From contig CAMBUJ010000007.1 of the NCBI GenBank assembly GCA_945871005.1, positions 1-42,590 of the forward strand: a stretch of 42,590 bases of DNA. Direction: 5' to 3'. Below are positions 1 through 42,590 of the stretch, piece after piece; position 1 is the first letter of the stretch, and the number at the start of each line of letters is the position of its first letter. The DNA comes from Opitutus sp. GAS368 (GTDB lineage Bacteria > Verrucomicrobiota > Verrucomicrobiia > Opitutales > Opitutaceae). The notes under the pieces are model-generated. The model was not told the DNA's origin and searched no databases. It saw only the letters and a program-made list of their open reading frames with translations. Position numbers and translations under genes: made by a program.

Positions 1-1377
1 GAGGAAATTCGCGTTATTCTTCGTAACATCGCCGATCTTTATGAGTTGAACCTGGTGGTGCCGGATACGTTGCAGGGCCGCACTTCTTTGAAGTTAAGCG
101 GGGTCACGTGGAGGCAAATTTTTCAGGTTATTTTGTCTCCCGTGGGTTACAGTTTCGTTGAAGACGGCAATATCATTAAAATTGTCAGCTTGGACATGCT
201 GGCGCAGGAGCCGTTTGTTACCCAAGGTGTGATTTTGGATAATGTAGCAGCGGGCAGTATTGAGCCCTTGGTTAAATCCAATCTCTCGCCCGCGCAAGCA
301 GCCACGGCAACGGCACCAGGGGTTGCCGGTGGCACCATTGTCTTGAACTCATTAGCTAACGAGTTAATTATTACGGATAAATCGGCGGTGGTTAAGCGCA
401 TCATTGATACCGTAAAGCGCTTGGATTCGGAGCCGCGTCAGGTGGTAATCGAGACCAAGTTTATTGAGTTACAGAAGGGGCAGAGTAGGGACCTTGGAGT
501 GAGTTTGGCTGGGAAAAAAGCGGTTGGTCAAGGGATGTCCAAAACTTCTGTGGGGCTCGATTCCTTTGCCCAGACCGTCGGAGGTGCATCTGTTTTAGAT
601 AAGGGGACATTCAATGCGGTTTTGAGTGGTGCTGACTACACGGCATTTTTGTCCGCGGTTGATAAACTCAGTGGAGTTCGGCTGATTTCAAGTCCTACCA
701 TAGTTGCGATTAATGGTAGCAAATCTGAGATTACAGTCGGTACGAACCGTCAGACGGTGACTGCGACCCAAACAGCGCCTACCGGAGGCGGTACACCCAC
801 TGTAACTTTTGCAGCCGGTGAGAAAATATTTGAAGGTGTGAAGCTGGATGTGACGCCCCAGATCACTAGTAGCAAATTAGTGTCACTCAAGGTGGAGACC
901 GAAAAAAGTAAGGCCAACGCAGTTGAGGGCAACTTTGGCGGGCAGAAGTTTTTCGATGTTGATACGCGGAAGGGATCGTTGAATATGATTTTACGGGATG
1001 GGCAGACGGCCGCGATTGGCGGATTGATGGATTCGAATGACACTAATTCTGCAAGCAAGGTGCCGCTTTTGGGTGATATTCCGGTGCTGGGTTGGTTATT
1101 TAAATCTACTAAGAAGAGTAAGGGTGATACGAATCTAATTATATTTATAACCGCCAGTATCTTAGAGCCGAGTAAGACTACGTTTAATAACATAGCCACC
1201 AAGACGCAGCTCAATGAATTGAATTTAACGGATCGTGACATTCAAGGTGTTCGTTATCAGGCCAGTGATGAGGAAAAGCGCTTGTACGCCGAAGCAGATG
1301 CGATGCGCAAGGCCCGGCAAGATGCTGAAATCCAGGGCGGGCTGAAGGAGCAAACGAAGAAACCCAAGTCCAAGTAA
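1..1377 (+). CDS. Secretin (PilQ/GspD family), 5' end cut by window edge
   Basis: Outer-membrane secretin, the ring-shaped channel of type IV pilus or type II secretion systems. The frame is open from base 1, so the start lies outside the window and the first visible residues are EEIRVILRNIADLYEL. An STN-type small domain comes first (about residues 1-60), then an N1/KH-like domain ending in RIIDTVKRLDSEP, then the secretin barrel core. The C-terminal hallmark VPLLGDIPVLGWLFK is followed by a typical NLIIFITASILEP segment, then a charged Lys/Glu tail. It could belong to a pilus (PilQ) or a T2SS (GspD) and no neighbour decides this. Base composition is clearly more AT-rich than every other gene here, with many third-position A/T codons. 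It is followed by a good terminator hairpin. Confidence 0.88.
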   Translation, partial: EEIRVILRNIADLYELNLVVPDTLQGRTSLKLSGVTWRQIFQVILSPVGYSFVEDGNIIKIVSLDMLAQEPFVTQGVILDNVAAGSIEPLVKSNLSPAQAATATAPGVAGGTIVLNSLANELIITDKSAVVKRIIDTVKRLDSEPRQVVIETKFIELQKGQSRDLGVSLAGKKAVGQGMSKTSVGLDSFAQTVGGASVLDKGTFNAVLSGADYTAFLSAVDKLSGVRLISSPTIVAINGSKSEITVGTNRQTVTATQTAPTGGGTPTVTFAAGEKIFEGVKLDVTPQITSSKLVSLKVETEKSKANAVEGNFGGQKFFDVDTRKGSLNMILRDGQTAAIGGLMDSNDTNSASKVPLLGDIPVLGWLFKSTKKSKGDTNLIIFITASILEPSKTTFNNIATKTQLNELNLTDRDIQGVRYQASDEEKRLYAEADAMRKARQDAEIQGGLKEQTKKPKSK

Positions 1378-1406
1378 CCGCTCGGCTTTATCCACTGTAC
1401 TATTTG

Positions 1407-1433
1407 GGCCCTCCTTTGCCGGTGGGCCTTTTT
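1407..1433 (+). terminator. Rho-independent terminator of the secretin gene
   Basis: GGCCC-T-CC pairs with GG-T-GGGCC around the loop TTTGCC, with one T-T mismatch, followed directly by five T residues. It lies 29 bases after the secretin stop and just before the end of the convergent protease gene. Confidence 0.75.
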
Positions 1434-1435
1434 AT

Positions 1436-2047
1436 TTAATACCAGCCGACGAAAAAGCCGCTGGCCGCTTTGATTATAATGACGCCAATGTTCTTAGTGG
1501 CGTGGGCTACGATACATGGAATCAGCGAGCGCTGCGGATTAAAGCCGGCAAAGCGCACACTATAAAACCAGAGCGAGCTGATAAAAACCACGGTGGTGCT
1601 AAACCACCCTTTTGCCGTAAAGGTCCAGGTGAAGGTGTCGTTTTCCCAGCTCCATAAAAACGGGTGCAGGCCTGCGAACGCCACCGAAGCCCCCACGATT
1701 CCAGCCCACAGGCGAAATTGGCCTTTGCCCTCAATCACTAAAAAGCCGCGAAACGTCAGCTCCTCTATAAAGGCGGCGATTAGCGTGTAGAATCCGAATA
1801 ACACGGTTAATTTGGACTGCTGTTCGCTCAGGCCGAGTTGGATCTCCCCCCACGTTTCGGCAGCGAGGATCAAAAGCGCGCCGGCGGCGGCGATAACGTT
1901 CGCCCTTAAGGGCGCCGAGGTGGCCCCAGGAAGGGGGCGCGGGTTGGGCTGGCCGACTTGCTGCGCTCGGTAATCCTGCCGCCACAGATTCAGGGTGTAA
2001 ACGCCGGCGACAATCACCAAGGCAAGCAGGAAGGGGTCGTCGTTCAT
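1436..2047 (-). CDS. CPBP-family intramembrane metalloprotease (CAAX protease-like)
   Basis: Predicted integral-membrane protease of the CPBP/Abi (type II CAAX prenyl endopeptidase-like) family. The protein has several hydrophobic segments and the three family motifs: EELTFR (Glu95-Glu96, Arg100), a second-motif His128 in GLHPF, and HATKN (His182, Asn186). These residues coordinate the metal in characterised members. I start at the ATG at 2047, giving MNDDPF and 203 residues. A TTG start nine codons upstream is possible, but it adds only a polar stretch before the first membrane segment. The family includes bacteriocin-immunity and protein-processing enzymes, and the substrate cannot be told from sequence. 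It is convergent with the secretin gene and divergent from the polyprenyl synthase. Confidence 0.8.
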   Translation of the reverse strand: MNDDPFLLALVIVAGVYTLNLWRQDYRAQQVGQPNPRPLPGATSAPLRANVIAAAGALLILAAETWGEIQLGLSEQQSKLTVLFGFYTLIAAFIEELTFRGFLVIEGKGQFRLWAGIVGASVAFAGLHPFLWSWENDTFTWTFTAKGWFSTTVVFISSLWFYSVRFAGFNPQRSLIPCIVAHATKNIGVIIIKAASGFFVGWY

Positions 2048-2100
2048 TGAATCGGTTGAGTATTGATTAGCCAAGCGGACGTCGAGTCGTAACGTAACCG

Positions 2101-3144
2101 GTGAAAATGTGCGCCTCGAATCTTAATTCTCCCGCCCAATCCACCACGCAGGATTTCGCCACGGTATTTGCCCGACTCAAGCCGCAGATGCGCACCTTGG
2201 ATGTTTATTTGCGCGGTGAGGTCGCGGCGTTTGAGCCGGAGATCCGCGAGATGGCCGATTACTGCATTGATACCTCGGGTAAGCGGATTCGCCCCGCGTT
2301 GGTGTTCCTCAGTGGCTGGAACGGCTCGGACCAGCCGTCGCCCGAGCTGGTGCGTGTCGCCGCTGTGGTCGAGCTCGTGCACTTGGCCACGCTCGTCCAC
2401 GACGACATCATGGATGAGGCCGATATGCGCCGCAGTCGGCGTACCGCGGCCCGCCAGTACGGACCGGAGGCGGCCGTGCTTTTGGGTGATGCCCTCTTTG
2501 CCCATGCGTTACACCTTGCCTCGCAGTTTCCCACAACCGAGGTCTGCCATGCGGTGTCGGATTCAACGCGCAAGGTCTGTGCCGGCGAGATCGTGCAAAC
2601 CCTGCGGCGGGGCACCACCAACATCACGCGCGAGGATTACTTCCGCGTGATCGATTTGAAGACCGCCGAGCTTTTTCGCATTTCCTGTTTTCTCGGGGGT
2701 AAACTCGGCGGCTTTCCGGTGGAGTTCGTGGAGTCGGCCAGCCACTTTGGCCGGCACCTCGGCATCGCGTATCAGATTTACGACGACCTCGCCGATTACT
2801 TCGGGCAGGAAAAGAGCATCGGTAAAACCCTCGGGACCGACCTGCTCAGCGGCAAGGTGACTTTGCCGTTGCTGGTGCTGCTGGATCGACTCGGGCCGGA
2901 CGAGCGCGCGGTGCTGGTGGACGAGGTGTTGCGCTTGCGCGAAGCCGATCTGCCCTTGCGGCTGCGCCAGATGGTGGAGTTCGACGTATTTGCTCAAGTG
3001 TCCGCCGAGATTGAGGCGGAGTTGGTCAAGGCGGAGACGGCGCTGGCCGCGTATACCGGGTTGGCCCCGGTGCCCCTGTTGCGACAACTCTGTGACACGT
3101 TGCGCGCCCAGGTTGGCAGCTTAGCGGTGCCCCCAGGGGCCTGA
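2101..3144 (+). CDS. Long-chain polyprenyl diphosphate synthase
   Basis: Trans-isoprenyl diphosphate synthase that condenses isopentenyl diphosphate onto an allylic primer, probably making the side chain of menaquinone/ubiquinone (octaprenyl or heptaprenyl type). Both aspartate-rich Mg-diphosphate sites are visible: first motif DDIMDEADMRR (Asp101-Asp105) and second motif DDLAD (228-232) followed by IGKTLGTDLLSGK. The all-alpha family length (about 320-350) is matched at 347 residues. The start is GTG at 2101, and an in-frame ATG two codons later is an equally good choice. There is no Shine-Dalgarno sequence. Small residues before the first motif (HLATLVHDD) fit a long-chain rather than farnesyl product, but the exact length is not predictable by eye. 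Confidence 0.9.
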   Translation: MKMCASNLNSPAQSTTQDFATVFARLKPQMRTLDVYLRGEVAAFEPEIREMADYCIDTSGKRIRPALVFLSGWNGSDQPSPELVRVAAVVELVHLATLVHDDIMDEADMRRSRRTAARQYGPEAAVLLGDALFAHALHLASQFPTTEVCHAVSDSTRKVCAGEIVQTLRRGTTNITREDYFRVIDLKTAELFRISCFLGGKLGGFPVEFVESASHFGRHLGIAYQIYDDLADYFGQEKSIGKTLGTDLLSGKVTLPLLVLLDRLGPDERAVLVDEVLRLREADLPLRLRQMVEFDVFAQVSAEIEAELVKAETALAAYTGLAPVPLLRQLCDTLRAQVGSLAVPPGA

Positions 3145-3183
3145 GTGTATCCAAGAACGGCCAATCCGACTCGAATTTAAGCC

Positions 3184-3816
3184 GTGAACCCCGCCACTCA
3201 ATCGCTGCACAAGACGCTGGTGGCGTCGCCGGAGCGGCAAGTCGAGGCGGCGGGGGATTGGTCGATCGTGCTGCGGGTTCAGGCCGGTGATGTGGCTGCC
3301 TTTGATCAACTCATTCGCAAATACCGGGAGCGCGTCTACGCTATGGTTTATCACATGACCGCCAACCGCGAGGACGCGGCCGATCTCACCCAGGACGCTT
3401 TCATCAAGGCCTTTCAGTCCATCCACCGCTTTCAGGGGCAGTCGTCCTTTTTTACCTGGTTGTATCGGATCGCCCTGAATGGGGCCCTCACCCACATCCG
3501 GCGGAACAAACTCCGGTCTTTTTTCAGTTTTGATAAAGTGCAGGAGGACCCTGCGGTGGCTGCAGTGCTCAACCAATTAACCGACAAGGGCGATGTCCCG
3601 CGCGAGGTGTTTGTGGGCGAGCTCCAGCAAAAATTGAACGAAGCGATGATGAAATTGTCTATCCCCCACAGAACCGTGGTCACCTTATTCGAAATAGATG
3701 AGCTTAGTCATGAGGAAATCGGGGCAGTTATGGACTGCTCGGTGGGCACCGTGCGCTCGCGATTGCACTATGCGAAACAGTTTTTACAGGCCGAACTACA
3801 AACCTACGTCCGCTGA
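3184..3816 (+). CDS. ECF-type RNA polymerase sigma factor
   Basis: Sigma-70 family extracytoplasmic-function sigma factor, 210 residues. Region 2 is recognisable from about residue 40 (AFDQLIRKYRERVYAMVYHM) through the -10 recognition helix (ADLTQDAFIKAFQSI, then FFTWLYRIALNGALTHIRR). Region 4 carries a helix-turn-helix, SHEEIGAVMDCSVGTVRSRL, ending in AKQFLQAEL. Start is a GTG at 3184. The stop is two bases from the ATG of the next gene, so the two are translationally coupled. ECF factors are usually held inactive by an anti-sigma protein in the same operon, and the next gene fits that role by position and topology. The signal it responds to is unknown. Confidence 0.92.
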   Translation: MNPATQSLHKTLVASPERQVEAAGDWSIVLRVQAGDVAAFDQLIRKYRERVYAMVYHMTANREDAADLTQDAFIKAFQSIHRFQGQSSFFTWLYRIALNGALTHIRRNKLRSFFSFDKVQEDPAVAAVLNQLTDKGDVPREVFVGELQQKLNEAMMKLSIPHRTVVTLFEIDELSHEEIGAVMDCSVGTVRSRLHYAKQFLQAELQTYVR

Positions 3817-3818
3817 CC

Positions 3819-4763
3819 ATGACACCACCTGAAACCAAGGGATCGGGCAAAGTGAGTCTGGAAGAGTTGCTGCGGCTCAAGCGTGCCGAACGACCGGCTC
3901 CGGAGTTCTGGGCGCGCTTCGAGCAGGATCTGCGCACCAAGCAATTGGCCGCGATTGTGGAAAAGCGCCCGTGGTGGGTTTCGTTGCGTCTGCCGCAGGC
4001 CGGTCGGACGCTGGCGCGCTGGCAAGTGCAACTGCCTCTCGGGGCGGCCGCGGCGCTGGTGGTGGGCTTGGCGGTGGTGGGTGAGCGCCGGGAGGGCGTC
4101 GCCCCCTTGACCATCCACGCGACTCCGCCCGCCTCGGCGATCGCGAGGGAGTCGGCGATGGCGGCGGCGTCCATCCCTGTCTCCGCGCCCGCGCTTGCCG
4201 CCGCGGTTAGCCCCCGCGCCGCGGCCTTGGTCGCTAACCTAGGCTCAAACTCGCAGCCGCCGGCGACTGCGGCGTTGGCCGAGCCCGTGCTCCCCACCGT
4301 TCAGGGGGCGGCGGAGGTCGGTCGCACTGCCGCAACTGCGGCGGCAAGCGCCCCAGCGCCCCAACCCGCGGTTCTGGTTACAGTGAACGACCGTGCCGAA
4401 GGGCTGCGCGCGGCGGATGCGCCTCTTGAGTTGCCTGCGGTGGCGTTTGCGAACGCCGTCAACGGCGAGCCGGCGGCTCTTTTTGACGAGGGGTTCGCGC
4501 TGGATTTGTTTGGCCTGTCCGCGCCGGTGGCGGAGGTGGGTGCGGTGAGTGGACGGGCAGGGGCCGCGCCCGCCTCGGCGCGTGAGGTACGGCGCGAACG
4601 GATACGCGCCAGTTTGGTGTTGGCCGCCAACGGGGCGGAGCGCGATCAGGCGCAGCAAGGGCAGCGCCGCGATGTTTTGGCACGCGCGTTGGACGATGAG
4701 CGAGGCTACGACGGCGGGGGGCGCATCGGCATGGGCGGCGACCGGCTCATCCTGAAGTTTTAG
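3819..4763 (+). CDS. Putative anti-sigma factor, single-pass membrane protein
   Basis: Not recognisable by conserved motif. Positional inference: it begins two bases after the ECF sigma stop. The 314-residue product has a charged cytoplasmic N-terminus of about 70 residues (SLEELLRLKRAERPAPEFW, with a helix-like FWARFEQDLRTKQ), one membrane segment (LPLGAAAALVVGLAVVG, about residues 72-90), and a long Ala/Pro-rich, low-complexity outer part. It ends in a basic and glycine-rich tail, GRIGMGGDRLILKF. This topology is that of a transmembrane anti-sigma factor. No zinc-finger HxxxCxxC anti-sigma motif is present. It could also simply be an ECF-linked membrane protein of other function. Confidence 0.6.
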   Translation: MTPPETKGSGKVSLEELLRLKRAERPAPEFWARFEQDLRTKQLAAIVEKRPWWVSLRLPQAGRTLARWQVQLPLGAAAALVVGLAVVGERREGVAPLTIHATPPASAIARESAMAAASIPVSAPALAAAVSPRAAALVANLGSNSQPPATAALAEPVLPTVQGAAEVGRTAATAAASAPAPQPAVLVTVNDRAEGLRAADAPLELPAVAFANAVNGEPAALFDEGFALDLFGLSAPVAEVGAVSGRAGAAPASAREVRRERIRASLVLAANGAERDQAQQGQRRDVLARALDDERGYDGGGRIGMGGDRLILKF

Positions 4764-4779
4764 GCGGTTCCCCGTTGGG

Positions 4780-4805
4780 CCCCCCCCCCCCCCCCCTTTT
4801 TTTTT
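4780..4805 (+). repeat. Homopolymer tract C17-T9
   Basis: Seventeen C residues directly followed by nine T residues, just downstream of the putative anti-sigma gene and directly before an inverted repeat. Runs this long are slippage-prone in replication and in sequencing, so the exact count should be treated with caution. Confidence 0.9.
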
Positions 4806-4871
4806 GAACTCACGTTCAAGGCCACCCTGGCTGGTCCTGCGGACTTCCCCGTGGCTTTGAGCGTGAACTCA
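4805..4871. repeat. Inverted repeat in the fumC leader, related to the 39.4-kb element
   Basis: Arms TGAACTCACGTTCAAGGCCA(C) at 4805-4825 and GTGGCTTTGAGCGTGAACTC(A) at 4851-4871 are inverted copies with 17 of 21 matches, separated by 25 bases. The arm consensus matches the perfect arms of the element at 39432-39577, so both belong to one dispersed palindromic family. It sits 84 bases before the fumC start and would form a hairpin in the fumC leader if transcribed. Confidence 0.75.
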
Positions 4872-4954
4872 GGGTGGATCGTCCCGCGCATATTACTTGG
4901 CGTTTGATGCGCGCGGGCTTTTGCGTTCGGGCCAGTTTCGGGTTATTTTTTCCG

Positions 4955-6343
4955 ATGAGAACTGAAATGGACTCGATGGGGGTGATGGTCTTGCCCGACG
5001 AGGCGCTTTACGGTGCTTCGACCCAACGCGCGGTTCTCAATTTCCCGATTTGCGGCCGGCCCCTGCCGGCGGGGTTTATTCGCGGGCTCGGCTTGGTCAA
5101 AGTGGCCTGCGCCCGCGCCAACGAGGAACTCGGGCGACTCTCCGCCGCCAAGAGTGGGCTCATCCAGCAGGCCGCACGCGAGGTCGCCGAGGGCAAGCTT
5201 ACCTCCCACTTCCCCGTGGACGTCTTTCAGACCGGCTCCGGCACCTCCACCAACATGAATGCCAACGAGGTGATTGCCAACCGGGTGAGCCAATTGTCAG
5301 GGATGGCGATTGGTTCGAAAAAGCCGGTGCATCCTAACGACGACGTTAACCTAGGTCAGTCCTCCAATGACATCATCCCGTCCGCCTTGCACCTGAGTGT
5401 GGCGCTGGCGTTGGCACAGACGCTGCGGCCGGCGTTGCTGCATCTGCAGGTGGCGTTGGCCAACCGTGCGGGGGCGTTTGCCTCCGTCATCAAGATCGGC
5501 CGCACCCACTTGATGGACGCTACGCCGGTCACTCTCGGGCAGGAGTTTTCCGGCTACGTCCGGCAGGTGGAAAAGGCGGTTGAGCGCACGGACAAGGCCG
5601 TCGCCGCCCTGCGCGAACTTGCGGTGGGCGGGACGGCCGTCGGCACCGGCATTAACGGGCACCCTGCCTTCGCCGGTAAGGTGGTGCGCATCCTCAAGGA
5701 GGAAACCGGGCTGGCCTTCGTCGAGGCACGCGACCACTTCGAGGCGCAGGCGGCGCGCGACGACGCCGTGGAGGTGGCCGGCCACTTAGCGACCATCGCC
5801 GCCAGCCTGACCAAAATTGCCAACGACATTCGTCTGCTCGGGTCTGGGCCGCGCAGCGGGCTGGGTGAATTGCGCCTGCCCAGCACCCAGCCCGGATCCT
5901 CAATCATGCCGGGCAAGGTTAACCCGGTGATGTGCGAGATGCTGGTGCAGGGGGGCATTTACACCCAAGGCTTGTGCCAAATGGTGGTGGTCTGCGGGCG
6001 TGAGGGGCAACTTGAACTCAATGCCACGATTCCCCTCATCGCCTACGCGTTGCACGAGGCAATCGAGGTACTCGCCGCGGGGGCGCGTCAGTTTGCCGAC
6101 GCCTGTGTGACGGGGCTGGAGGTGGACGAGGCGCGTTGTCGGGAGTTGGTCGCGCGCTCGCTGATGTTGGTGACGGCGCTTAACCCCCACATTGGCTACG
6201 ATGCAGCGGCGGCGGTGGCTAAGGAGGCGCTGGTCACCGGTAAAACACTGCGGGAAGTGGTGCTGGCGAAGGGCTTGATGATCGAGTCGGTGCTGGATGC
6301 AGCCCTCGACCCCGCCCGTATGCTCAGGCCCGGCGGGGCTTAG
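4955..6343 (+). CDS. fumC: Fumarate hydratase, class II
   Basis: Iron-independent fumarase of the aspartase/fumarase superfamily, interconverting fumarate and L-malate in the TCA cycle. The superfamily signature GSSIMPGKVNPV lies at about residues 314-325. The N-terminal DALYGASTQRA-type sequence (DEALYGASTQRAVLNFP), TGSGTSTNMNANEV and the substrate-site region PVHPNDDVNLGQSSND are intact. I place the start at ATG 4955 (MRTEMDSMGVM), which matches the family N-terminus and gives 462 residues. The reading frame remains open for 27 further codons upstream, but that part does not look like fumarase and overlaps the inverted-repeat flank. An unrelated class I fumarase is encoded about 3.4 kb away at 9793-11469. 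Confidence 0.95.
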   Translation: MRTEMDSMGVMVLPDEALYGASTQRAVLNFPICGRPLPAGFIRGLGLVKVACARANEELGRLSAAKSGLIQQAAREVAEGKLTSHFPVDVFQTGSGTSTNMNANEVIANRVSQLSGMAIGSKKPVHPNDDVNLGQSSNDIIPSALHLSVALALAQTLRPALLHLQVALANRAGAFASVIKIGRTHLMDATPVTLGQEFSGYVRQVEKAVERTDKAVAALRELAVGGTAVGTGINGHPAFAGKVVRILKEETGLAFVEARDHFEAQAARDDAVEVAGHLATIAASLTKIANDIRLLGSGPRSGLGELRLPSTQPGSSIMPGKVNPVMCEMLVQGGIYTQGLCQMVVVCGREGQLELNATIPLIAYALHEAIEVLAAGARQFADACVTGLEVDEARCRELVARSLMLVTALNPHIGYDAAAAVAKEALVTGKTLREVVLAKGLMIESVLDAALDPARMLRPGGA

Positions 6344-6394
6344 GTTAGACGCCGGGGCCTGTTCCCGCGGGGCGGGGCCGAGCCCAGGGTGGGC

Positions 6395-9300
6395 CTACGG
6401 TTTGGCCGCTTCCGGCAGCGTGCTCCAACTTAACTCCGTGCGCAGGCCGTCGTCCTCGAATTGCAGGCTGACGGTGGCCTCGCCAATGCCATCAAAAACT
6501 CCGAAGCGGGCGTTGCGGTCGTAGGCGGGCAGGCGGGCCTCCCAGACGTTGCCAAACACGGTATGCTCCAAAACTCCCGCATCCCAGATAAGTTCGCCGG
6601 TGGGCAACTCAGGGGTGAACCCGAGTGTCTGCATCGTGCGACGGGAGGCGTCGGAGGTTGTCACTCCCAGGGCCCGCATCCAGGGATACAGGTGGCCCAT
6701 GCCGGTGAGGGCCCGGGCGCGTTCGGTCTGCATCGCGGAGGCGAAGTCGGCCGGCAGACTGGTGGCGAGCGCCTTGGGGTGGAAGCTGATCGCGCCGCCC
6801 GCCAACGTCGCGGGGCGGGTGGATTTGACCCGCAAGGGAGCCCCAAACGGGTGGTTGGAAATGATCAGATAGCCGCCGTCGATCCGCAGGGAAAAGTCGA
6901 TGCTCGCCAGGCCCATCGGCCGCAGACTCAGAATCCACGCCCGCTCCGGCCCCTGGCGGTAAAACTCGATTCGCATCCAGCGGTTTTGACCGCCCCCGGA
7001 CTGGGGAGAGGCGTTTTCGAGCAGCCTCGCCGCGCGCTCCGGATCGGTGAGTGCCACCGCAATATGCGTGGGGCGCGTGAACAGGTTAAGCATCACCGGA
7101 ATGTAGAGCATGGAGCCCTCCATGCGGTTACCGCCGCCGGCGCCGATCGGGTTGAACAGGCTGGCCAGTTCGCCCGTGCCGACGCGGATGATCGGATCGC
7201 CATCCTCGACCGCGACATGCAACGACGGCCCGAGCAGATCGAAGAAATCCGGGCTGATGTTGAAGGTGTCGCGCAGGAAGTGTTCCTGCCCGAAGCTGAG
7301 GGCGCGCCAGGTTTTTTCCGGAAAAACGAGGTCGAGCTGGGCCACCGGTTCGCGGTCAAAAACGGGCACCACGCCGGGCTTGGTCGGCACTGCGGTGGGC
7401 AGCCAGGCGCGCAGCGCGTTGTAGGTGGAGTTTTCCACCAGCGGCAAAATAAAGGTCGAGACCGTTTGCCGGCCGTCCGGCGCCGTCGCGAAACGCAGCG
7501 CGATCGGGTCGAAAAACTGGCGCCAAAACTGGGTGTAATTTTCCTGGTACCGGGTGTAGGCGGCGGCTTCTTCCGCCGTGACTTCGTTGAGGGTGCTGGC
7601 TTGAGCGGACAACGGCTTCAGCCGGGCGAGCGGTCCGAAGCGGGTGGAGCTGGCCGTGGAGTCGGCGTTGAGCGTGAGGTCGGCGGACAGTTCGGCGGGC
7701 GTGAGGTAACCGAGCTGGCGGAGGGTTTCCTGGGATGCGGGGGCGCCGCCGACGTCGAGTTGCCGGAGTAGCGAGGCGCCGACGAGGCGCTCCATGGCGA
7801 TGCGCGCCCCGACCCTGCGCAGCTGGGCTATTTTTACCTGCGGTCCGACTAGGCGGCGGATGAACGGATCGGAGAAATACACGTAGGCCTGAGTGTCGGG
7901 TGTGGGCGGTAGTTTGGCCAACATATAGCGGAATTCGTCGCTGCGACCGAGGCTGCCCGCGCCCTTTTGGGCGAGCAGAGCGAGGCTGCGGTTGAGCTCC
8001 TCGGGGTGGGTGGAGAGCAGCCAGAGGTCGCCCTGAATCGACCAACGGGCGGAACCGGTGGCGGTGGGTACGGTGTAGACGCCGTCGGTCCCGGCCAGCG
8101 GGGCGAGCAGCGGTTTGAGCAGCGTGGCGAGGAGCTTTCCCGAGCGCACCCGCACGATCACGGTTACATCGGTGCCGTCGGCTAGGAACAGGTCGGGGGT
8201 GAACACCGCGCATTCGGAAAGCAGACCGCCGTCGAGCAGGGCATCGGTGAGCGGCCGGGACAAACCAAGTTCGGCGGTGTAGCGAGCGAGCAAGTCGTAG
8301 CCGATCCCGCCCGCCACGAAGGCGCCGGCGCGTTGTACGAACGGCGAGTCGGGGGCAAAAAGTTGGGTGAGTGCAGTCGGCCGGGCGGCGTGGAAAAAGG
8401 CCCGGTCGGGCGGCACCAGGTCGGCGAGGTCGAGGGTGGGCAGGGTTTTGCCGCGCACCAGCTCGGCGTAGGGATGGGATTTCACCTCGACGCCCCGCAG
8501 CTCGGTGAGCGGCACGGCGGGTGCCGCGGGCTTGGGTTGGGGCGCAGTGCCGGGCGTAATCAGCTGGAGCTGCAGGGTTTCCTCAACGGCGGCGCGGCCG
8601 CCAAACAGCGCGAGCAGCGAGGGCGGGGTGCGGCCACCGCGGGCGTTGGCCCGTTGGCTGTCGGGGCGATAAAACGACGCGCCGTAGAGCGGTTGTGCCA
8701 GGTCGAGCCAGGTGCGTAGCAAGGGGGCCTCGCCGGCGTCGGCGAGCGAGGTCCATTCGCCCGTGCGATGGGCCGCCCACGTGGACAACTGCTCGCGTCC
8801 GCCCGGTTTGGCTCCCGCCCAGGCCCAGGTGACCGTGGTGGTGCGACGCGTAAACGAATTGGTGAACACCAGGTTGGCCGGGCCGACGGCCGCTGGATCG
8901 ACGCGGGCGTACAGTTTCAAGATCTGTTCGCTGGGACGTGGCGGAGGGGTGTCGGTGATGACGTTTTTCTTGGAAAGCGTCAGGCCGAGGCTTTGCAGCA
9001 GGGCCGAGTCCACGGGGACGCGTTGAGCTGATCCATCGGTGTAAAATACCCAGTGCTGGCCATCGTCGCGGGCGGGGGCGAGTTCGAGCAGGAGCGGGGT
9101 GCGGGGGCGCGTGCCCTTGGAGGCGTGCGGCAGGGGCGCGTTGGGGACGAGACCGAGATCGGCGGTCGCCTTGCGGAATTGCTCGATGCGTTCGGCCTCG
9201 TTTTTGAGATTGCGCGGACGGTTGGCGGTTTCGGGGCGGCGGGGACTGCCGCCATTGGCGACCAGGTCGAGCAGGGCCGGATCGGCGAAGGAGGACGGGC

Positions 9301-9652
9301 CTCGTTCGCCGTTTTCCTGCGCGTAGTTTTGCAATACACCCTGGTGAGTCGCGAGGATCCAGCGGGCGCTTTGAACGGTTTGCTCGATGCGTGCGGCCAG
9401 TTCCCGGGCTCCTTCGCCGCGCACCTCGCGCCAGTTGCTGAATTGATAAAAAACCTGGTGCAGGCCGCTCTCGGGTCCGGGCGGGGTGATCGTCCAGTTC
9501 GCGTCAGCCGGCAGGCGTGCCTCGCCGCTGATGATGACCATGCCGAGCTTGTCGTCGTGGTAACGGGTGGTGGCGGTGATCTCGAGCGCCGCAAGGCGGG
9601 TGGCGGTCAAGGCGATCAGTAGGGCGAGGAGCTGCGGGATGAGGCGGTTCAT
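6395..9652 (-). CDS. Large secreted protein of unknown function (1085 aa)
   Basis: I do not recognise this family with confidence. The N-terminus is a clear Sec signal peptide (MNRLIPQLLALLIALTATRL, with likely cleavage before LEIT), so the mature 1060-residue protein is exported. No further membrane segment or lipobox Cys is visible. The body is a mixture of Ala/Leu/Pro-rich regions without recognisable catalytic motifs. Phrases such as QAYVYFSDPFIRRLVGP and DLLGPSLHVAVEDGDPIIR resemble large secreted proteins of unknown function found in Planctomycetes and Verrucomicrobia (for example DUF3352-like), but this is only an impression. It is transcribed in the same direction as the class I fumarase upstream, from which a strong terminator separates it, so it probably has its own promoter in the 9653-9732 gap. 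It is convergent with fumC. Confidence 0.75.
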   Translation of the reverse strand: MNRLIPQLLALLIALTATRLAALEITATTRYHDDKLGMVIISGEARLPADANWTITPPGPESGLHQVFYQFSNWREVRGEGARELAARIEQTVQSARWILATHQGVLQNYAQENGERGPSSFADPALLDLVANGGSPRRPETANRPRNLKNEAERIEQFRKATADLGLVPNAPLPHASKGTRPRTPLLLELAPARDDGQHWVFYTDGSAQRVPVDSALLQSLGLTLSKKNVITDTPPPRPSEQILKLYARVDPAAVGPANLVFTNSFTRRTTTVTWAWAGAKPGGREQLSTWAAHRTGEWTSLADAGEAPLLRTWLDLAQPLYGASFYRPDSQRANARGGRTPPSLLALFGGRAAVEETLQLQLITPGTAPQPKPAAPAVPLTELRGVEVKSHPYAELVRGKTLPTLDLADLVPPDRAFFHAARPTALTQLFAPDSPFVQRAGAFVAGGIGYDLLARYTAELGLSRPLTDALLDGGLLSECAVFTPDLFLADGTDVTVIVRVRSGKLLATLLKPLLAPLAGTDGVYTVPTATGSARWSIQGDLWLLSTHPEELNRSLALLAQKGAGSLGRSDEFRYMLAKLPPTPDTQAYVYFSDPFIRRLVGPQVKIAQLRRVGARIAMERLVGASLLRQLDVGGAPASQETLRQLGYLTPAELSADLTLNADSTASSTRFGPLARLKPLSAQASTLNEVTAEEAAAYTRYQENYTQFWRQFFDPIALRFATAPDGRQTVSTFILPLVENSTYNALRAWLPTAVPTKPGVVPVFDREPVAQLDLVFPEKTWRALSFGQEHFLRDTFNISPDFFDLLGPSLHVAVEDGDPIIRVGTGELASLFNPIGAGGGNRMEGSMLYIPVMLNLFTRPTHIAVALTDPERAARLLENASPQSGGGQNRWMRIEFYRQGPERAWILSLRPMGLASIDFSLRIDGGYLIISNHPFGAPLRVKSTRPATLAGGAISFHPKALATSLPADFASAMQTERARALTGMGHLYPWMRALGVTTSDASRRTMQTLGFTPELPTGELIWDAGVLEHTVFGNVWEARLPAYDRNARFGVFDGIGEATVSLQFEDDGLRTELSWSTLPEAAKP

Positions 9653-9732
9653 CTTTTTGGGTTTGGGCGTGAATGGATTGGATTATGCCGGAGGGGGGCC
9701 GATGCGGCGGATGGCCAATGCGGGGTTCAGAC

Positions 9733-9763
9733 AAAAAAGCCGCCCTCGGGTTCGAGGGCGGCT
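9733..9763 (-). terminator. Rho-independent terminator of the class I fumarase gene
   Basis: On the minus strand AGCCGCCCTCG pairs perfectly with CGAGGGCGGCT (11 bp) around the loop AACC, followed by a run of T residues. It lies 30 bases after the fumarase stop and upstream of the 1085-residue secreted-protein gene, so it separates the two transcription units. Confidence 0.9.
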
Positions 9764-9792
9764 TGCGATGGATCGGACTTGGGGCTGTTGGC

Positions 9793-11469
9793 TCAGTGTT
9801 TGTCAGCGGCGGCCGTGGCCGCGGCGGTGACGCCGCCGGGCAGGCACGCACCGCAGCCTTGGGCGAAGAAGTCGTTGCCCTTGGCGTCCACCAGAATGAA
9901 CGCGGGGAAATCGACCACTTCGATCTTCCACACCGCTTCCATCCCCAGCTCGGGATACTCCAGCACCTCGACTTTTTTGATGTTTTCCTTGGCCAGAATC
10001 GCCGCCGGGCCGCCGATGCTGCCGAGATAAAAACCACCGTGCTTTTTGCAGGCGGCGGTCACCGCCGGGCTGCGGTTGCCCTTGGCCAGCATCACCATCG
10101 AGCCGCCCAACGATTGGAACAGGTCAACATAGCTGTCCATGCGTCCGGCCGTGGTCGGTCCGAAACTGCCGCTGGCGTAGCCCTTGGGCGTCTTCGCCGG
10201 ACCGGCGTAGTAAACCGGATGGTTTTTAAAGTAATCGGGTAACCCCTGGCCGGCGTCGACGCGCTCCTTGAGCTTGGCGTGCGCGATGTCACGGGCCACC
10301 ACCAATGGGCCGGTCAGAAGCACGCGGGTGGTCACCGGGTGTTTGCCCAGCTCGGCGAGGATGGCGGACATCGGCTGGTTCAGGTCGATGCGCACGACCT
10401 TGTCGTCCTTCAACGTGCGCTGGGCGGCCGGGATGAAGCGGCCGGGGTTGGTCTCCATCTTTTCCAGCCAGATGCCGTCCTTGTTGATCTTGGCCTTGAT
10501 GTTGCGGTCGGCCGAGCAGGAGACGCCCAAGCCCACCGGGCAACTTGCGCCGTGGCGGGGCAACCGGATGACGCGCACATCGAGGGCGAAATACTTGCCG
10601 CCGAACTGCGCGCCGATGCCGCTTTGCTGGGCGATTTTTAGCACCAGTTTTTCGGTTTCAAGGCAGCGGAAGGCACGGCCCTGGTTGTTACCCGTGGTGG
10701 GCAGGTGGTCGAGGTACTTGGCCGAGGCGAGCTTGACCGTTTTAAGGCAGGCTTCGGCGCTGGTGCCTCCGATCACGAGGGCGAGGTGGTAGGGAGGGCA
10801 GGCCGAGGTGCCGAGGTAGGAGAGCTTGTCGGTGACGAACTTTTCCAGGCCCTTGGGGTTGAGCAGCGCCTTGGTTTCCTGGAACAGGAAGGTCTTGTTG
10901 GCCGAGCCGCCGCCCTTGGCGACGAAGAGGAATTTGTAGTCGTTGCCCTCGGTGGAGTAGAGGTCGATCTGGGCCGGCAGGTTGGTGCCGGTGTTGACCT
11001 CGGTGAACATGTCGAGCGGGGCGGTTTGCGAATAACGCAGGTTCTCCTGGGTGTAGCACTCGTAGATGCCCTTTGAGATGAACTCGGCATCGTTGGCGCC
11101 GGTCCAGACCTGCTGGCCCTTTTTGGCGACAACGGTGGCGGTGCCGGTGTCTTGGCAGAAGGGCAAAATGCCCTCGGCGGCGATCTCGGCGTTTTTGAGC
11201 AAGGTGGTGGCGACGTAGCGGTCGTTAGCCGAAGCCTCCGGGTCGTCCAGAATGGCGGCGACCTGGGCTAGGTGCTTGGGGCGGAGCAAAAACGAGGTGT
11301 CGCGCATGGCCTGCTGGGCGATGAAGGCGAGCACCTCGGGCTCGATTTTAAGGATCTCGCGACCCTCGAAGGTCGTGGTCGAAACGCCCTCGGTGGAGAG
11401 GAGGCGATATTCGGTGTCGTCGGGGCCGAGCGGGAACGGATCTTGGTAGGTAAACGCGGGCGTAGCCAT
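9793..11469 (-). CDS. Fumarate hydratase, class I (4Fe-4S, FumA/FumB type)
   Basis: Iron-sulfur fumarase of the fused single-chain type, about 558 residues, catalysing fumarate/malate interconversion. The N-terminus ([20 protein letters not shown]) aligns by eye with enterobacterial FumA/FumB. The three cluster cysteines are visible in [18 protein letters not shown] and GVSCSADRN. The C-terminal beta domain carries [20 protein letters not shown] choose the ATG at 11469 (MATPAF) because it aligns with the family start; an ATG three codons upstream (11478) is also open. No Shine-Dalgarno is seen for either. With fumC in the same window, the organism has both oxygen-labile and oxygen-stable fumarases, a pairing known from bacteria that face changing oxygen or iron supply. 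Confidence 0.95.
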
Positions 11470-11588
11470 GCCGACCATTAGTCAGCGGCGTGGGGCGGGG
11501 GACGACGAAAAACCGCCGCCTGCATAAAAATTACCAAAAACTGCGCTGGCCCGCTGGGGTGGCGCCGGGGGCGGGGCGGGCTCCTACC

Positions 11589-11975
11589 TCAGGCCCTCTT
11601 GGCGGGCTTGAGCGGCAGCACCGCCTGAATCGCCGTCACCAGCTCGGCCGGCGTGAACGGTTTTTTAACCATCCCGTTGATCCCCAGCGCCGTGATCTTC
11701 GGCAGCACTTTGTGGTCGGTGGTCGACACCAGCATGATCACCGGGATCAGGCTCAGCTCGGGGTGGGACTTGAGCATGGTGAGCATTTCTAGCCCATCCA
11801 TGGTCGGCATGCTCACGTCGATGACCAACACTTTGGCCAGGTTGCGCTCGAGGGCGAACAGGCCGGTGAACCCGTTAGTCGCTTCGTGAACCACGCAGTC
11901 GAAGGGCGCCAGGGCTTGTTTGGCGATCAGGCGCACCGCTTTGGAGTCATCAATGACAAGAATAGGAATAGGCAT
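11589..11975 (-). CDS. Single-domain response regulator (CheY-like)
   Basis: A 128-residue receiver domain with no output domain. The acidic pair is Asp9-Asp10 (ILVIDDSKAVR), the phosphoacceptor is Asp53 (VLVIDVSMPTMDG), and the conserved lysine is in MVKKPF (about residue 104-105). Start MPIPILVIDD at 11975. The frame stays open upstream, but that part is antisense to the MarC gene and is not real. It lies 2.3 kb from the chemosensory operon on the opposite strand and may be its diffusible CheY. That is an inference, because single-domain receivers also serve other kinases. Confidence 0.9.
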   Translation of the reverse strand: MPIPILVIDDSKAVRLIAKQALAPFDCVVHEATNGFTGLFALERNLAKVLVIDVSMPTMDGLEMLTMLKSHPELSLIPVIMLVSTTDHKVLPKITALGINGMVKKPFTPAELVTAIQAVLPLKPAKRA

Positions 11976-12170
11976 GGGACAGGGAGCGTACGGGCGGGCG
12001 GTGGCGAGTGGAGTGACGGGTGAGGCGGCGCCGGGACGGGCGCGCGCAGGACGTAAGGTGCTATCAGCGGGAGTCGGGCGAACTTGGCAAAGAGATAGCG
12101 TGGGCCACGCGAAGATTATGATGGGTGCGCGCTTGGCAGCGCGGGCAGTTGCGGTCAAATTAGCGTCAAG
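11976..12170. other. Divergent intergenic region, nothing recognised
   Basis: Gap between the divergent response regulator and MarC genes. It is GC-rich on the left and slightly less so near the MarC start. Neither promoter is clear by eye, and no hairpin or repeat stands out. Confidence 0.4.
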
Positions 12171-12806
12171 ATGAGCCTTCTGGAATACGCCCTGTTGGCC
12201 TTCGGTTCGCTTTTGGCGATCGTCGATCCGCTCGCGGTGATCCCCGCCTTCGTGACGATGACGGCGCGCGATTCGCGTCCGGCGCAAATCCGCATGGCCC
12301 GGCTGGCCTGTGCGACGGCGGCGAGTGTACTGACCCTCTTCGTGTTGACCGGACCGTGGGTGTTTAAGCTCCTCGGCGTGACCCTGCCGGCCTTCCAGAT
12401 TGCGGGTAGCATTCTGTTGTTTTGCATCGCCCTCGACATGATGTACGGACGGCGCACGGCCTCGCGGGAAACTCTGGAGGAGGTCGAGGCGGGGGTGGCC
12501 AAGGACGACATTGCGATCACGCCGCTCGGGGTGCCGATGTTGGCCGGCCCGGGGGCGATTTCGGCAGTGTTGATTCTGCGGGCCCAGGCCCAAGGCAGTG
12601 CGCAGCATTTCGCGCTGCTCGGCTGTATTGGGCTGGTCTGCCTAGTGGCGTATTTCACCCTGCGCTTCGCGGTGTACGGGTCGAAGTGGTTAAACCCGCT
12701 GGTGTTGAAACTGACCGCGCGGCTCATGGGGCTGCTGCTGGCCGCAGTGGCCGTGCAGTTCGCCCTCAACGCGTTGCGTCAATTGGGCGTGCCGCTGCAG
12801 TTCTAA
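12171..12806 (+). CDS. MarC-family integral membrane protein
   Basis: Member of the MarC/YchE/YhgN (UPF0056) family, multi-pass inner-membrane proteins of unsettled function once linked to multiple antibiotic resistance. At 211 residues it is the usual family length. About six hydrophobic segments are visible, starting at LLEYALLAFGSLLAIVDPLA. Family-typical stretches include the N-terminal IVDPLAVIPAF, a cytoplasmic acidic/basic loop (YGRRTASRETLEEVEAG), ITPLGVPMLAGPGAISAVL, and a C-terminal RLMGLLLAAVAVQFALNAL segment. The ATG at 12171 is the natural start and no Shine-Dalgarno precedes it. The stop is 11 bases from the convergent MerR-type gene. Confidence 0.9.
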   Translation: MSLLEYALLAFGSLLAIVDPLAVIPAFVTMTARDSRPAQIRMARLACATAASVLTLFVLTGPWVFKLLGVTLPAFQIAGSILLFCIALDMMYGRRTASRETLEEVEAGVAKDDIAITPLGVPMLAGPGAISAVLILRAQAQGSAQHFALLGCIGLVCLVAYFTLRFAVYGSKWLNPLVLKLTARLMGLLLAAVAVQFALNALRQLGVPLQF

Positions 12807-12817
12807 AAACGCCGCCT

Positions 12818-13858
12818 TCAGGTCAGTACGGCCAGCGCTGGGCGGGCAACGGGAAGCGGCGCGGCGGCGAGGGTGGTCGCGGCGGGGGCGGGCCGCGGGG
12901 CGGCTTGGGCTGGTTGGGGTTGCAGCCGCAGTTCGTCGAGGTGGGCGGCCACGGCCGTCAGGCTGTCCGGGGTGGCTGCCCCGATGGCATCAAGGGTTTC
13001 CTGATACGCACGGGCGCCGCTCCCTCCCACCAGCAGGTGCAGGCCGGGGGGCATCAGGCGTTTCATTTGCTTGAGCCGGTAATGCAGCGCCGCGTCGTCG
13101 AGCGGGTAAATGATGCTCAGCGCGATCGCCTTGGCTTGGCGGCGCACGGCGGCCCCGACGATGTCGGTGACGGGCAGGTTGGGCCCGAGGTAGGTGGCGT
13201 CCCAGCCGACGTTTTCGGCGGTGGCGGTGACCAGCAGTGCGCCGAGTTCGTGGACTTGGCCTTGGGGGGTGGCGACCACGATGCGCGGGGCGTTCTCGGT
13301 GCGGGAGTACTGGTGATAAAAACTCCCGAGAAACTTCCGCACGGTGGCCGTGAAAATGTGTTCGTGGGTGGCGAGCAGCGTTCCCGCCCGCCAGCCTTCG
13401 CCGAGGGCAATGGCAGTCGGCGCGATCACCCACTGCAGTAGTCCTTGCCAGCCCAGCACCACGTCGGCCCGCTCGAGGATTTCGTCGATCGCCCGGGCGT
13501 CGATCCGCTCGAGGGCGGCCATGATTTCGGCCTTAAAGCCCTCGGCCTTGTCCTGCGCCGAGACGGGCTGGGGCTGAGGCGGGGGCAGAGCGGCCGGTGT
13601 CGCTTCAGCCGCTGCGGCTGCCAGCAGGTGCTGGAGGGCGGCCTCGGGTAATTGGGCCACCGAGCTGATCGGGTGGCCTAGCCGGGTGGCTTGGGCAACC
13701 AGGGTGAGCCGTTGCACGTCCGCCGCCGAATACTGGCGGTGCCCGCCCTCCGAGCGGGCAGGGTCAAGCAGTTGGTAACGCTTTTGCCAGGCGCGAATTA
13801 CATGGGCGGTCAGCCCGGTTTGGGCCGCCACCACTCGAATGGTGCTTCCTTTGGGCAT
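12818..13858 (-). CDS. MerR-family regulator with B12-binding domain (CarH/LitR-like photoreceptor)
   Basis: A 346-residue transcription factor. The MerR winged helix-turn-helix is at residues 6-70 (TIRVVAAQTGLTAHVIRAW, GGHRQYSAADVQRL), followed by a Pro/Ala linker, a four-helix cap (about 105-185) and a cobalamin-binding Rossmann domain (190-300). The cap has Trp156, nine residues, then Glu166-His167. This is the Wx9EH signature of CarH/LitR proteins, which use adenosylcobalamin as a light sensor: in the dark the tetramer binds DNA, and light breaks it. The lower-ligand His is in QVHELG (His203), where Gln replaces the usual acidic residue. The second cobalt-binding His next to the Trp in Thermus CarH is Arg157 here. 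It is divergent from the cheW operon, with shared heptamer repeats in the gap. The C-terminus is a low-complexity Ala/Pro tail. Confidence 0.88.
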   Translation of the reverse strand: MPKGSTIRVVAAQTGLTAHVIRAWQKRYQLLDPARSEGGHRQYSAADVQRLTLVAQATRLGHPISSVAQLPEAALQHLLAAAAAEATPAALPPPQPQPVSAQDKAEGFKAEIMAALERIDARAIDEILERADVVLGWQGLLQWVIAPTAIALGEGWRAGTLLATHEHIFTATVRKFLGSFYHQYSRTENAPRIVVATPQGQVHELGALLVTATAENVGWDATYLGPNLPVTDIVGAAVRRQAKAIALSIIYPLDDAALHYRLKQMKRLMPPGLHLLVGGSGARAYQETLDAIGAATPDSLTAVAAHLDELRLQPQPAQAAPRPAPAATTLAAAPLPVARPALAVLT

Positions 13859-13901
13859 GGTCTTACTCTGTTCAACTACGAGGTTTTATCAACCCTTAAA
13901 G

Positions 13902-14063
13902 TTAGACAGGTAGAAACGCTGGAGTCGCTTTTTGAGGTCTAATTTATTTCTTATCAAAATGTGATTAAGCATTTTAACATGGATTATGCCTTTTTTTGCG
14001 AGGCAATGAATTTTGTTTAGATATTTGTCTAATATTTCTTGACTCGGGTTGGGGGTTGTCTAA
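13902..14063. promoter_or_regulatory. Cluster of TGTCTAA heptamers, candidate operators
   Basis: Exact copies of TGTCTAA are at 13902-13908 (reverse), 14026-14032 and 14057-14063. Near copies are GGTCTAA at 13936-13942 and TTAGATA (reverse) at 14017-14023. The pair at 14017-14032 forms an imperfect palindrome, TTAGATATTTGTCTAA. They lie in the unusually AT-rich gap between the divergent MerR-B12 regulator and the chemosensory operon. Inference: they are binding sites of that regulator. Confidence 0.5.
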
Positions 14064-14067
14064 TTAT
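14039..14067 (+). promoter_or_regulatory. Candidate promoter of the chemosensory operon
   Basis: TTGACT (14039-14044) followed by a 16- or 17-base spacer and TAATTA/AATTAT (from 14061/14062) resembles a sigma-70 promoter. One TGTCTAA heptamer overlaps the -10 element, as expected for a repressor site. The transcript would have a leader of about 225 bases before cheW, holding an AAAGTA/TACTTT inverted repeat at 14134-14153. Confidence 0.45.
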
Positions 14068-14298
14068 CAGCCGTGTTGAAGGTGCTTGTTGGCAAGCGTC
14101 CTTTTTCTTTAAAAATTCAAAAGTTATTAATTTAAAGTAGTTTAATTTACTTTGCTGGTTTTCTGGCGGTGTGCGGGCCCGTTAAGTGAGCAGCGTTTGG
14201 GTGAAGTTGGCCTGTCTAAGTTTACGCCAGTTGTCGTCACCCCGTTTTTTGTCCCCACCTTTCCGCGTTCCAACGGTTTTGCCTTACCCCCAAATCCC
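14068..14298 (+). other. Long AT-rich leader of the chemosensory operon
   Basis: This stretch has no convincing gene. The frame of cheW stays open back to a TTG at 14152, but the translated extension does not resemble CheW. The first half is strongly AT-rich, with an AAAGTA-N8-TACTTT inverted repeat at 14134-14153. The second half returns to normal GC. No known riboswitch was recognised. Confidence 0.4.
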
Positions 14299-14793
14299 AT
14301 GTCTCAACCGACGCAGCTCCTCACCTTCCGTACTCAGGGTCGCTGGTATGCCTGCGACTTGCTCTGGGTGCGCGAGATTCTCCGCCAGCCGAGCATCACC
14401 CCAGTCGATCAAGCGCCGCCCATTGTGCGGGGGCTGATTCACCTGCGTGGCCAGATTCTCACCGCCCTCGACCTCGACCTGCGGCTGGGTTGCGCCGGCG
14501 GTGCGGAAAAGCCCTCGGCCTGTTGTATTGTTTTTAAAACCAGCGTGGAACTCGGGCGCCTTGCCCAGCAGCCCGAGTCGGCCGAGCAGGCCGGTCAGGA
14601 TTTGCTGGGTATCCTGGTCGACGAGATCGGCGATATTCTGAGCCAGCAGGAGCGGGTGCTGCCGCCGCCCCCGGAGAGCCTCTCCGGGTTGGATCCCGCC
14701 TGCATTGCCGGGGTCATCCCGCGCCCGGCCGGGCTGGTCAGTTTGCTGCATGTCCATGCTCTGCTTCGGCCCACAACCGCCACGGCTGCCTAA
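14299..14793 (+). CDS. CheW-like chemotaxis coupling protein
   Basis: A 164-residue CheW-domain protein, the adaptor that joins chemoreceptors to the kinase CheA in cytoplasmic arrays. Recognisable elements are QLLTFRTQGRWYACDLLWVR at the start, EILRQPSITPVDQAPPIVRG, LIHLRGQILTALDLDLRLG, the central ILVDEIGDIL strand, and a final VSLLHVHALL. The ATG at 14299 gives the expected family N-terminus. It is the first gene of a four-gene set cheW - STAS - cheA - mcp with gaps of 13, 5 and 104 bases, so co-transcription is likely at least through cheA. Confidence 0.92.
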   Translation: MSQPTQLLTFRTQGRWYACDLLWVREILRQPSITPVDQAPPIVRGLIHLRGQILTALDLDLRLGCAGGAEKPSACCIVFKTSVELGRLAQQPESAEQAGQDLLGILVDEIGDILSQQERVLPPPPESLSGLDPACIAGVIPRPAGLVSLLHVHALLRPTTATAA

Positions 14794-14806
14794 CCCCAAA
14801 ACCGTC

Positions 14807-15118
14807 ATGAATGCTTTGTATTCCGATACCACGCTGACGCTCACCTTCGACGGCGATTTGACCTCGACCACCGTGGTTTCGGTGCGCGCCGAACTGATCG
14901 AGCTGCTTAAAAACTACCCCTCGGCCACGGCGCTGGTGGCTAATTTGTCTCAAGTCGGCCAGGTCGATTCGATGGGACTGAACCTGCTGATCGGCCTCTA
15001 CCGGGAGGCCCATTTTAGGAAAATCCCCTTCCGCATCGAAAACGCCTCGCCGAGCGTTCGCCGGCTGTTTGGGCTGCTCAATCTCAACGAGCGCTTCGGG
15101 GTCTCCGCCGCCGCTTAA
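14807..15118 (+). CDS. STAS-domain protein (anti-anti-sigma-like) in chemosensory operon
   Basis: A 103-residue single STAS domain related to SpoIIAA and to STAS proteins of partner-switching systems. The start is ATG 14807 (MNALYSDTTLTLTFDGDLTS). The conserved loop reads GQVDSMGLNLLIGLY. Asp54-Ser55 matches the position where SpoIIAA-type proteins are phosphorylated, so regulation by a serine kinase is possible, but no such kinase is in the window. It lies between cheW and cheA, five bases from the cheA start. STAS genes within chemosensory operons are uncommon in the textbook systems, and its role here is not known. It may be an output or modulator switched by CheA signalling. Confidence 0.85.
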   Translation: MNALYSDTTLTLTFDGDLTSTTVVSVRAELIELLKNYPSATALVANLSQVGQVDSMGLNLLIGLYREAHFRKIPFRIENASPSVRRLFGLLNLNERFGVSAAA

Positions 15119-15123
15119 CCGCC

Positions 15124-18093
15124 ATGAGCGCCGACGAAACCGAAATGCTCGGCCTGTTTGTGCAGGAGGCCAATGAGCACCTTGAAACCCTCGAGACCGA
15201 CCTGGTCCGCCTGGAGACCTGCCCGAACGACGCCGCTTTGCTCAACCGGTTGTTCCGCGCGGTCCACAGTATCAAGGGCACGGCCGGTTTTTTCGGGCTC
15301 ACCCCGATCACCGATCTGGCCCACCTGATGGAGAGCGTCATGGCGCTGCTGCGCGACGGGCGCCTCCACTCCGATCGCGAGCTGATCAACCTGTTCCTCG
15401 GCAGTACCGATCACCTCCAGGTGATGGTGGCCGCCCCGGATCGCGCCGCAGAGGTCGATACCCGCCAGGCGCGCGCCGCCTTGGCCACGCGCCTGGATTT
15501 TGAGGCCCCGGCCAAGCCGAGCGCGGGCGGTGCGCCGGTTTTGCCGGCCTGCCTGCGGGGCTTCTCGATCGACCCGGAGTTGGTCCGCTCCAGCCTGCGT
15601 CACGGCCACCACTTATATGTGATCGAGCTGCAACTGACGGCCGACATCGAGGCCGCCGGGCAGACCCTGCTGGATTATTTCCGGGATGTGGAGTCGCTCG
15701 GCCTGCTGATCGCCGCCGCCACGGCGATGAGTGAGGGCGGCTTGTCCGAGGCGGTGGCCGGCGAGCTACAGTGCACCCTGTTGTTCGCCACCGCCATGGA
15801 GCCCGACCTTTTGCTGAGCGCCTTTAACCTGCCCGCAGACCGGCTGACCTGCCCCGACCAAGCGGTCTGGAGCGAATGGCTCGCCACTCAGCCCAGTCTT
15901 GTTCCTGCCGCTTCTTTTGCCTCGTCCACCCCGCCTCCGCCTGCCGCCGAGGTCACGCCCCAAACCCCCCAACCCATCATGAGCACCCCTACGCCTGTTC
16001 CGGCTCCTGCTGATTCACCCGCCGCCGGTGGCCCCGCCGCCCGCGTCAAGACCGAGGAAACTGTCCGCATCTCCGTTTCGCTGCTCGACGCCCTGATGAA
16101 CTTGGCCGGCGAGATGGTGTTGGGGCGCAACCAGTTGCTGCGCATCGCCGCCCCAACCCGGGGCGGCGCGGTCACCCCGGGCCAGGAAGGGCTCGCCGGG
16201 ATTGTGCAGGGCATCAGCGGCGTGACCACCGACTTGCAGCGCACCATCATGCGCGCCCGGCTCCAACCCGTCGGCGGATTATTCGGACGCTTTAACCGGA
16301 TCGTACGCGATCTGGGTCAGAAGCTGGGCAAGGAAATCGAGCTGGAAACGGTGGGCAACGATGTCGAGTTGGACCGCGCCTTGATCGAGGGATTGTCCGA
16401 TCCGCTCACCCACCTGATCCGCAATTGCGCCGACCACGGCATCGAGCCGGCCGCCGAACGCCTGCGTCTCGGTAAACCCGCCGCCGGCAAGGTGCGCATC
16501 TCTGCCGCCCACCTCGCCGGGCGGGTCCAAATCGAGGTGCGCGACGACGGCCGCGGGCTCAACCCCGACCTGCTCAAGGCCAAGGCGGTGGAAAAGGGCG
16601 TGCTCGCCGCCGACCAGGCTGCCCGTTTGACCGTGGCCGAAGCCTGGCAGTTGATCTTTGCCCCCGGTTTTTCCACCGCCGCGGTCGTCAGCGACGTCTC
16701 CGGTCGCGGGGTGGGCATGGACGTGGTCAAAACCAACATCGAGCGGCTCGGCGGGCGCGTGGAAATCGATTCGGTCCTCGGCCACGGGACCGCGCTGATC
16801 ATCCGGCTGCCGCTCACGCTGGCGATTATCCCCGCCCTGATCGTGGGCTGTTCGACCCGCCGTTTTGCGGTGCCACAGCTCAACTTGCTGGAGATCGTCC
16901 GGCCGAGCGCCGAGCGACCGATCGAGCGCTTCGGCGGCTCCCAGGTCATCCGGTTGCGCGAAGAGCTCTTGCCGGTGATTAACTTGTCCACGCTGCTCGG
17001 CCTGCCCACCCGTACGGCCGACGAGGCCCCCGGGTATGTGTTGATCCTTAAGCTCGATAACCGGCGTTTCGGCCTGCAAGTCGAGTTGGTCGCCGACACC
17101 GAGGAAATTGTGGTCAAGCCGCTCGGGCGCCACCTGCAAGGCACCGGGTTTTACTCCGGGGCGACCCTGCTCGGCCAGGGCGAGATCGCCCTGATTTTGG
17201 ATTTGGCGGGCATCGCCGCCGGCCGGTTGCCCTCCGCCGAGGCCTCGGCCACCCGGGCGCTGACGCGGGAGGCGGCGCTGATCGCCACCGAGCGCATCCT
17301 CTTGTTCCGCGACGGCTCGGCCGAGACCTTTGCCCTCCACATCGCCAATATCGGGCGCATCGAGAAAATCGCCTCCTCGCGCATCGAGCGGATCGGCGGC
17401 CACGATTTCTTTCGCCAGGCCAATGGCCCCACGCTGCGCCTATTGCGCATTCAGGATCACCTGCCGGTCGCCCCGGCCGGCGCCTTGCCCGCCGAGGTCC
17501 ACATCATCGTGCCGCGCCTCATTCATCACGCGGTGGCGCTCATCGCCGAGCAGATTTTGGATGCGACCGACTTGCCGGTGGACTCGCTCGACACTGCCTC
17601 ATTGCGCGGCCCGGGAGTGCTCGGCACGGCGAGCCTGCAGAACCGCCTGACCGTGGTGGTGGACTTGTACAGCCTGCTCCAAGCCGCCGGCATCGATGCC
17701 AAACCGCCCAAGGTCGGCCAGCTTTCGTCGCTGCGCGTGCTGCTCGCCGAGGACACCGCCTTTTTCCGCGAGGCCGTCCGCCGCAGTCTGACCGAGGTCG
17801 TCGGCAGCCTCGATATCGCCGAGGATGGCGAGGCCGCCTGGGCGCGGCTGCAAACCGGCCATTACGACGTGTTGATCACCGATCTGGAAATGCCCCGGCT
17901 CAACGGCTTCGAGTTAACCGCCCGCGTCCGCGACGACGCCCGCCTGAAGGCCCTGCCGGTGATCGCCCTGTCGGCCCGCGACTGCGACGACTTCCATGCG
18001 AAGGCCAAGGCGGCCGGCATCGACCATTACGAAACCAAACTCGACCGTGAGCGCCTATGCCGCGCGCTCACCCAAGTACTTTCCCCTCACTAG
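15124..18093 (+). CDS. CheA-type histidine kinase fused to a receiver domain
   Basis: A 989-residue chemosensory kinase. Order: Hpt domain (1-110) with phosphoacceptor His48 in [14 protein letters not shown]; a variable linker (110-305) that includes a Pro/Thr-rich stretch; dimerisation helices ([20 protein letters not shown], about 315); HATPase (about 420-565) with N box [14 protein letters not shown]1 box DDGRGL and G2 box GRGVGMDVV; two CheW-like domains (about 566-700 and 720-855); and a C-terminal receiver (870-989) with phosphoacceptor Asp920 in [12 protein letters not shown]. No obvious P2 (CheY-binding) domain is seen. The tandem CheW-like modules and fused receiver resemble hybrid CheA proteins of non-flagellar or multi-array systems, where the receiver can act as phosphate sink. 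No CheR, CheB, CheZ or CheD gene is in the window. Confidence 0.94.
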
Positions 18094-18197
18094 CCCTAAA
18101 TTCTCACCCACCTTGCCCCTCGCTTATCCCAGCAAATGACCTGATTGCCCACCTGCGTTCCCCCTACTCCCAAATACCCTCAAACGTACCACCCATC

Positions 18198-20294
18198 ATG
18201 AAACTCAACCTCACTGGCCGTTTCGTCCTCATCCTGCTTGCCGTCGGCCTGATCCCCCTGTTGATAATCGCCGGACTTAGCCTGAAATCCACCGCCAAGA
18301 TCGCCAATGACATCGACTTGCGCCTGAAGACGGCCGCCGGCGGTTCGCTCGAAACCATTGAGCGCAACTTCTTTGAGCGCTACGGCGATGTCCAGGCCTT
18401 CGCGACCAATCACGTCCTGTTCGACAACGACCTGAGCCAGCCGGCGGGCCGGCAAAAACTCACCGAGGCGATCAACACCTACGTGCGGCTCTACGGGTTG
18501 TACACCCTGAGCATCGTTACGGACGCCCAAGGCAAGGTGATCGCCACCAACACTGCCGACGCCGCCGGCAAGGCCGTCGATACCAGCTTTATGCTGGGCA
18601 AAGATTGCGCCAAGTCCGGCTGGTTCCGCGACGCCCGGGACGGCCGCTTCCTCGCCTCCGACGTGCTCACCGGCACGGTGGTCGAGGACGTGGGCATTGA
18701 CCCGGACGTGGTCCGGCTGCGCGGTGGCAACCACCTCACAGTGGGCTTCTCCGCCCCGATCATGAGCCCCAAGGGCGAGTTCCTCGGGGTCTGGCGCAAC
18801 CTCGCCGACTACACGCTGATCGCTGAAAGCATCATCCAGCAGGACTGGCGGCGCATGGAGGCATCGGGTTTTGCCAGCACCGTGATCCTGCTCGTCAACA
18901 AGGACGGCACCCTGGTGACCCGCTACAATCCGCACCACATCGGCAGCAAGGATCTGCGGCCCGATTACAACGAGGTAATGAAGCTGAACCTGGCCGCCAC
19001 CAACGCGAGCGTAAAGGCGGCGATCGCCCCCAATTCATTTGGCACCTCCAACTATTATTCCGCCGAATATAAGACCGAAATGATCGCCGGTTATGCGAAG
19101 TCCGCTGGTGCCCTCGGTTATCCGGGGCTGGGCTGGGCGATCGTGGTGCAAGACGCAGAGGAAGAGCTGCATGCCGGGGTAATCGCGGCCAACCGGGCCA
19201 CTTACCTGACCGTGGGCGTTTCGCTCGTGCTGCTACTCGGCGTCGCCTTCCTGGTGGCACGCTCCATCACCCGGCCGATCCAGATGTGCGTGGGCGCCAT
19301 GGAGAAACTCGCCAAGGGCGATCTCACCACCCAGATCGAGCTGGACCGCTCCGACGAGTTGGGGGTCCTGGCCAAGGCGATCAATGTGTCGATTGCCAAC
19401 CTGCGCCAACTGGTCGTTAGCCTGAGTAAGTCGGCTTCCGATTTGCTCAGCGCTTCCCAAGTGCTCACCGAGACCGCCAACAACCAAGCGGCCACCGCCG
19501 AGGAAACTACGGTGCAGGCCAACACCGTTGCCTCGGCCGGCGAGCAGTTGTCCAGCAACTCGAAAGCCATGGCCGCCTCGGCCACCCAGATCACCCAATC
19601 GACCACCACGGTGGCGGCGGCCATGGAGGAAATGTCGTCCTCCATCCAAGAGGTCGCCCGCAACTGCGCCAACGAAAGCGAGATCGCCCGCAAGGCCGAC
19701 ACCCAGGCCCGTCAGACCCGTGACTTGATGGGCAAACTCGACGAGTCGGCCCGCCAGATCGGCAAGGTGGTGGAGTTGATCAACCGCATTGCCGAGCAAA
19801 CCAACCTGCTGGCGCTCAACGCCACGATCGAGGCAGCCAGCGCTGGCGAAGCCGGCCGTGGGTTCGCGGTGGTCGCCAACGAGGTCAAGGAACTGGCCCG
19901 CCAGTCCGCCGCCGCCACCGAAGACATTCGCAAACAGGTTTCGCTCATCCAGGACAACGCCGGGGCCTCGATGCGCTCGCTCGACGAGGTGGCCAAGGTG
20001 ATCGAGCAGGTCTCGCATATTTCCTCGTCGATCGCCGCTTCGGTCGAGGAGCAGTCGGCCACGACCTCCGAGATCGTCGGCACGGTGCACAAGGTTTCCA
20101 CCGCGACCAGTGATCTCTCGCTCAACGTGCAGCAGACCTCCGAGGGTGCGTCCGAGGTGGCCCGCAACATCTCAGGCGTTTCCCAGGCCTCGGCCGATGC
20201 GGCCAAGGGCGCGGTCCGGATTAGTACCAGCGCCACGCAACTCGACGGACTGGCCACCACGCTGGGGCAACTGGTGGGGACCTTCAAAGTCTAG
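18198..20294 (+). CDS. Methyl-accepting chemotaxis protein with periplasmic Cache domain
   Basis: A 698-residue transmembrane chemoreceptor. The first membrane helix is at residues 7-29 ([20 protein letters not shown]). A large periplasmic ligand-binding region of about 300 residues has double-Cache character ([12 protein letters not shown]-like repeat, [11 protein letters not shown], later [13 protein letters not shown]). A second membrane helix is at about 334-354 ([18 protein letters not shown]), then HAMP ([20 protein letters not shown]) and a long signalling coiled coil. The tip contains [35 protein letters not shown]. The C-terminus (QLVGTFKV) lacks the CheR-tethering pentapeptide. The start at ATG 18198 places the membrane helix correctly; the frame is open further upstream into the cheA end, but that is not plausible. 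Ligand unknown; Cache domains often bind small organic acids or amino acids. Confidence 0.93.
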
Positions 20295-20368
20295 CCGCCC
20301 ACGCGGCCGACCGGTGGCTGGGTTCGCCGGTCGGGCCGAAGCGGAGTGTCGGAAGCGCCACCGGCAGC

Positions 20369-20466
20369 GGAACGAGAACGAGTCGGATTAAGAGAACGAG
20401 AACGATGCGGAGTTCGGAGGTAGTGCCGATCGGCCTACCTCCGGGTTCGTTCTCGTTCTCTTAATC
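20369..20466. repeat. GAGAACG-rich hairpin element, copy 1
   Basis: Perfect 20-base inverted arms GATTAAGAGAACGAGAACGA (20386-20405) and their reverse complement (20447-20466) enclose a second inverted repeat, CGGAGGTAG/CTACCTCCG (20415-20423/20435-20443), around the palindrome GCCGATCGGC. The first 52 bases (20369-20420) match 30474-30525 with four differences. It fills the convergent gap between the chemoreceptor gene and hemN and could terminate both transcripts, although no T-run follows. Confidence 0.85.
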
Positions 20467-20502
20467 GTTTTCGCCCGTCGACAGACCGCCCGCGTATGCC
20501 GC

Positions 20503-21915
20503 TCAGACCGCCCGCGAATGGTAAGCGGCCCGGCCCTTGTGCAGGTGGGCGTCGAACCGCGCTGCCACCACTCGCACAAAGGGCAGGCCCGCCTCCGTCA
20601 CCGTCAGGCCGGTCGGGGTGCGTTCGACGATGCCGTCGGCCTCCAAATCGGCTAGCGAGGCCAGCTCGTTCGCGTAGGTGGTTTCCACATCGATTCCGAG
20701 TTCCTGGGAAAGGGCAGCGAAGTTGAGCTTTCGCTCGCACATAATGTTCATGATTAATTGCTTGCGGCGCTTGTCTTCGGGGGTGAGCAGGTAGCCGCGT
20801 TCAATCGGTAAGGTGCTCTTGGCCAGCATGCTGCGGTAGGTGGCCAGGCTCTTGTGGTTTTGGCGGTAGCCGTCGGCGGTGGTCGAAATCGCCGAGATGC
20901 CAAAACCGTAAACCGAGGCGCCGGCCCGCGTGCTGTAGCCCTGGAAATTGCGGTGCAGCGCCTGTTCGCGCAGCGCCACCGCCAGTTCGTCGTCGGGGCG
21001 CGCGTAGTGATCCATGCCGACTTCGACGTAGCCGGCGGCTAGCAGCCGCTCCTTGGCGAGGACTTGCATGCGCAGCTTTTCGTCGGCGCCGGGCAGGGTG
21101 CCCTGTTGGTCAAAAATACGCTGGGAGGGCTTTAGGCCGGGGACGTGGGCGTAGCTGAAAACCGAGAGGCGGTTGGGGGCGAGCGCGAGCACGTCGTCGA
21201 TCGTGCGGGCAAAGGTGGAGACGGTTTGTTTGGGCAGGCCGGTGATCAGATCGATGTTGATCGAGGTGAAGCCCGCATTGCGTAACAGCATGACCGCGCG
21301 CTCGTTGAGGGCAGGCGGCTGCACCCGGTGGATCGCCAGTTGCACCGCTGGATCGGTGTCCTGCACGCCGAGGGAGGCGCGCCGCGCGCCCATCTCGTAG
21401 AGGGCGGCGATTTGGTCGGGCTCGAGGTGGCGCGGATCGATTTCTACCGAGATCTCCGCATCGGCATCGAAGCGGAAGGGGTCGTGGAAAAGTTGCCCCA
21501 GACGGCGCAGTTGCGCGGCCGACAAAAACGTGGGCGTGCCGCCGCCGAGGTGAAGTTGGGTGACGGCGCGCTCCGAGTTGATGAACGGGGTGGTCAGGGC
21601 GATTTCGTGCGCCAGATCGTCGAGGTAGGCGTCAGCCGAATCCTGGCGGGTGGTGACCAAGTTGGTGCAGCCGCAGAACCAGCAACGGCTTTGGCAAAAG
21701 GGGAGGTGGATGTAGAGCGACAACGGGCCGGCGCCGGGCAGGTTGTCGGCTTTAAGCATTGCCTCAGGGCCGAAGGCGGCGAGGTCGTCGCTGAAGTGAT
21801 TGGCGGTGGGGTAGGAGGTGTAGCGCGGCACCGGCCCGGAGTATTTGCGTAGCAGTTCAATTCCGCTGGAGGGCGTCGGCACGTAGCAGGGAAAGGGGGA
21901 CATCGATGTAGCCAT
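20503..21915 (-). CDS. hemN: Oxygen-independent coproporphyrinogen III oxidase (radical SAM)
   Basis: Radical-SAM enzyme converting coproporphyrinogen III to protoporphyrinogen IX without oxygen in heme synthesis. The 4Fe-4S motif C-x3-C-x2-C-x-C is complete (Cys74, Cys78, Cys81, Cys83 in PFCQSRCWFCGC), preceded by the HemN-type YTSYPTANHF and SLYIHLPF. SAM-binding stretches LHLGGGTPTFL, SVEIDPRHL and GVQDTDPAVQLAIHRVQ follow. The full HemN C-terminal domain is present (GFGISAISTTADGYRQN, LIMNIMCERKLNF), and 470 residues is HemN length, so this is not the shorter HemW paralog. The start is ATG 21915, with an alternative ATG at 21903. Its presence fits an organism able to live with little oxygen. 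Confidence 0.94.
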   Translation of the reverse strand: MATSMSPFPCYVPTPSSGIELLRKYSGPVPRYTSYPTANHFSDDLAAFGPEAMLKADNLPGAGPLSLYIHLPFCQSRCWFCGCTNLVTTRQDSADAYLDDLAHEIALTTPFINSERAVTQLHLGGGTPTFLSAAQLRRLGQLFHDPFRFDADAEISVEIDPRHLEPDQIAALYEMGARRASLGVQDTDPAVQLAIHRVQPPALNERAVMLLRNAGFTSINIDLITGLPKQTVSTFARTIDDVLALAPNRLSVFSYAHVPGLKPSQRIFDQQGTLPGADEKLRMQVLAKERLLAAGYVEVGMDHYARPDDELAVALREQALHRNFQGYSTRAGASVYGFGISAISTTADGYRQNHKSLATYRSMLAKSTLPIERGYLLTPEDKRRKQLIMNIMCERKLNFAALSQELGIDVETTYANELASLADLEADGIVERTPTGLTVTEAGLPFVRVVAARFDAHLHKGRAAYHSRAV

Positions 21916-22005
21916 GGTAAGAAGGCGAACACTCTGCCCGAATCCCGCCGCCGTCGCTCGGCGGGGGTTGGCAACGACTCCGCGTTCCTTGCCATGGCCC
22001 GCCGC

Positions 22006-22034
22006 GGTGTCGGCAAAAACCGCTGCCCGACACC
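22006..22034 (-). terminator. Hairpin just after pckG, possible terminator
   Basis: GGTGTCGG/CCGACACC (8 bp, 13-base loop) lies directly after the pckG stop on the minus strand. No T-run follows the stem, so termination here is only a possibility. Confidence 0.3.
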
Positions 22035-22035
22035 C

Positions 22036-23862
22036 CTAAAGTCGGCAAATCAGCAGTTCGCGCTCGAAAATCATCTCCTTGGGCAAATGCGCGTGCAGGT
22101 CGATGAATAGTTCCTCATGGCCGATCACCTCCGCGCGCCAAGCGGCGCGGTCGACGGCCTGAAGCGCCGCAAACTGCTCGGGGGTGAAGTCGCTGCCGGT
22201 CCAGTCGATGTCCGCGAAGCGCGGTTGCCAACCAATCGGGGTCTCGCGGGCGCAGGCCCGGCCGCGGGCGCGCTCGACCACCCACTTGAGGATGCGCATG
22301 TTCTCGCTAAACCCGGGCCAGAGGAACTTTCCGTCGGCGCCCTTGCGAAACCAGTTCACGCTGAAAATACACGGAGTTTCACTGAGGTTTTTCTGCATGG
22401 AGATCCAGTGGCGGAAGTAGTCGCCCATGTGGTAGCCGCAAAACGGCAGCATCGCGAACGGATCGCGGCGGACTTTACCGATCGTGCCAGCTGCCGCCGC
22501 GGTCATCTCCGAACCCATGGTGGCGCCGACATACACGCCTGCGCTCCAATTAAACGCCTGGTAGACTAGGGGAATGGTGGTGGCCCGCCGGCCCCCGAAG
22601 ATGAGCGCGCTGATCGGCACCCCGGTGGGCGACTCCCAGGCCGGATCGATCGTCGGGCACTGCGCGGCCGGTGCGGTGAAACGAGAATTGGGGTGGGCTG
22701 CCTTCGCCCCGGTTTCCGCGGCGAGCTCCGGCGTCCAGGGTTTACCCTGCCAGTCGGTCAGTGCGGCCGGCGGGGTATCGGTCATGCCTTCCCACCACAC
22801 GCCACCTTCGGGAGTGAGGGCCACGTTGGTAAAAATCGTGTTTTTCGCCAGCGCCGCCATGGCGTTGGGGTTGGTTTTGACCGAGGTGCCGGGGGCGACC
22901 CCGAAAAAGCCTGACTCCGGGTTGATCGCGTGGAGGCGTCCGCTGGCGTCGGGTTTGAGCCAGGCGATGTCGTCGCCCACGGTCCAAATTTTCCAGCCCT
23001 CGGCCAGCAGCGGGGTGGGCGGGATGAGCATGGCGAAGTTGGTTTTGCCGCAGGCGCTGGGGAAAGCGGCGGCCACGTAGGTTTTTTCCCCCTGCGGGTT
23101 TTCGAGCCCCAGGATGAGCATGTGCTCGGCCAGCCAGCCCTCGTCGCGGGCCATGTTGGAGGCGATGCGCAGGGCGAAACACTTTTTGCCCAGCAACGCG
23201 TTGCCGCCGTAGCCCGAACCGTAGGACCAGATCTCACGGGTTTCTGGAAAGTGCACGATGTACTTGTCCGGGTTGCACGGCCAGGGCACGTCGGTTTGGC
23301 CCGGGGCGAGCGGGGCGCCCACCGAGTGCATGCAGGGCACCACGCGCTTCCCGTCGTCGTCGATTTGCTGGAAAATGGGCAGGCCGATCCGCGCCATGAT
23401 GCGCATGTTAACGACCACGTAGGGCGAGTCGGTTAACTGCACGCCGATTTGGGCCAGGGGCGATCCGAGCGGGCCCATGCTGAAGGGCAGCACGTACATC
23501 GTGCGCCCGGCCATGCAGCCCTGGAAGCGCGCTTTGAGGGTTTTGCGCATCACGAACGGGTCGACCCAGTTGTTGGTCGGGCCGGCGTTGTCCTTGGAGT
23601 GCGAGCAGATAAAGGTGCGATCCTCGACGCGGGCCACGTCGCTCGGGTCGGAGCGGGCGTAGTGGCAGCCCGGCCAGAGGTCCTCGTTGAGTTTCGTCAA
23701 CGTTCCGGCGGCGACCATCTGGGCGCAGAGCGCGGCGTTTTCCTCCTCCGAACCGTCCACCCAGTGGATGGCGGCGGGCTGGGTGAGCGCGGCCATTTTG
23801 GTTACCCACTTGAGCAAGTGGGGGTTTTTGCTGAGCGGCTTGTCGGTTGACCGGGCTTTCAT
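22036..23862 (-). CDS. pckG: Phosphoenolpyruvate carboxykinase (GTP)
   Basis: GTP-dependent PEP carboxykinase, linking oxaloacetate and PEP in gluconeogenesis or anaplerosis. At 608 residues it has the length of the GTP family (ATP-dependent enzymes are about 540). The kinase-1a P-loop [14 protein letters not shown] is at about residues 266-279 and includes the hyper-reactive Cys of this family. Other family stretches are [40 protein letters not shown], the kinase-2 region [12 protein letters not shown], and the nucleotide-site [18 protein letters not shown] and [12 protein letters not shown]. The start is ATG 23862 ([20 protein letters not shown]). It is a single gene on the minus strand, after hemN in map order but with no sign of an operon. 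Confidence 0.95.
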
Positions 23863-24049
23863 GGGCGCAACCTAAGCGTTCCCCGTGCCAAGCGGCAAAC
23901 GCCAATGGGTCTTCGCCGCCACTCTTTCCTGGATCGCGACGGGTTGGCCTAAACCAAGGTGCGCGGATGCAATGGGGGCGCCTTGGGGGGGCAAGGGAAG
24001 GAGGTGAAAAAGGGGACAGAACGGGGACCGCAGGATTATTTTTAGGCCC

Positions 24050-24086
24050 AAAAAAGCCCCAGGGACTTTTGTAAGTCTCTGGGGCC
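24050..24086 (-). terminator. Rho-independent terminator of tRNA-Asn
   Basis: On the minus strand GCCCCAG-A-GACTT pairs with AAGTC-C-CTGGGGC (one A-C mismatch) and is followed by TTTTTT. It begins a few bases after the 3' end of the tRNA. Confidence 0.85.
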
Positions 24087-24090
24087 AAAG

Positions 24091-24165
24091 TGGCTGCCCG
24101 GGTAGGGGTCGAACCTACGACCAAGTGATTAACAGTCACCTGCTCTGCCACTGAGCTACCAGGCA
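24091..24165 (-). tRNA. tRNA-Asn (anticodon GTT)
   Basis: A 75-base cloverleaf folds on the minus strand. The acceptor is TGCCTGG/CCGGGCA (one T-G pair), the D arm GCTC/GAGC with loop AGTGGCA, and the anticodon stem GGTGA/TCACT with loop CTGTTAA, so the anticodon is GTT at 24131-24133. The T arm is GTAGG/CCTAC with loop TTCGAAC, then discriminator G and encoded CCA. It is followed by a strong terminator. Confidence 0.97.
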
Positions 24166-24190
24166 AGATCCTCGTGAGAGGAGGGATTGA

Positions 24191-24218
24191 AGAACAATTT
24201 ACGCGCGGGGGTTGTCAA
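24191..24218 (-). promoter_or_regulatory. Candidate promoter of tRNA-Asn
   Basis: Minus-strand consensus -35 TTGACA (24218 to 24213), 16-base spacer, weak -10 TGTTCT (24196 to 24191), placing initiation about 18 bases before the tRNA. The -35 is convincing and the -10 is not. Confidence 0.35.
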
Positions 24219-24344
24219 TGCTCGTTTTGGATTATCCGGAGGTTTTTCAAAGTTTTGTTTGCCATCCCCTAGAGCTTTGGGTGTCTTGGGGCTCTTTTCT
24301 AATACGCCTGCCTTCAATTCCGGAGGAACAGGGGGAACGAAGCT

Positions 24345-25088
24345 ATGAGCAAACAACAACTGATCCTCAACGTCACGGCCCGTCCGCAAACCGGTCGTTC
24401 TGCCTCGCGCCGCGTGCGCAAGGCCAACCAAATCCCTGCTATCGTCTACGGTAAGCACACTAACCCGGAGGCGCTCTCAGTTGACGCTCCTGAGTTCGTT
24501 CGCCTGCTGAAGTCCCTTTCCGGTCGTGCGCTCCTCATCGAGCTCAACCGCAAGGACAGCACCGCCAAGGCCCTCACTTTCCTCCAGGAAGTGCAGCGCG
24601 ATCCGATCACCGACAAGTATCTCCACCTCGACCTTCAAGAAGTGAAGGCCGACGAGAAGCTTGAAATCCGCGTGCCCCTGCTCATCACCGGCGAGTCCTT
24701 CGGCGTGATGAAACAGAACGGCGTGCTGGAAATCGGTGCCCACGCCCTGCGCGTGCGCTGCTTCCCCAAGGATTTGCCTCCCGTTATCGAGGTTGATGTT
24801 ACCGAGTTGAAGGTCGGTGAGACCCTCAAGGTCGGCACCCTCAAGCCGATCGCTGGCGTTGAGTTCCTTGATGTCAAGGGCCAGCCGGTGGTCTCCTGCG
24901 TCGAGCCCGTGGGCGAAATCGCTTCCGGCGCTCCCGCTGCTGGTGCCGCCGCCGCTGCCGCTGGTGCCAAGCCCGCTGCTGGCGCTGCTGCCGCTCCTGC
25001 TGCCGCCGCTGCCGCTGGTGCCAAGCCCGCTGCTGGTGCCAAACCCGCCGCCGGCGCCAAGCCCGCTGCTGCTCCCGCCAAGAAGTAA
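24345..25088 (+). CDS. rplY: Large-subunit ribosomal protein bL25, CTC/TL5 type
   Basis: 5S-rRNA-binding ribosomal protein of the long (general stress protein CTC/TL5) form, with an N-terminal bL25 domain (residues 1-95; TGRSASRRVRKANQIPAIVY, then LLIELNRKDSTAKALTFLQE, RDPITDKYLHLDLQEV) and a C-terminal beta domain to about 190. Residues 198-247 are a low-complexity tail built from GAKPAAG-type repeats ending PAAAPAKK, which is longer than usual. The start ATG 24345 is one of only two in the window with a convincing purine-rich Shine-Dalgarno (AGGGGGAA nine or so bases upstream). It leads the bL25-pth-bS6-ssb-bL9 group and is 60 bases from pth. This protein is frequently encoded next to pth. 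Confidence 0.95.
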   Translation: MSKQQLILNVTARPQTGRSASRRVRKANQIPAIVYGKHTNPEALSVDAPEFVRLLKSLSGRALLIELNRKDSTAKALTFLQEVQRDPITDKYLHLDLQEVKADEKLEIRVPLLITGESFGVMKQNGVLEIGAHALRVRCFPKDLPPVIEVDVTELKVGETLKVGTLKPIAGVEFLDVKGQPVVSCVEPVGEIASGAPAAGAAAAAAGAKPAAGAAAAPAAAAAAGAKPAAGAKPAAGAKPAAAPAKK

Positions 25089-25148
25089 GTTTCGCCGCCC
25101 CGGTCCGCTGCTTCACCGCACTGGACCCGGACGTTTGTTCTTTGAGTT

Positions 25149-25733
25149 ATGTCCATCTCGCTTGTTGCCGGTCTGGGCAACCCTGGTCGCGATTACGACA
25201 ACACCCGCCACAACGTGGGTTTTGTCGTCGTCGAGGCGCTCGCTCGTCAGCTCGGCCTTGCTTGGCAAAAGCAACGGTCGTTCGAGGCCGAGGTCGCCCG
25301 CTGGGATCCGGAGCCGGGCCGCACGGTCCTGTTCGCCAAGCCGCTTACGTTCATGAACGAGAGCGGCCGGGCGGTCCAGGCCATGACGGGGTTTTACAAA
25401 ATCCCCGGCACTGCGGTCACCGCCGTTTATGACGACCTCACGATCAACCTCGGTCTCGTGAAAGTCAGCGTCAGCGGAAGTGCCGGTGGTCACAACGGTG
25501 TGGCCAGCCTACTCGAACGACTCGGCAACGGCTTTGTCCGTTACCGTATCGGCATCGGGCCGAAAGACCCGCCCCAGATGGACCTCAAGGACTTCGTCCT
25601 CGGCAAATTCACTCCTTCCCAACAACTCCTCCTCGACCAGAATTTAGAACGCTATGTGTCCGGCCTGCGCTTCGTCTTAGACCACGGAGCCGACCGGGCC
25701 ATGAACCAACTCAACCGTAGAGACTCACAATGA
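25149..25733 (+). CDS. pth: Peptidyl-tRNA hydrolase
   Basis: Bacterial Pth, which frees tRNA from prematurely released peptidyl-tRNA. The 194-residue protein has GLGNPGRDYDNTRHNVGF at the start, containing catalytic-site Asn11 and His21, then FAKPLTFMNESGRAVQAM with the substrate-binding Asn, the aspartate in AVYDDLTINLG, and SAGGHNGVASLLERLG. All expected catalytic residues are present. Start is ATG 25149, with no clear Shine-Dalgarno. The stop overlaps the ATG of rpsF by four bases (ATGA), so the two genes are translationally coupled. Confidence 0.96.
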   Translation: MSISLVAGLGNPGRDYDNTRHNVGFVVVEALARQLGLAWQKQRSFEAEVARWDPEPGRTVLFAKPLTFMNESGRAVQAMTGFYKIPGTAVTAVYDDLTINLGLVKVSVSGSAGGHNGVASLLERLGNGFVRYRIGIGPKDPPQMDLKDFVLGKFTPSQQLLLDQNLERYVSGLRFVLDHGADRAMNQLNRRDSQ

Positions 25734-26029
25734 GCACCACCACCAAACGCAACTACCGCGCCACCTTCATCCTCGATAATCGCGGTAAGGAAGACTCCGT
25801 TGATCAAATCATCGACGGAGTGAAGAAAGACATCATCGCCGTCGACGGCGTCGTCGGGGCCGTTGAAGCCCTCGGCCGCCGCGATTTCGCGCGCGTCACC
25901 GATCGCAACCTGCCCGGCGCCACCTACATCCAGGTCGCGTTCTCGGCTCCTGCCACCGGCCCGGCCGCCCTCAAAGAGCGCCTGCGCCTCAACAGCACCG
26001 TTTACCGCACCTTCCTCCAGAACGCCTGA
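25730..26029 (+). CDS. rpsF: Small-subunit ribosomal protein bS6
   Basis: A 99-residue bS6, which binds the platform of the 30S subunit together with bS18. The fold is recognisable from YRATFILDNRGKEDSVDQII, a central GRRDFARVTDRNLPGATYIQ and a C-terminal helix-strand (ALKERLRLNSTVYRTFLQ). It starts within the pth stop (ATGA overlap) and is followed by ssb after 23 bases, the usual rpsF-ssb order. The partner gene rpsR, commonly after ssb, is absent here. Confidence 0.92.
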   Translation: MSTTTKRNYRATFILDNRGKEDSVDQIIDGVKKDIIAVDGVVGAVEALGRRDFARVTDRNLPGATYIQVAFSAPATGPAALKERLRLNSTVYRTFLQNA

Positions 26030-26052
26030 GTCCGGGCGAACGCAACGCTCCC

Positions 26053-26544
26053 ATGGCTTCCCTCAACAAAGTAATGCTCATCGGCAACCTGACGCGCGAC
26101 CCGGAACTCCGGGTCACGCCCAAGGGCACGGCCATCTGCCAGTTCGGCCTCGCGGTCAACCGTCAGTTCAAGGACGAATCCGGGGCAACCCGCGATGAGA
26201 CGACCTTTGTTGATATTGAGGCCTGGGGTAAACAGGGCGAAACCGTCGCCAAATTCTGCACCAAGGGTAAACCGTTGTTCGTCGAAGGCCGTCTCAAGCT
26301 CGATACTTGGGATGACAAGACGACCGGCCAGAAGCGCAGCAAGATGAAGATCGTCCTCGAGAACTTCCAGTTCATCGGCGGTCGCGAAGGTGGCGAAGGT
26401 GCCGGCGCTCCCCGCGCTGCGGCCTCGTCGGGTGGGGATGAGGGCATCGATCAAACGATCGAGCGCCACACCCCCCCGCCGCGAGCCAACACCAAGCCCA
26501 CTCCGCCTCCGCAGGACAACATCGACGAAGACGTCCCGTTCTAA
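26053..26544 (+). CDS. ssb: Single-stranded DNA-binding protein
   Basis: Essential SSB protecting single-stranded DNA in replication and repair. The OB-fold is at residues 1-110 (NKVMLIGNLTRDPELRVTPK, TTFVDIEAWGKQGETVAKFC, KGKPLFVEGRLKLDTWDDK), followed by a flexible Gly/Ala/Pro-rich linker and the acidic partner-binding tip NIDEDVPF, a classic SSB terminus. Its 163 residues are typical. It lies between rpsF (23-base gap) and rplI (54-base gap), all on one strand. Confidence 0.96.
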   Translation: MASLNKVMLIGNLTRDPELRVTPKGTAICQFGLAVNRQFKDESGATRDETTFVDIEAWGKQGETVAKFCTKGKPLFVEGRLKLDTWDDKTTGQKRSKMKIVLENFQFIGGREGGEGAGAPRAAASSGGDEGIDQTIERHTPPPRANTKPTPPPQDNIDEDVPF

Positions 26545-26598
26545 AACGCGCCCCGCGTTCACACCTCTCAAAAACAATTCTTAAATACACATACCATC

Positions 26599-27177
26599 AT
26601 GGCTCATAACGAAGTTTTGCTCCTCAAGCCCGTTGACGGTCTGGGCGCCGAAGGCGACCAGGTCAAAGTCCGCGCCGGCTACGCCCGTAATTTCCTCCTC
26701 CCGCAGAAGTTTGCCGTCGCTCTCACGCAGGCCAACCGCAAGCGCGTCGAGGCCCTCAAGAAGCGCCGTTCCGAGCGCGAAGTCTCCGAGCTGTCCGGCG
26801 CCCAGGCGCTGGCCGACAAGATCTCCAAGGTCGCTCTCGCGTTCGCCGTCAAGACCGGTGAAGGCGGCAAGCTGTTCGGCGCGATCACTTCCGCCGACAT
26901 CCATCAGAAGCTGGTTGAGTCCGGCATCGAGATCGAAAAGAAGAAGATCCACCTCCACACCCCGGTGAAGGCCCTCGGCAAGCACGAGGTGAAGATCAAG
27001 CTTCACGCCGATGTTTCGGTGGAAGTTTCCTTCGACGTCGTTTCCGAGAACCCGATCGTTGAGGCCGTCGTCGAGGCGCCCAAGGCGAACAAGGAAGAGT
27101 ATCCCGAGCACGCCGCTCTGGAGAAGCAGGCCGCCCGCCGCGCCGAAAAGGCCAAGCGCAGCGACCGCAAGAAGTAA
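26599..27177 (+). CDS. rplI: Large-subunit ribosomal protein bL9
   Basis: 23S-rRNA-binding protein bL9. The N-terminal domain reads EVLLLKPVDGLGAEGDQVKV, RAGYARNFLLPQKFAVALT, a long connecting helix follows, and a C-terminal domain contains GKLFGAITSADIHQKL and IHLHTPVKALGKHEVKIKLH. At 192 residues it exceeds the usual 150 because of a C-terminal extension rich in Glu, Ala and Lys (EEYPEHAALEKQAARR through SDRKK). The start ATG 26599 has no Shine-Dalgarno; the upstream bases are A/C-rich. A strong terminator 40 bases after the stop ends the cluster. Confidence 0.95.
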   Translation: MAHNEVLLLKPVDGLGAEGDQVKVRAGYARNFLLPQKFAVALTQANRKRVEALKKRRSEREVSELSGAQALADKISKVALAFAVKTGEGGKLFGAITSADIHQKLVESGIEIEKKKIHLHTPVKALGKHEVKIKLHADVSVEVSFDVVSENPIVEAVVEAPKANKEEYPEHAALEKQAARRAEKAKRSDRKK

Positions 27178-27217
27178 GGCTTCGGCGCCGATTTCGGCGC
27201 CCGCCGCTTCCGCAAGA

Positions 27218-27249
27218 CCGCCGTCCCCGCAAGGGGCGGCGGTTTTTTT
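27218..27249 (+). terminator. Rho-independent terminator after rplI
   Basis: CCGCCG-T-CCCC pairs with GGGGCGGCGG (one bulged T) around a GCAA tetraloop and is followed by seven T residues. It closes the bL25-to-bL9 cluster. Confidence 0.92.
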
Positions 27250-27340
27250 GTGCCCGCAGTGCGGGGCCAGCCACCGCGGCCTGACGTGGGGCGACGGGGG
27301 GGGGCGGATCCAACGCCTGCATGGGGATTAGGGTTTTCCT

Positions 27341-27755
27341 GAATCGAAACGACTTCGTCGCCCCGCTACGCCTCGGAGCGCGGGGATGGTTCAGGAACGT
27401 AGCGGGAGCGCGGAGCGCTTTCGACGGCGCGAGGCGCGCTTTGGTGTTCGGTAGCGAAACGACTTCGTCGCCCCGCTAAGCCTCGGAGCGCAGGGGAGGT
27501 TCTGGAACGTAGCGGGAGCGCGGAGCGCTTTCGACGGCGCGAGGCGCGCTTTGGCGTTCGGAATCGAAACGACTTCGTCGTTGCGCTACGCCTCGGAGCG
27601 CGGGGGAGGTTCTGGAACGTAGCGGGAGCGCGGAGCGCTTTCGACGGCGCGAGGCGCGCTTTGGTGTTCGGAATCGAAACGACTTCGTCGTCGCGCTACG
27701 CCTCGGAGCGCGGGGGGAGGTTCTGGAACGTAGCGGGAGCGCGGAGCGCTTTCGA
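27341..27755. repeat. 110-bp tandem repeat, three full units plus a partial fourth
   Basis: Units begin at 27341, 27451, 27561 and 27671 with (T/A)(C/G)GAAACGACTTCGTCG and are exactly 110 bases long. The fourth is cut at about 27755. Units differ at a few positions only, mostly near the start (CCCCGCTACG, CCCCGCTAAG, TTGCGCTACG, TCGCGCTACG). Each holds inverted repeats: CGCTACG with CGTAGCG in the middle, and CTTTCGA with the TCGAAA that opens the next unit. The period is not divisible by three and no frame runs cleanly through it, so it is not a coding repeat. It lies between the rplI terminator and the 3' end of the sensor kinase gene. Confidence 0.95.
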
Positions 27756-27797
27756 TCCGAGCGCGGAAAGTCTAAACGCATCCACCCGCCGCTGGTA

Positions 27798-30431
27798 TTA
27801 TTTCGCCGTCGGGCCCAGCGTCACAACCGCAGCCGGGCCGGGCAGGGTGAAATAAAAACACGCCCCATGATCAACCGCCGCCTCCGCCCAGATGCGCCCG
27901 CCGTGCCGCTCCAAGATGCGGTGAACCAGGGCCAGCCCCACCCCGGTGCCCTCGAAATCGGGCTGGTTGTGCAAGCGTTGAAAGACCCCGAACAGCTTGT
28001 CGGCGTGGCGCATGTCGAAGCCCGCCCCGTTGTCTTTGACGTGATAAACCCAGCTCCCCGTCGGGTCTAGTTGAGCCCCGACCTCGATGGTGGCGAGGGG
28101 GCGCTTGCGGGTGAATTTGAGGGCGTTGCTCAGCAGGTTGACCCACACCTGCCGGATCATCGCCGGGGTGCCGAGGGCCGCCGGGATGGCCTGGAGCTCA
28201 AACTGGATGTTCCGGACGAGTTCGAGGGGGATGAGTTCGTTATACACCTCCTGCGCCATTGCCCGCATGTCGATGGGGACCGCCTCGGTTTGTTGGCGGC
28301 TGATCCGCGAAAAGGTGAGCAGGTCGTCGATGAGCCGGCTCATGCGTTGGGCTTCGTCGCGGATCACGTTGAGCAGACGGCGGCCGTTGTCGTCGAGCAG
28401 GGTGGCACAATCCTCGATGGCCATGCGCGCATACCCGTCGATCGCCCGCAAGGGGGCGCGCAGGTCGTGGGAGACCGAGTAACTGAACGCCTCCAGCTCC
28501 TTGTTGACCGTTTCTAGCTTGGCGGCACGGCTGCTCAGATCGGCGTTGAGGTTTTGGATGTTGGTGTTGGCGGTCTTCAGTTCGGCGGTGCGCTCAGCCA
28601 CCCGCTGCTCAAGCTCGGAGTTGAGAGCGTGGATCTCCTCCTCGGCGCGCATGCGCGAGGTGATGTCCCAATTGGTGCCGAGCATACGCAGCGGGGTGCC
28701 CTGTTCGTCGCGAAAGATCTTGGCCACGGCCTTGATGTAGCGAGTTTCCCCGTTGGGCCAGACGATGCGAAAAACCGTGTCGAAGGGCTTGGTTCCGGCG
28801 ATGGCTGCGGCGATTTCCTGGTCGCCGCGCACCAAGTCATCGGGGTGCAATGAGTTGCGCCAGGCCTCCTCGGTACCGATAAAGTCGGCGCGGTGGATAT
28901 GATAGAGGGCGAACATCGAGTCGTCCCAGATCATGTTGTGGTTAATCAGGTTCCAGTCCCAGATGCCGATGCCGTTGTGGAACGTGGCGAGGGCCAGGCG
29001 TTCTTCCTTTTCCTTGAGCTTACTTTCCGCGTCCTTGCGGGTGGTGATGTCGAGGCTGACCCCCATGTAGCCAGTCAGCCGGCTGTTGGCGTCGCGCAGG
29101 GGGACGAGCTCCTTTTCGATCCAATGGTCCCGACCGGTCTTGCTGCGGATGAGCACCTCTCCGCGAAAGCCTTGCTGTTGATCCCTGGCCACGCGGATGG
29201 CGGCGAGGGTGGGGGCCTCGGCGAGTGGTGAAAAGAGCAGTTGGTCGGGCGACTGTCCCAATGCCTCGGCCGCCGTGTAGCCGGTCAGGCGAGTAAACCC
29301 TTCGTTAGTCCAGGTGATGCGGTTGGCGGCATCGGTCAGGATGACCGCATTGGAGGTATGGGTGGCGACCATCGCGAGCAGCTCGGCCTTACGCTTGGAG
29401 GCGGCGAGCGCCTGCGCATGCCGGGCGGTGCGCCCGAGGCTCCAGAACAAGCCGCTCAGCAGGCAGGTGATCAACGCGCCCCCGATGGCTACGCTATGAA
29501 CGCCGAGGCGGGACGCGTAGGGGAAGTGGGTGCTGGGGCTGCAGACGACCGTCCAGTTGAGCCCGCCGATCGGGAGTATGGCGGAGTGGTGAAGCCGGGG
29601 TGCGTTGGTCCCCAGTTCGTGCGGCGGCGCCGATTGGGGGTATCCATCGAAGATGAGGTGCTCGGATTGGGCTGACTCGCCGTCAAAGACATGGAAGTTG
29701 ATCTCGTCGTTCAGATCCTGATCGATGGAGGCGAAGATACGGGCGGCGACGACGGGCATATAGACCCAGCCCAAGAGCGCGGCGCGTCGCGCCACTGGGG
29801 AGGGGGGCGGCGGGCCGTTTTTATAAACAGGGAAGTAGATGATGAATCCTGGGCCCTCGGTTAGGGCCTGTACGAGGGTGATCGGCCGGGTGAGGGCGGC
29901 TTGGCCGCTCAGCATGGCGCGCTCGGCGGCGTCGCGGCGGTTGGGCTCTTGGCCCGCGTCAAAGCCTTGGGCAGCTTGGTTGGGGGTCAGCGGCTCAATG
30001 AACTCGATCACGAAGAGGTCGGCGGCATCTCCGCTGGTTTTGAGTTGGAAATCCGGTGCGTGGTCCGCCCGGGTTTCGGCCAGAAACGCCGCGAGCTCCG
30101 CGCGCTCGACCCGACGCATAAAGCCAAGGCCCAAGGCCCCGGGGAACTCGGTGGGCAGGTCGCGGGAGCGCACCATGGCGGCGAAGTTCTCGCGTTTGAC
30201 CGTTGGGCTGGCCGGCCAGAGTGCCTTGGTCCCGTGGAGGCCGTATTCATAGTGGAGGACGCGGTTGCGGATCTCGCTGCGCAGGCGTTCGCCGATGCGC
30301 TCCAAGTAGGCGTGGTCGGCCGCCTGGGTGGTTTGCACGGCCTGCCAGCTCAACCAGGCGCTCAGCATCAGTCCCAGCCCGAGCATGAGGGGGGCGGCGG
30401 CCTGAAATAAGTTGGCACGAAACGAGGACAT
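27798..30431 (-). CDS. CHASE/PAS sensor histidine kinase
   Basis: An 877-residue membrane sensor kinase. A first membrane segment (residues 8-30, APLMLGLGLMLSAWLSW) precedes an extracytoplasmic CHASE domain (about 75-280; ALGLGFMRRVERAELAAFL, GFIIYFPVYKNG). A second membrane segment follows at about 310-330 (AIGGALITCLLSGLFWSL), then two PAS/PAC modules (about 350-480: AVILTDAANRITWTNEGFTR; and about 490-615: IGIWDWNLINHNMIWDDSMF). A coiled coil leads to HisKA with phospho-His655 in SVSHDLRAPLRAIDGY, and HATPase has NLLSNALKFTRK, DNGAGFD and GTGVGLALVHRI. No receiver domain is attached and no response regulator lies beside it, so it is an orphan kinase. CHASE domains elsewhere sense small ligands such as cytokinin-like compounds; the ligand here is unknown. 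It may work with the PocR/AraC gene nearby, but nothing proves it. Confidence 0.93.
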   Translation of the reverse strand: MSSFRANLFQAAAPLMLGLGLMLSAWLSWQAVQTTQAADHAYLERIGERLRSEIRNRVLHYEYGLHGTKALWPASPTVKRENFAAMVRSRDLPTEFPGALGLGFMRRVERAELAAFLAETRADHAPDFQLKTSGDAADLFVIEFIEPLTPNQAAQGFDAGQEPNRRDAAERAMLSGQAALTRPITLVQALTEGPGFIIYFPVYKNGPPPPSPVARRAALLGWVYMPVVAARIFASIDQDLNDEINFHVFDGESAQSEHLIFDGYPQSAPPHELGTNAPRLHHSAILPIGGLNWTVVCSPSTHFPYASRLGVHSVAIGGALITCLLSGLFWSLGRTARHAQALAASKRKAELLAMVATHTSNAVILTDAANRITWTNEGFTRLTGYTAAEALGQSPDQLLFSPLAEAPTLAAIRVARDQQQGFRGEVLIRSKTGRDHWIEKELVPLRDANSRLTGYMGVSLDITTRKDAESKLKEKEERLALATFHNGIGIWDWNLINHNMIWDDSMFALYHIHRADFIGTEEAWRNSLHPDDLVRGDQEIAAAIAGTKPFDTVFRIVWPNGETRYIKAVAKIFRDEQGTPLRMLGTNWDITSRMRAEEEIHALNSELEQRVAERTAELKTANTNIQNLNADLSSRAAKLETVNKELEAFSYSVSHDLRAPLRAIDGYARMAIEDCATLLDDNGRRLLNVIRDEAQRMSRLIDDLLTFSRISRQQTEAVPIDMRAMAQEVYNELIPLELVRNIQFELQAIPAALGTPAMIRQVWVNLLSNALKFTRKRPLATIEVGAQLDPTGSWVYHVKDNGAGFDMRHADKLFGVFQRLHNQPDFEGTGVGLALVHRILERHGGRIWAEAAVDHGACFYFTLPGPAAVVTLGPTAK

Positions 30432-30473
30432 GAGGCGCGGGGTGGGCGGTCGCAGTGAACCGGAACCGGCATC

Positions 30474-30525
30474 GGAACGAGAACGAGTAGGATTAAGAGA
30501 ACGAGAATGAGGCGGAGTGCGGAGG
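30474..30525. repeat. GAGAACG-rich element, copy 2 (left half)
   Basis: This stretch matches 20369-20420 over 52 bases with four differences, including the core GGATTAAGAGAACGAGAA. A degenerate AACGAGAACGAT occurs at 30652-30663 and an inverted-looking AATCGTTCACGTTCTCT at about 30704-30720, possibly remnants of the other arm. Confidence 0.75.
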
Positions 30526-31091
30526 CGAAGCCGGGGACGGGCGGGCAGGGTGGCCCTTAACTAACACGGGTTGGCAGGGCGTTGCAAACGGCCGGCCCGG
30601 TAATGCTCGCCGAAAAAAAGGGCGCGAAGGGTAACGGAGATGGGGCGATAAAAACGAGAACGATAGGGAGTGGCTGGCCAGGCTGCCGGTGGCGTCGGGG
30701 GTGAAATCGTTCACGTTCTCTGGCCGATGTCTGGCACCCAGCTCAGGCCCTTCGGATATGGGGACTCGCAGGCTGTAGCATTCAACCGGTCGGAGCTAAC
30801 CGCAGGCGGTATACCCGCAAACGCACGCAAAGGGCACAAAGAACAAGCCCTGTTTTGCGATGCGATCGCTGCATACTATCGCGGCTAAAAGGCTCGAGGC
30901 CTAGGCATGCACGCGAGCCCACCCCTGGGCTGGCGGGCAACCCATCGAGGACAGTGAGAATGCGTTGGGGTGTAGACCCAATGTAAGCGGCCCGTTTATG
31001 CGCTATTATCCAGCCTGTAATGCGAGCAATCGAACGGCTTCTTCACGGGCGGGCTGCAAAGCGAAAGCAGTGGAGTTTTTTGCCCTAGTCT
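30526..31091. other. Intergenic region with structured segment before the PocR/AraC gene
   Basis: About 560 bases without a convincing gene; the short open frames here show no family resemblance. A run rich in CGCAAA/CACAAAG (30818-30845) is low-complexity. From 30891 several hairpins follow one another: GGCTCG/CGAGCC (30891-30919), GCCCA/TGGGC (30917-30930) and TTGGG/CCCAA (30965-30981). Between the last two lies GGGCAACCC (30935-30943). A weak stem, CTGC/GCAG (31054-31070), is followed by T6 at 31076-31081, 11 bases before the regulator start. This resembles a structured RNA leader, but I cannot assign it to a known class. Confidence 0.4.
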
Positions 31092-31997
31092 ATGTCCGCA
31101 GAACAATTAGCCTTAGCCCGTCGAGGCCTGGTGGAGCAGCTCAGCGGTTCGCAGATTTATCGGGATTACGAACACGCTTTTCGGGAAACTACCGGACTGC
31201 CGTTGAGGCTGCGCGCCGCGGATGCCTTTGACTTGATGCACCACGGTGACCCTAAGGAGAGCGCGTTTTGTGCGCTGATGGCCCAGAGCAATCACAGCTG
31301 CTCGGCCTGTCTGATGGTCCAGAAGTGGGTCGAGGAGGCGGCGCGGGGGGTGACGAAAACGCACCAATGTTTCGCCGGCCTGTATGAAACTGCGATTCCT
31401 ATACGGGTGGGGGAAAAACTGATCGCATTTCTGGAGACGGGCCAGGTGTTGTTGCACGAACCGACGGCGGGGCATTTTACCCAGTTAGCGAGGGCGACGC
31501 TTAAACTCGATTCCCGGGCGGATCTAAAGCGGGTGGAAGCGGCCTATTTCCAGACCCGTGTGCTTACGGCGCGGCAGTACGAGGCGATCGTCCGGTTGCT
31601 GGAGATTTTCGCCCTGCACCTGGCGTCACTCAGCAACCAATTTGCCCTGCGCACGGCGAACTCCGAGCCCCCCGCCATCAAACGCGCCCGCGCCTTTATC
31701 GCGGAGAGCCACGCGGACGACCTTTCGCTGAGCAGGGTGGCGAAGGCGGTGAACATGAGCGCCTGTTACTTTTGCAAGCTGTTCAAGGGGGCGACGGGGA
31801 TGACTTTCACCGAGTACCTCGCGGCCGTGCGGGTCGAGAAAGTGAAGAACCTGATGCTAAATCCCCAGGTGCGCATTAGCGAGGCGGCCTTTGAAGCGGG
31901 ATTTCAGTCGCTTTCACAGTTCAATCGCGTGTTTCGCCGGATCTCCGGTGAGGCGCCCTCCGGCTATCGTATTCGTCTTCACTCCGCTGGGGGCTGA
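31092..31997 (+). CDS. AraC-family regulator with PocR sensory domain
   Basis: A 301-residue transcription factor. The N-terminal PocR-type ligand domain (about residues 15-185) holds the family's cysteine set: Cys60 (ESAFCALM), Cys70 and Cys73 (HSCSACLM) and Cys93 (HQCFAGLYE), followed by AIPIRVGEKLIAFLETGQVL. The C-terminal AraC DNA-binding domain (about 200-298) has two helix-turn-helices, SLSRVAKAVNMSACYFCKLF and RISEAAFEAGFQSLSQFNRV, plus the P-x-x-YR-like ending GEAPSGYRIRL. PocR of Salmonella activates propanediol and cobalamin genes; other members respond to different small molecules, possibly through a metal or redox-sensitive Cys cluster. The target here is unknown. It is preceded by a structured intergenic stretch. 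Confidence 0.92.
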   Translation: MSAEQLALARRGLVEQLSGSQIYRDYEHAFRETTGLPLRLRAADAFDLMHHGDPKESAFCALMAQSNHSCSACLMVQKWVEEAARGVTKTHQCFAGLYETAIPIRVGEKLIAFLETGQVLLHEPTAGHFTQLARATLKLDSRADLKRVEAAYFQTRVLTARQYEAIVRLLEIFALHLASLSNQFALRTANSEPPAIKRARAFIAESHADDLSLSRVAKAVNMSACYFCKLFKGATGMTFTEYLAAVRVEKVKNLMLNPQVRISEAAFEAGFQSLSQFNRVFRRISGEAPSGYRIRLHSAGG

Positions 31998-32082
31998 GAA
32001 ATTGGGGTGGGGGCGTGGAGGTGGTAAAGTGCGCCGAGCCGCCACCGCCCACGGCTTCCAGCGGTGCCCGCTGAGTGGGTAA

Positions 32083-32177
32083 GCCCCCCATGGCGGGCGC
32101 GGGTGGTTGGGGGCACCTTGACGCAGGCAGAAAACCCCGGCGATCCACACGGGGTTTCTCCTGCTCGTTGTTTTTTT
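32083..32177 (+). promoter_or_regulatory. Hairpin-rich leader between the AraC gene and the small acidic protein gene
   Basis: GCCCCC/GGGGGC (32083-32114) and AAACCCCG/CGGGGTTT (32132-32157) form two stems. A T-run follows the second at 32171-32177, 14 bases after the stem. It could be a poor terminator for the regulator gene or an attenuator of the next gene. Confidence 0.4.
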
Positions 32178-32190
32178 AAAAGGAATCCCC

Positions 32191-32601
32191 ATGGACAAGA
32201 ATCCCCTCAGCAAAGGCGTTTTTACCGAACACGGTTTGGGCGTCGGAGTGATCACCAAAAAAATGATTCGTGAGCGCGCCCAGGAGGTGGCGCTGATCAA
32301 CGGGCGCAAGCCGCACGAACTCGAGAAATCCGATTGGGAACAGGCCAAGCGCGAATTGTCCGGAGGGCCCACGGTTGATGCCGAAACGGCCCTGCTCGAA
32401 TCCCTCTCCGCCGACGAGGGCTGGGATGAGTTACCCGAGGTCGGCGATCATCAGGCGCCGCAATCCCCCATGGAGGACGAGGATGAGGAGGGCCGCAGTG
32501 AAACCGCGCAGCTAGTCGAGGAAGGGGTACAGGAGGCGGACCACGACCAGCGGTTGGCGGCGGCTAGGGAAATGCAAAAAGAGGAGGCGGAGGAGTCCTG
32601 A
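32191..32601 (+). CDS. Small acidic protein of unknown function
   Basis: A 136-residue soluble protein. The N-terminal half has one basic helix-rich segment, MIRERAQEVALINGRKPHEL followed by EKSDWEQAKREL. This resembles the short DUF2934-type pattern (I-R-x-R-A-x-E, later W-x-x-A-x-x-x-L), though only loosely. The C-terminal half is a highly acidic, probably disordered tail (MEDEDEEGRSETAQLVEEG) ending in Glu-rich helix sequence. The start ATG 32191 is preceded by AAAAGGAA at a good Shine-Dalgarno distance, which is rare in this window and suggests strong or foreign-style initiation. Function unknown. Confidence 0.75.
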   Translation: MDKNPLSKGVFTEHGLGVGVITKKMIRERAQEVALINGRKPHELEKSDWEQAKRELSGGPTVDAETALLESLSADEGWDELPEVGDHQAPQSPMEDEDEEGRSETAQLVEEGVQEADHDQRLAAAREMQKEEAEES

Positions 32602-32757
32602 GCGGCGGGGGGGGGAAGCGAGAACGAGAACGAGTGAGAGAACGAGAACGAGGAGGATTCAATCCCCCTCCCTCTTTTGGTGAACAGGCGGTGAAAAACT
32701 TTCCGTAAGACACCATTGCTTCTCGCGGCGCAACCCTTTGCCTCGTTGCTCCGCTTC
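32602..32757. repeat. Gap before dnaB with GAGAACG-rich element, copy 3
   Basis: CGAGAACGAGAACGAGTGAG and GAGAACGAGAACGAGGAGGA at 32619-32655 repeat the core of the elements at 20.4 and 30.5 kb. It is followed by a TTTTGGTGAACAGGCGG stretch and the dnaB start. A G9 run (32607-32615) sits just before the element. No clear promoter was found. Confidence 0.7.
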
Positions 32758-34167
32758 ATGGCTGACGACTTCAAGAAATTCCCCCGCCGTCCCCGCTCCG
32801 AGTCTGCCGAGCCGCGTGACGTGGCTTCGCTTATCGGGCGTACGCCTCCGCACAGCGCCGAGGCCGAGGAGTACCTGCTGTCCTGCTGCTTCCTGGACGG
32901 GTCCGACATCGTGGCCCGCTGCTTGGAGGGCAAGCTGAGCGCCGCCGCCTTCTACTCACCGGCCAACCGGGTGATTTTCGAGAAGCTGGTCGATCTCTAC
33001 AACAAGGGCGTGCCCATCGATTTGCAGATCCTCGCCGAGGAGCTCAAAACTAGCCGCCAGCTCGATGAGATTGGCGGCTACGCTTATCTGACCCAAGTCA
33101 GCAGCCGGATTCCGACCACCGCGCAGTCGAACTATTTTATTGAGAAGGTGCGCGAGCTGCACCTTCTGCGCGAACTCATCAAGGTGGCCACCGGGGCGGT
33201 CGAGAGCTGCTACGCCTACGAAGGCGGGCTGGAGGAGTTCATCGATAAGGTGGAGCAGGATCTGTTTAAGGTCACCCAGGACCGCGTCTCCGATGGCGCT
33301 GTGCAGATGAAGGGGCCGACGAGCGAGGCCATGGCGGTCATCACCAAGATGATGATGAAGAAGGGCGAACTCACCGGGGTGTCGTCGGGCTTCAAGGACC
33401 TCGACGCCTTTACCTACGGCTTCCAGCGGCAGGAAATGATCATTCTCGCGGCCCGTCCTTCGATGGGCAAAACCTCGCTGGCGCTCAATTTCGCCGAGGC
33501 CGCCGCCCTGCCGCGCCGCGGCGAGGGCGTGCCGATTCTGATTTTCTCGTTGGAAATGGGCGCCGCCCAGCTCGCACTCCGTATGTTGTGCGCCCGGGCC
33601 AAGGTGAACATGAAGCTGCTGCGTGACGGCTTGCTCTCTAAAAACGGCGAGGAGCAGCAGCGCCTGCTCCATACCGCCGATGAGTTCTCCAAGGCCCCCA
33701 TCTTTATCGACGACTCCAGCCACCTTTCGATTATGGAGTTGCGCGCCAAGGCTCGCCGCCTGCAATCGCGCAACAAGCTCGGCCTGATCATCGTCGACTA
33801 CTTGCAGTTGCTTGCCCCGACCGACTCTAAGTCGCCTCGTGAACAGCAGGTTGCGGAGATGTCGCGTGGCTTGAAGGCGCTGGCCAAAGAGCTCGACGTG
33901 CCGGTGCTTGTCTTGTCGCAGTTGAATCGTTCGGCGGAAAAAGAAAACCGCACCCCGAAGCTCTCCGACTTGCGTGAATCCGGCTCGATCGAGCAGGACG
34001 CCGACGTGGTCTTGATGCTGGCCCGGCCCAAAGATGCCGATGAGAAATTTCAGGTCGCCGCCGACTCGGCGGAGTTAATCGTTGCCAAACAACGAAACGG
34101 CCCAGTAGGAGAATTGAAACTTACGTTCCTTCGGGACATTACACGCTTTGAAAACTACACTCAGTAA
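32758..34167 (+). CDS. dnaB: Replicative DNA helicase DnaB
   Basis: Hexameric replicative helicase of the RecA-like family, 469 residues. The N-terminal primase-interacting domain spans about 30-150 (PPHSAEAEEYLLSCCFLDGS, LYNKGVPIDLQILAEELK, AYLTQVSSRIPTTAQSNYFI). Then comes the ATPase: Walker A ARPSMGKTSLALNFA (about 231-245), LIFSLEMGAAQLALRML, Walker B LGLIIVDYLQLL, the SQLNRSAEKENRTPKLSDLR segment, and the C-terminal QRNGPVGELKLTF loop. I place the start at ATG 32758 (MADDFKKFPRRP). An upstream in-frame start 14 codons earlier is possible but adds no family sequence. Its end overlaps the bamA start by 20 bases. Confidence 0.96.
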   Translation: MADDFKKFPRRPRSESAEPRDVASLIGRTPPHSAEAEEYLLSCCFLDGSDIVARCLEGKLSAAAFYSPANRVIFEKLVDLYNKGVPIDLQILAEELKTSRQLDEIGGYAYLTQVSSRIPTTAQSNYFIEKVRELHLLRELIKVATGAVESCYAYEGGLEEFIDKVEQDLFKVTQDRVSDGAVQMKGPTSEAMAVITKMMMKKGELTGVSSGFKDLDAFTYGFQRQEMIILAARPSMGKTSLALNFAEAAALPRRGEGVPILIFSLEMGAAQLALRMLCARAKVNMKLLRDGLLSKNGEEQQRLLHTADEFSKAPIFIDDSSHLSIMELRAKARRLQSRNKLGLIIVDYLQLLAPTDSKSPREQQVAEMSRGLKALAKELDVPVLVLSQLNRSAEKENRTPKLSDLRESGSIEQDADVVLMLARPKDADEKFQVAADSAELIVAKQRNGPVGELKLTFLRDITRFENYTQ

Positions 34168-36508
34168 CCCCGTTTTCGGGGTCGTCCGGCTCTGTTTCGC
34201 CCTCGGTTTGCTCGTGGTCACCGGTGCTTTGGGCCGGGCCCAACCCGCCCCGGCCCCCGCCTTCAAGGTGGGCACGGTGAGCACCAAGTTCGTCGGCCAG
34301 GCCAACGTCAACGACCAGCTGGTGCGTGCCAACATGCAGGTGCGCGACGGCGTCGCCCTTGACGAAACCCAGATCGACCAGGACATCCGCTCCCTTTACA
34401 AAACCGGTCTGTTTGAGTTCATCGAGGTCAAGCGCGACATCCTCCCAGGTCAGGTCGTGAACCTGGTCTTCGAGCTGACCACCAAATTCCGCGTGCTTAG
34501 CGTGCGCTACGACGGCAACGTGAAGATCAAGAGCCGCCGGCTCGACAAGGAGATCAAGACCAAGGCCAACACCGCGCTCGACGAGCGCCAGGTCAAGGAG
34601 GACGTGACCAAGATCCGCGACTACTACCAGAAGTCCGGCTACAATCAGGTGCAGGTCAGCTACACGATCGAGCGCAACCGGGTGACCGGCTTTGGCACTG
34701 TGACCTTTAAGATCACCGAAGGCGCGAAGGTGAAGATCTCCAGCGTTAACTTTGTGGGCAACGACCACGTGAAGGTCAGCAAATTGCGCAAGGCCATCGA
34801 AACCCGGAAGTGGAATATTTTCTCCTGGTTGACCGGCTCGGGCCGCCTCAAGGACGACCAGCTGCAGGACGACTTGGACAAGCTGCGCGATTACTACCGC
34901 GAGCTCGGCTACCTCGACGTGGAAGTGCCCGCCGACAAAATCGACTACCGCTACCCCAAGTCCAGCAAGCTGATCCTGACCATTCGGATCATCGAGGGGC
35001 GCCAGTACAAGGTGGGCGCCATCACGATCGTCGGTAATACCATCATCCCCACCGACAAGCTCCAGGCCGCCCTCAAGCAGAACACCGGCAGCGTGTTCGC
35101 CCCGTCCAAGATCGACAAGGACGTGACCGCGCTGGAGGACGCCTACGGCAAGGACGGTTACATCGAGAGCCGCGCCCAGTTGGTGCGTAAGCCCAACCTG
35201 ACCACCGGGGCCATCGACATCGAATACCGCATCAAAGAGAGCGACAAATTCTTCGTCGAATCGATCCGCGTCGAGGGCAACACCAAGACCAAGAGCATCG
35301 TGATCATCCGCGAGTTGTCCCTCGGGCCGGGCGAGGTGTTTGACTCCGTGCGCATGAAAAACTCCAAGCAGATTCTGGAGAACACCCGCTTCTTCGAGGA
35401 AGTCAGCACCACCCCCGAAACCACCACCATCCCGGGCCGCAAAAACCTCAAGATCGCCGTCAAGGAAGGCCGCACCGGTAACCTGACCTTCGGCGCCGGC
35501 TTCAGCACGCTGGAAAAGGCCGTGGTTTTTGCCGAAATCAGCCAGTCGAACTTCGACTTGTTTAACCGCCGCTCGATGTTCCAGGGCGACGGTCAAAAAT
35601 TCCGCCTCCGCCTCCAGCTCGGTTCGCGTTCCAGCGAGGCGCGCCTGTCCTTCGAGGAGCCCTGGCTGTTCGAGCGCCGTTTGGCGCTCGGCTTTGAGCT
35701 GTTCCGCTCCTCGTCCGACTACAACAGTTCGGTTTACAGCGAGGTGCGCACCGGCGCCGAGGTTTACCTGCGCAAGCGCCTCTTCGAGTTGGTCGAGGGC
35801 CGCTTGTCCTACGGTTACCAGATCGTGGACATCAAGGATGTCGAGGCGGGCTACACCACGGTTTATCCGGAGGAGAGTGCGACCCTGTCGACGGTGGGCT
35901 TCCAGCTGTTGCGCGACACCCGCGACAAGCTGGTCAACACCACCCGCGGCAACCGTATGGAACTGATTTCGGCGGTCACCTCCAGCTCGCTGGGGGGCGA
36001 CGTTGATTACTACAAACTCGAGGCCAAGGGCTCGCAGTTCTTCTATTTGTCCGAGACCCAGAATCAGGTTCTGGCGGTGATCGGGCGCACCGGCGTGGAG
36101 GACTCGTTTGGCGATACCTCGCAGGTGCCCTTCTATGACCGTTTCTACCTTGGCGGGCCCTACACCCTGCGCGGCTTCAAGTACCGTGATGTCGGCCCGA
36201 AGAAACTGGCCGGCCCAGGCAACAACGATAGCGTGCCGGTCGGTGGTAACACCTACGGGTTCACCAGCTTTGAGTATTCGGCCGACATCGTCGAGCCGCT
36301 GCGCTTTGCCCTCTTCTACGACGCGGGCTTTGTGAATTCCGGCTCCTATGATTTCGATCCGACCGGCTACAGCGACAACTTCGGTTTCGGCCTGCGCCTG
36401 CTGATCATGGGTGCGCCGCTCAGCTTGGACTACGGCATTCCGATCACCTCTGACGAGGACGGCGGCAAGGGCGGACAATTCAACTTTTCTTTTGGAACCC
36501 GCTTCTAA
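34148..36508 (+). CDS. bamA: Outer-membrane protein assembly factor BamA (Omp85)
   Basis: The beta-barrel insertase of the outer membrane, 786 residues. A signal peptide (LCFALGLLVVTGALGRAQ) is followed by five POTRA repeats between about residues 37 and 440 (for example FRVLSVRYDGNVKIKSRRLD, VKISSVNFVGNDHVKVSKLR, YKVGAITIVGNTIIPTDKLQ, FFVESIRVEGNTKTKSIVII), then the 16-strand barrel. The lid-loop motif RGF is present in YTLRGFKYRDVGP and the chain ends in phenylalanine (FNFSFGTRF), as barrel proteins do. The only sensible start is a TTG at 34148 inside the last codons of dnaB; no ATG lies before the signal peptide. Skp and lpxD follow, the common envelope-biogenesis order. Confidence 0.95.
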   Translation: MKTTLSNPVFGVVRLCFALGLLVVTGALGRAQPAPAPAFKVGTVSTKFVGQANVNDQLVRANMQVRDGVALDETQIDQDIRSLYKTGLFEFIEVKRDILPGQVVNLVFELTTKFRVLSVRYDGNVKIKSRRLDKEIKTKANTALDERQVKEDVTKIRDYYQKSGYNQVQVSYTIERNRVTGFGTVTFKITEGAKVKISSVNFVGNDHVKVSKLRKAIETRKWNIFSWLTGSGRLKDDQLQDDLDKLRDYYRELGYLDVEVPADKIDYRYPKSSKLILTIRIIEGRQYKVGAITIVGNTIIPTDKLQAALKQNTGSVFAPSKIDKDVTALEDAYGKDGYIESRAQLVRKPNLTTGAIDIEYRIKESDKFFVESIRVEGNTKTKSIVIIRELSLGPGEVFDSVRMKNSKQILENTRFFEEVSTTPETTTIPGRKNLKIAVKEGRTGNLTFGAGFSTLEKAVVFAEISQSNFDLFNRRSMFQGDGQKFRLRLQLGSRSSEARLSFEEPWLFERRLALGFELFRSSSDYNSSVYSEVRTGAEVYLRKRLFELVEGRLSYGYQIVDIKDVEAGYTTVYPEESATLSTVGFQLLRDTRDKLVNTTRGNRMELISAVTSSSLGGDVDYYKLEAKGSQFFYLSETQNQVLAVIGRTGVEDSFGDTSQVPFYDRFYLGGPYTLRGFKYRDVGPKKLAGPGNNDSVPVGGNTYGFTSFEYSADIVEPLRFALFYDAGFVNSGSYDFDPTGYSDNFGFGLRLLIMGAPLSLDYGIPITSDEDGGKGGQFNFSFGTRF

Positions 36509-36537
36509 TTTAACACTCTCACTTTTCCATCCCTTCC

Positions 36538-37218
36538 ATGAAAACCTCCATCAAGTCACTCCTCGCCGTGCTCTGTGCCGGCTTCATTGCTGTTGCCGCT
36601 CAGGCGGAGTCGGCACCCAAGGTCCTGGTCATTGATTTGGCCAAGATTTACGACGGCCACTACAAGACCGAAGAGCAGAACGCCAAGCTCAAGACCGACC
36701 AGCAAAAGGCCGAGGACGACCTCCAGAAGCTCAACACCGAGGGCAATGTTTTGGTGAAGGCGTTCAACGACCTCAAGGAGCAGCTCAACAATCCGGCGCT
36801 CTCCGCCGACGGTAAGGTCAAGGCCCAGAAAGACCTCGAGGAAAAGGGCCAGGAGATCCAGCGCAAGCAGGCCGAGGTGAACTCCTTCCGCGCCAATGTG
36901 CAGCGTTCGCTCCAGCAGCGCATCAACAACTTCAAGCAGTTCCTGCTCGAAGAGATCAACAAGTCCGCCGTCGAGATCGCCAAAAAGAAGGGCGCCACCC
37001 TCCTGTTTGACAAATCCGGCCCCTCGCTGATCGGCGTTCCCAGCCTGGTCTATTTCGACGCCTCCTACGACATCACCGAGGAAGTCGCCAAGGAAGTGAA
37101 CAAGGACCGTCCGGCCGGTTCGGTTGCCGCCCCGGCCGCCGCTGCGCCCGCCGCCGCTGCCGCCAAGCCCGCCAGCGCCGAGGCTCCTTCGGTTTCCTTC
37201 CCCAGCGCCAAGAAGTAA
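36538..37218 (+). CDS. Periplasmic chaperone Skp/OmpH
   Basis: Skp-like holdase that carries unfolded outer-membrane proteins to BamA. The 226-residue precursor has a signal peptide ([20 protein letters not shown], cleavage after AQA), the OmpH core with [20 protein letters not shown], and a long charged coiled coil (about 45-150; [20 protein letters not shown]). The terminal strand region [18 protein letters not shown] precedes an Ala/Pro-rich tail of about 35 residues that is not part of the usual Skp fold. It begins 29 bases after bamA. The region before the ATG is pyrimidine-rich and has no Shine-Dalgarno. A strong terminator follows. Confidence 0.92.
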
Positions 37219-37251
37219 GCCGGCGGCGACTCAGGTCGCTCGCCCCAAAAG

Positions 37252-37280
37252 CCCCGCTCTCACCCGAGCGGGGTTTTTTT
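37252..37280 (+). terminator. Rho-independent terminator after skp
   Basis: CCCCGCTC pairs perfectly with GAGCGGGG (8 bp) around a short loop and is followed by seven T residues. It sits before lpxD, so lpxD is either read through or has its own promoter. Confidence 0.92.
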
Positions 37281-37337
37281 GTGCCCGCCGCCCGTCGGCT
37301 TGCTTTGGAGCGGGCGATTAACCACGTTCATGCGGAT

Positions 37338-38390
37338 ATGCAGCTCGCGTTTAGCGCCGCAGAAATCGCGGCCATCATCCAACCGCTTTCCAGTAAAGGC
37401 AGTACCGCCACCACCGTGCGGGGCATCGCTTCCTTGGGTTCCGCCCAAGCCGGCGACCTGTCGTTTCTGGGCAATCCCAAGTACAAAACCGAGGTCGCCG
37501 CCACCGCCGCCTCCCTGGTTTTATTGCCCCCCGATTACGTCGGCGAGCCGGGCCCCGACCAGCAGTTTCTCTTTGTGGATAAACCCTCCGTTGCGCTCGC
37601 CCGTCTCTGCGCGCGCATTGAGCAGCTGCTCTGGCCCAAACCCGCCGCCGGCGTCCACCCCAGCGCCGTGATCGACGCCAGCGCCCAGGTCGATGCCTCG
37701 GCCACCATCGGTCCGTTTTGCGTGATCGAGGCGGGCGTGGTCATCGGTGCGCGCACCTACGTGCAAGCCCATGCGTTTATCGGTCGCAACGCCCGCCTCG
37801 GCGCCGATTGCTGGCTGATGCCCCGTGTGACCGTGACCACCGAGTGTGAGGTCAGAGATCGCGTGCGTTTGCATCCCGGAGTGGTCGTCGGCTCGGATGG
37901 CTTCGGCTACGAATTTGTCCAAGGCCGGCACGAAAAGGTGCCGCAGGTCGGCCACGTGCTGATCGAAAACGATGTCGAAATCGGGGCCAACACCACGCTC
38001 GACCGAGCTCGCTTCAGCCGCACCGTGGTCGGCGAGGGCAGCAAAATCGATAACCTCGTGCAGGTCGGCCACAACGTGGTCATCGGCAAGCACTGCCTGA
38101 TCTGCTCCCAGGTCGGCATTTCCGGCAGCACCACCCTCGAGGACTATGTGGTTCTCGGCGGTCAGGCCGGTCTCGCCGGTCATCTGACCGTTGGCAAGGG
38201 TTGCAAAGTGGATGGCCAGACCGGGGTGAATTCCGATTTGGCGCCCGGTAGTTTTGTTAAAGGATCTCCCTGCCTGCCTTACAACACGGAGCAGCGCCTT
38301 AATGTGCTGCGTAAGAAGATCCCTGACCTGTTCAAACGGGTGGACGTACTCGAATCGGCGGCGGGCCTAAAAAAGTCTTCCGCATTGTAA
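37338..38390 (+). CDS. lpxD: UDP-3-O-acylglucosamine N-acyltransferase (lipid A synthesis)
   Basis: LpxD adds the second hydroxyacyl chain to UDP-3-O-acylglucosamine in lipid A synthesis, so the organism probably makes lipopolysaccharide. The N-terminal uridine-binding domain reads [20 protein letters not shown] and is followed by a left-handed beta-helix of hexapeptide repeats ([20 protein letters not shown] onward). The catalytic His245 is in [28 protein letters not shown] and a short C-terminal helix complete the enzyme. I choose ATG 37338 ([10 protein letters not shown]), giving 350 residues; the frame is open back to a GTG at 37281, but that start touches the T-run of the skp terminator. 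The protein is complete and normal in length. Confidence 0.94.
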
Positions 38391-38420
38391 CATTCCTGCC
38401 ACAGTCCGTCCCTTTCACCC

Positions 38421-39368
38421 ATGAACGCGCCTCGTCTTAAGGTCTTCTCCGGTAACTCCAATCGCCCTCTTGCCGAGGAGATTTGCAAGCACATCGGGAT
38501 GCCGCTTGGCGAGGCCACGGTGACCAGTTTCCCGGACGGCGAGTCGTTCGTGAAGATCAACGAGAACGTGCGCGGCCACGATGTTTACATCATCCAGCCG
38601 ACCTGCTCGCCCACCAACCAATCGTTGATGGAGTTGCTCATCATGATCGACGCGGCCAAGCGCGCTTCGGCTCACCGCATCACCGCGGTCATGCCGTTCT
38701 ACGGCTACGCCCGCCAGGATCGCAAGGACCAGCCCCGCGTGCCGATCACCGCCAAGTTGGTGGCCAACCTGCTGGTGGCCGCCGGCGCCAATCGTATCCT
38801 CACGATGGATCTGCACTCCCAGCAGATTCAGGGCTTCTTTGATATCCCGGTGGATCACCTGTTCGCCTCGCCCGTTTTCTTCAAATACTTGGAGCAGTTC
38901 AAGGCCGACAACATGGTGGTGGTTTCCCCTGACGTCGGTGGCATGAAGATGGCGGCCGCTTACGCCGGCATCCTCGGCGCCCAACTGGGCATGGTCTGGA
39001 AGAAGCGCACCAACGCGACCACGGTGGAGACGGTTAACGTGGTCGGCGACGTCGCCGGTAAGGACGTGCTCCTGGTGGACGACATCACCGAGTCGGCTGG
39101 CACCTTGGCCAACGCCGCCAAGATCATGCGCGCCAATGGCGCGATCAGCGTACGCGCCGCTGTCAGCCACGCCTTGCTCAGCCCGATTGCCTACGAACGC
39201 CTCGCGCTGGGTCACATCGACGAACTCATCACCACCAACTCCGTGCCGGTTGACGCGCGCGGTTTGCCCATCCGGGTGCTGAGCATCGCCAGCCTGATGG
39301 CCGACGCGATCGTGCGTATTAACAATAACGAGAGCGTCACCAGCCTGTTCCGGATCAAGGGCTTCTAA
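38421..39368 (+). CDS. prs: Ribose-phosphate pyrophosphokinase (PRPP synthetase)
   Basis: Makes PRPP from ribose 5-phosphate and ATP for nucleotide, His and Trp synthesis. The 315-residue protein has LKVFSGNSNRPLAEEICKHI, FPDGESFVKINENVRGHDVY, the ATP-site region FYGYARQDRKDQPRVPITAK, the DLHSQQIQGFFDIPVDHL loop, the SPDVGGMKMAAAYA segment, and the PRPP/ribose-5-phosphate loop DVLLVDDITESAGTLANAA, where many relatives have DMIDTAGT. All class I catalytic regions are visible. The ATG at 38421 follows a pyrimidine-rich stretch without a Shine-Dalgarno. It is 30 bases after lpxD and likely co-transcribed with it. Confidence 0.95.
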   Translation: MNAPRLKVFSGNSNRPLAEEICKHIGMPLGEATVTSFPDGESFVKINENVRGHDVYIIQPTCSPTNQSLMELLIMIDAAKRASAHRITAVMPFYGYARQDRKDQPRVPITAKLVANLLVAAGANRILTMDLHSQQIQGFFDIPVDHLFASPVFFKYLEQFKADNMVVVSPDVGGMKMAAAYAGILGAQLGMVWKKRTNATTVETVNVVGDVAGKDVLLVDDITESAGTLANAAKIMRANGAISVRAAVSHALLSPIAYERLALGHIDELITTNSVPVDARGLPIRVLSIASLMADAIVRINNNESVTSLFRIKGF

Positions 39369-39431
39369 GCCAGCGTCTGGGCGCGATTAGGTTTTTGCGA
39401 AAAGCAGCGCAACCGGCTAGGTGGTGGCCGC

Positions 39432-39577
39432 GTGGCCCTGAGCGTGAGCTCAGGGAAGGAGCGCGGAGCTCCAGCTCGGCAGGATTTTTCGTGGGCCCTG
39501 AGTCGCTATGCCGAGCCGGAGCTTCGCGCTCCAACTCCGCGCCCTTTGCCCCTCCCTGAGCTCACGCTCAGGGCCAC
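39432..39577. repeat. 146-bp palindromic element (large hairpin)
   Basis: Perfect 25-base inverted arms at 39432-39456 and 39553-39577 (core TGAGCGTGAGCTCA) enclose a second inverted pair at 39458-39481 and 39510-39533 (GGAGCGCGGAGCTCCAGCTC and its near complement, 22 of 24 matches). The central loop is about 28 bases and an asymmetric 19-base spacer lies on the right side. It occupies the convergent gap between prs and the parC-like gene and could terminate both. No target-site duplication or open frame is evident. A diverged copy of the arms is at 4805-4871. Confidence 0.9.
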
Positions 39578-39608
39578 TGGGAGGGCCATCACCTATCTGG
39601 TTCGCGGC

Positions 39609-41726
39609 TCAGGCCCGCTTGACCGCTTTGACCGGGTAGGTCGTCACCGTCGTACCCTTGGCGTTACGGCTGCCCACGCTGAGCTCGGAGAGGTCGAACT
39701 CGAAGTCTTTGACCCGCGCGGTGCAGCGGCCGCTCAGCTCGATGCGGAGTTTTTTGGGCATCGACTCGAGGTTCTTGGTCTCGTCGAAGAACACCAGTTT
39801 CGAGCCTTCGCTGGCGGCGAGGTTGTAGGCTTTTTCCCGGGTGGTGCCGCCGAGTTGGAAGCGTTTGACGAAGGCCTTGCCGCTCTCCTTGTCCTGGTAA
39901 ACCACCGTGTAATACCGGTCGTCGCCACCGGTCGGCACGACGTGGAGGTGCTGGATTTCTTTGCCGACAAAAACCTTGTCGGCAACCTTCACGACTTTGA
40001 ACGTCGCGTCGGCCATGAAGCAGACCACGTCGTCTAAAATGGTGCACTCGACCACAAACTCGTGCTGGCGCCAGTTCAGGCCAATAAAACCTTCGTCGCG
40101 GTTCACGTAGAGCTTCTGGTTGGCGACCACCACCTGGGCTGCGCTGATCTGCTCGACCTCGTCGCAGGTGGTCCGGCGCTTGCGGCCCTTGCCGTACTTT
40201 TCGTGGAGGGTTTCGAACCACTTGATCGCAAACTCCGTGAGGTGCGCCAGGTCGTGCTTGGTCTGCTTGATCTCCTCTTCGATCGCCTTGATCGCCTCGT
40301 CCGCTTTGAAGCGGTTGAAGGCGGAAATGCGCTTGATGCGGATCTCTGTCAGGCGGGTAACGTCTTCGTCGGTGACCTCGCGGCGCAGTTTGGCGATGAA
40401 GGGTTTCAGGCCGGAGTGGATCTCGGCGAGCACGCTTTCCCACGTCTTGGACTGCTCGATGCGGCGGTAAATGCGCTCCTCGATAAAGATGCGCTCAAGG
40501 TTGTCCCAGTGCCACTGCTGTTCGAGTTCGCCCAGCTTGATGTCGAGCTCCTGCTTGAGTAGTTGCACGGTGCGGTCGACCGAACGGCGGAGGATTTCGG
40601 ATACGCCGAGGAACACCGGTTTGTCTTGGCCGTCGATGGTGTCGATCACGCAGGCCGCCGGTGAGATGGAAACCTGGCAGTCGGTGAACACGTAGAGTTG
40701 GTTAACCACCTGGTCGGCGTCGGCGCCCTGGGGCAGGTGGACGATGATCTCGACGGTGTCGGCGGTGTTGTCGTCGACGTGCTTGATCTTGATCTTGCCC
40801 TTGGCGTTGGCGGCGAGGATCGACTCGATCAGCGACACCGTGGAGGTGCCGTAGGGCAGCTCGGTGATGGCGATCTGGTACTTGCCGCGCGTCTCCATCT
40901 TGGCGCGCACTTTTACTTTGGCCCCGCGCTCGCCGTCGTTGTAGCCGGAGAAGTCGGCGATGCCGCCGGAGGGGAAGTCGGGAACGAGTTTGAAGCGTTT
41001 ACCCTGAAGGTGGTTGATCGCGCAGCGGCACAGGTCGTTGAAATTGTGCGGCAGGATTTTTGTCGAAAGGCCCACGGCAATGCCCTCGGCCCCGTCGAGC
41101 AGGACGATGGGGAACTTGGCGGGCAGCGTGACCGGTTCCTTGGCGCGGCCGTCGTAGCTGGCCTGCCAGACCGTGGTCTTGGGATTGAACAGCACCTCGC
41201 GGGCAAACGGCGTGAGGCGGGCCTCGATGTAACGCGGGGCGGCCGCGTCGTCGCCGGTGAGCACGTTACCAAAGTTGCCTTGCGGCTCGACCAGGAAGGC
41301 GCGCTGGCCCATGCCGACCAAGGCCGCGCCGATCGAGGCGTCGCCGTGGGGATGGAAACGCATGCAGGCGCCGACGATGTTGGCCACCTTGTGGAAACGC
41401 CCGTCGTCCTGCTCCCAGAACGTGTGGAGGATGCGGCGCTGGACGGGTTTTAAGCCGTCGTCGATGTGGGGGACGGCGCGGTCGAGGATGACGTAGCTGG
41501 CATACTCGAGAAACCACTTCTGGTAGGAGTGGGCGAGGGGGGCGTGTTCGTTGGTCTTGGGCGCCTCGGGTTCGGCGGCGACCAGTTCGGTGGCGGCGGG
41601 CTCGGCGGCATCGGAGGCGGCCGGGAGGGTTGGCAGGGATTCGCCGGGGACGTCGTCGCTGGAGGCGGGACTGGGGTTAAGCGGCAGCTCGGGCTGGTCG
41701 TCTTGGGGATCGTTGCGTTTAGGCAT
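39609..41726 (-). CDS. DNA topoisomerase IV/gyrase subunit A-like protein
   Basis: Type IIA topoisomerase A subunit of the short, divergent ParC-like class, 705 residues. A 60-residue Ala/Pro/Glu-rich head precedes the breakage-reunion domain (about 62-500): SYVILDRAVPHIDDGLKPVQ, RILHTFWEQDDGRFHKVANI, the quinolone-region FHPHGDASIGAALVGMGQ, the catalytic Tyr166 in APRYIEARLTPFA, and the GIAVGLSTKILPHNFNDLC stretch. The C-terminal domain (about 510-690) looks like a reduced beta-pinwheel and lacks a canonical GyrA box. At the quinolone-binding positions equivalent to E. coli GyrA Ser83 and Asp87 the residues are Ala130 and Ala134. The ParE/GyrB partner is not in the window. Start is ATG 41726. 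Confidence 0.88.
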   Translation of the reverse strand: MPKRNDPQDDQPELPLNPSPASSDDVPGESLPTLPAASDAAEPAATELVAAEPEAPKTNEHAPLAHSYQKWFLEYASYVILDRAVPHIDDGLKPVQRRILHTFWEQDDGRFHKVANIVGACMRFHPHGDASIGAALVGMGQRAFLVEPQGNFGNVLTGDDAAAPRYIEARLTPFAREVLFNPKTTVWQASYDGRAKEPVTLPAKFPIVLLDGAEGIAVGLSTKILPHNFNDLCRCAINHLQGKRFKLVPDFPSGGIADFSGYNDGERGAKVKVRAKMETRGKYQIAITELPYGTSTVSLIESILAANAKGKIKIKHVDDNTADTVEIIVHLPQGADADQVVNQLYVFTDCQVSISPAACVIDTIDGQDKPVFLGVSEILRRSVDRTVQLLKQELDIKLGELEQQWHWDNLERIFIEERIYRRIEQSKTWESVLAEIHSGLKPFIAKLRREVTDEDVTRLTEIRIKRISAFNRFKADEAIKAIEEEIKQTKHDLAHLTEFAIKWFETLHEKYGKGRKRRTTCDEVEQISAAQVVVANQKLYVNRDEGFIGLNWRQHEFVVECTILDDVVCFMADATFKVVKVADKVFVGKEIQHLHVVPTGGDDRYYTVVYQDKESGKAFVKRFQLGGTTREKAYNLAASEGSKLVFFDETKNLESMPKKLRIELSGRCTARVKDFEFDLSELSVGSRNAKGTTVTTYPVKAVKRA

Positions 41727-41926
41727 CTACGGAAAGGGCTGAGGCAATTCGTTAAAGGGCCAAAAGAGGCAGGGATTGGGCGGATGGGAAGCGGGAAAAG
41801 CAGGGGGCGTTGAAAAAGGCCACGTCCGTTTGGGCTGAGCGGCCAACGGGGCGACACTTCCTGCCAGGTTCGCTCGGCTTGCCGCCGGGCTTGACGCCCG
41901 CCCGCGATGCCGAAACCCCTTGTGCC
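41727..41926. other. Divergent gap, nothing recognised
   Basis: About 200 bases between the parC-like start and the small protein start. It must carry both promoters, but neither is clear by eye. No repeat or hairpin stands out. Confidence 0.35.
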
Positions 41927-42172
41927 ATGAGCGAATCCTCACCGGATAAAAATTTCCTTAACTACAAGCAGGCCGAGAAAAAGGCTTTGGAAATCGTCGC
42001 GGCCATGAAGTCCGCTAGCCCCAATAAGGTCGATATCGAGCTGGCCCTGCTGGTGGCCGTTTTCGAGTTACACAAAAACACCGTGCCGGCCGCCACAATC
42101 GCGTCGGTCATTCAGGGCCACCTCAAGCAGCTCGTGCCCCACTACGCCGAGAAGTCCGCAGGCGCGAAATGA
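41927..42172 (+). CDS. Small protein of unknown function (81 aa)
   Basis: I do not recognise this family. The start is ATG 41927 (MSESSPDKNFLNYKQAEKKA), and the open frame extends upstream without plausible protein sequence. The product is helical and soluble, with a conserved-looking core VDIELALLVAVFELHKNTVP and AATIASVIQGHLKQLVPHY. It has no signal peptide or membrane segment. The stop overlaps the next start (ATGA), so the two genes are translationally coupled and probably act together. Confidence 0.7.
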   Translation: MSESSPDKNFLNYKQAEKKALEIVAAMKSASPNKVDIELALLVAVFELHKNTVPAATIASVIQGHLKQLVPHYAEKSAGAK

Positions 42173-42590
42173 ACCCCGCAGGTGACGTCCCGGCTCCCGC
42201 GCGCACGCCGCTGCGCGAGGTTCATTGCGCCGAAGCCATCGGCTGGCTGCGCGAACGGGGGCGGATCGAGGGGGCTTGCGCGATCACTTCGCTGCCCGAC
42301 GTTTCCGAGGTGAATCTTTCACTGCCGGCCTGGCGGGCGTGGTTTCTCGGCGCGGTCACCTTGGTCGTCGATGCAGTTCCCGACACGAGCGCAGCGCTGT
42401 TTTTCCAGTCGGATATCAAGCGCGACGGGGTGTGGGTGGACAAGGGCGCGATGGTGATCCGCGCCGCCGAGGATGCCGGGGCGCACATCCTGTTTCACAA
42501 AATCGTCTGCCGCCGTCCGCCCGGGGTGCTCACCTACGGGCGTCCGGGCTACACGCACCTGATCGCAGTATCGCGGGCGATGAAGTGCCC
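42169..42590 (+). CDS. Conserved protein of unknown function, 3' end cut by window edge
   Basis: The frame is open from ATG 42169, within the stop of the preceding gene, to the window end with no stop in 140 codons. The visible start is MNPAGDVPAPARTPLREVHC. Notable stretches are GACAITSLPDVSEVNLSLP, AALFFQSDIKRDGVWVDKGA and HKIVCRRPPGVLTYGRPGYT. The FFQSD and HKIVCRRP phrases remind me of a family often labelled SAM-dependent methyltransferase or DNA methylase-like, but without the rest of the protein I would not assign a function. Confidence 0.7.
   Translation, partial: MNPAGDVPAPARTPLREVHCAEAIGWLRERGRIEGACAITSLPDVSEVNLSLPAWRAWFLGAVTLVVDAVPDTSAALFFQSDIKRDGVWVDKGAMVIRAAEDAGAHILFHKIVCRRPPGVLTYGRPGYTHLIAVSRAMKC

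Follow-up and report, generated by a model that had tools for sequence, protein, structure and literature searches.

A CarH/LitR-like MerR regulator possibly rewired to a duplicated chemosensory operon in Opitutus sp. GAS368

We propose, as an explanation that we judge marginally probable, that a CarH/LitR-like MerR regulator of Opitutus sp. GAS368 was rewired and now controls a duplicated chemosensory operon. The two are found head to head in the window (the whole stretch of DNA analysed, 42,590 nucleotides, contig CAMBUJ010000007.1), and what is observed is a protein of this family with its signature residues, conserved operator-like sites between the two, and the co-occurrence of the regulator with this particular copy of the che genes. 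Carotenoid and photodamage genes are the main targets known for CarH/LitR-like regulators, and our searches of open-access literature brought up no paper that we recognised as describing a regulator-che pair. If true, the dedicated pairing would show how a light or B12 switch can move to behaviour, and it would offer an operator-level example of target switching that lends itself to testing.

The Regulator and the Chemosensory Genes It Faces

The regulator (346 aa; 12818–13858, minus strand) was assigned from its open reading frame, Pfam matches and model and fold comparison. It has the architecture of CarH and class I LitR proteins, with an N-terminal MerR helix-turn-helix (residues 6–70; MerR_1, 57.2 bits), a helical cap (about residues 101–179, containing G153xxW156 and E166-H167) and a Rossmann B12-binding domain (residues 192–295, containing G200xxH203 and G225xxxP229; 52.1 bits). 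Among solved structures, the best sequence matches are chains 3whp and 5c8d of Thermus CarH/LitR (E about 1e-24), and the fold of the predicted model matches Thermus CarH and CtMerR. Its score against the NCBIfam CarH equivalog NF052513 is 113.3 bits for a cut-off of 400, which counts against the rewiring proposal. Of the interpretation in the earlier note, the CarH/LitR-like nature of the protein is supported. Downstream of the regulator there is a response-regulator ORF (11589–12608, minus strand) and a marC-type gene (12171–12806, plus strand); the true start of the former is probably later than called because the long ORF overlaps marC on the opposite strand.

The divergent operon, all on the plus strand, consists of cheW (14299–14793; Pfam CheW, 78 bits), a gene for a STAS-domain protein (14807–15118, ATG at 14807; Pfam STAS, 46 bits), cheA (15124–18093; Hpt, dimerisation, HATPase, CheW and C-terminal receiver domains by Pfam) and a gene for a methyl-accepting chemotaxis protein (MCP; 18198–20294, starting MKLNLTG), which has Pfam MCPsignal and HAMP domains and a dCache_1 match of 29.8 bits, under the Pfam cut-off of 45. 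CheA, CheW and an MCP are thus encoded together, as expected of a che operon, and the head-to-head arrangement with cheW-STAS-cheA-mcp across a 440-bp AT-rich gap (13859–14298) is confirmed, the gap having 40.7% GC versus 62.6% for the window.

There are three cheW-STAS-cheA loci in the window genome (G000), the further ones lying on contigs C104/C112 (L143/L144) and C103 (L117); the C103 locus has the look of a rearrangement, a short CheA match being followed at once by an MCP-like piece. The operon facing the regulator is orthologous in the window genome and its sister G203 (CheW 90% identical; CheA 86–94%, the sister CheA being in two frames), and G000:C104, G203:C26 and G164:C1 have in common, at 90–94%, a different cheW-STAS-cheA operon with about 70% identity to the regulator-facing one. 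The regulator-facing operon is a second copy. The paralogs at about 70% identity have neither the regulator nor the motif described below, and at each of five paralogs, G000:C103 and G178:C103 among them, TAGACA is absent from the 500 bp upstream of cheW. Hence the regulator, the sites and this che copy co-occur in two genomes. The CheA search covered 13 genomes of the genus, three of them under 90% complete, and scored 64 first-look candidates per genome. In the sister (G203:C28 and L030, CANIXX010000028.1, taken as one genome and counted once), cheA is split over two overlapping frames (L030:5738–5952), either through an error of assembly or because the frame is truly broken.

The pairing is rare. 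The regulator is found in 2 of 13 genus genomes, and among the 21 matches listed at E <= 1e-60 in 252 family genomes only that of the sister, at 82%, is above 46% identity. The earlier note had asked whether the gene pair is conserved in other Opitutaceae, and that idea had to be abandoned, as the pair was found in the window genome and the sister only; the claim is therefore narrowed to a lineage-specific rewiring, and the reliance of the pairing on a single sister genome counts against the proposal. In a tree from which L043, L063 and L064 were left out and to which Thermus CarH and three Actinoplanes rows were added, the che-paired regulators stand as a separate branch (99/97) next to the main group of Opitutaceae.

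The relatives face other genes. A first family search matched 29 of 200 genomes, the window's own included, and 28 were fetched; a divergent partner was readable in 22 (L049, with only 481 bp upstream, was dropped). An ORF picked by length may be antisense; the partner genes were read a second time, and ten genes were scanned. The partners are fasciclin genes in 12 (L037, L038, L039, L041, L044, L047, L054, L056, L057, L058, L059 and L061; six by Pfam scan and six by BLAST cluster), runs of genes with an FAD amine oxidase in eight (four scanned and four assigned by cluster), a DUF1365 gene in one and a LigT phosphoesterase gene in one, so that 21 of the 22 are of the fasciclin or FAD-oxidase/DUF1365/CFA type and none is a che gene. 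Many of these partner genes are of a kind linked to protection from light damage. Fasciclin genes are light-related, and in 5 of the 12 cases (L037, L041, L044, L047 and L061) the 11-bp tandem pair of TnnACA discussed below lies between the regulator and the fasciclin gene, making the latter candidates for controlled genes. In the FAD-oxidase runs, the members scanned show DUF1365, CFA synthase, DUF1295, fatty-acid desaturase or polyketide cyclase. These FAD oxidase and CFA-type neighbours are much like the light-induced pmlR1 region of Pseudomonas LitR, for which FAD oxidoreductase, UfaM and PhrB are named (PMC9758184, in excerpt).

Operator-Like Sites in the Shared Gap and in Relatives

The gap holds all four copies of TTAGACA in the window, and this heptamer fits the published CarH half-site TnnACA. 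There are 30 copies in the whole 3.48-Mb genome (98 for the reversed control), and the chance of 4 of the 30 falling in one gap is about 7e-12 under a uniform model, for a motif picked after being seen. When the gap was dinucleotide-shuffled 20,000 times, no shuffle had more than two copies of TTAGACA. Some four-letter 7-mer occurs four times in 13 of 1,500 gap shuffles, which makes the repeat by itself no more than moderately surprising, and we would draw the weight for operator-like sites from the independent tests in the sister genome and in relatives.

Site 1 (13902–13908, plus strand) is near the MerR start and is identical in the sister within a 13-bp run (13896–13908). Site 2 (14026–14032, minus strand; TGTCTAA on the plus strand) is in the longest run identical between the two gaps, the 21 bp of 14024–14044, which also includes TTGACT. 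Site 3 (14057–14063, minus strand) is CTAGACA in the sister, and site 4 (14213–14219, minus strand), 79 bp ahead of the cheW start, is in a 12-bp identical run (14212–14223). In total, 27 of the 28 site bases are identical in the sister versus 256 of 412 elsewhere in the gap (binomial tail 3e-5). A candidate cheW promoter, TTGACT-17-AATTAT (14039–14067, plus strand; 9 of 12 matches), has a −35 element, identical in the sister, that falls between sites 2 and 3, and a −10 element that overlaps site 3; two promoter-like sites were found versus 0.7 expected by shuffles, which is weak alone. Between this promoter and cheW there is a hairpin followed by a T-rich run (14081–14111), partly conserved in the sister and possibly an attenuator, the terminator-like hairpin itself (14081–14100) being not clearly above chance (2 found versus 1.0 expected; fold z −1.24, with 29 of 200 shuffles as good). 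An Rfam search of the window gave tRNA only.

Upstream DNA was counted for 23 relatives, L042, L043, L052, L063 and L064 having no usable upstream DNA. TTAGACA occurs within 250 bp upstream of the regulator in 15 of the 23 (25 sites versus 0.65 expected). Around 32 sites, including those of the window and sister, the commonest offset of a partial TnnACA match (3 or 4 of the 4 bases) is +11 (12/32), followed by −11 (8/27). The CarH-style 11-bp tandem, TnnACA-N5-TnnACA, is present within 300 bp in 14 of the 23 relatives. TnnACA-N5-TTGAC(A/T) is present in 10, and in nine of these it reads outward from the regulator in the direction of the partner gene; the expected numbers are 0.19 and 0.03, respectively, over 25 loci that include the window and sister, neither of which has them. 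TAGACA-N5-TNNACA has 11 matches genome-wide in nine genomes (reversed control, 4), and the share at the regulator locus is 2/2 in G003, G124 and G065, 2/3 in G006 and 0/2 in G099, with none anywhere in the window genome, the sister, G178 or G164. A by-product of the analysis is a predicted CarH-like operator, TAGACA-N5-TTGACA, across the Opitutaceae, the second half of which would double as a −35 element. For the rewiring proposal, the conserved repeat matching the CarH half-site makes control of the che operon likelier, as the earlier note had supposed. The absence of the tandem from the window and sister gaps, where the half-sites occur without it, counts against the proposal, as do the absence of TAGACA-N5-TNNACA from both genomes and the direction of three of the four window sites, which point opposite to those of most relatives and face the regulator.

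That direction, together with the lack of a tandem operator over the che promoter and the finding that 9 of the 23 relatives also have a site no more than 25 bp from where the regulator starts, would also fit a regulator that is autoregulatory or acts elsewhere, with the TTAGACA sites serving its own promoter only and the che genes a chance neighbour. We regard this as unlikely, because the conserved site 4 is so placed before cheW, the 21-bp identical run joins site 2 to the rightward TTGACT, and the two genus genomes that have the regulator are also the two that have this che copy. Action elsewhere is further opposed by the other 26 genomic TTAGACA sites, 18 of which are within ORFs of at least 90 aa (a genome-wide TTAGACA regulon was rejected on this ground), and by the only other intergenic cluster, three of four sites on contig C6, being beside an ORF that we take to be a transposase. 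The repeat-bearing region adjoining that ORF (L116:1990–3100, G000:C6) has two TTAGACA sites, and the third immediately precedes a short ORF (2011–2268) whose product looks secreted. One other TTAGACA site precedes a gene for succinate-CoA ligase beta.

The Putative Cobalamin Pocket

The complete Wx9EH cap and the candidate cobalt ligand claimed in the earlier note were found at Trp156, Glu166-His167 and His203; the glutamine near the ligand motif is real too, at residue 201 rather than 202 (G200-Q201-V202-H203-E-L-G206). All four elements of the published light-responsive signature, GxxW, EH, GxxH and GxxxP (PMC11796333, in excerpt), are present in the regulator, the GxxxP element being placed at residues 225–229 by our own reading. 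In the regulator alignment (A2) and model, made with 22 of the 28 relatives, the window protein and L030 (24 sequences), Trp156, Glu166, His203 and Gly206 are invariant and His167 is nearly so, which suggests selection on the pocket.

Two substitutions count against the rewiring proposal. The classic D/ExHx2G B12 motif is altered to Q201-V-H203-E-L-G206, in which the His and Gly are kept and Gln replaces Asp/Glu, and the His that follows Trp in the light-state bis-His arrangement is replaced by Arg157. A reading of the two as oddities of the window protein was rejected, because among 30 aligned Opitutaceae rows Gln201 is found in 29 (Glu in L062) and Arg157 in 22, with His at position 157 in none. 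The His after Trp is in any case found in many CarH proteins and not in all (PMC9304148, in excerpt), and CtMerR, which also carries Arg in this position, responds to light according to the excerpted account (PMC11796333). The Thermus H132A variant is described in an excerpt as photolysing and yet remaining mostly tetrameric under light (PMC10442372), while disassembly of H132A was seen in an earlier report cited there. The absent second His may mean weaker light coupling.

These residues bear on a second alternative, in which the regulator controls the che operon through the same sites and senses, instead of light, the status of adenosylcobalamin or some other ligand, Arg157 uncoupling photolysis from DNA release. 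Arg157 with the H132A precedent and Gln201 are in its favour, as is the finding of a CobA-type adenosyltransferase and no PduO-type enzyme in the window genome (91.7% complete), so that cofactor supply may depend on corrinoid. Such a B12-status switch is nonetheless improbable in our view, given the light response of CtMerR, the full signature kept throughout the clade and the resemblance of part of the clade's partner genes to light-induced Pseudomonas LitR regions, as far as the excerpts describe them. Loss of cobalamin binding, leaving a MerR repressor controlled by protein-protein contact or redox as in class II LitR with LOV proteins, would fit Gln201 and the low CarH model score but is very improbable given the invariant pocket and the presence of a B12-binding domain, since class II proteins are described as keeping only the four-helix bundle (PMC9758184, in excerpt).

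The Proposed Switch and Known Systems

According to the rewiring proposal, adenosylcobalamin would be held in the dark between the Wx9EH cap and His203, and an oligomer of the protein would bind the TTAGACA half-sites in the shared gap, covering the cheW TTGACT promoter and the regulator's own start region so that both are kept low. Light would cleave the Co–C bond, or adenosylcobalamin would fall short, upon which the protein would release the DNA and the extra chemosensory array would be produced. The cofactor, the sign of regulation (repression) and light as the signal are what we infer here. A fuller version, in which an adenosylcobalamin photoreceptor repressor and its private, duplicated cheW-STAS-cheA-mcp array are inherited together as a self-contained light-gated module and illumination decides whether the array is built, is tentative and in our estimate falls somewhat short of probable. 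If true, it would represent a slow, transcriptional photobehaviour, unlike that of photoreceptors signalling directly into CheA. The window genome has six flagellin-domain matches, and its photolyase match starts at a contig end, so that the promoter is unreadable. No cobalamin riboswitch was over the cut-off of 31.5 bits in four genomes, which counts against the proposal, the nearest scores being 30.0 and 29.3 bits in G203 and G164.

The chemosensory target set, which the earlier note did not know to be described, is unusual, with a loose precedent. An excerpt on Rhodobacter capsulatus describes effects of CrtJ, with which the B12 photoreceptor AerR is partnered, on three MCP genes and one cheW homolog (PMC5362033). 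As is proposed for the window, a B12 photoreceptor pathway touches MCP and cheW genes; in that account, however, AerR is an antirepressor of CrtJ and the motility effect is regulon-wide via CrtJ, with no dedicated divergent pair. In Vibrio cholerae, blue light lowers chemotaxis genes, and both ChrR and a MerR protein are needed for the response to blue light (PMC5241685, in excerpt). The Pseudomonas class II LitR proteins (PmlR1 of P. mendocina and PplR1 of P. putida) differ in their reduced architecture, in PmlR2 working with a LOV protein and in the PplR1 consensus, T(G/A)TACA-N12-TGTA(C/T)A, which is unlike the window sites, as far as the excerpts go. CtMerR of Chloracidobacterium thermophilum (8jbs/8jbt) shares 24–25% identity with the regulator in a Foldseek alignment, and the excerpts name no targets for it. 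Compared with Thermus thermophilus CarH/LitR (5c8d, 5c8e and 3whp), the window protein is without the His after Trp and has Gln for the Glu of the ExH motif, its gap is without the tandem 11-bp repeat, and its neighbour is a chemosensory operon rather than carotenoid genes.
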